Counted from the first letter of the stretch, positions 1-64,000 are shown. The stretch: 64,000 nucleotides of DNA from Chthonomonas calidirosea (GCA_945882415.1 CAMCWC010000013.1:1-64000), one strand, 5' to 3'. A program made the numbers and translations. Notes: generated from the sequence alone by a model not told the origin.

Positions 1-75
1 CATCTCCTCGCCTTCCAAAAGGCGAGCCACGAACCTTAATCTTTCTTCCATCACCGAACACTCTTTCCAAGGCAT
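1..75 (-). CDS. IS481-like transposase, N-terminal fragment cut by window edge
   Basis: Twenty-five codons are visible, beginning MPWKECSVMEERLRFV, and the frame runs off the left edge of the window. The MPWKE...M..R..F opening followed by an acidic stretch is the usual N-terminus of IS481-type DDE transposases (an HTH domain followed by an integrase core). The start is set by a purine-rich Shine-Dalgarno run (GGGGAGGGAG) just upstream on the minus strand. The catalytic DDE residues would lie outside the window. The subgroup within IS481 cannot be fixed from so little sequence. Confidence 0.72.
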   Translation of the reverse strand, partial: MPWKECSVMEERLRFVARLLEGEEM

Positions 76-100
76 CACTCCCTCCCCTTAGAAAGCAAGT

Positions 101-142
101 GTTACCTATGTGTCCGGAATAATCTGTAACCCATGTGTCGGC
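101..142. repeat. Imperfect direct repeat at the end of the IS481-like element
   Basis: GTTACCTATGTGTCCGG at 101-117 recurs as GTAACCCATGTGTCGGC at 126-142, 13 of 17 positions identical, 25 bp apart. It sits just outside the transposase start. Such paired CCTATGTGTCCG-like blocks are common in the ends of IS481-related elements, so this probably marks the element boundary and transposase binding sites. The other end is not in the window. Between 143 and 324 I see no gene or clear signal. Confidence 0.5.
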
Positions 143-324
143 ATGTACAAGTTTTCTTCCGCCTTCTTTCGCGGCTCAGAAGTTTATTTATAAATGCTCC
201 CGCCTCAGAGCCGCGTGTAAATTTTATGTTTTCAACGTCTTGGGCCTATCCATCTCAATAGGGCACGCGGACGGCCGAAGTCAACCAAGTATTTCCATTT
301 TCGGTAGCCCAAGGTCGCGATTCG

Positions 325-648
325 TCAATCTCCGGGGACCAGAACGGCGCGAAAATCTTCGGGTGAATCAAAGATTTGAAGGAGCCGCATGGTCGGCTTG
401 CTGGGCTTTCTGACGCCTTGCTCCCAACTTTGAAGGGTCTTGACGTTGACGGCAAGCAGGTTTGCAAACTGCGCCTGACTCATGCGGCGACGGGTTCGAA
501 TCGCCGCGACCTCTTCACCGGTGAAGGAGCGACCGATCGGCACGAGGGTCGTGGCGAGAGTTGCCTCGCCTCCGGCGTACTCGATGCCTTCGACAAGGCC
601 TTGCTTAAGTCGCTGGGCGAGTGGTGCTCTTTTAACTTGGGTGTTCAT
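325..648 (-). CDS. HTH antitoxin (HigA/NadS-like)
   Basis: This 107-residue protein carries an XRE-type helix-turn-helix in its C-terminal half: a MSQAQFANLLAV helix, a turn, then KTLQSWEQGVRKPSKP as recognition helix. That layout is typical of antitoxins of RelE/HigB-type modules, which bind both the toxin and the operator. Its start overlaps the stop of the upstream toxin by ATGA (645-648), so the two are translationally coupled with the toxin first, the HigBA order. Autorepression is likely by family, though no operator was identified. It could instead be a stand-alone regulator, but the coupling argues against that. Confidence 0.85.
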   Translation of the reverse strand: MNTQVKRAPLAQRLKQGLVEGIEYAGGEATLATTLVPIGRSFTGEEVAAIRTRRRMSQAQFANLLAVNVKTLQSWEQGVRKPSKPTMRLLQIFDSPEDFRAVLVPGD

Positions 649-1016
649 AGCCTTCTTCGTTTGCTTCGTGCTTTCAATTCTTCAACAAGTTCATGGGCGA
701 ACGATTGCAGTTCCTTCTTTTCGGCGCCGGTCAAGTCGTCAGCCTCGTCCTTTCCGTACACATCGAGCATGAAAAGGACCATGATTTCAGGGATGTGGAT
801 GTAGATCACCCTCAGCCCGCCTCGTTTTCCCATTCCGCGTCGAGTGTCGCTCCATCTCAGTTTTCGAAGCGGGGCGGCACCGGTGATGACGGATCCTCGG
901 TCCGGTTGCATTGCCAGTTCCAGCTGAAATTCCGCGTAACTTTCGTCGCTACCGAAGTAGCGTCTTACGCTCCGCGTAAAGTCGATGGCCTCGATGAAGA
1001 GGTACGAACCACTCAT
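645..1016 (-). CDS. RelE/HigB-like toxin
   Basis: The 123-residue protein has the RelE/HigB pattern: an early FTRSV segment, then PLRKLRW, a basic loop RRGMGKRGGLRVIYI, a hydrophobic strand IMVLFMLDVYGKDEADDLT, and a C-terminal helix. Family members are ribosome-dependent or free mRNA endonucleases, and the RGGLRVIY strand is characteristic. A 20-residue basic C-terminal tail (KARSKRRRL) extends past the core. It is the first gene of a two-gene unit with the HTH antitoxin directly after it. No truncation is seen, so the module may be functional. Confidence 0.83.
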   Translation of the reverse strand: MSGSYLFIEAIDFTRSVRRYFGSDESYAEFQLELAMQPDRGSVITGAAPLRKLRWSDTRRGMGKRGGLRVIYIHIPEIMVLFMLDVYGKDEADDLTGAEKKELQSFAHELVEELKARSKRRRL

Positions 1017-1084
1017 ACAGCCATCCTACAGAGTAGGACGAAAGATCGGTCCGAAAGGTTCTATAGATTCGCGGAACCAACAAA

Positions 1085-1575
1085 ATCTACACCTACGATG
1101 CGGCGGGGAGGACGACTTCGATTTCTTGTGGCGGGACGCTCCGGCCCTTTAATTGGAACGAGGATGACCGGTTGGTGTCTCTGGCGCTAAGGTGACAGGG
1201 AGTGTGCTCTCGGACAGCGTGAGCACGATGGTTCCGGGGATTTCGGAGCGAGGTGGGGGGACGACTCGGCATCAGCTTGCGGACTGCTTGGGTTAGGTGA
1301 AGAAGTTGACTTCGGCGGGTTCGGTAACGGACTCGATGGAGTACGACGCCTTTGGCGCCGCGGTGAGCCAGACGGGGACGACGAACAGTCAGTCCGGGTT
1401 TGCCGGTGGCTGGGGCTACCAGACGGATGCGGAGAGCGAGTACCAGTTGCTCGGGAATTGGTAAGACGACCCGGCGACGGGGCGGTTCCTGACGCGTGAC
1501 CCGATTCGGGATGGGCGAAACTGGTACGGGTACTGCGCGAATAATCCGCTCGCTTGGATCAACCAATCACGTTAG
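1085..1575 (+). pseudogene. RHS-repeat core domain, decayed
   Basis: Translating through the stops gives a recognisable RHS C-terminal core: IYTYDAAGRTTS and NWNEDDRLVSL in one frame, then VLSDSVSTMVPGISERGG, MEYDAFGAAVSQTG, GGWGYQTDAESEYQLLGNW, DPATGRFLTRDPI and NWYGYCANNPLAW in another. Intact RHS proteins form a shell around a C-terminal toxin. Here there is a frameshift between the two blocks (about 1150-1190) and in-frame stops at 1294 (TAG), 1462 (TAA, at a normally conserved Tyr of the YYDPATGRF motif) and 1573 (TAG). The N-terminal thousands of bases expected for RHS are missing. It is a relic, probably left by recombination. Confidence 0.85.
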
Positions 1576-1590
1576 GAGGGAGAAGGTGTC

Positions 1591-2013
1591 GTGGGCCGAA
1601 CCATCCTAGTACCTACTACAGCACCGTTGCCAGTTTCGCGGGCCCCACTGCCGACTATGAAACCTGGTGGTCCCGGAGCAATCGGAACAGTTGCTGGGGC
1701 GGCACTGGTGGGCTGGGCAATTGGAACTTGGATTGATCAGTCCACCGGCTTTAGCGTTTGGGCAGGTAACGTTCTCGGCGGAGACAAAGATTACTTACCA
1801 GCTGATCCAAAAGTAAAGAAGCCGAAGAATTCGAGAGGGGGTAACGGCAGAGATAGCAACAACAGCGGCCGCGGAGACGATCCGGAGTACAGCTGGACGA
1901 AGGAAGAGCTACTCGAAGCGATCGATGCCGCGCGAGAGGCTAAAGATACGACACGACTCAAACAGCTCCTGAAAATACATAAGGAGCGATTCCGTGGACC
2001 TAGAAATGGGTGA
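1591..2013 (+). CDS. Orphan RHS C-terminal tip (candidate toxin domain)
   Basis: This 140-codon frame continues the RHS frame directly after its last stop and stays open. It has a Gly/Ala-rich hydrophobic segment (GAIGTVAGAALVGWAIGTWI, residues about 29-48), a basic, Gly/Asn-rich linker and a charged C-terminal helix with SWTKEELLEAIDAAREAKD. In RHS proteins this variable tip is the toxin. The preceding TAG lies inside TAGGAGGGAG, a strong Shine-Dalgarno sequence 11 nt before the GTG at 1591, so the tip could be translated alone. Its 3' end overlaps the next gene by GTGA. I cannot assign a toxin fold; it may equally be a non-expressed remnant. Confidence 0.5.
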   Translation: MGRTILVPTTAPLPVSRAPLPTMKPGGPGAIGTVAGAALVGWAIGTWIDQSTGFSVWAGNVLGGDKDYLPADPKVKKPKNSRGGNGRDSNNSGRGDDPEYSWTKEELLEAIDAAREAKDTTRLKQLLKIHKERFRGPRNG

Positions 2014-2552
2014 TTTGCGAATCCGACTTGGAAACCAAAATGACTGCTCAAGTGCATTTAATTTCAAAAACAAGCTCATTTCTTGAGATTTGGGATCTTG
2101 TGGAGGCGGCAAGCCAGGCGCGGGAGTCTCTCACCTGCGGAGAGCTTTTACACCTATTTGAGTGCACAAAAAATAGTGGTCTGCGGGCGTCGATCATTGA
2201 TCTCATCGGGCAAGGGAGTGAAGAAGGGAACTGCGTCCACCTGAACAACCTACTCTCTCGAAGACTCGCGCCATTAGTCCGTTATTACTGCGTTCGAAAC
2301 ATGATCGAGATCGGTTGCGATGGCTGGCGACCGAAGAGGCGAAGTCAGCTTGATTCCAACTTTTACAAATCTCTATTGGCGTACGAAGCGTATCTGAAAC
2401 GTCGAATATCTGCGGAAGATCTGAGACAAATTGCCATTACCCATCACCGCAAACCGGGTGATCATTGGGAATGGTTAACTCATCCGGTCCCGATCATCAA
2501 TACAACCAGAGATTCTCCAAATGTGGAGCTAGATTGTCCCGGGTCAGATTAA
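2010..2552 (+). CDS. Probable immunity protein, helical repeat type
   Basis: The 180-residue product is predominantly helical, with repeated Leu-rich helices (FLEIWDLVEAASQA, ELLHLFECTKNSGL, LLSRRLAPLVRYYCVRNMIEIG) reminiscent of HEAT-like repeats. Its GTG start overlaps the stop of the RHS tip by GTGA, the usual arrangement for a toxin tip and its cognate immunity gene. An alternative ATG at 2040 gives a 170-residue protein with the same fold. Function as immunity rests on position and helical-repeat character, not on a recognised family. Confidence 0.5.
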   Translation: MICESDLETKMTAQVHLISKTSSFLEIWDLVEAASQARESLTCGELLHLFECTKNSGLRASIIDLIGQGSEEGNCVHLNNLLSRRLAPLVRYYCVRNMIEIGCDGWRPKRRSQLDSNFYKSLLAYEAYLKRRISAEDLRQIAITHHRKPGDHWEWLTHPVPIINTTRDSPNVELDCPGSD

Positions 2553-2668
2553 TGATGTTCCCCGGTTCAAGATGAAAGTTTCGGTGCGATGGGTGGAAAC
2601 TCCCACGTCGGCAAGTGTCGGCTAGAATGTTACATTAAAGGTCCTGTCCGGCGAGACGGAACGATCCC

Positions 2669-3070
2669 ATGGAATTTCACAGCGGCTATCTCTACAGTGA
2701 CGATTTCACCCCGTACCTGAAGGTGCGCGCGGTTGATATAGTTGATCAATTGGACTATAAGGGACCCATTCTGCGGATAAAGCTGAAGGAGTTTGATCCG
2801 CAGATTCCACAAACCCTGCTCATTTTTGCCCGGCATGAGGGGTTTGACCATTATTTGGTCAGCGGTAAAGATGTCAGCGTGAATATCGTATCGGATGTTC
2901 CTGATCTTCCGATTTCGGAAGCGTTTTTCCATCCGGACAAAGTCTTGTTAGCCATTGGCCAGTTCACTAAAGATTTCCCTAAGAACGCTTTGTCCGAACA
3001 ACCAGATTTCAATCCTTCGGAAGAAGCTTGGTGGGAGAAAGGAAGATATCCGACCATCCATCCGGGCTAG
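2669..3070 (+). CDS. Hypothetical protein, tandem paralogue 1
   Basis: A soluble 133-residue protein opening MEFHSGYLYSDD. It is about three-quarters identical by eye to the next gene (3263-3625) across the first 110 residues, including ILRIKLKEFDP, IPQTLLIFARH, GFDHYL and VSVNIVSDVP. There is no signal peptide or membrane segment. The C-terminal 20 residues differ between the copies. I do not recognise the family. Lying among RHS remnants and other small unknown genes it is most simply an immunity protein, which is inference from context. Confidence 0.6.
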   Translation: MEFHSGYLYSDDFTPYLKVRAVDIVDQLDYKGPILRIKLKEFDPQIPQTLLIFARHEGFDHYLVSGKDVSVNIVSDVPDLPISEAFFHPDKVLLAIGQFTKDFPKNALSEQPDFNPSEEAWWEKGRYPTIHPG

Positions 3071-3262
3071 ATCAGGCGATTCGGCTCGACGAGCCAAACG
3101 GCCGGCTCAAAATGTAGCACGTCGGGTTCGATAAGAACCTTCAACTCTTCCTGAAAGAGATGGAATTCCGGCTTAGTCCGCGTTGCAAAGACAATATCCG
3201 CGAAATTCTGATTAAAATGTAGCTGGAGGATGCAGCCGGTTTTGCCCGATGGAAAGGTTCCC

Positions 3263-3625
3263 ATGGAAATTCACAGCGGCTATCTTTACAGTGACGATTA
3301 CATTCCGTACTTCAAGGTGCGGGAGGTTGACATTGTTGACAAATGGGACTTGGACGGACCGATTTTACGGATAAGGTTGAAGGAGTTTGATCCAAAGATT
3401 CCCCAAACGCTACTGATCTTTGCTAGACACCCTGGGTTTGATCACTATTTGGATACGGGTCAAGAGGTTTCGGTCAACATAGTCTCGGACGTCCCAAGTC
3501 TTCCAATCTCAGAAGCATTCTACGATTCGGGCAAGGAGCTGCTAGCGATAGGTCACTTTACAAAAGATTTTCCAGCGCATGCGCGCTCCCTACAACCAGG
3601 TTATGTTATTCCAGAAGGCTGGTAA
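3263..3625 (+). CDS. Hypothetical protein, tandem paralogue 2
   Basis: This 120-residue protein duplicates the 2669-3070 gene. An upstream GTG/ATG frame is open from 3230, but I place the start at 3263 because MEIHSGYLYSDD there aligns with the first residue of the paralogue and GGAAAGG lies 5 nt upstream as a ribosome site. Most changes between copies are conservative surface replacements, and the stretch IPQTLLIFARH is unchanged, which suggests both copies have been under selection since duplication. Family unknown. Tandem copies of immunity genes are common next to RHS loci, giving protection against variant toxins. Confidence 0.6.
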   Translation: MEIHSGYLYSDDYIPYFKVREVDIVDKWDLDGPILRIRLKEFDPKIPQTLLIFARHPGFDHYLDTGQEVSVNIVSDVPSLPISEAFYDSGKELLAIGHFTKDFPAHARSLQPGYVIPEGW

Positions 3626-3697
3626 GAGACTCGTATAGCGACTGCCTAAGTTGCTACGGCGAACTGAAACAGGGGCCGGGCTTGTTAGCATGATGGC

Positions 3698-3814
3698 GCT
3701 CATGTGACGGCGCGTGTGCTTTCGGACAGCGTGAGCATGATGCTTCCGGGGATTTCTGTGCAAAGCGACGGTACGACTCGGCCTGGACCTTTGGTCTATT
3801 TGGGTTTGATGTAG
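3698..3814 (+). pseudogene. Second RHS core fragment
   Basis: Read in frame this gives AHVTARVLSDSVSMMLPGIS and then a diverged DGTTRPGPLVYLG before TAG at 3812. It matches the RHS relic at 1186-1290 at nucleotide level: the block around GTGTGCTCTCGGACAGCGTG recurs with few substitutions, and the similarity extends back through GGCGCT..TGTGAC. The fragment has no start and no downstream core. It appears to be a copy of part of an RHS gene left in front of another small orphan gene. Confidence 0.75.
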
Positions 3815-3852
3815 AACGGATTTGTCACTGGGATGGCGGAGAATGGTGGCAA

Positions 3853-4227
3853 GTGAAAATCGCCGCGATTGTGATCGGAGTCCGAGTCTTCGCTTCTTTG
3901 CTGTCGTACGTCTCGCATTACCGAACCATTGCCGGTTTGACCGGGCGGGTTGCGGAGTACTTTGACGACATCGACGGAGAAACGATTACGGAGGCCCAGT
4001 TTGAAGAGGGACTTCGACGGTTGGAGGCAGAGAACAATCTGGAGCGTGAGCTACTTGGGACGATGACCTGCAGCGACGGACACAAGTCGCGGGTTTTTCG
4101 ATTTCTTTCGACCGATTCTTTTAGGTTTGTTGGGAATCCATTCGGTACGCGATGCGCTTTTATCGTGATCTATCCGAAATGTGGTCAGTCGCAGATTGCA
4201 ATTTCAGAGTGGGCTTCTGGGCTTTGA
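3853..4227 (+). CDS. Hypothetical protein after RHS fragment
   Basis: The 124-residue frame begins with GTG and has a hydrophobic N-terminus (KIAAIVIGVRVFASLLSYV) that may be a membrane anchor or uncleaved signal, then an acidic middle (VAEYFDDIDGETITEAQFEEGLRRLEAENNLEREL) and a C-terminal beta-rich segment containing three Cys. No family recognised. Its position behind an RHS fragment suggests an immunity or tip-derived gene. There is no clear ribosome site, so expression is uncertain. Confidence 0.4.
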   Translation: MKIAAIVIGVRVFASLLSYVSHYRTIAGLTGRVAEYFDDIDGETITEAQFEEGLRRLEAENNLERELLGTMTCSDGHKSRVFRFLSTDSFRFVGNPFGTRCAFIVIYPKCGQSQIAISEWASGL

Positions 4228-4359
4228 AGGGGTCTGGTTACGCTAGTGCATGCAACTTCGCCGTGATCGCGCGCGACCTCGGCAAGGCAAGATTTTGGGA
4301 ATTCTGAAGCCGTAGACATTACAACCGGATGGTAATCATCTAGAATTCAGAGATTCGAC

Positions 4360-4920
4360 ATGTTGTTTTTGGCTCTGACGTACGGACTCGCTTTGACAAT
4401 CTCTCCGACGGCGCCAGCTCGGCTGAAAGAGAAGCCCGCAGTGCCGGACTTTGAAGTGGCACAGGAAATTGCCCGGGCGGTTTGCTTTGAGAAATATGAT
4501 CGGGAATCTGTCTTGCAGCAGTTCCCGTTTACGAGTGAAAAGAAGAAGGGCAAATGGGTTTTGTCGGGCGATCCTCCGATGACAGAGTTTTTCGCTCAGT
4601 TTTGCCATAACTACATGATCGAGATTGATGCAGTGACGGCTAAGATCGAGTTGTTGCAATACGGTGAAGTCTTTGAAGGCAAACTCGTTACTCGACCTGA
4701 AACGGCCGACTCGATCATCTATGCAATCGGCTGTCGGAAGTTTGGAAAGCCTGCGATGAGGCGAAGTTTCCCGTCAGCGCTAGTGCTCAAAGATGGGATC
4801 TGGGAGTTTCGACAGCTACGCGATGTTCCGGATCGACTTAATCCGAAGGATGGAGCCGTAAGAATTCAGCTGCGTGCCTCGGACGGATCGCTGGTGCTTG
4901 CAGAGCGGAAGAAAGCTTGA
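4360..4920 (+). CDS. Exported protein with two NTF2-like immunity-type domains
   Basis: The 186-residue product starts with a short hydrophobic leader (MLFLALTYGLALTISPTAPA), suggesting export. Residues about 30-105 show the pattern of NTF2-fold immunity domains: an AQEIARAVCFEKYDRESV helix, QQFPF, then GKWVLSGD. Residues about 115-185 repeat it: ADSIIYAIGCRKFGKPAM, RRSFPSAL, DGIWEF and a closing RIQLRASDGSLVL strand. In that family (Imm-NTF2 type) the protein neutralises a cognate polymorphic toxin. The doubled domain is my reading from motif spacing. Neighbouring RHS remnants support an immunity role. Confidence 0.5.
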   Translation: MLFLALTYGLALTISPTAPARLKEKPAVPDFEVAQEIARAVCFEKYDRESVLQQFPFTSEKKKGKWVLSGDPPMTEFFAQFCHNYMIEIDAVTAKIELLQYGEVFEGKLVTRPETADSIIYAIGCRKFGKPAMRRSFPSALVLKDGIWEFRQLRDVPDRLNPKDGAVRIQLRASDGSLVLAERKKA

Positions 4921-5045
4921 AGGTGGCCGCGACGGCGAGCGACTCGGTATCGGCGCGATTGATAGCTGTCCAATCGTGGAACTTGCCACGGCATGTTCTA
5001 GGTTAGGAAGAACGGGGCGGAAGGCGCCACCACAGGTAATGCAGC

Positions 5046-5504
5046 GTGCAAACTGAACAAAAAGTTGCGAGGCGGCGAAAAATTGTACGAACGATTGGTA
5101 AGTCAGCCATGATCGGCTTTCTTTTCCTCGCCTTTGGTGGGTTTATGTTTAACCTCGGTAACTCGGTTGTCGCGGTTCGGACCGACTATCCGGTCGTTTA
5201 CTCAAATGGAGTGCGAAACCTTGAGGCGAAGGTGTTTCGACTAAAGTTAGGAGGAGCGATCGTCAAAACGGACGAATTCTATCTACTCCGCTACTCAGCA
5301 ACAGGACATCAAGTCTTCCATATGAGTCGTCAATACAGTGAGCTTGGCCCGTTCTTAGTTGGGCCGCTGCTTGACGATGAACTACAAATCAAGGCCCCAC
5401 TTTCAGAGCCGCTACTGCACTGGAATCCAAAGTTAAGAGAAACAAAGGAAGGTGTCGAGTTTAAGACGCTTGAAGGCGACCTGATCAAAGTTCAAAATCC
5501 GTAA
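5046..5504 (+). CDS. Hypothetical single-pass membrane protein
   Basis: The 152-residue protein has a basic N-terminus (KVARRRKIVRTIGK) followed by one membrane segment (SAMIGFLFLAFGGFMFNLGNSVVAV, residues about 20-44) and a mostly beta, extracytoplasmic domain. The GTG at 5046 is the ORF start; an ATG at 5109 just before the membrane segment is an alternative. I recognise no family. It belongs to the run of small unrelated genes following RHS debris. Confidence 0.45.
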   Translation: MQTEQKVARRRKIVRTIGKSAMIGFLFLAFGGFMFNLGNSVVAVRTDYPVVYSNGVRNLEAKVFRLKLGGAIVKTDEFYLLRYSATGHQVFHMSRQYSELGPFLVGPLLDDELQIKAPLSEPLLHWNPKLRETKEGVEFKTLEGDLIKVQNP

Positions 5505-5570
5505 CACCGATTCGTTATCCGACCCTTCAGCCCGAGTTTAACCGTAGTCGGAGTCAGGTAGCTTTCAGAA

Positions 5571-5912
5571 ATGAAGTTTGAAGCTGGGGCAGTGATGTCG
5601 CTTTTCGTTGACGACGCTTGGAGTGGAGACTTCAAGGTAGTGGACAGCTTGGATCTGGCCAACGGGGTGCGGCTTGGGCTGCAAAGTTTGGGAACCGGGA
5701 ACATTGATGGGCCAGGGATTGCTCCCGACTTTATAGGAGTCCACGTGAATTCATCCGAACTTGTGTGGCTTCAGCCGGGTAGGGGTGCACCATGCCGAAC
5801 GTTTCACTGGATTCCGGGAGCCGAATTCTCGCAGCCGTACACCAACCGGGGGGCGATTCATTACGGAAGCGTTCAGGAAAACTTGGAGCGTTGGCGAGAA
5901 ATGGAGAAGTAG
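5571..5912 (+). CDS. Hypothetical small protein
   Basis: A 113-residue soluble frame, MKFEAGAVMSLFVDD..., with a Gly-rich centre and a charged C-terminus (QENLERWREMEK). No motif or family recognised. It follows the previous orphan gene by 66 bp and has the same orientation. Codon use looks like the neighbouring orphan genes. It could be an immunity gene or a chance ORF; only its orientation and size argue for a gene. Confidence 0.35.
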   Translation: MKFEAGAVMSLFVDDAWSGDFKVVDSLDLANGVRLGLQSLGTGNIDGPGIAPDFIGVHVNSSELVWLQPGRGAPCRTFHWIPGAEFSQPYTNRGAIHYGSVQENLERWREMEK

Positions 5913-6020
5913 GTCCTTTAGAGCTACTACTGGTCAGTCGCGCTTCTTCATTGGAATCGAACTGCTCTCCTGCACTCCGGCAGGGCCTAATCAGCGAGTT
6001 TCGCTTATGAAACCGTGAGC

Positions 6021-6431
6021 CTATGATGTGGCCGTCAATTTGGCCCGCTCGAACCGCACCAGATCCAAGCTGAACGCGATAAATGCGGGAAGCCAGATGA
6101 TGTCGTTGGTGAGGTTGATCCAGCCGAAGGACCAGGGGAGGTCGCCTTTTAGGGCGGCGAAGACGAGGCCGATGGGGCCGAAGAGTTTTCCGGCGAGGCC
6201 GACCCAGACGAAGGGGCCGTAGCGGACGGGGTCGCGGGCGATGAGCCAATAGCCGAGCGCGTACACCCCGACCACCATTCCCATGCCTTGCCAAATCGGC
6301 AGGTAGTTGGGCATCGGCAGGTTCAGAATCTTGAAATAGCCTTCGGGCCAGAGGACGACAAACGCGCCCCAGACCGCGTTATAAATCGCCGCCGCATAGA
6401 ACCAGGCCGAGTATCGCTTCAGTTTTTCCAT
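6021..6431 (-). CDS. Small four-helix membrane protein
   Basis: The 136-residue product has four hydrophobic segments: WFYAAAIYNAVWGAFVVLW, IWQGMGMVVGVYALGYWLIA, FVWVGLAGKLFGPIGLVFAAL and LTNDIIWLPAFIAFSL. The motif YNAVWGAF..LWP and the conserved Asn/Asp in the last helix are typical of a widespread uncharacterised family, often labelled only as a membrane protein. It is a clear gene, opposite in strand to the orphan genes on both sides, with higher GC than they have. Function unknown. Confidence 0.75.
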   Translation of the reverse strand: MEKLKRYSAWFYAAAIYNAVWGAFVVLWPEGYFKILNLPMPNYLPIWQGMGMVVGVYALGYWLIARDPVRYGPFVWVGLAGKLFGPIGLVFAALKGDLPWSFGWINLTNDIIWLPAFIAFSLDLVRFERAKLTATS

Positions 6432-6557
6432 GATCGGTGCTCTTTGCTACTTCCTTGAAGTCTACGAGATTTCGGCCAGAAGCTCCCGGCGCGCAAGGAC
6501 CGACAGCTGCGGGCTTCTTCCGGTTGCGCACCTGAACCGCTAGAATGGGTCAGCAAA

Positions 6558-6689
6558 ATGCGCATCAACTTTGTGTTAGTTGACTATGAGAACGTGAGCT
6601 CTCTCCATACGGGCGCCGTTCCTGCTCAGGCTTCAATTGGAGCGTCGTCACCGATGGGGCGGTTCGATACACGGCTGTTGTGCAAGTAA
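6558..6689 (+). pseudogene. Truncated NYN/PIN-like protein, N-terminal stump
   Basis: The 43-codon frame begins MRINFVLVDYENVSSL, which is the first strand and catalytic Asp of NYN (PIN-like) nucleases (usual pattern FVLvDyENV). After about residue 16 the similarity stops and the frame ends at TAA 6687. The remaining catalytic Asp residues expected near 60-110 are absent. A deletion or recombination has joined the stump to the following frame, which overlaps it from 6680. Confidence 0.6.
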
Positions 6690-7033
6690 ACAGATTTCTT
6701 CAGATGATCTTCGGCTCAAACACGAACCCTCACTTTAAGGAGTTTGTCGAGCATAGCCGTGTGATGAGCCCGCAGGGAATCTCCGATGCCGTCTTAGTGC
6801 CAAGCGGTAGTTCGAACTATGAGCTGTTTGTCGTGCCCTCAGGTCAGGCACTGTTTGGACAAGCTTGGATTCTTGTCTTTATTCACTGTCAATCTGGTGC
6901 TCCCGAGGTCTCATGGAAAGATGAATCAACTCTTTTGTGCGAGTGCACTTGTGAAGATGTGTCTTGCCACCAGGAGAACGTAGCGATTTGCAAGGTAACG
7001 GCTGGATTTGTGGTCAAAATCCGGAAGGCATAG
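6680..7033 (+). CDS. Hypothetical protein, possibly fragmentary
   Basis: This 117-residue frame starts at GTG 6680. The same frame is open back to about 6590 without a start codon and reads plausibly (NWSVVTDGAVRYTAVV), so the N-terminus may have been lost when the NYN stump was joined upstream. The C-terminal part contains five Cys (LLCECTCEDVSCHQENVAIC). No family recognised. It may be a broken gene. Confidence 0.35.
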   Translation: MQVNRFLQMIFGSNTNPHFKEFVEHSRVMSPQGISDAVLVPSGSSNYELFVVPSGQALFGQAWILVFIHCQSGAPEVSWKDESTLLCECTCEDVSCHQENVAICKVTAGFVVKIRKA

Positions 7034-7146
7034 AACTGTTCAAGTTTCGAGGTTAGGATGCCTGAGACAGGTGAACCCACCGATGTTCTTAATCGCCGCC
7101 GCAGCGTGCTCCAGCCTGACTTCGCAGTTGATCAAAAAATACAACA

Positions 7147-7413
7147 TTAGCTCTTGGCGGCTTGAGACTTGCAGAACACGGTCCAGGCGACGGCGCAGAT
7201 GGTGGCCATGATGGCGTACGGGGACGCCGTGCTACCGACATTGAAGGCATTTTCCATGACGGCATCGTTCGGTCTGGAGGTGTCGGCGCTGAACGCAGTC
7301 GGAATTGCGAGCGTGAGTCGGACAAAGAACACCAGCCCCGCGATGCCGGTGACCAGCCAGAGTCCGATGGCAATCACCCAAAGGACCGTTTTCACAACAA
7401 AATTCGCCTTCAT
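7147..7413 (-). CDS. Small two-helix membrane protein
   Basis: An 88-residue protein with an N-terminal membrane helix (VLWVIAIGLWLVTGIAGLVFFV) and a second near the C-terminus (ASPYAIMATICAVAWTVFC). The basic N-terminus MKANFVVK suggests a cytoplasmic start. Function not recognised. It is separated by 161 bp from the Mrr-like gene upstream on the same strand. Confidence 0.5.
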   Translation of the reverse strand: MKANFVVKTVLWVIAIGLWLVTGIAGLVFFVRLTLAIPTAFSADTSRPNDAVMENAFNVGSTASPYAIMATICAVAWTVFCKSQAAKS

Positions 7414-7574
7414 TGGTCTCTCGGACAGTTTGCCTTTGTTGAGGGTTCTGCCGGTCCGAGAAAACTACGACTTGGTTGACGATCCCTACGCTAAAGTCAA
7501 ACCGAATCGTCAAAACATCATCGGACGATTGCAGGGCGAGTCCGAACTGTTGACCTAACTAGCGCTGCATAAAG

Positions 7575-8456
7575 CTACTTGTACTGCTCGAAGAAGGCTT
7601 GGTTGACCACGTAGACGGTTTTGGGCTCAACCCCAAGTTCCAATCGCTGCATCATCTCGAACAGGCGTTCTCCGTCAACAAGTTCAACGGGAGGCGCACC
7701 GTCACGAATTGCCTCGCGCTCCGCCTCTGTGCTAAAGGTGCCGGTCGTGATGATAATGCCCTTATCTGATCTTCCGGTCATTGCCCCTCGAAAATCCCGC
7801 ACCGCTCCGGAACCTACCGTTCCGGCGTACTTTTTGCACTGGAACAAGACTCTGAACGAGAGCAGCTCATTTAGTTCCAATATGCCGTGGCCGTCGATGC
7901 CGCCGTCACCAGATCTTCCCGTTACCACCACTTTTGTGAAGCCTGCCTTTCGCAGTAGAAGTTGTGAAAGTCGCTCAAACCCACCAGGACTAAGGCTCTG
8001 CAAAACCTGGATAAGCGTCTGACTCGTGTCAGCCTGTACCTCCTCTTCCGGTCCCGAATCGGCGTCCTGTTCCTCCGATTCTTCTGGTTGTGCCGCCCGC
8101 CCAGCGATGCTTTCTTGACGTCTCTTCGCATTCCATTCTCGAGCCAGCTCGTTCGCTTGCTCTAGCGTCAAATGCTTGTTCCGTCCGGCTTCGGTCAGCG
8201 TCCAGACTCCCTTAGCCGCTCCACCGATGAAACCGAACGCGCGCAATCCGCTTGCTGCCCATTCCATGTGGTTATGCACAACAAGGACGCCAGTCTTTTC
8301 GTAGCGCTCAGCCAACTTCTCGGCTGGGATTCCCATGAGTTCTGCCGTTTTTTCCTTGGCCTCCGAGCGATGAGCTGAATCACCAAGCAGACGTAGTGCA
8401 TCTAGGAGCGGCCCCATGTAGGTTGCGAATGCGACGCCTCTTCGTTCTCTTCTCAT
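7575..8456 (-). CDS. mrr: Mrr-type restriction endonuclease
   Basis: The 293-residue protein has an N-terminal winged-helix Mrr_N-like domain (about 10-95: WAASGLRAFGFI...GVWTLTEAGR), an acidic linker (125-145) and a C-terminal Mrr catalytic domain. The PD-(D/E)xK site is complete by eye: Glu161 in GGFERL, Asp188 in GDGGIDG, Gln206 and Lys208 in FQCKKY. Mrr enzymes cut methylated foreign DNA in a type IV manner. No methyltransferase is adjacent, as expected for type IV. It closes the accessory island and is likely a defence gene. Confidence 0.88.
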   Translation of the reverse strand: MRRERRGVAFATYMGPLLDALRLLGDSAHRSEAKEKTAELMGIPAEKLAERYEKTGVLVVHNHMEWAASGLRAFGFIGGAAKGVWTLTEAGRNKHLTLEQANELAREWNAKRRQESIAGRAAQPEESEEQDADSGPEEEVQADTSQTLIQVLQSLSPGGFERLSQLLLRKAGFTKVVVTGRSGDGGIDGHGILELNELLSFRVLFQCKKYAGTVGSGAVRDFRGAMTGRSDKGIIITTGTFSTEAEREAIRDGAPPVELVDGERLFEMMQRLELGVEPKTVYVVNQAFFEQYK

Positions 8457-8667
8457 TTCGTTTCGGGTTGGTTGACAGTATCGGTTGAGTTGGACCTAGG
8501 GATTTTTCGCCCGAAATCGTCAGCCTGTCCTAACTGGTCAGCGTTATGATATCTGCTTCAGTAGAATGGAACTGGTTCAATCGATGAAATTTCGCCCCAT
8601 TCCATCGATAGTCCCCGCGAAGATTAAGAGAACGTTAGGGCACCTCCGCCTGAACTAAACTGCGCTC

Positions 8668-9603
8668 ATGGCAGACACTTCTCGAAGACAGCTTCTTCTC
8701 GCCGCCGGAGCCGCGGCGACCGGACTGCTCCTGCAGCCCGCAATGGCGCTTGCTCCGAAGCGGCGCGCTCTCCGCGTCGCGCACATGACGGACTTCCACA
8801 TTCAGCCCGAGCTGGCGGCCACCGAAGGGTCCGCAAAGGCCCTGAAGCACGCGATGGGGCAGAAGCCTAAGGTCGACCTGATCCTCGCGGGCGGCGACCT
8901 GATCATGGACGCCTATGCGCAAACCGAAGCGCGGACGAAGACGCAGTGGGACCTGTTTACGAAGGTGACGAAGGCCGAAACGAACGTGCCGATCAAGCCT
9001 TGCCTGGGCAACCACGACGTTTGGGGTTGGAACAAGAAAGACAGCAACACCACCGGGTCGGAGCGGCAGTGGGGCAAGCGCTGGTTCACCGACCTCTTCG
9101 AGCTTCCGAAGCCTTACTATTCGTTCGACCAAGCGGGCTGGCATTTTGTCGTGCTCGACAACATCCTGCTGACGCCGGATGGCTACAACGGATTGGTCGA
9201 ACCGGAGCAGATGGAATGGCTGAAGCAAGACCTGCAAAGCACGAACAAGCCAACCGTCATCACCAGCCACATCCCGATTCTGAGCATCACGCCAGTCGCC
9301 GGGGCCTACGATAAGACGAAGGGCGATTGGACAGTCGACGGAAACCTGATGACCAAGAACAGCGACGACCTGCGAACCCTGTTCGGCCAGCATAAGCACG
9401 TCAAGATCGCCCTCAGCGGCCACATCCACATGGTCGACCGAGTCGACTTTAGCGGCGTGAGCTACATGTGCGGCGGCGCGGTCTGCGGCGCTTGGTGGAA
9501 CGGGGCGAACGGCGGATTCAACCCGGGCTATCGAGTGCTCGACCTGTTCGATGACGGCTCGTTCGAGACCCAGTACATCGAATGGGGCTGGAAGAAGTCG
9601 TAA
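8668..9603 (+). CDS. Tat-exported metallophosphoesterase
   Basis: The N-terminus TSRRQLLLAAGAAATGLLLQ is a twin-arginine signal, cleaved after about residue 28. The calcineurin-like phosphoesterase motifs are present in order: MTDFHIQ (D, H), LAGGDLIMD (GGD), LGNHDVWG (GNHD), a central ITSHIP His and SGHIHMVD (GHxH). These bind a dinuclear metal centre and hydrolyse phosphomono- or diesters outside the cytoplasm. Length (311) suits the family. The gene stands alone, ending 1 bp before the converging transporter. The substrate cannot be read from sequence. Confidence 0.88.
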   Translation: MADTSRRQLLLAAGAAATGLLLQPAMALAPKRRALRVAHMTDFHIQPELAATEGSAKALKHAMGQKPKVDLILAGGDLIMDAYAQTEARTKTQWDLFTKVTKAETNVPIKPCLGNHDVWGWNKKDSNTTGSERQWGKRWFTDLFELPKPYYSFDQAGWHFVVLDNILLTPDGYNGLVEPEQMEWLKQDLQSTNKPTVITSHIPILSITPVAGAYDKTKGDWTVDGNLMTKNSDDLRTLFGQHKHVKIALSGHIHMVDRVDFSGVSYMCGGAVCGAWWNGANGGFNPGYRVLDLFDDGSFETQYIEWGWKKS

Positions 9604-9604
9604 G

Positions 9605-11041
9605 TTAGGCCAGTCCGAGCATCGGCAGAATGAAATAGAGGCAGGCGACGATGACGACGAAGGCAACGACGTCGAGAATCAGGCCTGCCTTCACCATTTC
9701 CTTTGACGGCACCAGGCCCGAGCTGTAGACAATCGCGTTCGGCGCGGTGCTCACGGGGAGCATGAAGCCAAAGGAAGCGCCAATGGCGACCCCGAGGGCG
9801 GGGGGAATGACGGATACACCCGCACTTTCCGCGAGGCCGATGGCGACGGGAACCAGCGTGGTCGCGGCGGCAGTGTTCGAAGCGAGCTCGCTTAAGACGA
9901 TAGCGGCGGCAGTGCAAAGGGCAGTGATGGCCCAGACGGATTTGGCGCCGGCGGCGGTCGCGGCGAGTTGACCGAGGTCTTTTGCGAGGCCGGTTTCGAA
10001 GAGGGATTGACCCATGGCGATTCCGGCAGCGAAGAGCAAAATGGTGCCCCAGTCGATGGTGGCAGCTTCCTTCCAGGTGATGGCGCGGCCGAAATCGCGG
10101 TCTTTACATGGAATGGCAAAGAGGAGCGCGACGGCTAGGAGAGCGGGTACGGACGGCGGGACGCGGGTTTGGAGCAGGGAAGTGAGCTCGTGCTTTTTGC
10201 CCAGAGCGAGTTCGAAAAGGTCGGGGAGCATCCAGCCCAAAAGCGCAACCGAGAAAGCGGCGAGCACGGCCTTTTCGCTTGGCTGCAACTTGCCCATGGA
10301 TTCCTGGCCCTCTTCGGCGACCTTTGCCGCGCCAGAGGTGTTTGGCGCGTTTTTGCCGTAGAGCACCCAGAGAATGCCCCAGCATGCAGCAAGGGTGACA
10401 ATGGTGATCGGCATGCCGAAAGCCATCCACTGGATAAAGCCGATGCGGGTTCCAGTGGCTTTTTCGATGAGGCCGATGCCGATGAGGTTTGGCGGGGTGC
10501 CGACGGGGAGGCCGACCGCGACGCTGGACGCCCAGGTGAGCATGAGCATGACGGCGATGGCATAGGGCTTATCGAGCCCGCGGGCTTGGATGGCGGAAAG
10601 CAGCGATAACCCGATGGGCAGCATCATCGCCGTGGTCGCGGTGTTGCTGACCATCAGCGAGAGCACGCAGGGAATCAGCGCAAGCGCCCACAGCAGCGCC
10701 TTCGGAGACCGATTAGCCCACTTTTGGACGAGGATGAAATAGGCAAACCGGTCGCTGAGGCCAGTGAGTTCCATGGCTTTCGCCAAGATGAAGCTGCCGA
10801 TGAAGAGGGGAACGATCGGATCGCCGTAGGCCGCGAAGGCGATCTTTTCGCCCGCTCGGCCCGTGAGGACGAGGAGGGAGGTGCTCAGCAGTGCGGTCGC
10901 GGCGATGGGAATCGGCGCGGTGATCCAGAGGGAAACGGTCAGCGCGAACAGGGCGCCGATGGACGCTTTTTCGCTACCAAACCCGGCGAGTGCCCAATAT
11001 GCCGCTCCGGCCATGAGGATGGGCACGAGCCATTTCTTCAT
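9605..11041 (-). CDS. DASS/SLC13 family anion:sodium symporter
   Basis: About 478 residues and many membrane helices. Both family SNT signatures are present (MVSNTATTAMMLPI and ELASNTAAATTLVPV), each followed by a Pro/Gly-rich substrate loop (LPVGTPPNLIG and LPVSTAPNAIV). This is the DASS fold for Na+-coupled uptake of di- and tricarboxylates, sulfate or phosphate. I place the start at ATG 11041 (MKKWLVP); a GTG at 11050 is in frame. It is divergent from merC across a 68 bp gap. Substrate unknown; dicarboxylate is the most common. Confidence 0.87.
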   Translation of the reverse strand: MKKWLVPILMAGAAYWALAGFGSEKASIGALFALTVSLWITAPIPIAATALLSTSLLVLTGRAGEKIAFAAYGDPIVPLFIGSFILAKAMELTGLSDRFAYFILVQKWANRSPKALLWALALIPCVLSLMVSNTATTAMMLPIGLSLLSAIQARGLDKPYAIAVMLMLTWASSVAVGLPVGTPPNLIGIGLIEKATGTRIGFIQWMAFGMPITIVTLAACWGILWVLYGKNAPNTSGAAKVAEEGQESMGKLQPSEKAVLAAFSVALLGWMLPDLFELALGKKHELTSLLQTRVPPSVPALLAVALLFAIPCKDRDFGRAITWKEAATIDWGTILLFAAGIAMGQSLFETGLAKDLGQLAATAAGAKSVWAITALCTAAAIVLSELASNTAAATTLVPVAIGLAESAGVSVIPPALGVAIGASFGFMLPVSTAPNAIVYSSGLVPSKEMVKAGLILDVVAFVVIVACLYFILPMLGLA

Positions 11042-11083
11042 CGTGTTCACTATAACGGATTGGGCCGAAATGCACGGAGGCTG

Positions 11084-11100
11084 ATACCCTGCTAGGGTAT
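11084..11100. promoter_or_regulatory. Inverted repeat, CsoR-type operator candidate
   Basis: ATACCCT-GCT-AGGGTAT is a perfect 7-bp inverted repeat ending 9 bp before the merC-like ATG. A -10-like TATATT (11098-11103) overlaps its right arm. TACCC...GGGTA palindromes are typical operators of CsoR/RcnR-family (DUF156) metal or sulfur sensors, so repression of the downstream gene by metal-responsive binding is plausible. No CsoR-family gene lies in the window. If TATATT is the -10 box, transcription would begin at or next to the ATG. Confidence 0.5.
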
Positions 11101-11109
11101 ATTCTGACT

Positions 11110-11535
11110 ATGAAGCGAATGAACTTAGACCAACTGGGGGCGGTGGCGAGTACCGTCTGCGCGGTTCATTGCCTGCTCACCGGGTTGGCGTTGGGTTTGC
11201 TCAGCGTCGCGGGGCTTGGGTTTGTCGCTTCAGAGCCGGCCGAGTATGTCTTTCTCGGGGTGGCGGTGACGGTTGGCCTTGCGGCGCTGATTCATGGTCA
11301 CCGGCGGCATCACAGCATGATTCCGGCCTGGATTTTTGTGCTAGGGATCGGTTTGCTGATCGTGCGACAGTTTGCGTTTCCGCATTCGCACGATGGCACG
11401 GAAGTCGCTTCCGGCGGGGAGCTTGCGAAGACGGTGGTGAGCGTAACGGCAGGGCTGGCGCTGGTGGCGTTTCACTTGGTGAATCAGCGCATGCAACACC
11501 AGTGTGGTGGGAAGCACTGTTCCCACCACCACTGA
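11110..11535 (+). CDS. MerC-family heavy-metal membrane protein
   Basis: The 141-residue protein has four hydrophobic helices and the MerC opening with the metal-binding pair in CAVHC (residues 16-20). MerC proteins carry Hg(II) or other thiophilic metals across the inner membrane. A His/Cys-rich tail (HQCGGKHCSHHH) adds probable metal ligands. There is no Shine-Dalgarno sequence close to the ATG, consistent with a very short or leaderless mRNA starting from the palindromic promoter region at 11084-11103. No other mer gene is nearby, so mercury specificity is uncertain; zinc or copper is possible. Confidence 0.8.
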   Translation: MKRMNLDQLGAVASTVCAVHCLLTGLALGLLSVAGLGFVASEPAEYVFLGVAVTVGLAALIHGHRRHHSMIPAWIFVLGIGLLIVRQFAFPHSHDGTEVASGGELAKTVVSVTAGLALVAFHLVNQRMQHQCGGKHCSHHH

Positions 11536-11542
11536 TTGATCT

Positions 11543-12646
11543 TTAGGCCAATGCCATTGGCATGATGACGCAGAAGTATTCGCTGTCATCTTCGGCCGGT
11601 CGGAAGACAGCGGGCCGTGAACTTTCGGTCATTTCAACCCGCACTCCGGGGCCATCTACTGCGCCGAGGAAGTCGGTGACGTACTTGCCGTTGAAGGCGA
11701 TTTCGAGGTCGCCGTTGGAAGGAATCATCGGGATTTCTTCCTTCGCTTCGCCCTTCTCTTCGCTTCGGGCGGCGATGACGATCTGGTCTCCATCACCCTT
11801 GAATCGAACGCGGTTTGCGTTGTCTTGGGCAAGGATCATGGCGCGGCGGACCTTTTCGTAAAGCTGGTCGCTCTCGACGCTCCAGGTTCGGGTGAATTCG
11901 CTTGGCACAACTCGCTCCCAGTTCGGATAGGTTCCGGCGAGGAGCTGCGAAACGACGGTGGCCCCGGTCGATTCGACACCCACTCGAGCGGAGTCGAAGC
12001 TGAGGGTGATCTCAATGTCGTCGGCCAGCGGCAAGTTCTTGATGGCTCGGAGAGCTTTATCGGGAACGATGGCGGTGACTTGGCTTCCGATTCCCGGCTT
12101 CGAAATCCGTCGGACGGCGAGGCGGTGGGTGTCGGTGGCGACGAGGGTGAGGATGTCTCCGTTGTAGGAGAACAGAACACCGGTAAGGACCTGTCGGTGG
12201 TTATCGGTGGAGACAGCGTAGGCTACGGAGTCGACGGCTTGTCGAAGTTCGCCCAGGGGTAGCTTCAGCTCGGCTTCGCCCATAAAGACCGGCACGTCGG
12301 GGAAGTCTTCCGCTTCTAGGGTCGGAAGTCGGTATTCCGACTTCGACTGCACAAGCATCGCACCGTGGTCGGGGAGGGTGAACAGCTCAAGATCGCCATC
12401 TGGCAATTGGCTGACGATTTGGGTGAGGGTTTTTGCCGGCAAGCAAAGTTCGCCTGGATCCTCCACCAAACAAGCGACGTCTCGTACGACCCACATTTCG
12501 CCATCGCAGCCGGTGATCGTGATACCGGTTGGGCCGGCTTTGATCTTCAGATGCTGAAGGATGGAGACAGGGGTGCGAGAGCTCGACGCAGCATTTGCTG
12601 CGCTAACTGCTTCAAAGAATTCCTTTCGAGGGCATTGAAACTTCAT
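11543..12646 (-). CDS. dnaN: DNA polymerase III beta sliding clamp
   Basis: At 367 residues it has the usual clamp length and the three-domain pattern. It opens MKFQCPRKEFFEAVSAAN, has the domain boundary TDNHRQVLTGVLFS and the TDTHRLAVR motif, and ends in YFCVIMPMALA, matching the MPMRL clamp terminus. The dimeric ring tethers polymerase III to DNA. dnaA, recF and gyrB are not adjacent, unlike the classic origin arrangement; instead an ECF sigma factor and a small partner lie upstream on the same strand. No DnaA-box cluster was noticed. Confidence 0.96.
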   Translation of the reverse strand: MKFQCPRKEFFEAVSAANAASSSRTPVSILQHLKIKAGPTGITITGCDGEMWVVRDVACLVEDPGELCLPAKTLTQIVSQLPDGDLELFTLPDHGAMLVQSKSEYRLPTLEAEDFPDVPVFMGEAELKLPLGELRQAVDSVAYAVSTDNHRQVLTGVLFSYNGDILTLVATDTHRLAVRRISKPGIGSQVTAIVPDKALRAIKNLPLADDIEITLSFDSARVGVESTGATVVSQLLAGTYPNWERVVPSEFTRTWSVESDQLYEKVRRAMILAQDNANRVRFKGDGDQIVIAARSEEKGEAKEEIPMIPSNGDLEIAFNGKYVTDFLGAVDGPGVRVEMTESSRPAVFRPAEDDSEYFCVIMPMALA

Positions 12647-12692
12647 AGAAGTCGGGTTTGTTTGGTTTGTTGCCGGGTTCGCATGAGATCGC

Positions 12693-12980
12693 TTAGCCTT
12701 GCATTGGCAGTTGGTACTGCATATGGATTGGGGTGGCCGCTCGTGGTTCGATATTTCCGCCTCGGGCGTAAATCTTCATGAGCACACGTTGGTAGCTTTC
12801 TTCGGTGAATTCCGGACCGGGATCGTTTTTGAGGAGATCCACGGTTTGTCGAAGGGTTGACATATCGTGTGAAAGTTCCGCGTCATTGAACGCAACCATT
12901 TCTAGTTCTTCGTTCAATTCTTTCGGGAGTTCTCCCCCGGCGTACAGGTCTACGAGTTTTTTATGTAAATCAGATTTCAT
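12693..12980 (-). CDS. Small putative anti-sigma factor
   Basis: A 95-residue soluble protein whose ATG overlaps the sigma factor stop by ATGA (12977-12980), so the two are translationally coupled. It resembles the cytoplasmic N-terminal anti-sigma domain in size and helix pattern (DLYAGGELPKELNEELEMVAF...), where negative regulators bind the sigma factor. It lacks both the His-Cys-Cys zinc motif and a membrane helix, so a zinc redox or transmembrane signal is not obvious. Its role as anti-sigma is inferred from position and the helix pattern. Confidence 0.6.
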   Translation of the reverse strand: MKSDLHKKLVDLYAGGELPKELNEELEMVAFNDAELSHDMSTLRQTVDLLKNDPGPEFTEESYQRVLMKIYARGGNIEPRAATPIHMQYQLPMQG

Positions 12981-13522
12981 GACGTACCTTCCATGAGGCT
13001 GCCCAACTTATCTCGGAGGGCTTTTCTCCCTCTGTATAGTCGGCTTTTCAGCGCCGGAACACTAATCTCTAAGATGTTTGCGGCTTCTTGCGCACTAAGA
13101 TCTTCGAGATCGCACAGCACCAGCGGGTCTTGATACTCCTGCGGGAGTTGGTTGAGGGCGGCGTGAACGGTAACCCGTAGGGTTGTTCGCTCTTCTGATC
13201 CCTCAAGTGGCGTGTCGGGCGGCAGCTCCAGGAGCTTGTGTTGCCGCAGCTTATCGATGCATAAGTTTCGAGCGATTCGAAAAAGCCACGTTTTAAACGC
13301 GCCATCAGCTCGAAGCTCTGCCGAACGTCGTAACACTCGCAGGAAGGTTTCCGCCGTTGCATCTTCTGCATCGGTTCGGTTGCCCAGGAAGCGGTAGGTG
13401 AAGCGAAAAATTCGCTCACCATAAATCTCATATATTTGGCCAAGCGCGTTCGGATCGCCTTCGGACAGAGCCTTAAGCAATCGTTTTTCGGCCAGAGATT
13501 CTCGCGGTGCGTCATTCGGCAT
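12977..13522 (-). CDS. ECF-type RNA polymerase sigma factor
   Basis: The 181-residue protein has sigma region 2 (about 30-95: ALGQIYEIYGERIFRFTYRFLGNRTDAEDATAETFLRVL, then FKTWLFRIARNLCIDKLR) and region 4 (about 115-170: LNQLPQEYQDPLVLCDLEDLSAQEAANILEISVPALKSRLYRGRKAL). That is the whole ECF architecture without region 3. ECF factors direct polymerase to a small stress or envelope regulon and are usually held by a coupled partner, here the next gene. No autoregulated promoter could be identified. Confidence 0.93.
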   Translation of the reverse strand: MPNDAPRESLAEKRLLKALSEGDPNALGQIYEIYGERIFRFTYRFLGNRTDAEDATAETFLRVLRRSAELRADGAFKTWLFRIARNLCIDKLRQHKLLELPPDTPLEGSEERTTLRVTVHAALNQLPQEYQDPLVLCDLEDLSAQEAANILEISVPALKSRLYRGRKALRDKLGSLMEGTS

Positions 13523-13580
13523 AGGAAGGACGAACGCTCCGATGTGATCGGTGCGCGGGTTGGTAGTTTAACATGATGAC

Positions 13581-13614
13581 GGCCCTGCCGAAGCACGTTG
13601 TCTTCGGCAGGGCC
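13581..13614 (-). terminator. GC-rich hairpin downstream of the 1035-residue propeller gene
   Basis: A perfect 13-bp stem (GGCCCTGCCGAAG with CTTCGGCAGGGCC) around an 8-nt loop lies between the stop of the 13634-16741 gene and the sigma gene start, both on the minus strand. It has no T-tract on the minus strand. It probably ends or attenuates transcription of the propeller gene before the sigma gene. The CCTGCCG core recurs in other hairpins in this window. Confidence 0.55.
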
Positions 13615-13633
13615 CAAATACCGGCAATTTCTG

Positions 13634-16600
13634 TTACTTGCCTGGGTTGGGCACGAGGTTGGGGACCTCGGCGATTTGGTTTTGCTTCAGCTTTCCGTTG
13701 GTTTCGATCAGGGCTGCGATGACCTTTGACAGATTCCTTAGCTCGGTGTCGAGGAGGTCGTCGAGCATTTTGTAGACCTCGCGCGACTGGGCGGTCGGGC
13801 GACCAGCGCCAGATTGGACCACGTTCATGAGCGCGCCGATTCGGTTGTTAAGCCGGATTGGGTAGTTCAACGGGTCTTGACCGCTGCGGTTCTTGGTCTG
13901 GTAGATCGCTTCCTCAATTCGAGTGAGCATTCCCGAGAGTTCGTCGATTTCCTTGACGATTGGCGAGAGCCCCTTCGCTGAGGCTTCGGTCTTCTTGGCG
14001 GCAAAGGCATCGCGGACTCGGCGGATTTCGAGAACGGCGTTGTTCGCGTCATCGGTCCGCTTGGCGATTTGCTTCAGGAATACGTGCTTCTCCTGCAGGT
14101 CCTTTTCGGTGGCGGGGATTCGCGGGTCGTGCTTCCACTTGAACTTGGCCGATTGCTTTACGCCATCGACGGTCAGGTGAACCATGTATTGGCCGGGGGG
14201 CATGATGAGGGAGCTTGGGAAGGCGCCCCAAAGGATCATTCCCGGGACGGATTTCCACGACGATTCTTGCAAGAATGCGGTGGTTCTTTGGAATCCAGGC
14301 TCGCCTGATGCACCAGTGGCAGTTTGGAAAACCTTGCCGTCCGGGCCAGAGAACTCGATGGTGATCTTGTCTGCCTTCTTGGGAAGGTAGTAGCTGACGA
14401 TGACGCCGCTAGGAGGGTTTGCGCCCGCGCCGGCTGCGGCATTTCCGCGTCCGCCCCAGCGGACGGCGTAGCTGTCTCGCGGGGCAAAGAGGATGGGTTT
14501 GTCGAGCTTCTGGCTTGGTGCGAGTTGCTGAAGCGGCGACAGGTCGTCGAGCACCCAGAACGATCGGCCGTGGGTTGCGGCGATGAGGTCATCGTCTTTC
14601 CAGGCGAGGTCGTGAACCGGTACGACGGGCATGTTGAGGGCCAATGATTGCCAGTTTGAGCCGTTGTCGAAGCTGACGTAGATCCCGATTTCAGTTCCGG
14701 CATAGAGGAGTCCGGGGCGCTTTCGATCTTCGCGAATGACGCGAAGGAAGGCGTTGTTGGGTAGGCCGTTCGTGATCGACGTCCAGGTTTTGCCGAAGTC
14801 GTCGGTTCGGAAGGCGTAGGGGCGGAGGTCGTCGTTTTCGTGGTTATCCACCGCGAGGTAAGCGGTTCCGGCTTTGTGCGGTGATGGGTCCACCATGCTG
14901 ATGAGCGCCCAATCGGGGACGCCTTTCGGGGTGATCTTGGTCCAGGATTTTCCGCCGTCTTGGGTGATGTGGACGAGGCCGTCATCAGATCCGGCCCAGA
15001 TGGTGCCGCGCTTCTTGGGCGATTCGGCGACGGTGAAGACGGTGCCGTAGTACTCGACGCTCGTGTTGTCCTTGGTGATTGGTCCGCCCGAAGGGCCCAT
15101 TGTGGATGGGTCGTTTCGGGTGAGGTCGGGGCTGATTTTGGTCCAGCTCTGGCCGTTGTTCGTGGTTTTCAATACGAACTGCGAGCAGGTGTAGAGGAGG
15201 TTTGGATCGTGCGGCGAGAAGACGATTGGGTAGGTCCACTGGAATCGCTGAACGAGGTCGATGGCGCCGTGACCCATCGGGTTATCTGGCCAAGGGTCCA
15301 CGCTGCCACTTTGGTCGGTTCGATGGTTGATCCAGCTCAGGTCGCCACCGTAGCTTCCGCCGAAGACCAAATCGGGGTCGTTGGGCTTGGCGGCCACGTA
15401 GCCGCTTTCGCCGCCCGCGGTGCTCGTCCAGTCGGTGAGGCCAATTCCGTTCCCTTGCGTTCGGCTTGGGATTCGGATGGTGCTGTTATCTTGCTGCGCG
15501 CCGAGGATGCGATACGGGAAAGCGTTGTCGGTGCTGACGTGATAGAACTGAGCGGTGGGGAAGGTTTGCTCGGTCCAAGTCTTGCCGCCATCGACGCTAA
15601 CGTTTGCGCCGCCGTCGTTGGCGTTGATCATGCGGAGTGGATTGTCAGGCGCAATCCAGAGATCGTGGTTATCGGAGTGCGGCGTTCTTAGGCCAGAGAA
15701 TTTCTTGCCGCCGTCGGTGCTTTTGCCCGCGCCGACGTTGAGGACGTAGACGCCCTCTTTCTCTTTCGGATCGGCGTAAACGTGGGTGTAGTACCAAGCG
15801 CGTTGTCGCCAGTTCCGGTCGTCGTTGACTTTCTCCCAGGTTTCGCCGGCGTCGTCAGACTTCAGGATTCCGCCTTCGAGGGCTTCGATGATGGCGTAGT
15901 AGCGCTTCGGGTCGACGGGGGAAATGGCCATGCCGATTTTGCCGTGGACACCTTCGGGCATTCCTTTCTTTCGGCTAAGGTCAGTCCAGGATTTGCCGCC
16001 ATCGGTGGATTTCATCAGCTTCGATCCAGGGCCGCCGCTGTTCATCGTGTATGGGCTGCGCCAGGCTTCCCACATTGCCGCAAGGATGATCTCGGGATTC
16101 TTTGGATCAAGGACGATGTTCACCGCCCCGGTGCGGGCATCTCCGGGCAGGACGTGAGCCCAGGTTTTACCGCCGTCGATGGACTTGTAGACGCCTCGGT
16201 CGTAGCTCGGCTTGACCTTCGGGTGGGCGTAAATGTGGCCGAGGGCGGCGACGTAGATGACGTCGGGATTGGTTGGGTGGATCACGACGCGGGCGATGGA
16301 TTGGGCGGCTTCGAGGCCGATTTTCTGCCAGGTCTTACCGGCGTCGGTGGACTTGTAGACACCATCGCCATGGGAGATATTGCCGCGGATGTCGCGCTCA
16401 CCAGTGCCCGCGACGATGATATCGGGATTCGAAGGAGCGACCGCTAGGGCGCCGACGGAGGCGGTTTTGAAGAAGCCGTCGGAGACGGGCTTCCATGATT
16501 TACCGGCGTCCGTGGTCTTCCAAACTCCGCCACCGGTGGCGCCAAAGAAGTACTCATCTGGGCGCTGGGTGCTGCCCGCGACGGCCAAAGAGCGTCCGCC

Positions 16601-16741
16601 CCGGAACGGGCCAATTTCTCGCCACTTCAGACCGCTAAAGGCATCTGGAGAGACGGTCTGCGCTAGCGCCGAGGCGCTGAGGGCAACGAGGGAGACGATT
16701 CCAAGAACCGGAATTCGCGTGAAATGACGATGAACGCCCAT
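13634..16741 (-). CDS. Secreted Asp-box (BNR/VPS10-like) propeller protein, 1035 aa
   Basis: A signal peptide (about 1-28, ending SASALAQ) precedes SGLKWREIGPFRGGRS and a long run of Asp-box repeats: TTDAGKSW, STDAGKTW, SIDGGKTW, STDGGKSW, SDDAGETW, TQDGGKSW and others to about residue 690. These fold as sialidase/VPS10-like beta-propellers. Residues 740-860 form a further beta domain, and the last 150 residues are helical and charged (DEIDELSGMLTRIEEAI-like). It is a well-known family often annotated as a glycosyl hydrolase without proof; I see no assignable catalytic pair. A cell-surface role is likely. Confidence 0.85.
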   Translation of the reverse strand: MGVHRHFTRIPVLGIVSLVALSASALAQTVSPDAFSGLKWREIGPFRGGRSLAVAGSTQRPDEYFFGATGGGVWKTTDAGKSWKPVSDGFFKTASVGALAVAPSNPDIIVAGTGERDIRGNISHGDGVYKSTDAGKTWQKIGLEAAQSIARVVIHPTNPDVIYVAALGHIYAHPKVKPSYDRGVYKSIDGGKTWAHVLPGDARTGAVNIVLDPKNPEIILAAMWEAWRSPYTMNSGGPGSKLMKSTDGGKSWTDLSRKKGMPEGVHGKIGMAISPVDPKRYYAIIEALEGGILKSDDAGETWEKVNDDRNWRQRAWYYTHVYADPKEKEGVYVLNVGAGKSTDGGKKFSGLRTPHSDNHDLWIAPDNPLRMINANDGGANVSVDGGKTWTEQTFPTAQFYHVSTDNAFPYRILGAQQDNSTIRIPSRTQGNGIGLTDWTSTAGGESGYVAAKPNDPDLVFGGSYGGDLSWINHRTDQSGSVDPWPDNPMGHGAIDLVQRFQWTYPIVFSPHDPNLLYTCSQFVLKTTNNGQSWTKISPDLTRNDPSTMGPSGGPITKDNTSVEYYGTVFTVAESPKKRGTIWAGSDDGLVHITQDGGKSWTKITPKGVPDWALISMVDPSPHKAGTAYLAVDNHENDDLRPYAFRTDDFGKTWTSITNGLPNNAFLRVIREDRKRPGLLYAGTEIGIYVSFDNGSNWQSLALNMPVVPVHDLAWKDDDLIAATHGRSFWVLDDLSPLQQLAPSQKLDKPILFAPRDSYAVRWGGRGNAAAGAGANPPSGVIVSYYLPKKADKITIEFSGPDGKVFQTATGASGEPGFQRTTAFLQESSWKSVPGMILWGAFPSSLIMPPGQYMVHLTVDGVKQSAKFKWKHDPRIPATEKDLQEKHVFLKQIAKRTDDANNAVLEIRRVRDAFAAKKTEASAKGLSPIVKEIDELSGMLTRIEEAIYQTKNRSGQDPLNYPIRLNNRIGALMNVVQSGAGRPTAQSREVYKMLDDLLDTELRNLSKVIAALIETNGKLKQNQIAEVPNLVPNPGK

Positions 16742-16768
16742 CGCGGAACGTTACCGCAAGCGGGCAGA

Positions 16769-17491
16769 TCAGTCAACCACGGGCAGTTCGAAAACGCGGA
16801 TCGTAGGTGCCGAAGTACCAGTTCCGTTCACAACGCCACCGACTACGACGAAGTAAACCTTGCCGCTCTGGAAGGTCAGCGCTGACGAAGCGTAGACGAG
16901 TTCGGAATCGTTTGCTCTTGCTTCGTAGGTGTAGGTCCCGGTGTCGAGGGTCAGCACTTTCGCCTTCGAGAACTCGATGTCGTTGAAAGGGAAGCGGGGG
17001 AGATCGCCGTCTTGGAAATCGATGTCCGGGCTCGGAAACTCTGCGGGACCCACGAGGGAGTTGAGTACGAAGACACGGGCTTTGCTGCCGTTGGGCTCCG
17101 CGCGATTGACTTCAAACAATCCGATTCGCGGACGCTTTTCGAACTCGGTGCCGAAGTTCTTGATGCCCATGCCCGCCACGATGTACGAGGCGTTGGAGTT
17201 GAAAACGTTGGCGAGGATATCGAAATCCTCGACGGTGCCCGTTTCTTTGATGGCGAGGTCTACGTCGGCTGGCTCAATGGAGAAGAACGCAGTGTCGGCA
17301 AGGTAGGCAGACGAAGTACCGGCAATGAGCCCGTTAATCTGGGTTTCGAGCGTGGCACCAAGGTCCGGGATCGCGTTGATGACCTTAACGTTCGATTTCG
17401 CGGTGGTCCCGCCGCCGCCACCGCCGCACCCGACCAGCATAAATACGGTGGCGAGCATGAGCACCAATGCGTTGAGAGTTCGGTATTTCAT
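16769..17491 (-). CDS. DUF4397 lipoprotein
   Basis: The 240-residue product starts with a lipoprotein signal (ALVLMLATVFMLVGC, Cys at about 22) followed by a poly-Gly linker. The rest has the DUF4397 pattern: VKVINAIPD, repeated beta-strands with YLADTAFFSIEPADVDLAIKETGT and a closing hydrophobic strand. DUF4397 proteins are surface-exposed or periplasmic lipoproteins of unknown function. A second one occurs at 49245-50039. The gene ends 28 bp after the propeller gene begins upstream in the genome (same strand), so they may be co-transcribed. Confidence 0.8.
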   Translation of the reverse strand: MKYRTLNALVLMLATVFMLVGCGGGGGGTTAKSNVKVINAIPDLGATLETQINGLIAGTSSAYLADTAFFSIEPADVDLAIKETGTVEDFDILANVFNSNASYIVAGMGIKNFGTEFEKRPRIGLFEVNRAEPNGSKARVFVLNSLVGPAEFPSPDIDFQDGDLPRFPFNDIEFSKAKVLTLDTGTYTYEARANDSELVYASSALTFQSGKVYFVVVGGVVNGTGTSAPTIRVFELPVVD

Positions 17492-17516
17492 GAGTTCTCG
17501 GAGCGGGATTTGGCGC

Positions 17517-17804
17517 TCATTCCGCGGCGACGGACTTGAGCACTGACTCCACCGCAGATTCTAATGCGACGTAACACAATGGGCATCCGACCAAACCGGT
17601 AGCGACGACCTTCTCCTCCGTGATCTCGCAATACGGACAGACCTTGGTAGGTCGGGCCGCTCGCTTGAATGCGCCGATGAAGTCGGGAAAGCCCGAATAC
17701 GGCGCTCTCTTGCGTACGCAGGAGTCACACACAGAATCGGTCTCGCCGTTTTCCTTAATGGAAAGGACGGCAGACGATCCGCAAACGGAGCAGGTCAGGT
17801 TCAA
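17517..17804 (-). CDS. Zinc-ribbon protein resembling McsA N-terminus
   Basis: I place the start at TTG 17804, which overlaps the ilvE stop by TTGA (17801-17804); the longer frame upstream is a shadow of ilvE. The 95-residue protein has four CxxC-type pairs: CSVCGSS, CDSCVRK, CPYCEIT and GCPLCYVALE. The second half, with CPYC...TGLVGCPLCY, strongly resembles the McsA/YacH (UvrB-UvrC motif) zinc fingers, GCxxCY included, but the C-terminal UVR helix pair is missing. McsA normally activates the protein-arginine kinase McsB, and neither McsB nor ClpC is here. Likely a small zinc-binding adaptor. Confidence 0.7.
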   Translation of the reverse strand: MNLTCSVCGSSAVLSIKENGETDSVCDSCVRKRAPYSGFPDFIGAFKRAARPTKVCPYCEITEEKVVATGLVGCPLCYVALESAVESVLKSVAAE

Positions 17805-18673
17805 AAGGCGGTGCCGATTTTCGTGTGCTCTCGGAACAGGCTGATCAGTTGCTTCGTGACCGGGCCAGGCTTTCCGTCGCCGATCAATCGGTCGTCGATG
17901 GTGACCATCGGGATGACTTCGGCGGCGGTTCCGGTGAGGAACGCTTCGGAACAGGCGCTCAGGTCGAACGGCGTCAAAGTCGTTTCTTCCGTTTGAATCC
18001 CGGCGTCCTTGGCAAGCATAAGGACGGTGTCTCGGGTGATGCCCTTGAGGATTCCGCTCGACGAGTGCGGGGTTCGCAGAATTCCGTTCTGGATGAGGAA
18101 GATGTTGTCTCCCGTGCACTCGGCGATGTTGCCTTGAGCGTTGAGCATCAGGGCTTCACCAGCTCCGGCGCGGTTGGCAAACTGCTTCGCCATGATGTTG
18201 CCGGCATAGCGACCGATGCACTTTAGACGCGGGTCTAGGGCGTCGGGGGAAATCACGCGGATTGGCGCGGTGACGACGTGAAGTCCGGTTTCGTACGACT
18301 CGGGCGGATACAGCGCCAAAGTGGAGATGCCGATCATGACGTTGGCTCGACTCTCCAGTTTCTTCGGGTCCAGGCCTAGACCGGTTCCGCGGGTGACGTT
18401 CAAGCGGATGTAGCCGTTATCAATGTCTGCCGCGCGGGCCGTATCAAGGATTGCGGCATGCAAAGTGGCGTAGTCATAGGGCATGTCGAAGCCCATGTAG
18501 TTGATGCCGTGATAGAACCGCTCAAGGTGCTCGTCGAGTTTGAAAACCTTTCGGTCGTAGATGCGAATCCCTTCGAAAATTCCATCACCGTAAAGGTGAG
18601 CGTGATCCATCGCGGGCACGACTGCAGACTCAAATGGAGTGACGGTTCCGTTGAACCAGACGACCTTGGGCAT
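17801..18673 (-). CDS. ilvE: Branched-chain amino acid aminotransferase (class IV PLP)
   Basis: The 290-residue protein has the class IV pattern: GDGIFEGIRIYDRKVF near residue 30, a loop with GLGLDPKKL near 130, the PLP-lysine region LKCIGRYAGNIMAK around 165, and GEALMLNAQGNIAECTGDNIFLI. It interconverts Leu, Ile, Val and their 2-oxo acids with 2-oxoglutarate, using PLP. The normal start is MPKVVWFNGTVTPF. D-amino acid transaminase or aminodeoxychorismate lyase are alternatives within the fold, but ilvE-type length and motifs favour BCAT. The stop is coupled to the zinc-ribbon gene. Confidence 0.88.
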   Translation of the reverse strand: MPKVVWFNGTVTPFESAVVPAMDHAHLYGDGIFEGIRIYDRKVFKLDEHLERFYHGINYMGFDMPYDYATLHAAILDTARAADIDNGYIRLNVTRGTGLGLDPKKLESRANVMIGISTLALYPPESYETGLHVVTAPIRVISPDALDPRLKCIGRYAGNIMAKQFANRAGAGEALMLNAQGNIAECTGDNIFLIQNGILRTPHSSSGILKGITRDTVLMLAKDAGIQTEETTLTPFDLSACSEAFLTGTAAEVIPMVTIDDRLIGDGKPGPVTKQLISLFREHTKIGTAF

Positions 18674-18797
18674 TTCTGGAGTGTACTTGGTCGGTTTTTC
18701 TCAAATGGGTGTCACGCAAATTATCAAGAACGTGTAAAGCGATTTGGCGAACATCCATAATGGAACTTAAGGACTTGATTCAAGTCATTAGACAACG

Positions 18798-20117
18798 ATG
18801 AAACACGCGAAGACCATCACCTTTTCTGCGCTTGGATGCGTAGTGATTGGCCTTCCTGTGGCCTTCCTTCAAAAGCCCGCTACGATCCGGCCAAACACCT
18901 ATGTCGGCCAGGTCAGCGTTGGCGGATTGACGCCCGAGCAAGCACGATTTCGCTTGCGGTCTTGGTGGGAAACCGAGCGCCTCAAACCCGTGCCGCTTAC
19001 CAGTGACGTCGTTTCAAATCTCCCTGAGCTCACCCCGAGCAAATTCGGCATCGTTCTTGATGACGAAGCTACCGTTGCCCCGCTTCCGTTGAGCGACCTT
19101 GTAACCGACGGCAAGGCGTTTGCGGGTCAATTGCCAGAGGAGCGGATCGACGCTAAGCTAGTTTTCAAGGCCGAAGGCAAGATAGACACTTCGCTGTACG
19201 AAGCGGTCGTTCAAGCCAGCCCTGAGCCAGAACCCGCCCGGGTGACCTATAGCAAAGGCGCGATTTTAATCCGCAAAGAGCGAGCAAACCTGGTTCTGGA
19301 CGCGGCCAAACTCCAGAAGGCGGTTCAGGAAATGTTGCCCAAGCTGGAGCCAACGCCGGTTCCGATCATCGAAGGCAAGAAAAGGGTTCCCGATGAAGAA
19401 CTCGCCAAGGTGAAAGAAGTCGTTAGCGAGTACACCACCCGCTTCTCGGCTGGCAATCGCCCCCGAAGCAGCAACATTCAACTAGCCGCGAGTTTCTTCA
19501 ACGGCCAGGTGCTGATGCCGGGCGAAAAGCTGAGCTACAACGACACGGTAGGTCGGCGAACGATCAAGCGCGGATTTAAGGTCGCGGGCGTTTATATCAA
19601 CGGAAAGCACGACACGGGCGTCGGTGGCGGCATCTGCCAGGTCAGTACAACGCTATACAACGCAGCTCTCTTTGCTAACCTAGGCATCCCTCAGCGACAG
19701 AACCATTCGTTGCCGGTTCCGTATGTGCCGCTTGGCCGAGATGCAACCGTCGACTTTGGCAACATTGACCTTGTCCTGCAAAACACGACGGACGCGCCGA
19801 TTGCGGTGGTCTCGACTTACACACCAGGTGCTCTGACCTTCCGGATCCTCGGACAGAAGGTTCCTGGCCAACAAGTCACGGTGAGTCAGGGAAGAGTTTC
19901 TACTCGGACGCGCGGGGTTCGAACCGTCGTTGACCGCAATCTTGCCGCAGGTTCGCGACGAGTCCTTGAAGGTGGCGCACCGGCGCGTGTCGTATCAGCC
20001 TTCCGCACCGTGAAGGTGAATGGCCAGGTTGTGAAGAGCGAAAACCTCGGCACCAGCTACTATGGCGGCAGCCCACGGGTCGTTGTCGTTGGCGCACGAT
20101 CTACTAGTTCACTTTAA
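18798..20117 (+). CDS. VanW family protein
   Basis: A signal or anchor helix (ITFSALGCVVIGLPVAFLQ) is followed by a region with a YVGQVSVGGLTPEQARFRLR repeat element and then the VanW domain at about 213-360: FSAGNRPRSSNIQLAA, LMPGEKLSYNDTVGRRTIKRGF, GVGGGICQVSTTLYNAALFANL and PYVPLGRDATVDFG. VanW proteins occur near vancomycin resistance genes and in envelope clusters; their biochemical role is unknown. The gene ends overlapping the convergent GT-C-like gene by 14 bp, with no terminator visible. Confidence 0.9.
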   Translation: MKHAKTITFSALGCVVIGLPVAFLQKPATIRPNTYVGQVSVGGLTPEQARFRLRSWWETERLKPVPLTSDVVSNLPELTPSKFGIVLDDEATVAPLPLSDLVTDGKAFAGQLPEERIDAKLVFKAEGKIDTSLYEAVVQASPEPEPARVTYSKGAILIRKERANLVLDAAKLQKAVQEMLPKLEPTPVPIIEGKKRVPDEELAKVKEVVSEYTTRFSAGNRPRSSNIQLAASFFNGQVLMPGEKLSYNDTVGRRTIKRGFKVAGVYINGKHDTGVGGGICQVSTTLYNAALFANLGIPQRQNHSLPVPYVPLGRDATVDFGNIDLVLQNTTDAPIAVVSTYTPGALTFRILGQKVPGQQVTVSQGRVSTRTRGVRTVVDRNLAAGSRRVLEGGAPARVVSAFRTVKVNGQVVKSENLGTSYYGGSPRVVVVGARSTSSL

Positions 20118-21957
20118 TCAAGCTGAACTGCGTGCCCCTCACGACGACTTCGCCGAGGCTGCTGAGGTCCGGTAGCTCCATCTGCGGGAATGCTTCTGGC
20201 GACGGCACGATCACGTAGGTAGCCCCAATTTCGCTTAGCCAAGCCTTCTTGTCTTCGGGCAGTCCCGGGCGGTAGAAGAACCGCTCGAGTTCGCCACGTC
20301 GCTCGTTGTACTTCGGCGTTTCGCTCCAGTGACCCGCGTAGGTGTAAGCACCCGTTAAGCCGCTCGCAATCGGATTGAGGTCCGGCATAATCGGGGTCAG
20401 GAACGTGTCGGGGATCGTTTGTCCAGCCGAGTCAACTGCCCTTGCCGGGATTCCGGGCGGAGCAACCACGACCTTCTTGTCGGTGATCGCATTGAGCGCG
20501 GTGATGACTTTGTTCGCGTCAGCAGAAAGATAGACGGGGTGAACGATCGTGTTCGCGACGTTGGTTTGGGCGAGAGTGATCTCGCGGAATACCCACCGGA
20601 AGCCGCTCGCGCCGATAATGATGATCGCAAGCGCGGTCGCGAGATTTCGTGCGGATCGCTCCTGCTTCGCGAGAATGATTGCCGCTCCGCCAGCAGCAAG
20701 AACGGCCCATGGAATCACGAGACCCATGCCGAGCTTTCGCTGGAACAGCATCGGGAAATAGATCGAGATGGTTCCGACCAGAGCCCATGAGACAAAGAGG
20801 TTCCGGGCGGAATTGAGGTTGGCAACGCTATACAGCAGGAAGACCGTGAACCCATACAGCAACACCCAAATCACCATCGGCAAGAAGTAGCCATCGGTAT
20901 GGTTCTGCGCCATAACGGCGAGGGCCAACAGCACGGTCACGTACAGTCCAGAGGCAAAGTAGGGCCGCTTTTTGCCGTCGCGCGATGCGAAGAGAGTTGG
21001 CACCGCGAGCAAAATGAGGAAGAAGTAGCCGAACAGAACTTGTCTAAAGTTCGGCGAGAACGTCTCCGTCGCGGCGCGGGCTTGGAACACCGGGTCTTCG
21101 CGTAAGACGTAGATGAACCAAAGCGCGGCGGGGATGATGCCGGCCGATATAGCGAGCGAGCGAATGATCCAGGGTTTCGTTGCCTTATCCCGAGCCCAAG
21201 CCATGACGAGGAACCCGAACATCACCATGCCGATGAGCAGCACGTCGTAGCTGTGGATGTTCATCAGCACGCCGAAAGCAATCGCCCCGGGCAGAACCGG
21301 CTTCCAGCTTTCTTCTGCTTCCAGGAAGCAATCGAAGATGTACAGGATCAGGCACAAGCTCACCATGAACAGCCCGTTGGTGAGCATGGACGAAAGCACG
21401 AATCCTTCCGGTTGCCACGTATCAATGGGCAACCGTCCCATGAGGATTTGGTTCAGGAAGTCTGGCGCGGGCTTAACAATGGCGACGCCAAAGTCATGCC
21501 AAAGGGCAAAGCCGACACCTCCGCCAAGCACCGAAAAGAGGAGAGAAAGCTTGGTGGCGTGGATGGTCCAATCCATCCGCCGAACGAGCCGGTGAAGCAG
21601 GAACACGAATGCCGCCGAGAAGCCCATGCGGGCCACGAGGGTTGCAACCGGAATCCCGATCAGCTTCGCAATCCAGCCCATAACCAAGAAGTACAGGTGG
21701 ATCGTGAGCCCGGGCTGAGCATCCGTAGTGAATCGGTTGTCGAAAAGGAAGCGACCGTCCATGGCTTGCCGCATCCAAGCGGCATAGACCATGTGGTCGT
21801 CGGTGGCGAACTGGTGGCCTAGGTAAACGCCGCCAATCGGGCCGGATTGCCACGCGATGAGAGCGGGCAATCCGGCCAGAATGGCCGCAGCAATGGCGAG
21901 ATTACGGACAAATTTGCCTTCAATCTCGCGCCTTTCTTCCGGCGATACCTCGGTCAT
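20104..21957 (-). CDS. Polytopic GT-C-like membrane protein
   Basis: The 617-residue protein has about 12-14 membrane helices and a C-terminal extracytoplasmic domain (about 490-617). The first periplasmic loop carries an acidic pair followed by an aromatic region (GHQFATDDHMVYAAWMRQAM, about residue 47), the layout of GT-C glycosyltransferases such as ArnT/PMT. Those use lipid-linked sugars to decorate cell-surface molecules. I cannot name a specific family. It lies last in the DUF4129/DUF4350 run, with a 12 bp gap after the preceding gene. Confidence 0.6.
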   Translation of the reverse strand: MTEVSPEERREIEGKFVRNLAIAAAILAGLPALIAWQSGPIGGVYLGHQFATDDHMVYAAWMRQAMDGRFLFDNRFTTDAQPGLTIHLYFLVMGWIAKLIGIPVATLVARMGFSAAFVFLLHRLVRRMDWTIHATKLSLLFSVLGGGVGFALWHDFGVAIVKPAPDFLNQILMGRLPIDTWQPEGFVLSSMLTNGLFMVSLCLILYIFDCFLEAEESWKPVLPGAIAFGVLMNIHSYDVLLIGMVMFGFLVMAWARDKATKPWIIRSLAISAGIIPAALWFIYVLREDPVFQARAATETFSPNFRQVLFGYFFLILLAVPTLFASRDGKKRPYFASGLYVTVLLALAVMAQNHTDGYFLPMVIWVLLYGFTVFLLYSVANLNSARNLFVSWALVGTISIYFPMLFQRKLGMGLVIPWAVLAAGGAAIILAKQERSARNLATALAIIIIGASGFRWVFREITLAQTNVANTIVHPVYLSADANKVITALNAITDKKVVVAPPGIPARAVDSAGQTIPDTFLTPIMPDLNPIASGLTGAYTYAGHWSETPKYNERRGELERFFYRPGLPEDKKAWLSEIGATYVIVPSPEAFPQMELPDLSSLGEVVVRGTQFSLIKVN

Positions 21958-21969
21958 GTTTTCGGAGAA

Positions 21970-22347
21970 TTACTTCGGAACAGGTCGACCCATCTGTTCA
22001 TAGATGGAAACGATGAGGTCGTGCTCTTTCTTGGCGACCGGGTGGTTTGGTTCGAGCTTTAGGACCTCTCGGTAGAGCCGAAGGGCGTCGCGGTACTTGG
22101 TTCGCGCTGGCAGTTCGGGGTGGACCATCGTTTCGTGGCCAAAGATCGTGGTTGCCTTGATAAATGACTCTCGGGCTACTTTATCTTTCGGCTTCTTCAT
22201 GAAGACGGCTTTCGTCGCCTTGTACTTTTTCTCGAGCGGGACCAGCGATGCTGGGAGTGGAGCAGGCTTTGCGTCCTTCGGCGGAGCGGTCTGAGCCATG
22301 GCGGCGGATGCCAAGAGCACCGCGATTGAAACTGTCATTGCGCGCAT
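21970..22347 (-). CDS. Small exported helical protein
   Basis: A 125-residue protein with a signal peptide (MTVSIAVLLASAAMAQT) and an all-helical mature part containing a TPR-like pair (KYRDALRLYREVLKLEPNHPVAKKEHDLIVSIYEQM). A single TPR hairpin is suggested, not a full array. Its role may be periplasmic scaffolding. It sits between the DUF4350 gene and the GT-C-like gene on the same strand, 38 bp after the former. No family named. Confidence 0.65.
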   Translation of the reverse strand: MRAMTVSIAVLLASAAMAQTAPPKDAKPAPLPASLVPLEKKYKATKAVFMKKPKDKVARESFIKATTIFGHETMVHPELPARTKYRDALRLYREVLKLEPNHPVAKKEHDLIVSIYEQMGRPVPK

Positions 22348-22385
22348 GCCCTAAGTATCCACACCTGACGGAGCCCGTGAGTCCA

Positions 22386-23504
22386 CTAAACCGGGGTTTT
22401 GAACGATTCTTCGACTTCGTGCTCGAAAGATTGGATGGCTTCGAGCCATTCTGCTTCTGCCGGGACGGCAAGAACTTGAAGATTGAGGAGTCTACGATAC
22501 CCAGCGTCCACGGCTGGATGGGTCTTTGCAAAATTTGGCAGGGAAATATCTGATCGAGTTCGTTTCCGGATCAGCATTTCCGCGCGATCGATGCTGGTTT
22601 GAATCGCCGCATCGTGCCGCTGCGCGCGAGCGTAGGTGTCGCGAATGGCGAGGAGCAAGTCCCGATTCCCACGCTGGGCGACGCGCTCGGCGTCGGGTTC
22701 TCCGAAACGCTTGCCGAGGCTCCAGGCAATAACAAACAGAACAAAGAGGCACTGATAGAACGCAGCGGTGGTCTCTGGCCCGAGGATGTCGAGGAGAGAT
22801 GGGTCCCGTCGGTTGAAATCCCGTTCGATGAAGACGATGCGTTGACCGGGCTTGACGAGATCTTGGATGAGACCCAGAACGACTTCGGCGTTATCGTGGG
22901 CCGCAATGAACCGATTGGTGATCAGAGTCGCGTCGTTGATCGCGAGTATTTTGCCTTTGCCGACCACTCGACCGACAGCAAGCCAATTCTCCCCCTTTGC
23001 AAGCTCGACGTATGGTGACGGAACGGCGTCATCAAATTCGCGGGAAGTCTCCTCATCTCCCGGGGTGATGCGTTTTTTCACTCCGCTTGCGAGAGTTACG
23101 GTTTCAGGCTCGGACTTAGCGAGTGCAGTTCGGTCCTTAAAGTTCTGGGGGTAGGAAAGCAACACCGCGGTGCCGCCGTCGCGGACGTGCTGACGCACAT
23201 TGAAGGAGGATGCCGGGTCTGGTTTCGGCCCGGCCTCCGTAAGCACGTTGAGGCCGGTCTTTTCAATTCCTGAGACAATGACGAAGTCGGAGGGCTGAAC
23301 CTGCGGCTTTCCGCGCCGGTCCACCACGATGGTTGCTCCGGTAGTGCGCAAGGTGTCTTGGAATGCTTGTAAGCCAGAAGGATCGACCGAGTTTGCGGAC
23401 GGGAAGGTTTGGTAACTTCGCTTTCCGATCCAAAGGCTCGCGCCACTTACGAGAAGGATTCCAACCAAGAGCCACGCGGTGGCGGCGATCCACTTTGTTT
23501 TCAA
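22386..23504 (-). CDS. DUF4350 membrane protein
   Basis: The 372-residue protein has an N-terminal membrane helix (IAATAWLLVGILLVSGASLWI), a Rossmann-like extracytoplasmic domain with SYPQNF and LAINDATLITNRFIAAHDNAEVVLGLI, a second helix near 245-265 and a cytoplasmic C-terminus. This is the DUF4350 layout; the DUF is usually encoded beside DUF4129, MoxR ATPase and DUF58 genes in operons linked to envelope function. The start overlaps the DUF4129 stop by ATGA. The MoxR and DUF58 partners are not here. Confidence 0.8.
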   Translation of the reverse strand: MKTKWIAATAWLLVGILLVSGASLWIGKRSYQTFPSANSVDPSGLQAFQDTLRTTGATIVVDRRGKPQVQPSDFVIVSGIEKTGLNVLTEAGPKPDPASSFNVRQHVRDGGTAVLLSYPQNFKDRTALAKSEPETVTLASGVKKRITPGDEETSREFDDAVPSPYVELAKGENWLAVGRVVGKGKILAINDATLITNRFIAAHDNAEVVLGLIQDLVKPGQRIVFIERDFNRRDPSLLDILGPETTAAFYQCLFVLFVIAWSLGKRFGEPDAERVAQRGNRDLLLAIRDTYARAQRHDAAIQTSIDRAEMLIRKRTRSDISLPNFAKTHPAVDAGYRRLLNLQVLAVPAEAEWLEAIQSFEHEVEESFKTPV

Positions 23505-24415
23505 CTCTTCACCCCTCTCAGGGCCTGGCGAACGTTCTGATAGATCGCGCGAAACTCTTCGACATCAGCTTGGCCTCGAACCATAAAGCCGTACCAGATG
23601 CGATCGAAGGCTTTGGTCGGAGTTCGGAACTCGATTTCGGCGGGCAGTTTGTTGCTCGCTTCGATTCGGGAGAGGTGTTCCCAGTTGGTTTCACTCCGCT
23701 CAAAGCGCGCAATACCGGCTTCGTCGATCCGGAGGAGGGTTGCCAAGTAGAGACAGCGGACGCTTTCGCGGTGCCGACCTTCGGCCGCGAGGGCATCTGC
23801 CTGGGCGAGCCATTCGTCCACCGTTCGCTCTGGCTCGTCTTCTTCCAGGATCGCCGTCGCGACACGTTTGCGACTCTGGATTTTGCGGATGTGCTGGACG
23901 GCGAACCAAGCTAGAGCGATGCCCGCTAAGGCAAGCAGTCCCCACATGATCTGAACGAGCAATGGGCCGCTAAAAAGACCTCCAAATGGATTTGAATTCG
24001 GATTCAGCTTGGGCTTCGGAAAGTTGAACTGGAGGCCCTTGAAGGCATTCTCTAGCCAGTTGCTCTTTGCTTTTTCCGCTTGGTCGATGTATAAGCGTGA
24101 TCGCTTCGCCTTTTCCGCGAGGGCTTTGCCATCTGGTTTCGGCGCGACGGTTGCCGCCCATGCACGCGTTCCGACCCAGTCTCGCAGGCTAGTGGCTCGC
24201 TTCGCGATCGGCTCCTTTGATTCGAGGAGGCTTCGTAGCTGCTTGTCGGTCGTGAGTAACGTTGACTCTCGGACTGCCGCGACCACCTCCGCAGGCTTCG
24301 CGGTTGCGATTCGGGATTGGAGTTCGCCGTAAGTTTCGGCGAACGCGCTACTCAGTAACGTCGAAACGACTACGACGAGTAACACGAGTTTCTTGTGCCA
24401 ACTGCGCAATGTCAT
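23501..24415 (-). CDS. DUF4129 membrane protein
   Basis: I use the start MTLRSWHKKLVLLVVVV at 24415 because it places a signal peptide (cleaved near SSAFAE) at the N-terminus; the frame extends nine codons further to 24442. A membrane helix lies near 165-185 (LVQIMWGLLALAGIALAWFA). The C-terminal cytoplasmic part has the DUF4129 pattern: LYLATLLRIDEAGIARFERSETNWE and FDRIWYGFMVRGQADVEEF. The function of the DUF is unknown. The 5' end overlaps the upstream gene by 68 nt, unusually long for this window. Confidence 0.78.
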   Translation of the reverse strand: MTLRSWHKKLVLLVVVVSTLLSSAFAETYGELQSRIATAKPAEVVAAVRESTLLTTDKQLRSLLESKEPIAKRATSLRDWVGTRAWAATVAPKPDGKALAEKAKRSRLYIDQAEKAKSNWLENAFKGLQFNFPKPKLNPNSNPFGGLFSGPLLVQIMWGLLALAGIALAWFAVQHIRKIQSRKRVATAILEEDEPERTVDEWLAQADALAAEGRHRESVRCLYLATLLRIDEAGIARFERSETNWEHLSRIEASNKLPAEIEFRTPTKAFDRIWYGFMVRGQADVEEFRAIYQNVRQALRGVKS

Positions 24416-25388
24416 ATCCCTCCAACCGAGTGCGGCGTTCAAAGTAGATCACGGTGGTCACGGTCGCGAAAGCGGGGACCACAAGAAGCAACGAAATGTA
24501 GGGGCCAATCTGCGATACGATTTCGACCAACATCGGTCCGTATACGCGAGTTTGTGCAAATGACTCAAGTTGGAGGAGCGAAGCAATGTATCCGACAGCG
24601 GCGCTGAATCCAAAGGTGAGTAGCCCAAACAAGATGATGAAGAATCCGAACTGGAACCAGACGGAGATGTAGCCGCTCTGGATTTTCCGCTCTGAGGCCA
24701 TGAGCTGCCGGGATCGGTCAAGCGCGGCTTTGACATCGAGCTTTTCGACGAGCATTGCGGGCAGGGCGAGGGAGTATTTCGCGGCAATACCAACAAAAGC
24801 AACAAGGCTAATTCCTACTGCATTCAGGGCGATGACGGCAATCAGTGCTACGAAGAGCTTTAAGTTTGACTGCACCTGACTCAAAAGGCCGCTCGTTACG
24901 AGCAGAGCAAAAGAGGCGAGCAGGAACCTCGAACTTCGGGCGACGATGGTAAAGATGACCTTTGCGGCATCTCGAAATGCGGGTCCGCCGACAGCTTGGT
25001 CCGAATCGTCAAAGGGTTCCCCGAGCATCCATTGCGCGGTGAGCTTGGTTGCTCGTGGAACGATGAGGGCAATGCCGAACATCATCAGCGGCACTGCCAC
25101 AAAGAGCCCTAAGGACAGAGTGCCCAAGAACTCGACAATCTGGACCTCGATTCGATCGGGATTGGTCGTTTCGCTGAGCGCGGGGATGACGTATCGACCG
25201 AGGAAGGTGAGGCCAAATGAACAGAACAGCAATCCGAGGGTGCTCGCAGGAATGATTCGTCTGCCGATTGCCTGGAGCGCCGCGAGCCCGGTATCGGTGA
25301 CTTCCGATGAGGACATGACGCGGATGCGCTGTCGCCGATCGAGGCGAGCGGACCGCCGAAGATAACGCTCGATGGGATCAGACGTCAT
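24348..25388 (-). CDS. Membrane protein of DUF4129 operon
   Basis: The 346-residue protein has about six membrane helices (for example STLGLLFCSFGLTFLGRYVI and FLGTLSLGLFVAVPLMMFGIALIV), a cytoplasmic ALDRSRQLMASERK helix, and a YFERRTRLEGYDI motif at the C-terminus. That last motif is typical of integral membrane proteins next to DUF4129 genes. It is first in a minus-strand run with DUF4129, DUF4350, the small exported protein and the GT-C-like protein. A helper role for these envelope proteins is inferred. Confidence 0.72.
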   Translation of the reverse strand: MTSDPIERYLRRSARLDRRQRIRVMSSSEVTDTGLAALQAIGRRIIPASTLGLLFCSFGLTFLGRYVIPALSETTNPDRIEVQIVEFLGTLSLGLFVAVPLMMFGIALIVPRATKLTAQWMLGEPFDDSDQAVGGPAFRDAAKVIFTIVARSSRFLLASFALLVTSGLLSQVQSNLKLFVALIAVIALNAVGISLVAFVGIAAKYSLALPAMLVEKLDVKAALDRSRQLMASERKIQSGYISVWFQFGFFIILFGLLTFGFSAAVGYIASLLQLESFAQTRVYGPMLVEIVSQIGPYISLLLVVPAFATVTTVIYFERRTRLEGYDIAQLAQETRVTRRSRFDVTE

Positions 25389-25426
25389 GCCTAATGGTTT
25401 TCCCTTCTGGGAGATATCCTCATAAA

Positions 25427-26137
25427 ATGATGACCGAATTAATGTTGGCGGTAGTCCTTGGGTCTAGCCCAGTTGCTCCGGAGATTCAAGACTACACCCA
25501 AAAAGGCCTTCGAGACGCGACGTTCGTTGCGAAGAAGGTTAAAGCATCTCAGAAAGAGTTACGTGAGATTAATGACGATTTTGGTACCACTTACCGATTC
25601 GATCGCATTCAGTTTCAATACAAAGAACCCTTGAAGCTTCGACTGGAGGCTCAGGTTGACGAAACTTCTGCGGTGTACATCATCGACGGGCCGCAGCAGA
25701 TGATCAAAGTGCCGCGCTTGCGGGTGAACACCAAGCAGGATCTTGCGAAATCGCCGGGGCGACGTCAGACGCCGCTTGACTTTGGGGTGCTCACTCCGGC
25801 TCTCTTCAAGGACCTTTTCCAGGCAAAGTTCGTGCGGATGGATAGGGCCACGGGCGATGCCGTTTTCGACCTGACTTACCAAAACACCGACGACACGAGT
25901 CGTCACCGAATTTGGGTGGACGTTGAGAAGGGCATTACCACCAAGCGTGAGTGGTACAACCAGCCAGGCCGACAGTTGGCGACGTTCATCTACGAGAGCC
26001 CAAAGTCGTTCGGCGGGGTTTGGATTCCGACCCAGGTTTCGGTGAAGAACGTGAACAACGTGGTCGCTGGCATCACGCGATACGAAAGCGTGAAAGTGAA
26101 CACCGGGCTCGGCGACAACCTCTTCTTGATGAGGTAA
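25427..26137 (+). CDS. LolA-like outer membrane lipoprotein-sorting protein
   Basis: I place the start at the ATG of MMTELMLAVVLGSSPVAP (25427), preceded by GGGAGAT about 11 nt upstream; the frame extends 11 codons further. The mature part shows the LolA-like half-barrel: IQFQYKEPLKLRLEAQ, VYIIDGPQQMIKVP, FVRMDRATGDAVFDL and a late WVDVEKGITTKREWYNQPG strand. Proteins of this fold bind lipids or lipoproteins in the periplasm. Its 236 residues suit the DUF1571/LolA-type family. It converges on hrcA with a 3 bp gap. Confidence 0.68.
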   Translation: MMTELMLAVVLGSSPVAPEIQDYTQKGLRDATFVAKKVKASQKELREINDDFGTTYRFDRIQFQYKEPLKLRLEAQVDETSAVYIIDGPQQMIKVPRLRVNTKQDLAKSPGRRQTPLDFGVLTPALFKDLFQAKFVRMDRATGDAVFDLTYQNTDDTSRHRIWVDVEKGITTKREWYNQPGRQLATFIYESPKSFGGVWIPTQVSVKNVNNVVAGITRYESVKVNTGLGDNLFLMR

Positions 26138-26140
26138 GAG

Positions 26141-27166
26141 TTAGCCGAAGTACTTGGTGAGCGACTCGCTCAAGGTTTGAGCGGTGAAGTTCACCAACGG
26201 AATGCTGTCGTCGTATCTCATTCGAGTTGGGCCAACCACGGCGATGACGCCCGTTTCGGTTTCTCCGACGTAAAAGCTCTGCCGGACGATCGAGAACTGC
26301 TTGAGTTCATCTCGGCGGTTCTCTCGCCCGATCGTGACGACTTGGTTAGCCTCACCCTTGGCCACGCTTTGATAAAGGGCCTCTGAGTCGTTGAGCTCTT
26401 GGATCAGGTGCGTGTAGGTATCGAGGTCGCGCCGGAATTCGGGTTGCGTGACCAGGTACTCCTCGCCTTCCGTGATGAGCGAACCGCGTGAGTACAGTTT
26501 CGCGATTGCCTTGAGCTGGGTCCAACTGACATTCACAAGACGGTCAACGGCAGGGTTGACCGCCACCGGAGGCTTCATTTGCGCGGCGGTTCGTAGCCCG
26601 ACGCCGAGGAGGTTTGCGGTGAGGAACTCGTTTGCGGCTCCAACTTGCTCCAAGGTCAGGTCGGCGGGAACTTCGATCATCCGGTTCTCGATCTGCCCGT
26701 TGCTGAGCGCGATGACCAACAAGACTTGGTTCGGCCCGAGGGCCGAGAGGATCGCAGTTTTGATGGTTAGATTCGGCTCTCGAATGGTAGCGGCGACCCC
26801 GAGCAAGTGAGTGAGGCGGCTAAGCATTCGGGTCGCATCGCGCAACACGGTTTGCAGGGCTTCGCCTTCTCCGGTCGCAGATTTGAGGCGGTCTTGGATG
26901 CTGAGCTCGATCTCCTTGGAGATGACGAGTTTGTCGACGTAGTAGCGATAGCCGAGGTCGCTAGGGATTCGGCCGGCGCTGGTGTGAGGTTGCTCGATTA
27001 AACCGAGATCGAGCAACTCCGCCATTTCGTTACGGACGGTCGCAGACTTGACGCCAAGGGGGTATTTCGCGACCAAGGATTCGCTGCCCACGGGTTCTGC
27101 CGTGAGCACGTACTCCACGATGATCGCGTGCAGAATTGTTTTCTTTCGACCGTCAATTTCTGCCAT
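26141..27166 (-). CDS. hrcA: Heat-inducible transcription repressor HrcA
   Basis: The 341-residue protein has the N-terminal winged helix (KKTILHAIIVEYVLTAEPVGSESLVAKYPLGVKSATVRNEMAELLDLGLIEQPHTSAGRIPSDLGYRYYVD), the conserved HTSAGRxPxxxGYRxYVD signature and the GAF-like dimerisation region. HrcA binds the CIRCE element in front of groE and dnaK operons and needs GroEL to fold. No CIRCE inverted repeat (TTAGCACTC-N9-GAGTGCTAA) is seen in the window, and grpE/dnaK/dnaJ are not adjacent, so its targets are elsewhere. It follows the 27191 gene by 24 bp on the same strand. Confidence 0.94.
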   Translation of the reverse strand: MAEIDGRKKTILHAIIVEYVLTAEPVGSESLVAKYPLGVKSATVRNEMAELLDLGLIEQPHTSAGRIPSDLGYRYYVDKLVISKEIELSIQDRLKSATGEGEALQTVLRDATRMLSRLTHLLGVAATIREPNLTIKTAILSALGPNQVLLVIALSNGQIENRMIEVPADLTLEQVGAANEFLTANLLGVGLRTAAQMKPPVAVNPAVDRLVNVSWTQLKAIAKLYSRGSLITEGEEYLVTQPEFRRDLDTYTHLIQELNDSEALYQSVAKGEANQVVTIGRENRRDELKQFSIVRQSFYVGETETGVIAVVGPTRMRYDDSIPLVNFTAQTLSESLTKYFG

Positions 27167-27190
27167 TCCCTTATTGTACGGGCGAGCGGC

Positions 27191-29728
27191 CTAGTCTTGT
27201 TCGGTCACGTTCTGGTCGATCTTGAGCCCCTTCGCCGCTAGCCCTTTACCGTGCGCTCCTGCAAGGGGCGCGGGGTAGGGAATATTGCCCTTTGCCGCCG
27301 TCCAGAGTTGGCGGTTGAACTCGTTTTCGTCGACCGTGTCTGGTCGCTTTAGGTCCAACGTTCGAGACGTGGTTCGAGTTGGGTTCATCAGGTCAAGGGG
27401 GACTCGATTTGGCCGAACGTTGTACGCCTTTAGGTTCGCTTTTGCCTGGAAGCAGTCGGTCATCAGGTTTGCCTGAATCTCGAATCGGGTTGCTGGCTTC
27501 AGACCAAGCACGTGCCGCACGGTCTTCAAGACCGAACCTTGGTTGTAAAACTTCGACACCACCGCTCCTCGGCGGGTGTACGGGCTAACCACGAGGCAGA
27601 TGGAGCGGTGTCCATCGACATGGTCAAACCCGGCCTGCGGGTCGTCCTCGATGACGAAGATCACGGTGTTCTTCCAGAACTTCGACTTACTGACCGCATC
27701 CACGATTTGGCCGAGGGCGAGGTCGTTATCGGCCATGTGCGCGGTCGGAGCAGGGGCTCCCGCACCGGTTCCAGAGGTGTGGTCCTGGGGCAGGTAGACG
27801 AAGTTGAAGTTCGGCAGCTTGCCCGTTTTCTCGGCAGTTTTGAGGTCTTTTAGGAAGTAGCTCGCCCGAAGGACGTCGGGGATCTCCATGTTCCAGCCTG
27901 GGCATTCGGGATGGCTGTACTTCTTGAGCCGCTCGATTTCGATCTTGTGATTGAATTTGACCTTCGGTGACCCTGATTGGAAGTCTTTCAGGATGGCGGT
28001 GTGCTTTTCACCTTTGCTCGGGGCGGCGTAGTCGTACTCTCCGTAGTTGCGGAAGGTTAGGCCCTTATCCAGGACGGCGTCCCAAATGTGTCCAGTGGAT
28101 GAGATGGCCAGCGGGTCGTCACCGAACGGGTAGCTCCGGGTCCAACCGCCGAACGATCGCTCGAAGTAGGTTGTTGCGTTTCCTTCGGTGCTCCAGCTGT
28201 GGCCGTCTGCGCTCAGGACGCCGTTGCAATAGTAGTTGTCAAGAAGGACGAACTCTTTGGCGAGCGCGTGGTGGTTTGGCGTGATGTCCTCGCCGTAGAT
28301 GCAAAGGCTTGGATCGCCATCGGCACCCGGAATATCTCCAAAAACCTGGTCGTAGGTTCGGTTTTCTTTGAGGACGTAGATGACGTGTTTGAAGATGCTC
28401 GGCTCTCCGGCTCGCTCGGGAATCGGTTTAGCGGCGATGTTCTTACGAGGGGGTTGGATGGCAGCCAGAGTTTCTGGCTTTTGCATGTTTGCGGTGCGGG
28501 GAATGACGCTGAGAGTTCCGGTGAATTGATAGACGCCTCTTGATTTCGCATCGGTGGTAGACAACGGGCTTCCGAGCTTTTCGGTCGTTGCGATAGTGTC
28601 GAATTTGCCGTTGCGAAGGTCATTTCGACGACCACCGAGGCCCTTTGCACTGGCGACGACGAGATTGTTTTCAAACGCTCGGACGGCGGTGGGGTACCAG
28701 CCAGATCGGTAGGTTTCGACCGGTGCAAACTCACCGGCCGAAAGAACAACGACTTCGTTGCTGCCACCGCATGCAACGGCGACTTGGCCCGATGCGAGCA
28801 TGGTGAGCGAGGAAGGTGCAGCACCGACGCTCGATTTCCAAAGCGGAACCCATTTTCCGGAGCTCGCGTTTATGGCGATCAATTCATCGTCGTTTGCTAC
28901 GGCGACGTAGACTTGGCCATCCCGAACTTCAAGTTCGCAAGGCTGTCCGCCGACGAGCACGCTTTTTGTTGCTTTTCCGATGGCGATAGAGATTTGTGAA
29001 ACCGTTCCGCCGGTCGCAATCCCGCGCCGATCAACTGCGACGGGTGTGCCGGATGCGTTTGATTTAGGCTGTCCGGGTTGAGGTGTGCGGCCCCAACTGG
29101 ATACCCAGAGGGAATTCGATTCCAGATCGATCGCGAGTCCAAACGGCGCCGGAGCAACATCCATCATGCGGTCAACCTTGCCCGTTTCGAGGTTGATTTC
29201 GGCGACTTGGTTACTCCGGCTGAGGGCGGCAAAGAGCTTGCCGTCGTGGAGAAGCAGATCGCAAGGATAGGCCGCGCCGCCAACGGCGGGACGGGGCATG
29301 GTGAACGTCCGCGCGACTTTGGCTGGTAAGACAGCGACGTCGACTTCGATGACGTTGCTGCTTCCGTTGCTGTAGTAGAGCTTAGAGCCGTCAGCGGAAA
29401 GGGCAAGCCCGGTGTGCGAGGAAGCTCCGGACACGTTCAAGCGTTGAAGAATCTTGTTGCTGGCAACGTCGATGATGGTGAGGCCAGTCGATTCTTTCAC
29501 GTAGGCCGTCTTCCCATTTGTTGAAAGCACAACGTCAACCGGTCGGTCGGCGAAGACCGTGAGCTGGCCATCGGGCTTGATCCACTGTCCGGTATTGACA
29601 AGGATGCCTTTTCCGGCGTTGAGGTCGCCGACTTTGTTGTTTGCCTGAAACATAAAGGCGAGCCCAGTACCAAGGCCAACGATGGCAAGGGCTAGAACGC
29701 TGACGCGGCGATGAGGAGTCGACTGCAC
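27191..29728 (-). CDS. YVTN propeller fused to alkaline-phosphatase-like phosphoesterase
   Basis: The 845-residue protein has an N-terminal anchor or signal (VLALAIVGLGTGLAFMFQ), a YncE-like beta-propeller (about 45-400, with LALSADGSKLYYSNGSSN-type blades) and a phosphoesterase domain from about 440: HVIYVLKENRTYDQVFGDIPGADGD, LLDNYYCNGVLSADGHSW, QDHTSGTGAGAPAP and VIEDDPQAGFDHVDGHRS. These motifs match the acid phosphatase/phospholipase C-type alkaline phosphatase superfamily fused to propellers that is common in soil bacteria. It is probably surface exposed and releases phosphate from organic esters. Confidence 0.85.
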   Translation of the reverse strand: MQSTPHRRVSVLALAIVGLGTGLAFMFQANNKVGDLNAGKGILVNTGQWIKPDGQLTVFADRPVDVVLSTNGKTAYVKESTGLTIIDVASNKILQRLNVSGASSHTGLALSADGSKLYYSNGSSNVIEVDVAVLPAKVARTFTMPRPAVGGAAYPCDLLLHDGKLFAALSRSNQVAEINLETGKVDRMMDVAPAPFGLAIDLESNSLWVSSWGRTPQPGQPKSNASGTPVAVDRRGIATGGTVSQISIAIGKATKSVLVGGQPCELEVRDGQVYVAVANDDELIAINASSGKWVPLWKSSVGAAPSSLTMLASGQVAVACGGSNEVVVLSAGEFAPVETYRSGWYPTAVRAFENNLVVASAKGLGGRRNDLRNGKFDTIATTEKLGSPLSTTDAKSRGVYQFTGTLSVIPRTANMQKPETLAAIQPPRKNIAAKPIPERAGEPSIFKHVIYVLKENRTYDQVFGDIPGADGDPSLCIYGEDITPNHHALAKEFVLLDNYYCNGVLSADGHSWSTEGNATTYFERSFGGWTRSYPFGDDPLAISSTGHIWDAVLDKGLTFRNYGEYDYAAPSKGEKHTAILKDFQSGSPKVKFNHKIEIERLKKYSHPECPGWNMEIPDVLRASYFLKDLKTAEKTGKLPNFNFVYLPQDHTSGTGAGAPAPTAHMADNDLALGQIVDAVSKSKFWKNTVIFVIEDDPQAGFDHVDGHRSICLVVSPYTRRGAVVSKFYNQGSVLKTVRHVLGLKPATRFEIQANLMTDCFQAKANLKAYNVRPNRVPLDLMNPTRTTSRTLDLKRPDTVDENEFNRQLWTAAKGNIPYPAPLAGAHGKGLAAKGLKIDQNVTEQD

Positions 29729-29829
29729 GATGAAATTCTAGCAAGTCAGGTGCGCAGTATGAGTCTTAAATATCACTTGTGTTGCTTCGCTTAACACTAT
29801 TGAGCCATTTTCTTCTGAATGGTCGTTTT

Positions 29830-29861
29830 TTGAGGCACATGTGCGACAAGTTGACTATAAT
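29830..29861 (+). promoter_or_regulatory. Candidate promoter for the beta-helix operon
   Basis: A consensus -10 TATAAT at 29856-29861 with a weak -35 TTGAGG at 29830-29835 (20 bp apart, longer than ideal) lies in an AT-rich stretch about 45 bp upstream of the preferred ATG at 29905. It supports that start over the upstream start at 29779, which would put the promoter inside the gene. The promoter itself is a prediction. Confidence 0.4.
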
Positions 29862-29904
29862 AGGGTCGTTCAATTTTTCACTAAATGGGCTCATCCTCTC
29901 AAAA

Positions 29905-31314
29905 ATGCTGCAACATACTAAACGAAGAATCCGTCTCAGGCGCTTCTGTCTTCTCTTCGTAACTGCTTGTGTTCTAGCTCCTTTATCTGCCGCGCAAGTT
30001 CCGCTTACCAAAATGCAGGCAGATGCTTTGTATCCTCAACGTTTAAGTTCAAACTGGATGAGGTTCGAGGTGCCACACAATTGGTCTGAATTTGTACCAT
30101 ATTTTTCAATATACGAAAATCCAGTAGGTGATTACTTCGCGGATATTAATGAACAATCGTTGATCCCAACGGGTTACGACTCATTTCCGGTTTATTACGT
30201 CGACCCAATTTCTGGGGCTGACTCGAAGGATGGCAGCCGACAAGATCGCGCATTTCGATCGATTGCAAAGGCGCTTTCGATGAGTGGAAATAAGAGGATT
30301 TTGTGTCGTCCTGCCGTTTACGATTACATCACCGGCTGGAAAGGATATTCGGCTTCTGGCAAAGTGATCGTGGAACCCTGGGATGAAACGGGTTCAGTCA
30401 TTTGTTCGGGTCACATTCCGGGTATTGCTTGGACGCCGCTAGGTGGCGGGGTCTACCGCGCTCGTTGTTCCACGTATCCGCACGAGGTGTTGGATGAAAT
30501 CTATAAGGATCAGTGGGGGAATGGAGTTCGGTACGTTCGGGAATCCGATTCTGATGACGTGGAAGAGGAGGAAGGAACCTTTGCCGTTTCCGGCAAGGAC
30601 ATTTTGGTTCACACACTGGACGGTCGCGCGCCAGACGCGAACATTTCGGTGTACACAAATCAACCAAACGGCAGATTCGATACAAACGGGCAGCTCTACG
30701 TGCGTAACTTCGAGTTTCGTGGCGGTTTTGTTCCGTTTCAGTGCCTAACGTCGGTTCCGGGACAGGTTGCAACGTTCATCGACTGCACATTCCGCTACTC
30801 GCTTACGGGGCAGGACGGCTACTCCATGGAAGGGCCTGGGCTGTCGATTGCTATTCGATGCAAGGCCACTGGCAATCATAGTGACGGCTTTGATTATCGA
30901 GACGGTCGCAATTTTATAGAGATAGACTGCAACGGAAGTGCTAACGGTTTCGGATCTAGTTACCTCGATAACGGCACCACCGCGCACTTCGGCTCGGTTG
31001 GGATCACGATTGGCGGATTATATTCGCAGAATAAAGGTCGAAACATCCACGATGTTTTTGACAGTAAGAGACTTTTGCTGGGTGCGACCGTTGGCGACTC
31101 ACGTGGAGTCGATGCCTCTAAAGCAGATATTTGCGCGGGAGCCAGTACGTCGGACAGCCCAGACCGGACGGAAATATGGGCGCTTGGTATCCGGTATTTG
31201 CACGGGTCTCCCATCTCCCGTTCTACTTCGTCACAAAGCAAAATTTGGTACCGCCGACACCTGTCGAGCGGAACCGACATTAGCGAACAACTAGGAACGA
31301 TCAGACCTATATGA
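29905..31314 (+). CDS. Secreted beta-helix protein 1 (tailspike-like)
   Basis: The open frame starts at 29779, but the ATG at 29905 fits the promoter and a signal peptide (LRRFCLLFVTACVLAPLSAAQ). The 469-residue product opens with LTKMQADALYPQ, then VYYVDPISGADSKDGSRQDRAFRSIAKAL, the pattern that begins right-handed beta-helix (pectate-lyase-like) domains, and RPAVYDYITGW and VIVEPWDETG. It continues with beta-helix rungs and DGFDYRDGRNF. It ends WYRRHLSSG...IRPI. The paralogue follows with an ATGA overlap. No polysaccharide-cleaving residues can be assigned. A glycan-binding or depolymerase role is inferred from fold and neighbours. Confidence 0.6.
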   Translation: MLQHTKRRIRLRRFCLLFVTACVLAPLSAAQVPLTKMQADALYPQRLSSNWMRFEVPHNWSEFVPYFSIYENPVGDYFADINEQSLIPTGYDSFPVYYVDPISGADSKDGSRQDRAFRSIAKALSMSGNKRILCRPAVYDYITGWKGYSASGKVIVEPWDETGSVICSGHIPGIAWTPLGGGVYRARCSTYPHEVLDEIYKDQWGNGVRYVRESDSDDVEEEEGTFAVSGKDILVHTLDGRAPDANISVYTNQPNGRFDTNGQLYVRNFEFRGGFVPFQCLTSVPGQVATFIDCTFRYSLTGQDGYSMEGPGLSIAIRCKATGNHSDGFDYRDGRNFIEIDCNGSANGFGSSYLDNGTTAHFGSVGITIGGLYSQNKGRNIHDVFDSKRLLLGATVGDSRGVDASKADICAGASTSDSPDRTEIWALGIRYLHGSPISRSTSSQSKIWYRRHLSSGTDISEQLGTIRPI

Positions 31315-32678
31315 AACGCCAAACTGCGCTCTCTCTCCTAGTTCCATTGGCATCGTCTGCGTGTGCGCAATACGATCCGAACACTGTTCTCACTAAGGCG
31401 ATTGCAGATCTTTTGTATGAACCAAAGGGGGTTTCCACTCGAACGACGTATTCCGCGCCTGCAAACTGGCCAGGGTCATGGGGGAATTTCACCGTATTCG
31501 AGACCGGCTCCGGCTCGTTTACGACGGATTTGAATCCGCTGAGCTTGCGTCCTCCCGACGCGCACACATACACCGTTTATTACGTTGACCCAATCACGGG
31601 CAGCGACCAGAACAGCGGTTCGACCAAGCAGTCGGCCCTGCGCAAGCTTTCCTTGGCTGTTTCCAAGCCTGGTAACAAGTGGATTTTGTGCCGACCGGGA
31701 GTTTTCGATTTTCGAACCTGTTGGGGAGGTGTCTCCTCGGTCGGGAATGTGGTCATCGAGCCTTGGGACGAATCCGGCTACGTGATCAGCAGTTCGCAAA
31801 TGGACAATCTGGCGTGGCAATCCGACTCCGGAATTTTCACTTCGGTGACCTCTACTTCCGCTGTCCAGGTCATTGACGAGCAGTCCAGCGATGTCTATGG
31901 TGTCGGTTCAAGTTTGATAAAAGTGACGAGCGTTGCTGCCGTTCGCTCAACACCTGGAAGCTTTTACAGCGAGTCGAAGCGGGTTTGGGTGAATCGCAGC
32001 AACGGTGCGGCTCCAGATGGGCAGCTACTGCTCTTCGCAAGTACCCAGAATGGCGCGGTGCAGAACGGGCGAGTGTGGCTGCGTAGGTGTGTTTTCTTAG
32101 GCGGTTCAAACACTTTCACCGCGAGTCTGCCCGCGGATTCAGAACTAACGTTCTCTGACTGCTGGTTCAAGTACGCAACTTCGGGCGATGGGCTTGCGGT
32201 TTCCGGGCCCGGAAAGGTGAATTCTCTGTTCTGTTGGTCGCTTGGGAACAGGGACGATGGCTTTGACTATCGGAGTGGACTTCGTTTTCTTGACGTTGCT
32301 AATGTTTCGGTTGCAAATGGTGTGCAAGGTGCGAAAGAGAGTTCTGGACTGGCGGCCTTCGATGCAACCAACGGCATCGTTGTGAACGGGATTTACCGCT
32401 CTAACTTTGGTCCGAATGTAACGGCTACCAGCAACAGTTCGTTATTGATCTTCGGTTCCACGATCGGTCAATCGCAAGCATCTGGTTCCTCGGCGGTTGA
32501 TTTACGAATTGGCCAAGGTGCTTCGGACGCGACTCAGGGATGGGCGCTGGGCATTAGCTACGATTCTGGAAGCACTTACTGTCGATCGGTTGCCCCAACA
32601 TCAACGATTTGGTATCGGAAGCACCGAGACCTGCGGCCCGATATCCTCGGCGCACAAAATCGAATTCGTCCCATCTAA
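31311..32678 (+). CDS. Secreted beta-helix protein 2, paralogue of the previous gene
   Basis: The 455-residue product has a signal peptide (LSLLVPLASSACAQ) and follows its paralogue in order: LTKAIADLLYEPKG, VYYVDPITGSDQNSGSTKQSALRKLSLAV, ILCRPGVFDF, VIEPWDESGYVI, DGFDYRSGLRFLDV and WALGISYDSG...WYRKHRD. Conserved blocks are spaced alike, with about a third of residues identical by eye. ATGA coupling to the upstream gene indicates coordinated production of both. LxxAxADxLY near the N-terminus resembles phage tail-fibre repeat units, and the YYVDP...G start resembles tailspike beta-helices. Function is inferred, not known. Confidence 0.6.
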   Translation: MKRQTALSLLVPLASSACAQYDPNTVLTKAIADLLYEPKGVSTRTTYSAPANWPGSWGNFTVFETGSGSFTTDLNPLSLRPPDAHTYTVYYVDPITGSDQNSGSTKQSALRKLSLAVSKPGNKWILCRPGVFDFRTCWGGVSSVGNVVIEPWDESGYVISSSQMDNLAWQSDSGIFTSVTSTSAVQVIDEQSSDVYGVGSSLIKVTSVAAVRSTPGSFYSESKRVWVNRSNGAAPDGQLLLFASTQNGAVQNGRVWLRRCVFLGGSNTFTASLPADSELTFSDCWFKYATSGDGLAVSGPGKVNSLFCWSLGNRDDGFDYRSGLRFLDVANVSVANGVQGAKESSGLAAFDATNGIVVNGIYRSNFGPNVTATSNSSLLIFGSTIGQSQASGSSAVDLRIGQGASDATQGWALGISYDSGSTYCRSVAPTSTIWYRKHRDLRPDILGAQNRIRPI

Positions 32679-32706
32679 ACGGGACAATTCAGCGATAAAC
32701 TGAGTT

Positions 32707-34086
32707 GTGCGCTGGTTCGCTGCTTTTTCTTTGATCGCCGTTAGTTCTGTTTGCGTTGCTGATGTCCAGTTGAATTCCATGTTCCAGTCGAACATGGTGA
32801 TTCCGGACAAGGCCCAATTGCCGATTTGGGGAACGGGAACTCCCGGCGAATCGGTTCTCGTGCTTGGTAGCTGGGGGGCAGTCGCCGGTGCAACCGTCGA
32901 TGAATCCGGTCGATGGAGAACAACCGTTATCACTCCGAGTGCCCAAACCGGCCTTGGTATTGAGGTCATTGCCTCAAACCGAATCCAACTGAGCAATGTT
33001 GCCTCCGGCGATGTTTGGGTTTGCATTGGCCAAAGCAACATGGAGCACACGCTCGCTCCCACTCCGGGGCTCCGATCCGTACTGAATGCTGACCAAGAGA
33101 TAGCGGATGCCAACTATCCAAACCTGCGATTGCTACGCCTCTCTCGGGTTCGACAGGCCGAGCCGGCGACGAGCGTAAGCGGAACTTGGGAGGCTTGCAC
33201 GAGCCTGACCGTGCCCAAGTTTTCGGCAGTCGGTTATTTCTTTGGCCGAGATCTCCATCTAGACCTTGCCAAGCCAATCGGAATGATTGCCGCGGTTAAG
33301 GGTGGAACGACAATTGAGGAATGGATGCCCAATTCCGCTTTTGCCGAATCGGGTTCGAGCGTATTGCCCACCACGACCTACTACAACGGCATGATTGCGC
33401 CGATGAAAGACTTTCCGGTTGACGGATTGATCATCTGGACCGGTGAAGGGAATGTTTCGAGACCGAACGAGTTCGGCCGCACCTGGAGAACCTGGCTGAC
33501 GACGATGCGACAGGCTTGGAACCTTCCCGCACTTCCGACTTACTTTGTTCAGCTACCTCCGTACAACTACTCCGGTGCAAGAAAGGGCGGTGCTCCGTTG
33601 TCGCGCGAAGGTCAGGCGGATTCACTCTCTTTGGCACGAACCGGCATGGTTGTCATTTCTGATCTCATCGACGATCTGAACGACATCCATCCGATTTACA
33701 AGCAGGCCGTTGCAGATCGCATCGTGCGTGCCGCTCTTGGCGAAACCTATAAGCGTAGCGGCTCAGTCGGGGCGAGCCCGCAGTACTTGAAGCACAATCG
33801 CGAGGGCCGAACCTTGCGAGTAATGTTTAAAAACGATCATGGTGGTTTGACTTCCCCCAACACAACGCTCACTTCTTTCGAGATCTCTGACGGTGGTGGT
33901 GTTTGGTATCCGGCAACGGCAATCATCGAGCGCGGAGCGGTGACGGTTTGGAATGATGCGGTTTTGAAGCCAGTGCATGTTCGATTTGGCTGGGCAGATG
34001 CTTACGTTGGAAATCTCTTCAACGGTGCTGGAAACCCAGCGGCTCCGTTTCGTTCGGACAAGCCTCTGCCACCTTTCGATCGTTAA
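32707..34086 (+). CDS. Sialate O-acetylesterase (SASA domain)
   Basis: A GTG start at 32707 gives 459 residues with a signal peptide (AAFSLIAVSSVCVA). The catalytic serine is in VCIGQSNMEH (Ser110), and the late DLNDIHPIYKQ supplies the Asp-x-x-His pair, giving the SGNH/SASA layout. The beta-sandwich before it (QLPIWGTGTPGESVLVLGSWG) is typical of sialate O-acetylesterases. The enzyme removes O-acetyl groups from sialic acids or other polysaccharides. Adjacent to two beta-helix proteins and an acyltransferase, it suggests reversible acetylation of a surface or environmental glycan. Confidence 0.85.
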   Translation: MRWFAAFSLIAVSSVCVADVQLNSMFQSNMVIPDKAQLPIWGTGTPGESVLVLGSWGAVAGATVDESGRWRTTVITPSAQTGLGIEVIASNRIQLSNVASGDVWVCIGQSNMEHTLAPTPGLRSVLNADQEIADANYPNLRLLRLSRVRQAEPATSVSGTWEACTSLTVPKFSAVGYFFGRDLHLDLAKPIGMIAAVKGGTTIEEWMPNSAFAESGSSVLPTTTYYNGMIAPMKDFPVDGLIIWTGEGNVSRPNEFGRTWRTWLTTMRQAWNLPALPTYFVQLPPYNYSGARKGGAPLSREGQADSLSLARTGMVVISDLIDDLNDIHPIYKQAVADRIVRAALGETYKRSGSVGASPQYLKHNREGRTLRVMFKNDHGGLTSPNTTLTSFEISDGGGVWYPATAIIERGAVTVWNDAVLKPVHVRFGWADAYVGNLFNGAGNPAAPFRSDKPLPPFDR

Positions 34087-34104
34087 GAATTTCGGGCGTT
34101 CGGT

Positions 34105-34659
34105 ATGATCCCTCCGATGGCAAAGTACGGATTTGGTCAGTTCAAAGCGGATGTCAAGGCGGACATCGCGGTTGACAGCCGGCGTCGACCGAAGCTGTGG
34201 TTTCTGACCATCTGGACCAGCGTCCGATTTCGGTTGCTATTGCTCTACCGCCTGGGAAGGTTCCTTTCTGGCGTCAAGGGCATGAAGCTTTTTCTGCCGT
34301 ACTTGAGAATGCGCCAATACCGACTGTGCGGCTGCGAGGTTTCGCCGCGGGCAATTATTGGTCGGGGCGTTTTGCTCCCGCACCCAACCGGGATCATCAT
34401 CGGTCAAGGCGTTACAATTGAGGACAACGTCACTATCCTGCAGAACGTAACTTTGGGTCACTTAGGTTCTGGCACAGAAGAGGATGCATACCCAGTGATC
34501 TGCGAAGGCGTCGCAATCTATGCCGGGGCAAAGATTATCGGGAACGTGCGCGTTGGAAAGGGCGCAAAGATTGGTGCCAACGCCGTGGTCTTGAAGGATG
34601 TCCCCGACGGCTACATCGCAGTCGGGGTACCGGCGCAAATGAAGGCGCCGAAGGCTTAG
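34105..34659 (+). CDS. Serine O-acetyltransferase-like hexapeptide acyltransferase
   Basis: The 184-residue protein has an N-terminal helical part (FLTIWTSVRFRLLLLYRLGRFL) and a left-handed beta-helix of hexapeptide repeats from about 85: HPTGIIIGQGVTIEDNVTILQNVTLGH, GVAIYAGAKIIGNVRVGKGAKIGANAVVLKDVPDGYIAVGVPAQ. The HPTGIIIG His is the catalytic base in the SAT/NodL family. The basic N-terminal half is more like polysaccharide-biosynthesis acyltransferases than CysE, so a glycan or sugar-nucleotide substrate is likely given its neighbours. ATG at 34117 is another start. Confidence 0.8.
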   Translation: MIPPMAKYGFGQFKADVKADIAVDSRRRPKLWFLTIWTSVRFRLLLLYRLGRFLSGVKGMKLFLPYLRMRQYRLCGCEVSPRAIIGRGVLLPHPTGIIIGQGVTIEDNVTILQNVTLGHLGSGTEEDAYPVICEGVAIYAGAKIIGNVRVGKGAKIGANAVVLKDVPDGYIAVGVPAQMKAPKA

Positions 34660-35903
34660 TCAGCCTTAACGGTCGCGCCGAGTCCGGCGAGCTTTTCGGC
34701 CACGTTCTCGTAACCGCGGGTGATCATCCACGCCTTGTGGATGGTCGTTTCGCCTTCGGCAGCTAGGGCGCAGAGCATCAATGCCGCGCCAGCGCGCAGG
34801 TCGATGGCGGTGACGTCAGCTCCGTGAATCTTGCTGCCGCCCATGATCTTTAGATAAGCGTCCTCAACCTTGCTCTGAACGCCCATCTTTGCGAATTCAT
34901 CGGCGTAGCCATATCGGCCATGGAAGCGGAGGTCGATGATTCGAGTTTCGCCGTTAGCGAAGGCGCCAAACGCGCCGAAGAGCGGCTGCATATCTGAATT
35001 GATGCCGGGGTAAGGACCCGTGCAGATGTCCACCGGGTGAGGTCGTCCGCCGCGGACAATCATGCTGTCGCCGTTCACAAAGAACTTCGCGCCGCTGTCT
35101 CGCAAGAAGATGAGAGGAACTTCGAGGTCTTCGAAGGGGAAGTTCCGGATTTCGACATCTCCGTCGGTGATGACCGCTCCAACGAGCCAAGTGAGTGCTT
35201 CGACGTTGTCGGCTAGGGAAGTCTCGGTCGTTCCTCGAAGTCGCTCCACGCCGTGTACGTCAACTCGCTCTTGGGAATGGACCTCGATCTGCGCGCCCAT
35301 TTTGTTGAGCATGCGGATGAGGCGGAGGCACTCGGGTCGGACGTGGGGATTGAAGATGCGCGTCGTGCCCTTGGCGAGCACGCTGGCAAGAATGGCGTTG
35401 TCGGTCGCACCCGTCGATCGGAAGGAAAGGTGGATATCGGTTCCGGTGAGGCCGTTCGGGGCTTCGGCGCAAATGATGTCGCCTTCAGTCCAGATTCGGG
35501 CGCCCATCTGCGTGAGGAGCTGTTCGTGCAGGTCCCACTTACGCTCACCGAGTTTGCAACCGCCAGGGTAGGGAACGCGGGCGTGGCCGAAGCGGGAGAC
35601 CATCGCGCCGAGCATCAGCAGCGTGTTGCGGATCGACTTTTCGGGTTCCCAGTCGAGCGTCGTATTGAGATCGCCGGGCTCGGTAACGGTGATGGCGTTG
35701 TTTTCCATCACGTATTCCTTGCCGACGGCTTTCAGCATATCGGCTTGAATCTGAATATCAAGCAGCCCGTTGGGGTGGTTCTCGATTCGAATCGGGTCAG
35801 AAGAAAGCAGCGTTGCGACCAGCAACTTGAGGGCACTGTTCTTTGCCCCGGAGACTTCAACTGTTCCAGACAAGCGCGTTGGGGAGATCTTTAGCGTTTC
35901 CAT
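34656..35903 (-). CDS. murA: UDP-N-acetylglucosamine 1-carboxyvinyltransferase
   Basis: MurA catalyses transfer of enolpyruvate from PEP to UDP-GlcNAc, the first committed step of peptidoglycan synthesis. I set the start at METLKISP (35903) because AGGTGAT lies 4 nt upstream; the frame extends three codons more. Residues show VSGAKNSALKLL (Lys21-Asn22), IRNTLLMLGAMVSRFGHARVPYPGGC with catalytic Cys116, RSTGATDNAILAS and the late GAALMLCALAAEG. The 415-residue length fits. The final codon overlaps the convergent acyltransferase by 4 bp. Confidence 0.94.
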   Translation of the reverse strand: METLKISPTRLSGTVEVSGAKNSALKLLVATLLSSDPIRIENHPNGLLDIQIQADMLKAVGKEYVMENNAITVTEPGDLNTTLDWEPEKSIRNTLLMLGAMVSRFGHARVPYPGGCKLGERKWDLHEQLLTQMGARIWTEGDIICAEAPNGLTGTDIHLSFRSTGATDNAILASVLAKGTTRIFNPHVRPECLRLIRMLNKMGAQIEVHSQERVDVHGVERLRGTTETSLADNVEALTWLVGAVITDGDVEIRNFPFEDLEVPLIFLRDSGAKFFVNGDSMIVRGGRPHPVDICTGPYPGINSDMQPLFGAFGAFANGETRIIDLRFHGRYGYADEFAKMGVQSKVEDAYLKIMGGSKIHGADVTAIDLRAGAALMLCALAAEGETTIHKAWMITRGYENVAEKLAGLGATVKAD

Positions 35904-36137
35904 TACCATCACCTCGGCTGGTTCGGGAGGCCAACCACGACGCGGTAAGTATGACAGCGGGCGCGCTCGAAAGGGTTTTAACTTAGGATGCGTGCTAATT
36001 TTTTACGTAAATCTGAGTTATCGAAAATTGCGACGTGAACGGCAACACCTGTAATATTTGCTAGTTCGAAACGTTAAAGTTAAGGAATTGTTAAGAGTGG
36101 TGTCAAGGGCAGAACACCGTTGACATACTAACTTCCG

Positions 36138-38615
36138 ATGATTGGAATTTTAGTTCTTGCAACGGTTGCTTCTGCAGCCGTTCCATCCATGGGCAGCACC
36201 GCCCTCTCGCAAGGCGCATTCATCGAGAACAAAGGTCAGTGGAACTCCACGGCTCGATTCTTGATGAAGTCGCCAGGCGCCAACCTGTGGGTCACCGATT
36301 CCGGTGCCGTTATTGACTACTACAAGCACACTTCGAAGAGCGTTCAGATCGACGAAGAGATCACCGGAAAGCAGATTTCGACGACGGGCGATGTTGTCCG
36401 TGTGAACTTTGTCGGCGCATCGAGCTCGGTCGTACCGGTCGGAGTCTCTAAGAAGAAGAGCCAGACCAACTTCATCGTTGACGGACAAGAATTCAACGGC
36501 GCGGCTTCGTTCAAAGAAGCGAAGCTGGTTAACGTTCTTCCTGGCGTTACCGCACGCTACTACCTAGATGGTGGCTCGCCACGATACGACGTTATCCTTG
36601 CTGCTGGCGCGAAGCCAGAATCGGTCAAGCTGAAGTACGAAGGCGCGAAGAACCTTCGCGTCGGCGCTGACGGTTCGCTTCAGTACGACATTTCTCTTGG
36701 CACGGTCCGAGAGCAGAACCTCTTCGTTTACCAGATGGTTAACGGAACGAAGAAGGAAGTTGCGGCTAAGTTCACCATCAACAACGGCCAGGTTGGCTTC
36801 AAGCTTGCAGGCTATGACGCCACCAAGCCAGTCGTCATCGACCCACAAATTTTCCTATCGGGAACGTTCCTTGGCGGAACGGGCCTTGACGAAGTGGGTG
36901 CCGTTTCGGTCTCCCCAAGCGGAGCCATCGTCGTTGCAGGCTTGGCCGCAGGCGCTGACTTCCCGACAAGCACCGGACCTTACAACAGCGACAGCACGGG
37001 CGCGGATTGGTTCATCTCGCACTTGAGATCGGACCTCACCGACATTGACGTCTTCAGCACCTACGTATCTGGTGGTGGCACGGAAGTTGGTTGGGCTGGT
37101 AGCACGCAGGGCATGAAGGTTCGCGTTTTGGATAACCAAGACATCGTTTTCGCAGCAAACGGAAACAGCACGGACTTGCCAGCAACGGGCGGCGTGCAGA
37201 CCGGAAACGGTGGCGGAAACGACGGTTATGTTCTTCGACTCCGCGCAAACGGCGGAACTCGAATGTTCTCAACCTACGTTGGCGGATCTGGCACGGACTG
37301 GATTTGGGACATGGATGTGAACCCAGCAAACGGTGAAGTAGCGCTTGCCATGCAAAACGGTTCGGCAGACTTCTCAAGTACGGTTGGAACTCGTGGCCCG
37401 CTGACCGCTGGCTCGGCGGCTGACACGACTAAGAGCGGAACCTCTGCAGATGCATTCGTTCTCGTTCTCAACAAGTCGCTTTCTGCGGTTAAGATGGGAA
37501 CCTTCTTCGGTGGAGCAAGCACCGACACCGGCAAGACGGTCAACTTTGGACGGGGCTATAACACGCTCGTTCTGGGTGGACAATCGCAATCGACGACTGA
37601 TCTTTCGTTTACCAACGGTACAGTCAGCGCGACGACGAACCGCGAACTGTTCTTGGCTCGATTCGCAATCAAGACGGCTGCGGTTCAGTTCAGCACCGTC
37701 TTCGGCGCCAGCGCCGGGAACGACACTTTCCGAGGCATGGAGATGGATATGGTCAATGACCGACCCTACATGACGGCCCTCGTTACGGGCACTGTGAACT
37801 CGAGCGGCTTCGGAACCACCATTCCGGTCAAGTTTGGTTTCGACAGCGCTCACGCAACCGGCAACGATGTCATCGTTGCAACGTTTAGCCAGGACCTGAA
37901 TCAGGCCGTCATGACGTATTACGGAGACTCTGGTAGCGACCAGCCAACCGATATCGCTCTTCAGTCAAATGGAACGGTCCAGGTTGTTGGAACCACGACC
38001 TCTGCGCTTCTACCGCTCAACGCAGCGGGCGGAACGAACATGACGGCGACTGCCGCCGCGACGAACAACACTCAGGGCTTCCACGCTCGATTCTCGAACG
38101 GTATGGGCCTCATCGGCGCCAGCCTGCTCGGAGGATCCAACGCGACGGACACCGGCACAGACACGCCATACGGCATTGCGCTCTTCGGCACATGGAACAA
38201 CGCGGTCGTCGTCGGTCAAACTGCTTCCTTCTCGATGCAGGTCTCGACTGCTGGCTTCCAGAACGCGAATCCAGATACCTCTGGCTTCGTCAACGTGCTT
38301 GGCTTCTACACCGACCCAACCGGCATTTCGTTCAGCAGCAACAGCGTTTCCGACACTCAGTCGAACTTCGCTGCGGTTGAACTCAATGCTCCGGTTCAGA
38401 ACGCACTCGGACAGAACGTTGTTCTGACTCTTTCGCCATCATCGGCCGCTCAGTTCTCGAACGGAACTGCAACGATCACCGTTAACATCCCGCAGGGAAG
38501 CCAACGAATCGCAGCTAAGATCTTTAGCAAGCAGGTCGTTTCACCAACCCTCGTCACGGTATCGGCTCTCTCGAGCGGTACTACCGTCTCGGGATCGTAC
38601 ACAATTAACCCGTAA
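36138..38615 (+). CDS. Secreted DUF7948/SBBP-repeat protein 1
   Basis: The 825-residue product begins with a short signal peptide (MIGILVLATVASAA). Residues about 25-240 match DUF7948 (GAFIENKGQWNSTARFLM, YYLDGGSPRYDVILAAGAKPES), then SBBP-like beta-propeller blades follow (for example YVGGSGTDWIWDMDVNPANGEV, FFGGASTDTG), with a C-terminal beta domain closing GTTVSGSYTINP. These are large extracellular proteins of unknown function. The paralogue at 38796 shares most of the N-terminus, and the copies are tandem. An independent terminator follows. Confidence 0.8.
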   Translation: MIGILVLATVASAAVPSMGSTALSQGAFIENKGQWNSTARFLMKSPGANLWVTDSGAVIDYYKHTSKSVQIDEEITGKQISTTGDVVRVNFVGASSSVVPVGVSKKKSQTNFIVDGQEFNGAASFKEAKLVNVLPGVTARYYLDGGSPRYDVILAAGAKPESVKLKYEGAKNLRVGADGSLQYDISLGTVREQNLFVYQMVNGTKKEVAAKFTINNGQVGFKLAGYDATKPVVIDPQIFLSGTFLGGTGLDEVGAVSVSPSGAIVVAGLAAGADFPTSTGPYNSDSTGADWFISHLRSDLTDIDVFSTYVSGGGTEVGWAGSTQGMKVRVLDNQDIVFAANGNSTDLPATGGVQTGNGGGNDGYVLRLRANGGTRMFSTYVGGSGTDWIWDMDVNPANGEVALAMQNGSADFSSTVGTRGPLTAGSAADTTKSGTSADAFVLVLNKSLSAVKMGTFFGGASTDTGKTVNFGRGYNTLVLGGQSQSTTDLSFTNGTVSATTNRELFLARFAIKTAAVQFSTVFGASAGNDTFRGMEMDMVNDRPYMTALVTGTVNSSGFGTTIPVKFGFDSAHATGNDVIVATFSQDLNQAVMTYYGDSGSDQPTDIALQSNGTVQVVGTTTSALLPLNAAGGTNMTATAAATNNTQGFHARFSNGMGLIGASLLGGSNATDTGTDTPYGIALFGTWNNAVVVGQTASFSMQVSTAGFQNANPDTSGFVNVLGFYTDPTGISFSSNSVSDTQSNFAAVELNAPVQNALGQNVVLTLSPSSAAQFSNGTATITVNIPQGSQRIAAKIFSKQVVSPTLVTVSALSSGTTVSGSYTINP

Positions 38616-38639
38616 GTTCAGGCTTACCTAAAGCAAAAG

Positions 38640-38674
38640 AGCTCCCTGTCGCAGTTGCGGCAGGGGGCTTTTTC
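38640..38674 (+). terminator. Rho-independent terminator after SBBP gene 1
   Basis: The stem AGCTCCCTGTCGC pairs with GCGGCAGGGGGCT (with G-U and a mismatch) around a 4-nt AGTT loop, followed by TTTTCTGTT. It is 24 bp after the stop at 38615. The tract and stem make a standard terminator, so the paralogue is likely transcribed from its own promoter. Confidence 0.85.
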
Positions 38675-38795
38675 TGTTGAGCAACTTGTCGATAGGTTAT
38701 AGCGTTTATAGGTAAATATGCCGGATTTTAAAACTCAGTTTCGTTGCGAGATAAAAGGTTATTATTTGCCTCAATAGATGGGGATACTAGGGCCG

Positions 38796-41264
38796 ATGAT
38801 TGGAATTTTAGTCCTTGCTACGGTTGCGTCGGCAGCCGCACCATCAATGGGCAGCGTAGCTGTCTCGCAAGGCGCATTCATCGAGAACCAGGGTCAGTGG
38901 AATTCCGCGGCAAAGTTCTTGATGAAGTCGCCAGGTGCCAACCTTTGGGTCACTGAATCCGGCGCCGTTATTGATTACTATAAGCACTCCACAAAGCTGG
39001 TGCCAGTTGCCGAAGATTTCAACGGAAAGCAGATTTCGACCAAGGGTGATGTTGTTCGCGTAAATTTCGTAGGCGCTTCGAAGTCGGTCGTTCCCCTCGG
39101 CGTTGCAAAGAAAACTTACCAGACCAACTTTATCGTTGACGGCAATGAGTTCAACGGAGTTGGTTCCTTTAACGAAGCCAAGCTGGTGAACGTGCTTCCT
39201 GGCGTAACCGCCCGATACTACGTCGATGGTGGCGCACCACGATACGACGTTATTCTCGCTGCTGGTGCGAAACCAGAATCGGTGAAGTTGAAGTATGAAG
39301 GCGCCAAGAACCTTCGTGTCGGCGCAGATGGCTCACTTCAGTACGACATTTCGCTTGGAACAGTTCGCGAGCAGAACCTCTTCGTTTACCAAATGGTTGA
39401 TGGCGTAAAGAAAGAAGTCGCGGCTAAGTTCACCGTGAATAACGGACAGGTTGGTTTCAAGCTTGCTGGTTATGATGCTTCAAAACCAGTGGTCATCGAC
39501 CCCCAGATTTTCCTCTACGGTACCTACCTCGGTGGTTCTGGCGCGGATGAAACAGGAGCCGTCGCAGTTTCGCCTAGTGGGGCTTTCGTTGTTGCTGGTT
39601 TAACCGCCGCAACGAACTTCCCGACAACCGTCGGCCCCTATAACAGCGACGGCACCGGACCTGACTGGTACATCTCGCACTTGAAATCGGACCTTTCGGG
39701 AATCGATAAGTTCAGCACCTACATTTCGGGCAGCGGAAACGAAATCGGCTGGGGGTCTACCCAGGGGATGAAAGTTCGCGTGCTCAATGACCAAGATGTT
39801 GTTCTTGCGGCAAACACTCCTAGCACTAACCTGCCCGCAACTTTAGGCGTTCAGACTGCCAATGCTGGCCAGACAGATGGATACGTACTTCGACTTCGTT
39901 CTAATGGAGGCACTAGGGCGTTCTCAACTTACGTAGGCGGTGACCAGGTTGACCTGATCTGGGACATGGATGTCAATCCAACCAATGGCGAAGTGGCACT
40001 CGCAATTCAGACCGGATCTGCGAACCTGTCGTCAGCAATCACGTCCCGTGGAGCACTTACGAAAGGCTCTGCTGCAGATACGAGCAAAGGTGGCTCGGGA
40101 GCCAGTAACGACGCATTTGTCCTCGTATTGGACAAGAAGCTTTCAGCGCCCAAGTTGGGATCGTTCTTAGGCGGCACTTCAACTGACGCAGGCAAGGCCG
40201 TCAAGTTTGGACGAGATTACAACACGGTTGTCCTTGGTGCACAAAGTCAATCCTCCGGGTTCTCAGTGACCACCGGAGCGATTAGTTCGAACAGAGACTT
40301 GCTGATCGCGCGATTTGCGATGCGGGATGCAGCAGTTCAGTTCAGCCTCGGGTTCGGTTCTAGTGCCAGTGATACTCTCCGAGCCCTGCAACTTGACCCA
40401 GTCACCGATCGCCCTTACATCGCGGCGCTCGTCGGCGGATCGATCAATACTGCGGGCTTCGGAACGACCATTCCCGTTCAGTACGGCTACGACAGCACGA
40501 GTAATGGTGGTAATGACGCCATCGTGGCCCTGCTCAGCCAAGATCTAAGTCAATTGAACATGACTTATTACGGCGGTACAGGCGACGATGCGCCGACAGA
40601 TATTGCACTGCAATCGAACGGTTCCGTGCATGCGATTGGCACAACGGAGTCGGCTGGCTTGCCGCTGAACTCGGCAGGCGGAACGAACATCACGGCGACC
40701 GCGGCCTCCACTTCTAACATTCAGGGCTTCCATGCCCGGTTCAGTAACGGCTTGAAACTTCAGGGTGCCAGCTTGCTGGGCGGAACGGTTGCTTCCGATA
40801 CGGGTGCGGAAACGCCATACGGTATAGCGCTGTTTGGGACCTGGAACAATGCCGTCATCGTTGGACAGACGGCATCCACCACGTTGCAGACATCCCCCTT
40901 GGCATTCCAGCCCGCCAACATCGACATCTCGGGCTTCATTCAAGTGCTAGCCTTCTCCACCGACCCAACGGCGGTTGTCTTCTCGAGCAACAGCCTGTTG
41001 GATACAGAAACGAACTTCGCGGAGGTTCGGCTGAACGCACCGGTGCAGAATGTGCTTGGTCAGAACGTCGTTTTGACGCTTACGCCAACCACGGCAGCGC
41101 GATTCTCGAACGGAACTTCCACGATCACGCTTAACGTGCCGCAGGGCAGGAAGCACATGTCGACGAAGATCTTCGGCAATGCAGTCACAACGCCAACTCT
41201 CGTAACCGTTACCGCGGTTTCGAGCGGTACGACCGTTTCTGGTTCGTATACGATCAACCCGTAA
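38796..41264 (+). CDS. Secreted DUF7948/SBBP-repeat protein 2
   Basis: I place the start at the ATG of MIGILVLATVASAA (38796), because it and the preceding ATACTA...CCG leader align with the first paralogue; an upstream in-frame ATG is at 38778. The 822-residue product keeps the same domain order: signal peptide, DUF7948, propeller blades (GGSGADETGAVAVSPSG), C-terminal beta domain ending SGTTVSGSYTINP. N-terminal blocks around GAKPESVKLKYEGAKNLRVG are identical between copies, while propeller blades diverge. Secreted surface proteins; function unknown. Confidence 0.8.
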   Translation: MIGILVLATVASAAAPSMGSVAVSQGAFIENQGQWNSAAKFLMKSPGANLWVTESGAVIDYYKHSTKLVPVAEDFNGKQISTKGDVVRVNFVGASKSVVPLGVAKKTYQTNFIVDGNEFNGVGSFNEAKLVNVLPGVTARYYVDGGAPRYDVILAAGAKPESVKLKYEGAKNLRVGADGSLQYDISLGTVREQNLFVYQMVDGVKKEVAAKFTVNNGQVGFKLAGYDASKPVVIDPQIFLYGTYLGGSGADETGAVAVSPSGAFVVAGLTAATNFPTTVGPYNSDGTGPDWYISHLKSDLSGIDKFSTYISGSGNEIGWGSTQGMKVRVLNDQDVVLAANTPSTNLPATLGVQTANAGQTDGYVLRLRSNGGTRAFSTYVGGDQVDLIWDMDVNPTNGEVALAIQTGSANLSSAITSRGALTKGSAADTSKGGSGASNDAFVLVLDKKLSAPKLGSFLGGTSTDAGKAVKFGRDYNTVVLGAQSQSSGFSVTTGAISSNRDLLIARFAMRDAAVQFSLGFGSSASDTLRALQLDPVTDRPYIAALVGGSINTAGFGTTIPVQYGYDSTSNGGNDAIVALLSQDLSQLNMTYYGGTGDDAPTDIALQSNGSVHAIGTTESAGLPLNSAGGTNITATAASTSNIQGFHARFSNGLKLQGASLLGGTVASDTGAETPYGIALFGTWNNAVIVGQTASTTLQTSPLAFQPANIDISGFIQVLAFSTDPTAVVFSSNSLLDTETNFAEVRLNAPVQNVLGQNVVLTLTPTTAARFSNGTSTITLNVPQGRKHMSTKIFGNAVTTPTLVTVTAVSSGTTVSGSYTINP

Positions 41265-41285
41265 CTTCAACGTTCGGTAAAGAAC

Positions 41286-41321
41286 AAAACGGTCCTGCCG
41301 CAAACGCGGCAGGACCGTTTT
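41286..41321. terminator. Bidirectional terminator between SBBP gene 2 and mmgE/prpD
   Basis: A perfect 16-bp stem (AAAACGGTCCTGCCGC with GCGGCAGGACCGTTTT) around an AAAC loop. A T-run follows on either strand because the arms end in A4/T4, so it can terminate both the SBBP gene (stop 41264) and the convergent gene ending at 41326. Confidence 0.9.
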
Positions 41322-41325
41322 CGAT

Positions 41326-42819
41326 TTAGAAGGTCAGAAGCTGCGCGGCCGATAAGTTCGGCAAAGCGGCGAGCGTCTGAATCGTTTCTTCCGGACTTGT
41401 TGTGGCGGAGAGCGTGGCAAGGCGCTGCCACTTTGCGGAGAGCATTCTCGCTAGATCGTGGTCAGTGTTTCGCGCGTGGCCGATGGGGAACATGACCATT
41501 TCGGTTTCGACAACTCCCTTTGAGGTTTGCAGGTGGACCGACGTCGGGATGCCTTCCGGGTACGCCGCGTCGTAGGCTGGGCCGCCATGCTCGAAGCCGA
41601 TGAGTGCCATGAGCTCCCGCGTTTGAGGATCGGCGAGCGCAGCGTCGTCGTAGTCCACGGGCATCAGCATGGTGGCTTCCCAAATGTCTTCGAGGGTGTT
41701 GACCGTGCCCGCGGCCATAGCGTTCTTGAGAATCCGGGCGATGATGAAGACCATGCTGTGGTCGGCCGATTGCCGCGTCTTCGGATCGCGTTTCGCCGGG
41801 TCGCCGATGATGCCGAAGGCGGGCTCATATGCTTTGACCGTGATTCCCTGGATGGCTCCGGGCTGTCGCAGTTCCGGGTTTTCGAGGAGCAACTGGAGAA
41901 TGCCGTGGATTGCACCGGCGGATTGGTGCTCGTAAAGGCCGAGCTTGAAGTGCATACCCATCACGGCAAAGTCATCGCCGGAGTGGTTCAGGACCAAATC
42001 GAATGGGGAAGCGCCATCGGTCTTTTCGAACTGGCGGAACATCGATTCTGGGTTGCGGAAGATGTCCTTCGGCCCAACGAAACCGCGCAACGACCGCTGC
42101 ATGGAAAGTACGGCGGCTTCGGTAGAGATTGCGGCGCTGGCTCCCTTCGAGTCACTCAGCTGCTTTCCGGCACGAATCGCGCGCCAAGGGATGTAGTGGG
42201 CGACGAACATGCCGATCGCGCTCTCGATCTGTTCAGGAGTTGCGCCGAGAATCGCGCCGTAAGTGGCCGCCGAGGCGATTGCCCCATGGACCACGTGGTC
42301 GATCTTATAGGTCTTTAGAGAGAAGACTTCGGCAAGGCGTCCGCGAATCTCGTCGAGAAGAACCATCGCCTTCAGCGCGGTCGCACCGTCCTTTCCGGCA
42401 ACTTGGCATGCCGCAATGGCTACGGGATAGAAATCGTTGTGGCCAAACTCGCCCGCCACGTGGCCGAGGGAAGGGTTATAGCCAAAGTTCGTGCCATTGC
42501 TGTCCCACTCTCGTGACGCGGCGGAGTTAGCGACGATGGCCTTTTCCGGCTTTACACGGACGTGGGAATTAAAGACGGTTGCCCCGGTTTCGTCTGGGTA
42601 GGCAAGCGCTTCGTCGCGGAGAATGGTCGGCGCGTTCGTACCGAGGGCAAGGGCAGAAAGGCCGCAAAGCACCGCATCGGTGTGAAAGTCGCGGGTTCGG
42701 TTGAGAACGGCTTCGCTCGGACCGGGTCCGAGTGAGCCGTTCATGAAATCAACCGCAAACTGCCCAATGCCAAGGGCCTGATTCGAGTTTCGATCTAACT
42801 TGACCGAGTTGGATGCCAT
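41326..42819 (-). CDS. MmgE/PrpD family protein
   Basis: The 497-residue protein has MmgE/PrpD features: AVDFMNGSLGPGPSEAVLNRTRDFHTDAVLCGLSALALGTNAPTI, HVRVKPEKAIVANSAASREWDSNGTNFGYNP, FGHNDFYPVAIAACQ and VVHGAIASAATYGAILG, then ADHSMVFIIARILKNAMA. The family includes 2-methylcitrate dehydratase and iminodisuccinate epimerase. No methylcitrate synthase or lyase is here, so PrpD specificity is unproven. It is separated by 20 bp from the DinB gene, same strand. Confidence 0.85.
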   Translation of the reverse strand: MASNSVKLDRNSNQALGIGQFAVDFMNGSLGPGPSEAVLNRTRDFHTDAVLCGLSALALGTNAPTILRDEALAYPDETGATVFNSHVRVKPEKAIVANSAASREWDSNGTNFGYNPSLGHVAGEFGHNDFYPVAIAACQVAGKDGATALKAMVLLDEIRGRLAEVFSLKTYKIDHVVHGAIASAATYGAILGATPEQIESAIGMFVAHYIPWRAIRAGKQLSDSKGASAAISTEAAVLSMQRSLRGFVGPKDIFRNPESMFRQFEKTDGASPFDLVLNHSGDDFAVMGMHFKLGLYEHQSAGAIHGILQLLLENPELRQPGAIQGITVKAYEPAFGIIGDPAKRDPKTRQSADHSMVFIIARILKNAMAAGTVNTLEDIWEATMLMPVDYDDAALADPQTRELMALIGFEHGGPAYDAAYPEGIPTSVHLQTSKGVVETEMVMFPIGHARNTDHDLARMLSAKWQRLATLSATTSPEETIQTLAALPNLSAAQLLTF

Positions 42820-42839
42820 GCGGCTAGGGTACCGGCTGG

Positions 42840-43298
42840 CTACATCCAGTGCATTTTTGTATCGCCGTGGAGCGTTTGAATGTAATCGATTTGGCCAAGG
42901 TGGTACATCGAGTGCATATCGGCAAACAGTGCCAGAGCAAACGGCGTCGTGACTTCATCGGGCAGGATGATCTCTTTCTCCGGATCCTCAAGCGCCGCCG
43001 CAAGCAGGTCGTTTACCGAAGCTTCAAACTTTTCGATCGCGACTTCGCGGTTGCGCCACTCTTCTGGGGCAACGGCCCAACCGGTCCAAGGCGCGGGTGT
43101 TGGCTCTTCGCCCTTGATGCGCTGGGTCATGCGTCGGTTGACGTACTCGCATTCGTAAAGGAAGTCGTACGCCGTTCGCGTGGTCTCGTTAAACGGAGTT
43201 CCTAGTTGCTCTTCGGTGCAGGCTAGGACGTCCTTTTTGTAGAGAGCAAGGGTCTGATTCAGTTGCATCGTGAGGTGGGCTTTTAGATCAACGGGCAT
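42840..43298 (-). CDS. DinB-like metalloprotein
   Basis: The 152-residue protein is a DinB/YfiT four-helix bundle: LNQTLALYKKDVLACTEEQL, the first histidine position replaced by Y/N in AYDFLYECEYVNRRM, and the late motif LFADMHSMYHLGQIDYIQTL carrying two His. Family members bind a divalent metal through three His and act as thiol-dependent transferases or unknown enzymes. One His of the usual triad may be missing, which I cannot confirm without alignment. It lies between the MmgE/PrpD and SDR genes on the same strand. Confidence 0.75.
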   Translation of the reverse strand: MPVDLKAHLTMQLNQTLALYKKDVLACTEEQLGTPFNETTRTAYDFLYECEYVNRRMTQRIKGEEPTPAPWTGWAVAPEEWRNREVAIEKFEASVNDLLAAALEDPEKEIILPDEVTTPFALALFADMHSMYHLGQIDYIQTLHGDTKMHWM

Positions 43299-43307
43299 GT
43301 GATGCTT

Positions 43308-44027
43308 TTACCCTTGAATCGGATCTGACATTCCGGTGGACCCTTTATCGGGATACGCAAAGACCCGGGACATTCCGCCGTCAATGACCCAGTCCGCACC
43401 CGTGACGAACGTGGCTCGGTCGGAGCACAGGTAAACGGCGGCATGGGCGATATCTTCTGGCTTGCCGACCCTTCGGGCCGGGTGAGCCTCGTGCTCAATC
43501 AGCGCTAGCTTTTCGTGTTCGTCGGCGATGTAGCCCGGTGAGATCGCGTTAACGCGAAACCCGTAACGGTGCCCAAGCTCGACGGCAAGGGCTTGAGTCA
43601 GGCCGATTAGGCCACCTTTCGAGGCCGAATACGGCTCGTTGCGTTGGTCCGTCATCTGACTTCGGGTGCTGGCGATGTTCACGATGCTCGCTCCTGGCGC
43701 GAAGCGGGGAAGCAGGAGTTTGGTGAGTAGCCACGGTGCACGAAGGTTCACGTTCAAAATTCGGTCCCAGTCCTCCGTTGTCGTTTCTTCAATTGGCTTA
43801 TCCCAACTTGCGATGGCGGCGTTGTTGATGAGTGCATGGACCGGCTCGTCGAGAGTTTCGATGAACGACTCGATGGCGGTTGGGTCGGTCAGGTCAATTG
43901 GAACATCCGCCTCTCCGTTGAGATCTTTGCCGATGGTTTTGTAGCCAGCGGTGCGGAACTCGTCCACGAGCGAGCGGCCAATGAGCCCTTGCGATCCAGT
44001 GATGATGGCAACTTTGAGTTCTGACAT
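43308..44027 (-). CDS. Short-chain dehydrogenase/reductase
   Basis: The start at MSELKVAIITGS (44027) is chosen over the much longer frame, which extends into the opposite-strand gene. The 239-residue protein has the NAD(P) motif TGSQGLIG (TGxxxGxG-like, last Gly shifted), NNAAIASW, the IASTRS Ser region and the catalytic YSASKGG, then PGYI. Typical classical SDR. Substrate cannot be read from sequence. Divergent from the TIM-barrel gene by 66 bp. Confidence 0.88.
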   Translation of the reverse strand: MSELKVAIITGSQGLIGRSLVDEFRTAGYKTIGKDLNGEADVPIDLTDPTAIESFIETLDEPVHALINNAAIASWDKPIEETTTEDWDRILNVNLRAPWLLTKLLLPRFAPGASIVNIASTRSQMTDQRNEPYSASKGGLIGLTQALAVELGHRYGFRVNAISPGYIADEHEKLALIEHEAHPARRVGKPEDIAHAAVYLCSDRATFVTGADWVIDGGMSRVFAYPDKGSTGMSDPIQG

Positions 44028-44093
44028 TTTGATCCCGGTACAGAGTGATACGCCGGCAAGTTTATTTGTCGCCGGTGCTTGTAAAGTAGCGTT

Positions 44094-44939
44094 ATGTTCG
44101 GACCGATCAGTGTTGCTTCGTTTTCGTTCCACGGCATGGTTGCCGAAGGAACCATGGACATTTTCTCGTACTTGGAAACTTGCCGGTTTCGGTATCACCT
44201 CGATTCGGCTGACATTTGGAATGGCTTGCTCGGTCCAGATGCTGACTCGCAACTCAACACGACTCGCCTCCACAAGGTCCGAACCGCGATGGACGATCGC
44301 GGGCTGGTTTGCGTGAACTACCACGCGGACGGTTGCCATCCTTTTGAACCAGATCCCGAGGTGCGAACTCGGCACCGAGAACTTGCCGACCGGCACCTCG
44401 AAGCCGCCGCCATTTTGGGTGCGAAGACGGTCCGCATCGATCCAGGCGGAGGGAATCGGCACTGGGAAGACGAAGAGTTTGAAATCATCGCGCAGAGCTA
44501 CCGTGAGTTCTGCGACTTTGCGGCGAAGGAAGGCTTCCGAGTTGGACCTGAAACCCACTGGGGCGCGGGCAACTATCCGGACAATCTCCTGCGCCTAAGC
44601 GAAGCGGTTGATTCTCCACACTTTGGCGTTCTGCTTCACGTCGGCAAAGACATTTGGAAGACCCAAGACGAGTACGACCACGCGCTCGCGCCGATTGCGA
44701 TGCACACGCACATCGACCAGAAGAACTGCGAGACCCGATTGCGCGCGACGTTGGAGATTCTGCAGGCGGCCGGATACACCGGGGCGCTTGGCGTTGAGCA
44801 TCACAGCGGAAAGAATGAGTTTGCGGAGGTCGAAGCGCAGATCGGCGCGGTCCGACGGGAACTTGGGCGCATGAAGCTGGAGAAGCCGGCGAAGTACGAA
44901 GGTAATCCGCTTTTGGACCCCGCGAACGAAAGCTCTTAG
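44094..44939 (+). CDS. Sugar phosphate isomerase/epimerase (xylose isomerase-like TIM barrel)
   Basis: The 281-residue protein shows an AP endonuclease 2-like TIM barrel with metal-binding positions at THIDQKNCE, GPETHWGAGNYPDN, HFGVLLHVGKD and VEHHSGKNEF. The family includes sugar isomerases and epimerases such as IolE and Hyi-type enzymes. It may work on a related polyol or sugar with the divergent SDR gene, a common pairing in sugar catabolic loci. It ends overlapping the convergent PIN toxin by 4 bp. Confidence 0.75.
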   Translation: MFGPISVASFSFHGMVAEGTMDIFSYLETCRFRYHLDSADIWNGLLGPDADSQLNTTRLHKVRTAMDDRGLVCVNYHADGCHPFEPDPEVRTRHRELADRHLEAAAILGAKTVRIDPGGGNRHWEDEEFEIIAQSYREFCDFAAKEGFRVGPETHWGAGNYPDNLLRLSEAVDSPHFGVLLHVGKDIWKTQDEYDHALAPIAMHTHIDQKNCETRLRATLEILQAAGYTGALGVEHHSGKNEFAEVEAQIGAVRRELGRMKLEKPAKYEGNPLLDPANESS

Positions 44940-45313
44940 GCGGTCGGAAGCCACGCGTGGCCGAGCAGGTTGGCATCGTTGGTGACGAGCGTTGCGCGCA
45001 TCGTCACCGCGGTTGCGGCGATACATCGATCGGCCGGGTCGTGGTGGGGCAGGGCTAGGCGGCGACTGAGAACCGCCATGTCTCCAGAAAGAACCGCTTC
45101 TTGAAAGCCGGAAACCGCGATTACTTTACGGAGATCGCTTACCGTGAATCCAGAGAGCCGACCTCGTTCAAGCAGCATTTCGACTTCCCACAAAGTGATT
45201 GCCGAGACGAACACCCTCGGGCTAGCGGCCTGGATTTGCTGTAAGCGCGAGGGGGAAAGTTGCGGGCTACCGAGGGCGTACCAGACGAGGATGTGGGTGT
45301 CGAGAACGATCAT
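44936..45313 (-). CDS. PIN-domain toxin (VapC-like)
   Basis: The 125-residue protein has the PIN acidic residues: Asp5 in MIVLDTHILVWYA, a Glu in SAITLWEVEML, and Asp residues in HHDPADRCIAATAVT. PIN toxins are RNases that cut tRNA or rRNA. The ATG overlaps the antitoxin stop by ATGA (45310-45313). This is toxin 1 of two stacked modules. The 3' end overlaps the convergent TIM-barrel gene. Confidence 0.88.
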   Translation of the reverse strand: MIVLDTHILVWYALGSPQLSPSRLQQIQAASPRVFVSAITLWEVEMLLERGRLSGFTVSDLRKVIAVSGFQEAVLSGDMAVLSRRLALPHHDPADRCIAATAVTMRATLVTNDANLLGHAWLPTA

Positions 45314-45660
45314 CGATCTTCGCTCGTTGTGCCGGGCTGAATATCAAAAGCGCGAGATTCCTCGGCTACAAAGTGGGTGTTGACCTGGGCAGCATCTGGC
45401 GCGGATGGGTAGCCGAACTGGCTATCTCCAAGGTTTTCCCAGGGGACATCGTCGATTGGAGAGATGATGTCTCCGTGGATTTTGCCGGTAGAGGCCAACA
45501 GCCCGAAACCCGCTGGAACGGCGGGAGCAGGGTTGGTTGGAGGGTGTAACTCAGCCACGACCTTGCCTCGCTTCGTGATGCGCAGAACCTGGCCGGTCTC
45601 CTGGACTCGATCTAGCAGATCAAGGCAGTGGATCTTAAATTCGGTCGCAGACACATCCAT
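45310..45660 (-). CDS. Phd/YefM-type antitoxin
   Basis: The start is set at MDVSATEFKIHCLDLLDRV (45660); the frame extends six codons upstream. The N-terminus has the Phd fold (MDVSATEFKIHCLDLLDRV, VLRITKRGKVVAELHP) that binds operator DNA. After residue 45 a long Pro-rich C-terminal extension (about 70 residues in all, ending SRAFDIQPGTTSEDR) runs well past the usual ~80-residue Phd and probably neutralises the toxin. Operon with the PIN toxin, ATGA overlap. Confidence 0.82.
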   Translation of the reverse strand: MDVSATEFKIHCLDLLDRVQETGQVLRITKRGKVVAELHPPTNPAPAVPAGFGLLASTGKIHGDIISPIDDVPWENLGDSQFGYPSAPDAAQVNTHFVAEESRAFDIQPGTTSEDR

Positions 45661-45698
45661 TTCTTGAAAGTACCACAAGAACTGGTCATTAAGGTCCT

Positions 45699-46082
45699 TT
45701 AAGCGATTCTAATGTCAGTCTGGCGAAAATCGTTACCTGCGCAAAGTAGCGGGTAGCCGGTGCGCTTTGAGAGAGCGTAGCTAAAGCAATCGCCAAAGTT
45801 GAGCTGCGCGGGATGCCCGGTTCCCTTGCCGAACAGCCGGTACGCGACACGAGCGATTTCCGCTAGTTCTTGGTCGAAGGGCACGACTTCAAGAAACGAG
45901 ATCATAGAGTCAGCGCGTTGGGTGAGGCTCGGATCTCTTCGGGCTTCGATAACTATATAGAGTTCCACCAGGGTCGGGGCAGCAATCTTCGGGGAATTTG
46001 CGTCGAGCAACTTCTCGATGAAGATACGGTGATTTGGCTCCTGAAGACAGACTGCCACGATGGCAGATGAGTCAACGATCAA
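45699..46082 (-). CDS. vapC: PIN-domain toxin (VapC, second module)
   Basis: The 127-residue protein is a clear VapC of the Rv0624 kind: MIVDSSAIVAVCLQEPNHRIF, then AAPTLVELYIVIEARRD and NFGDCFSYALSKRTGYPLLCAGNDF with the conserved acidic residues (Asp4, the Glu of LVELY, Asp in NFGDC and in GNDF). It cuts RNA. It overlaps the antitoxin stop by ATGA (46079-46082). Separate from module 1 by about 20 bp to its antitoxin. Confidence 0.9.
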   Translation of the reverse strand: MIVDSSAIVAVCLQEPNHRIFIEKLLDANSPKIAAPTLVELYIVIEARRDPSLTQRADSMISFLEVVPFDQELAEIARVAYRLFGKGTGHPAQLNFGDCFSYALSKRTGYPLLCAGNDFRQTDIRIA

Positions 46083-46327
46083 TGCGGAAGTCCATCCTCA
46101 TCGTATAGGAAGTCGGCGGCATTTGCGGCAGTGATGCCATCATCTTTGAGGGTCCCGACGAGGTTTTCCAAGGCTTGTCGGAACTCGGCTTTGCGAGTTT
46201 CTTCGCTCATCTTCGCGTCGTACTCCGTCAGCGCTTCTCGAACGACTTGCGTCATGCTGTGCCCGGTTTGGTCCGCCAATTTTCGCGCAAGGCGGTGAAC
46301 CTCTTCGTCCTTGATGTTCATGCTCAT
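46079..46327 (-). CDS. vapB: VapB antitoxin (Rv0623 family)
   Basis: The 82-residue protein begins MSMNIKDEEVHRLARKLADQ and continues TGHSMTQVVREALTEYD, the ribbon-helix-helix-like Rv0623-type VapB motif in which residues DEEVHRLARKLA form the DNA-contacting part. The following helix (RKAEFRQALENLVGTL) and the C-terminal tail (ADFLYDEDGLPH) are the toxin-binding part. ATGA coupling with vapC is preserved. The ATG at 46321 is an alternative start. Confidence 0.86.
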   Translation of the reverse strand: MSMNIKDEEVHRLARKLADQTGHSMTQVVREALTEYDAKMSEETRKAEFRQALENLVGTLKDDGITAANAADFLYDEDGLPH

Positions 46328-46385
46328 GGTAGAAGTTTACAGGAAGAGTTCTACCATCTCTCGGGTTTGGGACAAAAGCGGTAAC

Positions 46386-46417
46386 AAAAAAGCCCCAGGT
46401 GCATTGCACCTGGGGCC
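46386..46417 (-). terminator. Rho-independent terminator after ppdK
   Basis: On the minus strand GGCCCCAGGTGCA pairs with TGCACCTGGGGC around a 2- to 4-nt loop and is followed by TTTTTT, about 16 bp after the ppdK stop (46433). The stem is perfect and GC-rich with a full T-tract, making this one of the strongest terminators here. Confidence 0.93.
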
Positions 46418-46432
46418 AGAACGACCGCAGAC

Positions 46433-49099
46433 TTACTTGTCGGCGGCGCCCTTACCGATCGCGGCCTGAGCGGCGGCGAGGCGGGCTACTGGGACTCGGA
46501 ACGGGGAGCAGCTCACGTAGTCGAGGCCGATGTTGTGGCAGAACTTGACGGATTCTGGTTCTCCGCCGTGCTCGCCGCAGATGCCGAGTTTGATATTGGG
46601 TCGAACTCGCTTGGCCTTTTCGATGGCGATCTGCATGAGCTGGCCAACGCCGCTCTGGTCGATGCTGTCGAATGGATCGCCGGGCAGGATCTTCTGCTCG
46701 ACGTATGGCTTGAGGAACTTGTCCGAGTCGTCTCGGCTGAAGCCGAAGGTCATCTGGGTCAAGTCGTTCGTTCCAAAGCTGAAGAACTCGGCTTCGACCG
46801 CGATCTCATCGGCGGTGAGGGCACCGCGTGGAACTTCGATCATCGTGCCGAAGCTGTAAGGAATCTCGACGCCTTGCTCTTCGACAACCGCCTTGGCAGT
46901 CGCTTCGAGAGCGGCCTTGACGACGCGGAGCTCGTTCACGTGTCCGACGAGCGGAATCATGATTTCTGGAACGGCCTTTCCGCCGGCCTTGATGACCCCC
47001 GCTGCGCCTTCCAAGATGGCTCGGGTCTGCATTTCTACGATCTCTGGGTAGACGATCGAGAGTCGCACACCGCGAAGTCCGAGCATCGGGTTGATCTCGT
47101 GCATCGATTCGGCAGCCTTCAGGATTCGCTCCTTGTCGCCAAGCGGCTCGCCTTTAGCGCGAAGGGTGGCTACTTCCGCAACGAGGTCCGTGAGGTGAGG
47201 GAGGAATTCGTGAAGCGGTGGGTCGATGAGTCGGATCGTCGCCGGAAGTCCGTTGAGCACTTCAAAGATTTCCTTGAAGTCCTGTCGCTGGAACTCGAGC
47301 AACTTGCCCAGGGCAACCTTTCTCGTTTCGGCGTTGTCGATGTCGAGGATCATGTCCACGACGATCGGTCGTCGATCTTCATCGAAGAACATGTGCTCGG
47401 TTCGAGTGAGACCGATGCCTTCTGCACCGAGGTTGATCGCCTTTTGAACGTCGGCAGGAGCGTCGGCGTTGGTTCGAACCTTAAGGGTTCGGAACTCGTC
47501 GGCCCAGCCCATGAAGGTGCCGAAGTCGCCGGTCATCTTCGCGTCTTCAACCGGGACCTGACCTTCGATAACCTCACCGAGGCCACCGTTGAGCGAGATG
47601 AAGTCACCTTCTTTGATGACGCCACCGGCGTACGTGAACTGTCGGTTCTCGGCGTCAACCTTGATTTCGCCGCAACCAGCAACGGTTGGGATTCCAAAGC
47701 CACGAGCAACCAAAGCTGCGTGGCTGGTCATGCCACCGCGCTCGGTGAGAACGCCCTGAGCGGCGAGCATTCCGGCGAGGTCGTCCGGGGACGTATCAGC
47801 GCGAACGAGGATGACTCGCTGGCCCTGACCGCCCTTTCCGAGCTCGGCCGCGCGGGTTGCATCGAAGATAGCAATACCCGTTGCAGCACCAGGACCGGCA
47901 GGGAGACCCTTGGCGATGACGTTGTACTTGGTGCCAGGAGCGATGACGGGGAGAAGAACCTGGTTAAGAAGGTCTGGAGCCACTCGCGTGACGGCTTCCT
48001 TCTTATCGATTCGGCCTTCGTTGACCATTTCCACCGCGATTCGAACGGCAGCAGTTCCGGTTCGCTTTCCAGATCGGCACTGCAGGATGTACAGCTTGTT
48101 TCGCTCGATCGTGAACTCGATGTCCTGCATATCCTTGTAGTGATCTTCGAGGATCTGGCAGGTCTTTACGAACTCGGCATAGATTTCTGGGTTGACTTTG
48201 TCGAGCTCGCTGATTGGGAACGGCGTTCGAACACCGGCAACCACGTCTTCGCCCTGGGCGTTGATGAGGTATTCGCCGAAGACGACATTTTCGCCGGTCG
48301 AAGCGTTTCGGGTGAAGGCAACGCCAGTTCCGCAGTCGTCGCCCATGTTTCCGAAGACCATGGCCTGAACGTTGACGGCGGTTCCGATGGCATCGTCAAT
48401 CTTTTCTTTGCGTCGGTAAACGATGGCTCGATCGTTGTTCCAGCTTCGGAAGACGGCTTCGACGGCTTCCTTAAGCTGTTCGCGGCTGTCCTGTGGGAAG
48501 TGGCGTCCGGCGTGAGCGAAGAGGTGAGCATCGTAGTCTTTGCAGAGTTGCTCAAGATCGTCGCCGCTAACCTGAAGGTCGTCGGTCACTCCGAGCTTCG
48601 CCTTCAGATCGTAGAAGAGCTTCTCGAATCCGTGCTTGCTGATGTGGTGATCTCCCTCGGAGAAGGCCACGTCGGAAAGCATCATGATGAGGCGTCGGTA
48701 GCTGTCGTAAACGAATCGCTTATCTGCGCCAGCAGCGACCATCGCGGCTGCTACTTCGTCGTTCAGACCGAGGTTCAGAACGGTGTCCATCATGCCGGGC
48801 ATGGAGAATTTCGCACCGGATCGGACGGAGAGAAGAAGTGGGTTGGATGGATCGCCGAGCTTCTTGTTCTGAGCAGCTTCGACGTCCGCAAGCGCGGTTT
48901 CCATTTCCGCGAACAGCGCTTCTGGAAGGGTTTTTCCGGTTGCGTAGTATTCGGTGCAGACTTCGGTGGTGATGGTGAATCCAGGAGGGACAGGAAGACC
49001 GATGTTGGTCATCTCGGCAAGGTTTGCTCCCTTGCCTCCAAGGAGATCACGCTGGCTTCGGTCGCCCTCGCGGAATAGATAAACGCGCTTGTTTGCCAT
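46433..49099 (-). CDS. ppdK: Pyruvate, phosphate dikinase
   Basis: I place the start at MANKRVYLFREGDR (49099); the frame extends 16 codons upstream. The 888-residue enzyme has the ATP-grasp N-terminal domain (GGKGANLAEMTNIGLPVPPGFTI), the phosphohistidine swivel GGMTSHAALVARGFGIPTVAGCG (catalytic His about 455) and the PEP-binding barrel ending with GICGEHGGEPESV. It converts pyruvate, ATP and Pi to PEP, AMP and PPi, reversibly. No regulator (DUF299) is adjacent. Strong terminator after it. Confidence 0.95.
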   Translation of the reverse strand: MANKRVYLFREGDRSQRDLLGGKGANLAEMTNIGLPVPPGFTITTEVCTEYYATGKTLPEALFAEMETALADVEAAQNKKLGDPSNPLLLSVRSGAKFSMPGMMDTVLNLGLNDEVAAAMVAAGADKRFVYDSYRRLIMMLSDVAFSEGDHHISKHGFEKLFYDLKAKLGVTDDLQVSGDDLEQLCKDYDAHLFAHAGRHFPQDSREQLKEAVEAVFRSWNNDRAIVYRRKEKIDDAIGTAVNVQAMVFGNMGDDCGTGVAFTRNASTGENVVFGEYLINAQGEDVVAGVRTPFPISELDKVNPEIYAEFVKTCQILEDHYKDMQDIEFTIERNKLYILQCRSGKRTGTAAVRIAVEMVNEGRIDKKEAVTRVAPDLLNQVLLPVIAPGTKYNVIAKGLPAGPGAATGIAIFDATRAAELGKGGQGQRVILVRADTSPDDLAGMLAAQGVLTERGGMTSHAALVARGFGIPTVAGCGEIKVDAENRQFTYAGGVIKEGDFISLNGGLGEVIEGQVPVEDAKMTGDFGTFMGWADEFRTLKVRTNADAPADVQKAINLGAEGIGLTRTEHMFFDEDRRPIVVDMILDIDNAETRKVALGKLLEFQRQDFKEIFEVLNGLPATIRLIDPPLHEFLPHLTDLVAEVATLRAKGEPLGDKERILKAAESMHEINPMLGLRGVRLSIVYPEIVEMQTRAILEGAAGVIKAGGKAVPEIMIPLVGHVNELRVVKAALEATAKAVVEEQGVEIPYSFGTMIEVPRGALTADEIAVEAEFFSFGTNDLTQMTFGFSRDDSDKFLKPYVEQKILPGDPFDSIDQSGVGQLMQIAIEKAKRVRPNIKLGICGEHGGEPESVKFCHNIGLDYVSCSPFRVPVARLAAAQAAIGKGAADK

Positions 49100-49197
49100 A
49101 TTTATTTTGTTCTCCGAACTTGAATGGAGGCCAATTCGCAACGTCACTGTAGCGGTTCAGCGTCCCCGGAGAGGATACCCGTGAGGCATCATGGCAA

Positions 49198-49226
49198 CGT
49201 TCTGCCAACGAAAAGTTGGCAGAACG
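49198..49226 (-). terminator. Hairpin between DUF4397 gene and ppdK
   Basis: CGTTCTGCCAAC pairs perfectly with GTTGGCAGAACG around a GAAAA loop, 18 bp after the DUF4397 stop (49245) on the minus strand. It has no T-tract on that strand. It may protect the 3' end or attenuate read-through into ppdK. Confidence 0.5.
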
Positions 49227-49244
49227 GTTGGGGAAGTTACGAGT

Positions 49245-50039
49245 CTAAGGAGCCGGTGCGCCGTAGGTTTCGTTCCACGTGAATACACGTGGGGTGTTGG
49301 TCGTCGTCTTCGAAAGCACGAAGAAGTAGTGGTTTCCGTTGATGAAGTTCACTCCCGAGACGGATGCGACAACGTCAAGGGTGCCGGTTCGGGTGAAGAG
49401 AACGTTGTGGGCGCCTTCGAAGTTGGTGTTTTCCAACTTCACCTGGTCAGCCGGTCGGCTGGGGTTGTAGGTGAGAAGCGACATGATCTTCGTGGTCGCG
49501 CTAGGCGTCATCGTCGTGGAAACGTGCACGTCAAGCTGGTTCGGGAATCCGCTCAGATTGGCTGGGTTCAGCGTGTGGGCGCAGACGATCTGGTTCTTCT
49601 TGGCCTGATCGACTCGGCTAGTTTCGAACGGCAACACAACAACGCCAGCGGTGCTGTTTCCAGGACCGTAAGCAGTGATGATGTGTCGATCCGACGCGAG
49701 CTGAATGACGTCGTTGCTGAAGAAAGTGGAAGTTCCGGTCGGACTCGTGACCCGAATGTTCATCTGAGTCTGTCCACTGTAGAACTGGCTTCTAGCAGAA
49801 GGCGTGTTCTGAGCGACGTCGTTCGAAATCACAACCGAACTTGATGTCTCTAGCGCGGCGTTGTCTCGGAAGAAGTCAACCGCGCCGACGCCGTCGTGCA
49901 TGGCGTTCCAAACTCGGTAGCTTCGGTTTTGGAATGGATCGGAAGCAGAGCCACTGCCACCGCCGCCGCCGGTACAGGCTAGGGCAGTAAGCGCAAAAAT
50001 GCCGATGAGGCTATGGAAGGGTGAAATTTTCATGATCAT
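49245..50039 (-). CDS. DUF4397 lipoprotein (second copy)
   Basis: The 264-residue product has a lipoprotein signal (GIFALTALACTGGGGG, lipobox LALAC-like with Cys about 22) followed by a Gly/Ser linker. The mature domain shows a DUF4397-like pattern (SYRVWNAMHDGVGAVDFFRDN, QMNIRVTSPTGTSTFF, NHYFFVLSKTTTN) with repeated beta strands. It resembles the 16769 protein in layout but not in detailed sequence. Function of the DUF is unknown; surface-exposed. Its hairpin at 49198 separates it from ppdK. Confidence 0.72.
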   Translation of the reverse strand: MIMKISPFHSLIGIFALTALACTGGGGGSGSASDPFQNRSYRVWNAMHDGVGAVDFFRDNAALETSSSVVISNDVAQNTPSARSQFYSGQTQMNIRVTSPTGTSTFFSNDVIQLASDRHIITAYGPGNSTAGVVVLPFETSRVDQAKKNQIVCAHTLNPANLSGFPNQLDVHVSTTMTPSATTKIMSLLTYNPSRPADQVKLENTNFEGAHNVLFTRTGTLDVVASVSGVNFINGNHYFFVLSKTTTNTPRVFTWNETYGAPAP

Positions 50040-50205
50040 GTCGGGAACGATGTCCCAGGGATCACTTTAGTACTTTTGGTCATGTTCGTGCAAGATTTCT
50101 TCATGATTGTTTGGAAAAGTTGGACAAACGGTCATTAACTCCCAGCTTCGGCAAGAGAATATTGCATCTCGGGTTGGGTTTCCGGTACCCTCTGTGATTC
50201 GAACC

Positions 50206-50460
50206 ATGAAGCAAGGACTACATCCGAATAACTATCCGGTGATCTTTGTGGACGGTGAGCACGAGTGGACCGGCACCTCGACTCTCAAACCATCTCAAAC
50301 CCGAGTGGTTGATGGCGTGGAGTACGGAGTGATCAGCGTTGAAATCAGCGCATACAGCCACCCGTTCTATACCGGCCAGAAGAAACTCGTTGACACCGCA
50401 GGTCGCGTTGAGAAATTCATGCGACGCTACGGCAACCAGCCTGCCACCGCTCGTAAATAA
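50206..50460 (+). CDS. rpmE: 50S ribosomal protein L31 type B
   Basis: The start at [14 protein letters not shown] (50206) is 33 codons inside the longer frame, and this is the true L31 opening. The 84-residue protein has the type B pattern: [33 protein letters not shown], without the CxxC zinc pair of type A, so it does not need zinc. L31 bridges the ribosomal subunits. It is a lone ribosomal gene; in many bacteria type B copies are induced by zinc shortage through Zur, but here it may be the only copy. Confidence 0.9.
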
Positions 50461-50463
50461 TTT

Positions 50464-50481
50464 GCCGCGCGAAAGCGCGGC
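50464..50481 (+). terminator. GNRA-loop hairpin after rpmE
   Basis: GCCGCGC pairs with GCGCGGC around a GAAA tetraloop, immediately after the rpmE stop (50460). It lacks a T-tract on the plus strand. It is a stable hairpin that may stabilise the short mRNA or reduce read-through into the NYN gene. Confidence 0.5.
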
Positions 50482-50511
50482 ACCGACCTTATATTTGTCT
50501 GGACCAACTGG

Positions 50512-51405
50512 GTGCAACCTTCTTCTCTCTCTCGCGGCTCCCTGTTTGTCGACTTCGAGAACGTTTATTACTTCTTTAAGCAACGTCTGGCCAATCCAAG
50601 TGAGTCGAACGACCGCTGTATTGACCTCCTTCGCGCCCTTCGCGAGAGGCTGACCAAAGATCTGCGCATCCAGCCGATCGTCATGCATGCCTATGCTGAC
50701 TTTGAGCGGATCGAAGAGAACAGCCAAAGCCCGCTTTATCTGATGGGCATCGAGCCGCACTTTGTGATGGGCACCGATCACAAGAACGCCGCCGACATGC
50801 GGCTTTCGATCGACGCGCTCGAAGTCTTCTACACCCGAAGCGAAATTTCAACCTTCGTGTTTGTTGCGGGCGACCGGGACTATATTCCCCTCATTCAACA
50901 CTTGCAGAAGCATGGCCGCCGCGTGCTGGTCGTTGCCTTTAGCGAGAACGTCTCCGGCGACCTGCTACAGATCGTAAGTCGCGACAACTTCCTTGAGGCC
51001 AAAGAGCTGCTGCCAGCTACGGTTCGGATGAAGGAAGTGCAAGATTCGCGGACTTCCGTGGGCCTTCGAGCGCAGACCGAACTCATGCCGGCTCCCGCTA
51101 CGAACTCTCCCGTCAAATTTGAGAAGTGGATGAAGCTGGAAGATGAGAACGAGCGCACCGCGCTTGAGATCATGCTCCGCTACTTTGGCGACAAGCGCGA
51201 AGTTTGGGTGACTCCATATCTGCACAAGCTGCGGTTCGAAATGCCGCTTTTGGCCGAGTTTGAGCGAAAGGCGTTGATTACAAATCTGACCGACAGCGGC
51301 GCAATTGCGGTCGAGCGTCGCCGCGGCGAGCCGAACGACTACAGCGTCATTTTCATCAACTATGATCACCCGGATGTGATCGACTTGTATCCTCGCGCGA
51401 AGTGA
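50512..51405 (+). CDS. NYN-domain (PIN-like) putative RNase
   Basis: The 297-residue protein starts at GTG 50512. Its NYN domain covers about 8-155: SLFVDFENVYYFF (first Asp), KNAADMRLSIDALE (DxxLxxD), TFVFVAGDRDYIPLIQHLQKHGRRVLVVA (GDxDxxPL). This complete set of acidic residues predicts a metal-dependent RNase, as in LabA-like proteins. The C-terminal part (about 200-297) is a winged-helix-like domain (ALEIMLRYFGDKREVWVTPYLHKLRFEMP). Probably an RNA-processing factor; co-directional with glyA. Confidence 0.87.
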   Translation: MQPSSLSRGSLFVDFENVYYFFKQRLANPSESNDRCIDLLRALRERLTKDLRIQPIVMHAYADFERIEENSQSPLYLMGIEPHFVMGTDHKNAADMRLSIDALEVFYTRSEISTFVFVAGDRDYIPLIQHLQKHGRRVLVVAFSENVSGDLLQIVSRDNFLEAKELLPATVRMKEVQDSRTSVGLRAQTELMPAPATNSPVKFEKWMKLEDENERTALEIMLRYFGDKREVWVTPYLHKLRFEMPLLAEFERKALITNLTDSGAIAVERRRGEPNDYSVIFINYDHPDVIDLYPRAK

Positions 51406-51437
51406 TTCCGCGCGGTTGGCAGCCGCCATAATAAGGG

Positions 51438-52748
51438 ATGCCTTCCGATTTTGCCTCGTTCCATCGAGTTTCCTTGGGCGAGTCTGATCCTGTCATCTCC
51501 AATCTCATTCACCGAGAGGAGCAGCGACAGGAAGAAAACCTTGAGTTGATTGCTAGCGAAAACATCGCGAGCAAAGCCGTACGCGACGCCATGAGCTCGG
51601 TGCTCACGGACAAATACGCCGAAGGCTATCCGGGCGCCCGGTATTACGGCGGCTGTGAAGTCGTCGACGAAGTCGAAAACATCGCCCGAGATCGACTAAA
51701 AACCCTGTTTGGTGCCGAGTACACCAACGTTCAGCCCCATAGCGGATCGCAGGCGAACACGGCGGTCTACTTCACGTTTCTGAAGCCCGGCGACACTGTG
51801 ATGGGCATGGACCTCTCGCACGGCGGCCACTTAACCCACGGATCCCCGGTCAACTTCAGCGGCCAGCTTTACAAGTTCGAAGCGTACGGGATCAATCGAG
51901 AAACCGAACTGCTGGATTACGATCACGTCGCGGATCAAGCTAAGAAGATTCGCCCGAAGATGATCACGGTTGGGGCGTCGGCCTATTCGCGACCGATTGA
52001 CTTTAAGATTTTCCGCGAGATCGCGGATTCGGTCGGTGCGTTCCTGTTTGCCGATATCGCGCACCCGGCCGGTCTGATCGCTACCGGGCAGCTTCCTTCG
52101 CCGGTGCCATACGCCCACGTCGTGACTTCTACAACCCACAAAACCCTTCGCGGTCCGCGAGGCGGAATCATCATGATGGGTAAGGATTTCGAAAACCCAT
52201 TTGGCGCGGTTGCGGCTAAGAGCGGTCGAACGAAGATGATGAGCGAGCTTCTGGACAGCATGGTCATTCCGGGCGTCCAAGGCGGCGCGCTGATGCACGT
52301 GGTTGCTGCGAAGGCAGTTGGATTCGGAGAGAACCTCCGACCAGAGTTCACGGAGTACACGAAGCAAGTCATCCGCAACGCCAAGGCATTGGCAGGCGCG
52401 CTGATGGCACGCGGTTACCACATCATTTCGAAGGGAACCGACAACCACTTGATGCTCGTGGACCTTCGAAACAAGGGGCTCACCGGTAAGGCGGCACAAG
52501 CTGCGCTTGACCTGGCCAGCATCACCTGCAACAAGAACGCGGTCCCGTTTGACGACAAGTCTCCCCTCATCACCAGCGGAATCCGACTCGGAACCCCGGC
52601 AATCACGACCCGAGGCATGAAGGAAGCGGAAATGGAAACCGTCGCTGACCTGATCGATCGGGCTTTGAGTGACCTCACGAACGCTGAGAACCTTGCGGCC
52701 GTGAAGCGAGATGTTATTTCGCTCACGGAAAACTTCAAGATCCATTGA
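51438..52748 (+). CDS. glyA: Serine hydroxymethyltransferase
   Basis: The 436-residue PLP enzyme interconverts serine and glycine, transferring a one-carbon unit to tetrahydrofolate. Motifs seen: [66 protein letters not shown] and the PLP-lysine [16 protein letters not shown] (Lys235). Length matches. It follows the NYN gene by 32 bp and converges with the ferritin-like gene. Confidence 0.96.
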
Positions 52749-52755
52749 CAAGAAA

Positions 52756-52777
52756 GCCCCGCCGAACTCGGCGGGGC
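52756..52777 (-). terminator. Hairpin between glyA and the ferritin-like gene
   Basis: GCCCCGCCG pairs with CGGCGGGGC around an AACT loop. On the minus strand it is followed by TTTCTTG, making it a weak T-tract terminator for the ferritin-like gene; on the plus strand it may serve glyA (stop 52748) as a stabilising hairpin. Confidence 0.68.
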
Positions 52778-52802
52778 AAAGCAAGCAACAGACGGTTGGA
52801 GA

Positions 52803-53567
52803 TCAGACGCTTTCGGGCGGGTTGCCGCGAAGGCCTGGGAAGGCAGGAACGTACGTCGGATCGAAGGTTCGAACCGTCGTGTATCCCTTTCGGGCCGCTT
52901 CGGTTGGGTCAATGTAGCCGAGAACCTGGTTCACGGCGCGGTCTAGGGTGTTGATGCCGTGGAGCCGCTCGTAAACGTTGTTGTTTGGTGGGCTCGAAAG
53001 TTCGAGACCGCTTGCTCCGGCAACTTCCGTTCGTCCGAGTTCAGCCGCCACTAATCGCCCCAAAGTTCGGTGGGCGCTTTCGACGCCAAGAATCTGGGCC
53101 GAGAGAAGCTTGAGCTCGTTTGACGAGAAGAAATAAACGCCGAGCTGATAGGCGGCGATAAAGATATCTTCCAGCTTGATCAACGTGTTAAGCGTTGTTT
53201 TCGTGCTGGTGAACATCGCGGCGGGGAAGAAGTAGGTCGTTCCTGCGTCAACATTTCCGGTAGCCGATTTGATGAGATCATAGTGGAACTTTTCCTCATC
53301 TCGAGCCGCTCGGAAGTAGTCCTGATCATCAGGGTCTAGTGCCGCAAAGAACGGTGCTTCATTGATGATGCCGGTGTACATCGTTGTCGCGAGTGCTTCT
53401 GCAATCTTCGCAACGCCGAGGATGTCCACGTCGGCGGCCGTTCCGGCTTTGGACGTGCTAGTTAGAAGACCACCGAAAGCGAGAGACAAAGTCGCCGCGC
53501 CGGCACCCTTAAGTAGGCCGCGTCGGTCGATTTCAACATCCGAAAATGGGTTTTTGATATTGTCCAT
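52803..53567 (-). CDS. Tat-exported ferritin-like protein
   Basis: I place the start at MDNIKNPFSDVEIDRRG (53567), because DRRGLLKGAGAATLSLAFGG is then a Tat signal; the frame extends ten codons more. The 254-residue protein has a ferritin-like four-helix bundle: ALATTMYTGIINEAPFF, AARDEEKFHYDLI (an Asp-Glu-Glu...His metal site), LIKLEDIFIAAYQLGVYFF and LSAQILGVESAHRTLGRLVAAELG. The family is Ferritin_2-like, exported; function may be stress protection or metal binding. Ends convergent with glyA. Confidence 0.85.
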   Translation of the reverse strand: MDNIKNPFSDVEIDRRGLLKGAGAATLSLAFGGLLTSTSKAGTAADVDILGVAKIAEALATTMYTGIINEAPFFAALDPDDQDYFRAARDEEKFHYDLIKSATGNVDAGTTYFFPAAMFTSTKTTLNTLIKLEDIFIAAYQLGVYFFSSNELKLLSAQILGVESAHRTLGRLVAAELGRTEVAGASGLELSSPPNNNVYERLHGINTLDRAVNQVLGYIDPTEAARKGYTTVRTFDPTYVPAFPGLRGNPPESV

Positions 53568-53698
53568 AATTGCGCCCCTGAGAGCAAAACATGCCACTTC
53601 TGTGTGACGAGGACAATAGTATCAGAACGTGTTGTTTTGTGAGCAATTTAGGAGATAATTCGGTGCCGGAGGCAAATAATCCTTGAGAATGGTAAGGA

Positions 53699-54412
53699 TT
53701 AGTGGTTTAAGCGACTCGCCGCGGCTTCATCAATCGCCATTTCTGCCCGCCATGCGAACCGCGCAATCGCTTGGCTCGGCGTTTCATCGACGTTCGCCGG
53801 ACCTTCCAAGCAGCGCCAAGCAGCGTCAGCTTTGCCGACCCCGGTAACGAGAAACACCGTTCTGCGCGCCCGGTTTAGGATGGGCGGCGTCATCGTAATT
53901 CGGATCGGCGCGTTCACCGGGGCATGGCTTACGACGATATCGTGGTCGTAAACGTGAACGGACGGATCGCCGGGGAACAGGGAGGCGGTATGGCCGTCTT
54001 CGCCGAGCCCGAGAAAGGCCAGGTCGAGCACGGGCTCTTCGCCGAATTCTTTCTTCAGGTCGGTCTCGACTAACTTGGCCGAAAGGTCCGGGTTCTCGGT
54101 TCGGACCAAGTTTATGATCTGCGTTGCCGGAATCCGCACATGGTTGAGCAAACCGTCACGCGCGGCGCGTTCGTTACTTTGAGGGTCATCCAATGTCACA
54201 AAGCGATCGTCGGTGAATGTGACCCAGACCTTTCGCCAGTCAATTTCTGCATCGAGAAGAAGTTCCCGGTACATCAGAAGCGGGGTCGATCCACCGCTAA
54301 GTCCGACGATGAACCGACCGCGGTCTTGGACCGCGACTTCGTACTGTTCCTTGAAAAAGGCTGCTCCCTTTTGCGCGACCGCGAGCGGATCCGAAAGAAC
54401 GTACAGGGTCAT
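53699..54412 (-). CDS. pgl: 6-phosphogluconolactonase
   Basis: The 237-residue enzyme hydrolyses 6-phosphogluconolactone to 6-phosphogluconate. Motifs: GLSGGSTPLLMYREL (residues 37-51), WVTFTDDRFVTLDDPQSN, and FLGLGEDGHTASLFPGD. Length is typical of the SOL/DevB type. It is last of a five-gene minus-strand operon and begins 5 bp after the zwf stop. Confidence 0.93.
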   Translation of the reverse strand: MTLYVLSDPLAVAQKGAAFFKEQYEVAVQDRGRFIVGLSGGSTPLLMYRELLLDAEIDWRKVWVTFTDDRFVTLDDPQSNERAARDGLLNHVRIPATQIINLVRTENPDLSAKLVETDLKKEFGEEPVLDLAFLGLGEDGHTASLFPGDPSVHVYDHDIVVSHAPVNAPIRITMTPPILNRARRTVFLVTGVGKADAAWRCLEGPANVDETPSQAIARFAWRAEMAIDEAAASRLNH

Positions 54413-54417
54413 TTGAG

Positions 54418-55920
54418 TTATTGCGGATGTACCGGCGGGTTGTACCAGCGGTGCCCATCTTTCGCCAATAGCAGGTCGCTCGTTTCTGGTCCCCAGGTTC
54501 CGGCAACATAGTTCGGGAAGTTTGCGGGCGGGCTGTTCTCAAATGCGCTCAACAGCGGCATCAGCAGTTCCCATGCCAGGTGCTCCTGGTCGGCACGCAT
54601 AAAGAGCGTGGTATTGCCTTCAATCACTTCTTGAAGCAACGTCTCATAGGCCTCTCGACTTTCTGATTGGAATGCCCTCTCGTAGTTGAAGTCCATCGAG
54701 ACGGTCCGCAATCGCATGCCTGCTCCGGGCTCCTTGGCCTGGAACTGGACCGAAATGCCCTCTTCCGGCTGAATGTTGATAATCATTCGGTTCGGCTCGA
54801 AGTCGTCGGTGCTGGAAGCCGGGAACATCTGGTGAGGGACCGGGCAGAAGTTGATCACGACCTGCGAAACCTTTCGCGCCATGCGCTTTCCGGTTCGCAG
54901 ATAGAAGGGCACGTTGTGCCAGCGCCAGTTGTCGACGTAGAGCTTCAGGGCCACGTACGTTTCGGTGCCGGAGTGCGGATCGACGCCGACTTCCTTTCGG
55001 TATGCCGGGACGGACATTCCGCCGGAGTATCCCGGACCGTACTGACCTCGGACCGAGAACAGATGTCGGTTCTTGGCTTCCATTGGGCGGACGGCCTTGA
55101 GCACATCGACCTTTTTGTTCCGAACTTCGTCGGCGTCAAAGCTCACCAGCGGTTCCATCGCCACGAGACACATCAACTGTAAGAGATGGTTCTGTACCAT
55201 GTCTCGAAGCGCTCCGGACGTTTCGTAGTATCCGCCTCGCTTTTCGACGCCTACCTCTTCGGCTACCGTGATCTGGACGTTGTCTACATACCGGCGATTC
55301 CAGATTGGCTCATAGAGGGCGTTGCCAAACCTCAGAGCAAGAATGTTCTGAACGGTCTCTTTGCCGAGGTAGTGGTCAATTCGGTAGATCTGTTGCTCGT
55401 CGAAGTGCTCGATCAGCTTCTTGTTGAGGACTTCGGCAGATTCGAGATCCCGGCCGAAAGGCTTTTCGATAACGATTCGATCTCGATCTTTTGCGGCGCT
55501 TAGACCGGCGTTTCCGAGACCCTCGGCTACGCGGCCGAAGATGTCAGGTGGAACGCTGAGATAGTAAACGCGGCTCGCCGGTTGCCCAAATTCCGCCTCG
55601 CTGGCATCAACTTCGGCCTTCAGCTTCTCGTACAGTTCAACGCTCTGAAAGTCCTCTGCGATGTAGCGGATGCGTCCCGAGAACTCGGCCCACTTTTCCT
55701 CATTCGGTTCACCACGGCGCGAGTACTTCCCGAGGGCTTGGCGCATGGATTCTCGGAAGTTCTCCAGATCACCACGTCGGCCAACGCCCACGATGGTGAA
55801 CTGCCTCGGCAGTTCCTGGTCTAGGAACAGATTGAACAGGGCCGGAATCAGCTTTCGTTGGGTTAGATCGCCGGTTGCACCAAAAATGGCGACCACGGTT
55901 GGGGCGATGGGATTTGCCAT
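54418..55920 (-). CDS. zwf: Glucose-6-phosphate 1-dehydrogenase
   Basis: The 500-residue enzyme oxidises G6P to 6-phosphogluconolactone, making NADPH. It has the N-terminal nucleotide motif [12 protein letters not shown] (residues 13-24), EKPFGRD (152-158) and the substrate-binding RIDHYLGKE (180-188), and [15 protein letters not shown]. Length matches. It lies 3 bp after gnd and 5 bp before pgl, so the three oxidative-branch enzymes are made together. Confidence 0.96.
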
Positions 55921-55923
55921 TTC

Positions 55924-57315
55924 TTAGGCCCACTTGGAGTGGAACGAACCTTCCTGGTCCAGTCGTTCGTAGGTGTGCGCGCCGAAGTAGTCCCGCTGAG
56001 CCTGAATGACGTTCGCCGGAAGTCGGCCGGAGCGAATGCCATCGAAGTAAGCGAGGCTCGCCGACAGCACCGGAACGGGAATCCCGGCCTTTTGGGCGGA
56101 GGCGACAACGTTTCGAAGCCCGTCGACGCAGCCTTTAAGCTTTGCCGCGTAGGCGTCATCGAGCAACAGGGAAGCGAGGTCCGGGTTCTTGGCGAACGCG
56201 GCGCGGATCGGTTCGAGCTGAACGCTTCGGATGATGCAGCCAGCTCGCCAAACGGTCGCGACGGTTTCTAGGTTCGATTCGTAGCCGTATTCGGCCGATG
56301 CCGCTCGAATTTGCGTGAGCCCCATCGCGTAACTGAGGAGCATCGTCGCGAGCAGTGCATCGTGCAAATCTTGGTCGCTCACTCCTAGCGTTCCAGCGGA
56401 ACCGTAAATTGCCTCTGCTTGCTGCCGCAGTGGCTTGGATTCGCTGAGTTCACGGGCGGACACGGCGGCGTCGATCGCCGGAACCGGGATTCCGAGATCC
56501 ATCGCGTCTTGGCTGGTCCATTTGCCGGTGCCTTTCGCGCGGGCTTTATCGCTGATTTTGTCGACCAGCCAGCCGTCGGCGAGCTCATCTTCTTTCTTCA
56601 GGACGGTTGCCGTGATTTCGATGAGGAAGCTGGCGAGTTCGCCTTGGTTCCACGTGTGGAACAGGTTGGCGGCATACGGCATATCTTTGCCTGCGCCGCG
56701 GCGGAGGACGTCGTAAACCTCGGCGATGGCCTGCATGATGCCGTACTCGATGCCGTTGTGAACCATCTTCACGTAGTGTCCGGCGGAACCGTTCCCCATG
56801 AGGGCCACGCAGGGAACACCGTCCACCTTCGCTGCCACGCTTTCAAACACCTTGCCAACGCGGTCATATTGGGCAGGGGTTCCGCCGGGCATCATGCTCG
56901 GGCCGAAACGGGCACCGTCCTCGCCGCCGCTCACGCCCATGCCCATGAAGCCAAAGCCTTTTTCGGTCATATATCCGATGCGGCGATCGGTGTCTCGGAA
57001 GTGGCTGTTGCCACCATCGATGATGAAGTCGTCGGGCTCTAGATAGGGGAGCATGCCGGCGATCACGTCATCGACCGCCTTACCGGCAGTCACCAAGAGC
57101 ATGATTGCGCGGGGCTTGCGGATGCTTTTGACGAACGCTTCTAGGTCCGAATAAACCTTCAAACGACCCTCGCTGAGGGCTTCAATCTCGGCCGCCTTGC
57201 TAGGGGTGCGGTTGTAGCCGACGACGGTGTTCCCGTTGTCGAGCATGTTCAAAAGGAGCGCATGCCCCATCGTGCCGAGGCCAATTAGGCCGAAATCGTA
57301 ATTTGCGTCGCTCAT
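55924..57315 (-). CDS. gnd: 6-phosphogluconate dehydrogenase, decarboxylating
   Basis: The 463-residue enzyme converts 6-phosphogluconate to ribulose 5-phosphate, CO2 and NADPH. It has the Rossmann motif GLGTMG (12-17), GMGVSGGEDGARFGPSMMPGG, HNGIEYGIMQAIAEVYDVL, and the C-terminal RDYFGAHTYERLDQEGSFHSKW. Length matches the long, three-domain form. 9 bp follow pgi. Confidence 0.96.
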   Translation of the reverse strand: MSDANYDFGLIGLGTMGHALLLNMLDNGNTVVGYNRTPSKAAEIEALSEGRLKVYSDLEAFVKSIRKPRAIMLLVTAGKAVDDVIAGMLPYLEPDDFIIDGGNSHFRDTDRRIGYMTEKGFGFMGMGVSGGEDGARFGPSMMPGGTPAQYDRVGKVFESVAAKVDGVPCVALMGNGSAGHYVKMVHNGIEYGIMQAIAEVYDVLRRGAGKDMPYAANLFHTWNQGELASFLIEITATVLKKEDELADGWLVDKISDKARAKGTGKWTSQDAMDLGIPVPAIDAAVSARELSESKPLRQQAEAIYGSAGTLGVSDQDLHDALLATMLLSYAMGLTQIRAASAEYGYESNLETVATVWRAGCIIRSVQLEPIRAAFAKNPDLASLLLDDAYAAKLKGCVDGLRNVVASAQKAGIPVPVLSASLAYFDGIRSGRLPANVIQAQRDYFGAHTYERLDQEGSFHSKWA

Positions 57316-57324
57316 GAGATGTCG

Positions 57325-58863
57325 TTAGGAGATCAAAGTCTGGAGGGTTTGGGCTGGTTCAGAGCCAAGGTTCAGGGCGACAATTCGCCGTCCCTTTTCT
57401 GCGAGGGCTTCGTAGTCACCACGGGCTTGGGCGAGGACGAAGCGCGTCCAATCCGCGCGCTGACCAGGGATGGAGATCGTGTCTTGAGGCTCGTCCAGAA
57501 GCTGGACGAAGTGCCCGACGTTTGGGCCACCCTTGTGGAATTGGCCGGTGCTATGCAAGAACCGTGGTCCGTAACCCATCGTTACCGGCACCTTGTAGGT
57601 GTCGCGCAAGTTAGACTGCAGCGTCTTGAGTTGAACGTCAAGCTCGGGGGTTTCGTGCAAGTAAGCTTGGATGCAGATGTAGTCGCCAGGGGCAACATCG
57701 CCAAGGAACTCGGAGAGCTTCTCGTTCGATGCCGCGTAAATCTTGTCGGTCTCGGGCAGTTCGCCCTCGGCTTCGACGGCAGCGAGAATGCGCTTGGTGA
57801 CGTCCTTCGACTCTTGCACGTTCGGCTGGTCGAACGGGTTGATTTCGAGAATCGCGCCCGCCGCGGCGGTGGCCACTTCCCAGCGAAGGAACTCAACTGC
57901 TAGCTGATACGGATCCTCGAAGTGGACGTGGAACGATGGATTCGCGACGGGGAGCACGTTGTAGGCGGCGAAGAATCGGTCGTCTCCGTAAACTTCCGGC
58001 GCGCCCACGGTTTCGCCAGCGATTGGCAGAATGCCGGTGCCGAACTTGCCGGTGCTTTCGGCTACGAGTTGCTCCAGCCAAAGGCCGAAGCTCGAAAGTC
58101 GTTCATCGGTTAGGATGGTGAGCTTGTTTCGTCCGGTCTTCGCGTACGAACCGAGCGCCTGACCAAGATCGAAGGCATCGGACTCATCGATTTGTAGTGC
58201 GGCGGCGTAGTCCTGAGCGGCTTGGAGGAACTTTCGGATATCGACGCCAAGCAACGCTGCCGGAACCAGTCCAAACAAGCTCAGCGCGGAGAAGCGACCG
58301 CCGATGTCGGCGTAGTTGAGGAAAATTTTTCGGAAATTTCGTGCTTCGGCGTCGCGGTGGAATGGACTGCCTGGGTCCGTGATCGCAACAAAAGCGTTCG
58401 GGTTGCCGACGCGGTCGAAGAAGAACTTGTCGAAGGTCGTTGGCTCAGCGGTAGAACCGGATTTCGAGGCAACGATGAAGAGCGTATTCTCGATTCCAGA
58501 ATCTAGAATGGCCTGAATCGAACCAGGGTGAGTGGAGTCAAGGACCGTTAGTGGTAGTCCGCCCGGTAGCTGACCAAATACTTCGCGCAGCACGTAAGGG
58601 GCCAGAGAACTTCCGCCCATTCCGCAGAGAACGACCTTCGTAAAGCCATCCGCAATGACGCTTTCGACGAAGGCATCTATATCGTCAAATTGCGCTCCAA
58701 CTTTGCCCAAAACATCGACCCAGCCGAGCATCCCAGCAACGTCTGCGGCTGCTCCGGCGGGCCAGAGCGAAGGGTCCTTTTGCCAGAATCGCGATCGAAA
58801 GTTGTCTGGTAACGCAATGAGCGGATCAGGCAAAGGGTAGAGGTACAGCGCTTGTTCTGGCAT
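57325..58863 (-). CDS. pgi: Glucose-6-phosphate isomerase, Tal-Pgi type
   Basis: The 512-residue protein matches the isomerase half of bifunctional transaldolase/phosphoglucose isomerases rather than classical Pgi. SIS-type motifs are seen: LCGMGGSSLAPYVLREVF, VLDSTHPGSIQAIL, FIVASKSGSTAEPTTFDKF and FDQPNVQESKDVTKR. No transaldolase N-terminus is fused here. It interconverts glucose 6-phosphate and fructose 6-phosphate, linking the pentose phosphate operon to glycolysis. 14 bp follow rpiB. Confidence 0.88.
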   Translation of the reverse strand: MPEQALYLYPLPDPLIALPDNFRSRFWQKDPSLWPAGAAADVAGMLGWVDVLGKVGAQFDDIDAFVESVIADGFTKVVLCGMGGSSLAPYVLREVFGQLPGGLPLTVLDSTHPGSIQAILDSGIENTLFIVASKSGSTAEPTTFDKFFFDRVGNPNAFVAITDPGSPFHRDAEARNFRKIFLNYADIGGRFSALSLFGLVPAALLGVDIRKFLQAAQDYAAALQIDESDAFDLGQALGSYAKTGRNKLTILTDERLSSFGLWLEQLVAESTGKFGTGILPIAGETVGAPEVYGDDRFFAAYNVLPVANPSFHVHFEDPYQLAVEFLRWEVATAAAGAILEINPFDQPNVQESKDVTKRILAAVEAEGELPETDKIYAASNEKLSEFLGDVAPGDYICIQAYLHETPELDVQLKTLQSNLRDTYKVPVTMGYGPRFLHSTGQFHKGGPNVGHFVQLLDEPQDTISIPGQRADWTRFVLAQARGDYEALAEKGRRIVALNLGSEPAQTLQTLIS

Positions 58864-58877
58864 GGCAGTGTTTGGGT

Positions 58878-59339
58878 TTAGGCGCCGTTGCCTGGGTTCG
58901 CTTCAATTTCGAGGACTTTGTTCAGGCGACGAACGTGGCGCTCCTCGCCGGAGAACTCTGCCCCGAGGAATGATTTTACAATTTCTCTAACCACTTCGAT
59001 TCCGGTGATGCGTGCACCGACGGCAAGCACGTTCATATCGTCGTGTTCCACGCCTTGTCGTGCGGAGTAGGTATCCGTCGCGATGCTCGCTCGGACGCCC
59101 TTAACTTTGTTCGCGGCGATGCTGGCACCGACACCGCTGCCACAAACCACAATCCCTCGCTCAGCTTTGCCGGTAGAAACCGCTTTTGCGACAGCGTAGG
59201 CGAAGTCAGGATAGTCATCCAGTGCGTCGTATTCAGCCGCGCCAAGATCAATGACTTGGTGGCCCATCGCTTCGATCTCACCTCGTAATCGTTCCTTGAG
59301 TTCGAAGCCAGCATGATCTCCTCCTATTCCAACAATCAT
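58878..59339 (-). CDS. rpiB: Ribose 5-phosphate isomerase B
   Basis: I place the start at [15 protein letters not shown] (59339), the true RpiB opening; the frame extends 16 codons upstream. The 153-residue enzyme interconverts ribose 5-phosphate and ribulose 5-phosphate. It has GDHAG (7-11), a [12 protein letters not shown] segment and [13 protein letters not shown], where Cys66 is the catalytic base. It leads the operon rpiB-pgi-gnd-zwf-pgl. A D-allose or galactose 6-phosphate isomerase is possible in the family, but the context favours RpiB. Confidence 0.93.
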
Positions 59340-59468
59340 GGGTAGACCATACCATGAGCCCGTACGCATCCCGAAGGCATTTGACAAGCTGCAGGCGTGG
59401 CTCTATGTCTGAAAAACGCTTAGACTGAGCCTGAGATCGCTTTTGAATGTTCGAGCGTCGGAACAATA

Positions 59469-61544
59469 ATGATCACGCTACTTTGCGCTCTTCATGCTCA
59501 CTCGATTGCGCAGATCAAAGTTTCCGGTCACTGGGAACCCGTACCGCTCGTGGCAGGGGAGTTTCGGAAGCCAGGACAGATTGGCGGAGAAGGAGCCCAG
59601 TGGCCGCGGAGCCTAGCGGTTGATCCCACGGGTAAGACGGTTATGCTCGGGATCGATGTCGGCGGTATCTACCGCTCGCTTGATGCGGGGAATCGCTGGG
59701 AACCGGCAAATGTCGGCTACTCGCCGCGCGGTGCCGCCGCCATCGCCTTTGACCCCAACAATCCGCTCCGCGTGATTGCGATCGGGGGAAACACCTCGCC
59801 GGGTGGGCACCACGGAATTTACTTGTCAACCAACCGCGGCGGATCTTGGCGCAACGTTCTGCCGATTTCTATGGCCGGGATCGGGGAAATCCGGGAACAA
59901 CTGGCTTTTGACCCGACGAGTTATGCCGCCGGAGCGAGGAAGACCATGCGCGTCTTCTGGAGCCGCGTGAAAGGAGACACGGCGGGCTGGGGCAAGCCAG
60001 AAGAGCATCCCGCCATTTATCGCTCCGAGGACGGCGGCGACACCTGGCAAGAATTGCCGAATACCGCATCGCTCGGCGGGAGCATTTTGCGTTGCTTGCC
60101 CGAATCCGGCTGGCTCCTGGCCGGGAATTCAACCGGACTTTATGTCTCTAAAGACAAAGGAAAGAGCTTCGAGCAACTGACGAAAGACAATGTGACTGGC
60201 CTCGACGTTTCACCGAAACAGTCAACTACGGTCTGGATTTCGACGCCGACGGAAGTGCTTCGCAGCGAGGACCGAGGGAAGACCTGGCGCCCATTGAATA
60301 GCCGCGAAATCTCCGCGACCGGCCACATCTTAAAGAACATTAAGGTCAGTCCGGTGAACCCAGATCGGATGGTGCTCTGGCGGGATCAGGAGCCTAATGC
60401 CTGGGATTGGCGGCGATACTACTCCGACGATGGCGGGCAGACTTGGCGACAATCGAAGATCGAAGTTCCCCAAGCTTTCCTGCCTTCGAACACGAGGCAG
60501 GGCATTTTTGCTTGGAGTCCAACGGACGAGAAGGTGCTCTTTAGCATCGGCGGCGATCTAGCCACCAAAAGCACCGACGGTGGCGCGACTTACAAATGGT
60601 CAAACCAGGGCAACAACGGCGTGCTCGTTGGCGGAAAGTTCAGTTTCAACCATCAAAACCCCGACGTGATGTTCTTTGGCTCGCAGGACTATAACGGGGC
60701 CATTACGAAAGATCGCGGCAAAACATGGACTTATTTGAACCCAAGCGGAAACGGCTGGGGCGGGTTCTGCTATGGCGGCTATGCCGCATCGGCGCAGACC
60801 TTGGTGGTCGGAAACGCGGGCGGCTGGGGTGCACCAAGGAAACTCAAAACCTCGTTTAACGGCGGAAAAACGTGGCAAGAACAACCGCACCAGTTTGATG
60901 GCGAAGACGCCTCCTTCGGAGATCCGCGCCGGCCAGAGGTCATATTTGCTTCCAATCTTCGAAGCGAAGACGGCGGAAAGACGTGGGCAAAGATGGACGG
61001 CTGCAGGGGCGTGATTACGGCTTCGGCTGGGCCCGACGGTCGGCTGTTCGGAATTCGGCGCGGGGCGAAGGCAGCCGTCGTTGTCTCGACGGATTCGGGA
61101 AAGACTTGGCGCGAGGTGGCTAGCTTCGAAGGTGAGATCCGGGATATTGCCTACGATCACGTGGGCGACCGGCTCTATGCGGTGCTGAACGAACTGCCGT
61201 ATGTCCTTGTTAACGGGGCTTGGGTAGCACTGGATATCCCGAAAAATCAGTTTGGCTGGTACGACGTGCGCGGAATTGCGGTTGATCCGCGAAAGCCTGA
61301 GACGGTAGTGATCGCAAGCGCGGGCAACGTTCATGCGAGTTCAACGGCGGTGATGCTTTCGCGCGACTCGGGCAAAACGTGGACGAACTTGACGCGCCAA
61401 AAGGCGATCGATCCAGATCGGCTCGACGAGAAGCAACTGGACGGAGGGCGCGAAGCGTTCTGCGTTCGGATCCACCCGAAAACAGGCGAGATCTGGGTAG
61501 CGACGAGTTGTTACGGATTCTGGAAATGGGTTCCGAACGGATAA
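59469..61544 (+). CDS. Secreted Asp-box propeller protein (GH74/sialidase-like)
   Basis: The 691-residue product has a short signal (LLCALHAHSIAQ) and Asp-box blades throughout: YRSLDAGNRWEPA, YLSTNRGGSWRN, YRSEDGGDTWQEL, LRSEDRGKTWRPL, TDSGKTWREV and SRDSGKTWTN. GH74 xyloglucanases have this double-propeller fold, but I cannot assign the catalytic Asp pair. It lies 16 bp upstream of the GH4 gene, so a shared role in plant or glycan polysaccharide use is plausible. Confidence 0.78.
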   Translation: MITLLCALHAHSIAQIKVSGHWEPVPLVAGEFRKPGQIGGEGAQWPRSLAVDPTGKTVMLGIDVGGIYRSLDAGNRWEPANVGYSPRGAAAIAFDPNNPLRVIAIGGNTSPGGHHGIYLSTNRGGSWRNVLPISMAGIGEIREQLAFDPTSYAAGARKTMRVFWSRVKGDTAGWGKPEEHPAIYRSEDGGDTWQELPNTASLGGSILRCLPESGWLLAGNSTGLYVSKDKGKSFEQLTKDNVTGLDVSPKQSTTVWISTPTEVLRSEDRGKTWRPLNSREISATGHILKNIKVSPVNPDRMVLWRDQEPNAWDWRRYYSDDGGQTWRQSKIEVPQAFLPSNTRQGIFAWSPTDEKVLFSIGGDLATKSTDGGATYKWSNQGNNGVLVGGKFSFNHQNPDVMFFGSQDYNGAITKDRGKTWTYLNPSGNGWGGFCYGGYAASAQTLVVGNAGGWGAPRKLKTSFNGGKTWQEQPHQFDGEDASFGDPRRPEVIFASNLRSEDGGKTWAKMDGCRGVITASAGPDGRLFGIRRGAKAAVVVSTDSGKTWREVASFEGEIRDIAYDHVGDRLYAVLNELPYVLVNGAWVALDIPKNQFGWYDVRGIAVDPRKPETVVIASAGNVHASSTAVMLSRDSGKTWTNLTRQKAIDPDRLDEKQLDGGREAFCVRIHPKTGEIWVATSCYGFWKWVPNG

Positions 61545-61559
61545 GATACGCGAAGACTT

Positions 61560-63101
61560 ATGAGTATCAAAGTAGCCGTCATTGGTGCCGGAAGCGTCGG
61601 GTTCACGCGGAACGTTTGCCGCGACATCTTGACCGTGCCGGAGTTGCAGGACACGCGGTTTCACTTCACTGATCTGAACCAGCACAACCTGGACATGGTC
61701 ACGCAACTGGTCACGCGAGACTTTCAGTCGAGCAAAATGCCTGCGACGGTATCCAGCACGGTCGAGCGGCGCGAGGCGTTGGACGGCGCCGATTACGTGC
61801 TTTCATTCGTGCGCGTCGGTGGGCTCGAAGCGTTCCAACACGATATCGATATTCCGCTCAAGTACGGAGTCGATCAGTGCGTTGGCGACACCCTCGGCCC
61901 AGGTGGGATCATGTACGCCCAGCGCGGAATTCCGGTCCTGCTCGATTTCTGTAAGGACATCCGAGAAGTGGCTGCGTACGACTGCTTATTCTTGAATTAC
62001 TCAAACCCGATGGCGATGCTCACTTGGGCATGTAACCAGTACGGTGGCGTGAACACCATCGGTCTTTGCCACGGGGTTCAAGGCGGGCATTCCCAGATAT
62101 CTCGGGCCATCGAAGCTTGGGCGAAAGCTCACGAGCTGATTGGTCCGGAGGATAAGGTCACCAAGAAGGATGTCCACATCATCTGCGCGGGCATCAACCA
62201 CCAGACTTGGTACATCCAAGTCCGTTGGCGCGGAATGGACATGGTTCCGCACCTGCTCGAAGCGTTTGAACTGGTCGAAGATTTTCGGAAGACGGAAAAA
62301 GTCCGGATTGACGTTCTGCGGCGATTTGGCTACTACAGCACAGAATCGAACGGACACCTCAGCGAGTACCTGCCGTGGTACCGAAAGCGCGCTTCGGAGA
62401 TCATGGATTGGATCGATCTCGGTTCATGGATCAACGGCGAGACAGGTGGCTATCTGAGAGTTTGCACCGAAGGACGACGCTGGTTCGAGCACGACTTCCC
62501 GAACTGGATGACCGCCGATCCGCTGACCTTTGAACCCGAGAAGCGGGGAGAAGAGCACGCGAGCTACATCATTGAAGGGCTGGAAACCGGTCGGGTTTAC
62601 CGGGGGCACTTTAATGTGGTTAACGACTCGATCATCGCGAACTTGCCTCCTGACTGCATTATCGAGGCGCCGGGGTACATCGACGCGAACGGCATTTCGA
62701 TGCCTGAAGTCGGCGACTTGCCGCTTGGATGTGCGGCAGTTTGCAATGCATCGATTTCTGTCCAGCGGCTCGCCGTCGAAGCAGCGGTGAGCGGAGATGT
62801 CACGATGCTCAAGCAGGCGATGCTACTGGATCCGCTCACGGCGGCGGTTTGCAATCCGCCGGAAGTCTGGCAAATGGCGGACGAAATGCTCGTGGCGCTG
62901 GCCGAGTGGTTGCCGCAATACGAGGATGCAATTCCGGCGGCTCAAGAGCGATTGGCCAACTCCACGGTTCTGACCAAGGAGTATTCCGGTGCCGCGCGCA
63001 TTCACACCAAGTCGGTCGAAGAGATGTCGGCGGCGAAGGAAGAGATGCGATCGGTGGTGGCGGAATCGGACAAGGCAAAGGAGCGACCGGCAGCCGTATG
63101 A
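61560..63101 (+). CDS. GH4 alpha-galactosidase/alpha-glucosidase
   Basis: The 513-residue enzyme is family GH4, which needs NAD+ and Mn2+ and uses a redox elimination mechanism. N-terminal Rossmann motif VAVIGAGSVGFTRNV; LNYSNPMAM (149-151 NPM), the metal-binding CHGVQGG (Cys170) and GINHQTW (His214). This resembles MelA-like alpha-galactosidase most closely, but some GH4 act on maltose. The stop overlaps the next gene by ATGA, so they are coupled. Cytoplasmic. Confidence 0.9.
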   Translation: MSIKVAVIGAGSVGFTRNVCRDILTVPELQDTRFHFTDLNQHNLDMVTQLVTRDFQSSKMPATVSSTVERREALDGADYVLSFVRVGGLEAFQHDIDIPLKYGVDQCVGDTLGPGGIMYAQRGIPVLLDFCKDIREVAAYDCLFLNYSNPMAMLTWACNQYGGVNTIGLCHGVQGGHSQISRAIEAWAKAHELIGPEDKVTKKDVHIICAGINHQTWYIQVRWRGMDMVPHLLEAFELVEDFRKTEKVRIDVLRRFGYYSTESNGHLSEYLPWYRKRASEIMDWIDLGSWINGETGGYLRVCTEGRRWFEHDFPNWMTADPLTFEPEKRGEEHASYIIEGLETGRVYRGHFNVVNDSIIANLPPDCIIEAPGYIDANGISMPEVGDLPLGCAAVCNASISVQRLAVEAAVSGDVTMLKQAMLLDPLTAAVCNPPEVWQMADEMLVALAEWLPQYEDAIPAAQERLANSTVLTKEYSGAARIHTKSVEEMSAAKEEMRSVVAESDKAKERPAAV

Positions 63102-63751
63102 TGCTTGCTCTTCTTGCTTCCGTGGCGCTTGCTCCGGCGGAGCAAACCAGCCTTCTGATCGTTCGCCATGGCGAGACCCTGGCCAACGCCACCGGTCGTT
63201 ACAACTCCAAGACGATCAACACGTTCTCCGAGAAGGGGAATGCCCAGGTCGCGCGATTGACGAAGGAACTTGGCAATCAGCGCTTCAACGCGATCATCGT
63301 AAGCCCTTCCGAGCGCGCGCTCCGGACGGTGGCTCCGTTCCTTAAAGCCACCGGCCAAAAGGCAACGGTCTGGCCAGAACTTTACGAATGCTGCACCGGG
63401 CGAAACAAGCGGATGGACGGCAACGGAAAGATTCGAATGGGCGCGGCGTTCGCGCTACCAAAGGACATTGCGCCGCTCTTTCGAATCGAACCTGGCCATG
63501 AGAAGCTGATCGTGAGTCAGTCGTTCTCGGATGGCGTCATGCAGGTTCGTCAGGGCGCAAGGCGGCTGGCGACCGAGTTCGGTCCGAACTACGGATCAGT
63601 CCTGATCGTTGGCCATTCCGGGGCGGGCGGAGTCCTTATGGAGATTCTCGAAGGAAAGACGACCTTCGGCAAAAAGCACCCCGAAAACGCGGTGCCTTAT
63701 GCCTATGAATTGGTGAGTTCCTCGAAGTTTCAGTTTCGGCGCAAGTCGTAA
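63098..63751 (+). CDS. Exported histidine phosphatase
   Basis: The ATG at 63098 overlaps the GH4 stop by ATGA; the much longer frame from 62729 is a shadow of GH4. The 217-residue product has a short signal (MMLALLASVALAPAEQ) and the phosphoglycerate-mutase-like fold: LLIVRHGETLANATGRYN (RHG), SPSERALRTVAPFL and VLIVGHSGAGG (second His). The RHG His is the phosphorylated nucleophile. Phosphatase substrate unknown. Confidence 0.88.
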   Translation: MMLALLASVALAPAEQTSLLIVRHGETLANATGRYNSKTINTFSEKGNAQVARLTKELGNQRFNAIIVSPSERALRTVAPFLKATGQKATVWPELYECCTGRNKRMDGNGKIRMGAAFALPKDIAPLFRIEPGHEKLIVSQSFSDGVMQVRQGARRLATEFGPNYGSVLIVGHSGAGGVLMEILEGKTTFGKKHPENAVPYAYELVSSSKFQFRRKS

Positions 63752-63768
63752 GTAGCCAAGGGCGACGG

Positions 63769-64000
63769 CTAGCCTCCGCCGCAGCCGCCGCCACATCCAC
63801 CACCGCAGCCTCCACCGCCACCGTCGCTGCCTCCGCCTCCTCCGCCATCGCTGCCGGAGGAGTCGCCGCCGCTGGAAGAACTATCGCTTGAGGAACTGTT
63901 CGAGTCGTAAGAGCCGCCATGGAATCCGCTCCAAAAGAACGGGGTGCTGGAGTCGTGGAAGCTGGTGCTATCGGAAGAAGAGTCTCCGAAGCGGTCGCGG
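63769..64000 (-). CDS. Gly/Cys-rich C-terminal tail of a membrane protein (partial)
   Basis: On the minus strand the last 77 codons are open and end at TAG (63769-63771). The tail is Ser-rich (GSYDSNSSSSDSSSSGGDSS), then Gly-rich, and closes CGGGCGGGCGGG. That tail is typical of TIGR04222/DUF2207-type membrane proteins. The gene start and the membrane part lie beyond the window edge. Convergent with the histidine phosphatase, with an 17 bp gap. Confidence 0.7.
   Translation of the reverse strand, partial: RDRFGDSSSDSTSFHDSSTPFFWSGFHGGSYDSNSSSSDSSSSGGDSSGSDGGGGGGSDGGGGGCGGGCGGGCGGG

Follow-up and report, generated by a model that had tools for sequence, protein, structure and literature searches.

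Four adjacent Chthonomonas genes encoding phage tailspike-related beta-helix proteins, an esterase, and an acyltransferase: a candidate glycan-editing block

What task could unite two secreted beta-helix proteins, an esterase, and an acyltransferase encoded back to back in Chthonomonas calidirosea? The four genes reside in a 64,000-nucleotide window, by which we mean the whole stretch of DNA that was analyzed, and an earlier note made from the sequence alone had proposed that their products form a system that adds and removes acetyl groups on a surface glycan and binds or cuts it. Our best explanation, to which we assign roughly even odds, is a horizontally acquired operon that edits the surface polysaccharide or exopolysaccharide (EPS) of the cell itself.

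Results

Four co-directional genes form a compact unit

All four open reading frames lie on the plus strand. B1 (positions 29905–31314; 469 aa) and B2 (31311–32678; 455 aa) encode paralogues with 35% identity over their full length, and the two genes overlap by 4 nt such that the start codon of one and the stop codon of the other share the sequence ATGA. A 28-nt gap precedes the gene for a SASA-type esterase (32707–34086; 459 aa, with a GTG start), and 18 nt separate this from the gene for a hexapeptide acyltransferase (34105–34659; 184 aa), for which an ATG at 34117 is a possible alternative start. Sec-type signal peptides, as judged by eye rather than with a predictor, are located at the start of B1, B2, and the esterase and are absent from the acyltransferase, which is predicted to be cytoplasmic. 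Aside from the signal peptides called by eye, this gene content, as described in the earlier note, is confirmed by the open reading frames, the Pfam scores, and the structural models.

The neighboring genes encode a phosphoesterase/beta-propeller protein (27191–29728) and MurA (34656–35912). Because both are on the minus strand, the block from 29905 to 34659 constitutes a self-contained plus-strand unit, which we treat as a putative single operon. The genes recognized around it are mostly of the housekeeping type (MurA, HrcA, DnaN, PPDK, and SHMT), and no glycosyltransferase, Wzx, Wza, or export gene was recognized adjoining it. The adjacent MurA hints at a peptidoglycan role for the block, which we disfavor because MurA is an enzyme of general function and its gene is convergent with the block.

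The block is shared by two sister species

Among 61 relatives, the B1/B2 pair is present only in the genome carrying the window (G000) and in a congener representing a sister species (G014). The latter is a metagenome-assembled genome (MAG) from a pond. In G014, the phosphoesterase and MurA genes again enclose all four genes, whose order is unchanged, and thus they are found together in a relative, as a functional link would lead one to expect. This conservation is nevertheless narrow. Of 291 genomes from the phylum, only these 2 scored highly with a profile of the pair; four others matched it with E values of 1e-5 to 1e-3, over short segments mostly toward the beginning of the helix domain, and a contig search for the pair recovered the sister MAG alone. 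Identities between the two species are 63% for B1, 77% for B2, 77% for the esterase, and 95% for the acyltransferase, and dN is well under dS for the four genes wherever dS could be estimated. Within the genus, orthologues of the esterase and acyltransferase at these identities likewise occur only in G014, although less closely related proteins of the SASA and hexapeptide types are plentiful there.

One reading of this distribution is that the beta-helix pair, the esterase, and the acyltransferase are functionally unlinked and adjoin by chance. The block is known from two sister species alone, and genes that have stayed together over so short a divergence say little about linkage; moreover, the evolutionary rate of the acyltransferase is far below that of the other three. 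An accident of this kind strikes us as improbable, given intergenic distances of −4, 28, and 18 nt on one strand between opposite-strand neighbors and a gene order that has been retained despite near-saturated synonymous sites.

The chromosome appears to be variable in this part, as genome G006 is missing the stretch corresponding to 29.9–46.4 kb while the genes on either side are otherwise collinear. Genome G011 has the phosphoesterase–HrcA gene pair without the block and without MurA beside it. The GC content is 0.504 for B1 and 0.392 for the gap upstream, as compared to 0.563 for the whole window. Taken together, the patchy distribution, the lower GC content, and the phage-type domain described below suggest that the block was acquired horizontally.

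B1 and B2 are homologues of phage tail proteins

No family in Pfam or NCBIfam corresponds to B1 or B2, and a search of PDB sequences with B1 alone as the query yielded no match. Relatives are found among phages. Two PHROGs families, phrog_16653 (1e-41 for B1 and 1e-28 for B2) and phrog_32409 (8e-20 and 4e-24), are matched by both proteins and a third, phrog_30606, by B1; these families carry the labels tail-fibre and "hydrolase". Searches of phages with tblastn returned 42 records for B1 and 39 for B2, with hosts that include Microcystis, Klebsiella, Staphylococcus, Serratia, Gordonia, and Arthrobacter, and these relatives are frequently annotated as tail fibre, hydrolase, or pectin lyase. A scan of viral contigs with patterns specific to the B1/B2 pair found none, and a scan with a phage-based alignment found 42 further loci. 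When 20 members were compared with Pfam, no family matched more than one of them, and that weakly. Thus, the B1/B2 beta-helix family is mostly unannotated.

Members of phrog_16653 and phrog_32409 such as Klebsiella phage Henu1 gp43 and the proteins of Serratia phage Moabite, Staphylococcus phage Madawaska, and Microcystis phage Mae-Yong1326-1 share a homologous beta-helix domain with B1 and B2, including the motifs D-G-F-(N/D)-Y-(H/R), N-G-(S/T)-T-x-H, and D-V. In a maximum-likelihood tree, whose deeper nodes are uncertain and in which some members have long branches, B1 and B2 form a single clade (100/100), their duplication precedes the split between the two host species, and the nearest relative is that of the Microcystis phage (97/93). 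This family membership, on which PHROGs, tblastn, Foldseek (see below), and the tree agree, was missed when the pair was first described, correctly, as two secreted paralogues.

Given a tail-fibre family, the block could be the remnant of a prophage or of a phage-tail-like particle. However, B1 and B2 differ from the phage proteins in being bacterial and duplicated and in carrying a signal peptide in place of virion-attachment domains. They are flanked by the phosphoesterase and MurA genes rather than by virion genes, and among the window genes scanned against PHROGs, none was recognized as encoding a terminase, portal, tail protein, or integrase, the matches being to housekeeping-type genes. 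All four frames are also intact in both species, and a phage remnant is accordingly hard to credit. B1 and B2 are homologues of phage tail proteins and not themselves phage tail proteins.

Alternatively, a domain of the type that phages use on their receptors could have been turned to phage resistance, wherein acetylation and deacetylation would alter the glycan that serves as phage receptor, and this receptor would be masked or destroyed by the secreted tailspike-like proteins. The patchy occurrence and lower GC content of the block would fit such a function, and B2 could serve as a non-cutting blocker. We consider this quite improbable, since none of the four proteins matches any PADLOC model, no other defense genes were recognized nearby, and no phage is known here for this host.

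A further feature sets the pair apart. Directly after its signal peptide, B1 carries the motif LTKxxADxLY (30004–30033, plus strand), which is also found in B2 (31389–31418, plus strand) and in both paralogues of G014. Within the genus, its only other match is in genome G017, where no open reading frame of 150 aa was found. The idea that the motif is a phage trimerization tag is unsupported, in that the strict pattern gave zero matches in viral contigs and a short tblastn search with this region gave zero matches among phages. Possibly, it is an oligomerization or anchoring linker.

The fold is consistent with glycan recognition or cutting

AlphaFold models B1 (mean pLDDT 83.5, with residues 1–34 disordered) and B2 (mean pLDDT 85.4) as right-handed beta-helices. 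The best seven Foldseek matches of the B1 model among viral models are phage proteins with TM scores of 0.63 to 0.78. Among solved structures, the B1 model resembles glycan-cutting enzymes: GH141 BT_1002 (5mqp; Z 28.0, 351 residues, rmsd 2.9), PL9 Pel9A (1ru4; Z 26.5), an alginate lyase (Z 26.4), a rhamnogalacturonan lyase (Z 25.2), Vibrio cholerae RbmB (Z 23.3), and GH120 XylC (3vst; Z 22.4, 339 residues, rmsd 2.4). Because matches between beta-helices are common, the fold supports glycan recognition or cutting but no single specificity. The GH141, GH120, and PL9 enzymes are among the best structural matches, and in the sequence comparison made here, no clear family-level match of B1 to them emerged. 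A 20-member profile searched against PDB sequences gave only partial matches, at about 7e-7 and chiefly to the N-terminal part, to XylC (3vst) and to the rhamnogalacturonan lyase 5olq, where the match spans a DDGFD stretch; BT_1002 was not listed up to an E value of 10.

Similarity to pectin- and xylan-active enzymes would also suit a foraging role, wherein B1, B2, and the esterase would strip and cut the O-acetylated polysaccharide of neighbors (mucilage from algae, plants, or cyanobacteria), with the acyltransferase as a passenger or in an unrelated role. The nearest phage relative infects Microcystis, Armatimonadetes genomes have been obtained from a Microcystis culture (PMC5629041), and the genus is rich in SASA paralogues. 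On the other hand, genes for a transporter, an outer-membrane receptor, or sugar catabolism are missing from the block, and no other protein of the four is as conserved between the species as the acyltransferase, which is unlike a passenger. A relative of B1 on Sulfitobacter plasmid p5SUD7 resides in an EPS synthesis cluster and not in a utilization locus; its immediate neighbors encode a flippase, an acyltransferase, and a glycosyltransferase resembling GumK, and genes for a sulfotransferase and for polysaccharide export are close by. Foraging is therefore a credible but rather unlikely account, and action on the polysaccharide of the cell itself is the reading we pursue below.

A conserved residue set is intact in B1 and degenerate in B2

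Four residues of the family, D327, N356, T359, and H361 (B1 numbering), are invariant in 20 of 20 diverse members. In a larger alignment of 43 members, they are retained in 41, 38, 37, and 39 rows, respectively, and all four are kept in 35. The exceptions are B2 from each of the two species, Totoro, Totoro2, Sarge (Q for N), and the loci L127, L128, and L137 (S for T). Many viral rows of this set were collected by a pattern that contains the D-N-T-H motif, and thus a fairer sample is given by the 12 members from phages and plasmids that plain tblastn retrieved. Nine of these keep all four residues, one has Q for N, and the tandem pair of Serratia phage Totoro lacks them. Judged from these alignments, loss of the residues appears to be rare and not unique to B2. 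The Totoro pair also indicates that they may not be catalytic everywhere.

In addition to the four residues, B1 retains D383. In both species, B2 instead reads D-S-A-F (N356S, T359A, and H361F) and also carries D383A. In the B1 model, the D-N-T-H positions lie before or within the successive strands 329–332, 358–360, and 381–383, a spacing that corresponds to successive coils, and so the four residues would form one patch. Despite these losses, B2 does not appear to be decaying, as its dN between the two species is 0.16 compared to 0.32 for B1 (dS is saturated for both). A protein that is degenerate but constrained fits a binding or structural partner, and we conclude that B2 is probably a pseudo-enzyme or binding partner. 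The two proteins are therefore paralogous, as had been recognized, but they are not equivalent, because B2 is missing most of the conserved site.

The esterase and acyltransferase point to acetyl chemistry on sugars

The third protein scores 52.8 bits against the SASA family (PF03629; cut-off 24.8) and aligns with solved SASA enzymes across both lobes. It shares all three SGNH-type motifs with the esterases 9h4u, 9ega, and 7kmm, which in this protein are GQSNM (S110), GEGN (at 246), and NDIHP (D326 and H328). At 459 aa, it is shorter than these enzymes (about 640 aa) and lacks their middle insertion. With its catalytic motifs intact, this secreted protein of the carbohydrate O-acetylesterase type is predicted to be active.

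The fourth protein matches the Hexapep family at 48.2 bits (cut-off 27), consistent with the cytoplasmic hexapeptide enzyme originally proposed. A likeness to serine acetyltransferases was overlooked in that proposal. The closest families are CysE (TIGR01172; 125.9 bits against a cut-off of 210.65) and EpsC (129.3 against 150 bits), and the score for WcaB is also under the curated cut-off. The left-handed helix and catalytic His of the CysE and EpsC serine acetyltransferases and of WcaB-like polysaccharide acetyltransferases are common to the block enzyme. Relative to Escherichia coli CysE, it keeps His158, which we take to be the catalytic residue, has Glu in place of Asp143, and lacks the N-terminal domain. 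It also carries the changes D157P, R192A, and H193Y at what we presume to be serine-site residues. Another frame, of 282 aa on contig C26 of the same genome, is the better CysE match (167 bits), although it is also below the cut-off. Furthermore, related short acyltransferases in two congeners reside in EPS or capsule clusters, next to genes for flippase, glycosyltransferase, NeuB, Wzz, Wzy, and exosortase. These sequence features suggest that the block enzyme is probably a sugar O-acetyltransferase rather than a serine acetyltransferase, and the acyl group transferred would be acetyl.

Discussion

The findings above can be accommodated by a scheme in which the cytoplasmic CysE-like enzyme would O-acetylate a sugar or repeat unit of the surface polysaccharide or EPS made by the cell, and the exported esterase would remove acetyl groups outside the cytoplasm. 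B1, as the bacterial counterpart of a phage tailspike domain, would bind and probably cut the acetylated or deacetylated polymer, and the duplicated and catalytically degenerate B2 would bind the same polymer or pair with B1. Acetyl addition and removal combined with glycan binding or cutting thus stands as the best reading of four genes that also occur together in the sister species, although we infer the functions themselves, including the cutting activity of B1, its partnership with B2, and the EPS of the cell as substrate. Wzz-like genes on contigs C12 and C17 of G000, together with a flippase-like gene on C12, indicate that an EPS pathway is likely present. The EPS settings of the B1 relative in Sulfitobacter and of the acyltransferase relatives in congeners also favor this scheme.

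A more elaborate version of this scheme is that a captured phage tailspike acquired a signal peptide and was duplicated into active and inactive subunits (for example, of a mixed trimer), with an acetyl switch gating cutting. Such a two-subunit, acetylation-gated EPS depolymerase is speculative, and we hold it to be unlikely. It does draw attention to what the block offers to experiment, since the conserved split into an active and a degenerate paralogue, along with the acetyl partners, makes testable the idea that O-acetylation gates the depolymerization of biofilm or surface glycan. The invariant residues of the B1/B2 family are direct targets for mutagenesis.

The exact composition of the block was not found in the literature searched, which agrees with the view of the earlier note that the system is undescribed, but bacterial tailspike-like EPS hydrolases are known. 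By analogy, the closest known case is WceF of Pantoea stewartii, a secreted EPS hydrolase with a tailspike-like trimeric beta-helix (PMC7949094), and the RcGTA tailspike TspA likewise degrades biofilm (PMC13420450). Like WceF, B1 and B2 are bacterial, secreted, right-handed beta-helix proteins related to phage tailspikes, and B1 in particular combines a signal peptide, called by eye, with a tailspike-type beta-helix in a bacterium. WceF is encoded inside an EPS synthesis cluster and has 736 aa, a head domain, and a Tat signal peptide (PMC7949094). By contrast, the Chthonomonas block comprises two shorter paralogues, one of them degenerate, accompanied by acetyl enzymes, and EPS-type genes lie on other contigs rather than in an adjoining cluster. 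The block is likely an independent case in which a bacterium carries a tailspike domain of phage type as a secreted protein that edits glycans.

Genomic setting of the cassette

The stretch from 29.9 to 46.4 kb is absent from the congener G006, where the flanking genes are collinear. Its content comprises the four-gene cassette (29905–34659, forward strand), MurA (34656–35912, reverse strand), a tandem pair of genes for DUF7948 proteins of ~825 amino acids (36138–38615 and 38778–41264), and three metabolic-type genes. The upstream neighbor of the cassette (27191–29728), which encodes a protein with a beta-propeller and a phosphoesterase, has many paralogues in every congener, each genome containing between 2 and 14 stretches that match.

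Conserved features of the beta-helix proteins and their relatives

The sequence LTKxxADxLY directly follows the signal peptide, as judged by eye, of both beta-helix paralogues (30004–30033 in B1 and 31389–31418 in B2), and IRPI forms their extreme C-terminus. Both motifs are conserved in all four proteins, namely B1 and B2 from this genome and from the sister species G014. Neither a source nor a role was found for either motif, wherein LTKxxADxLY was sought in viral contigs by pattern and in phages by tblastn.

The Serratia jumbo phage Totoro carries two adjoining family members (L094:2113–6235), both lacking the D-N-T-H set that is kept in B1 (D327, N356, T359, and H361), and this adjacent pair is possibly a phage parallel to B1/B2. 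In some phages (loci L087 and L073), the family member lies shortly upstream of the terminase gene and not among the tail genes. On the Sulfitobacter plasmid p5SUD7 (L096 and L169), an EPS cluster includes a glycosyltransferase gene whose end is overlapped by the gene for a 419-amino-acid family member with no recognizable Pfam domain.

Residues 315 to 319 of B2 (gene 31311–32678) read D-D-G-F-D, and the B1 equivalent is S-D-G-F-D. A metal site in B2 could persist despite the loss of the other conserved residues. The B2 sequence is like that of the rhamnogalacturonan lyase 5olq, which also has a DDGFD stretch.
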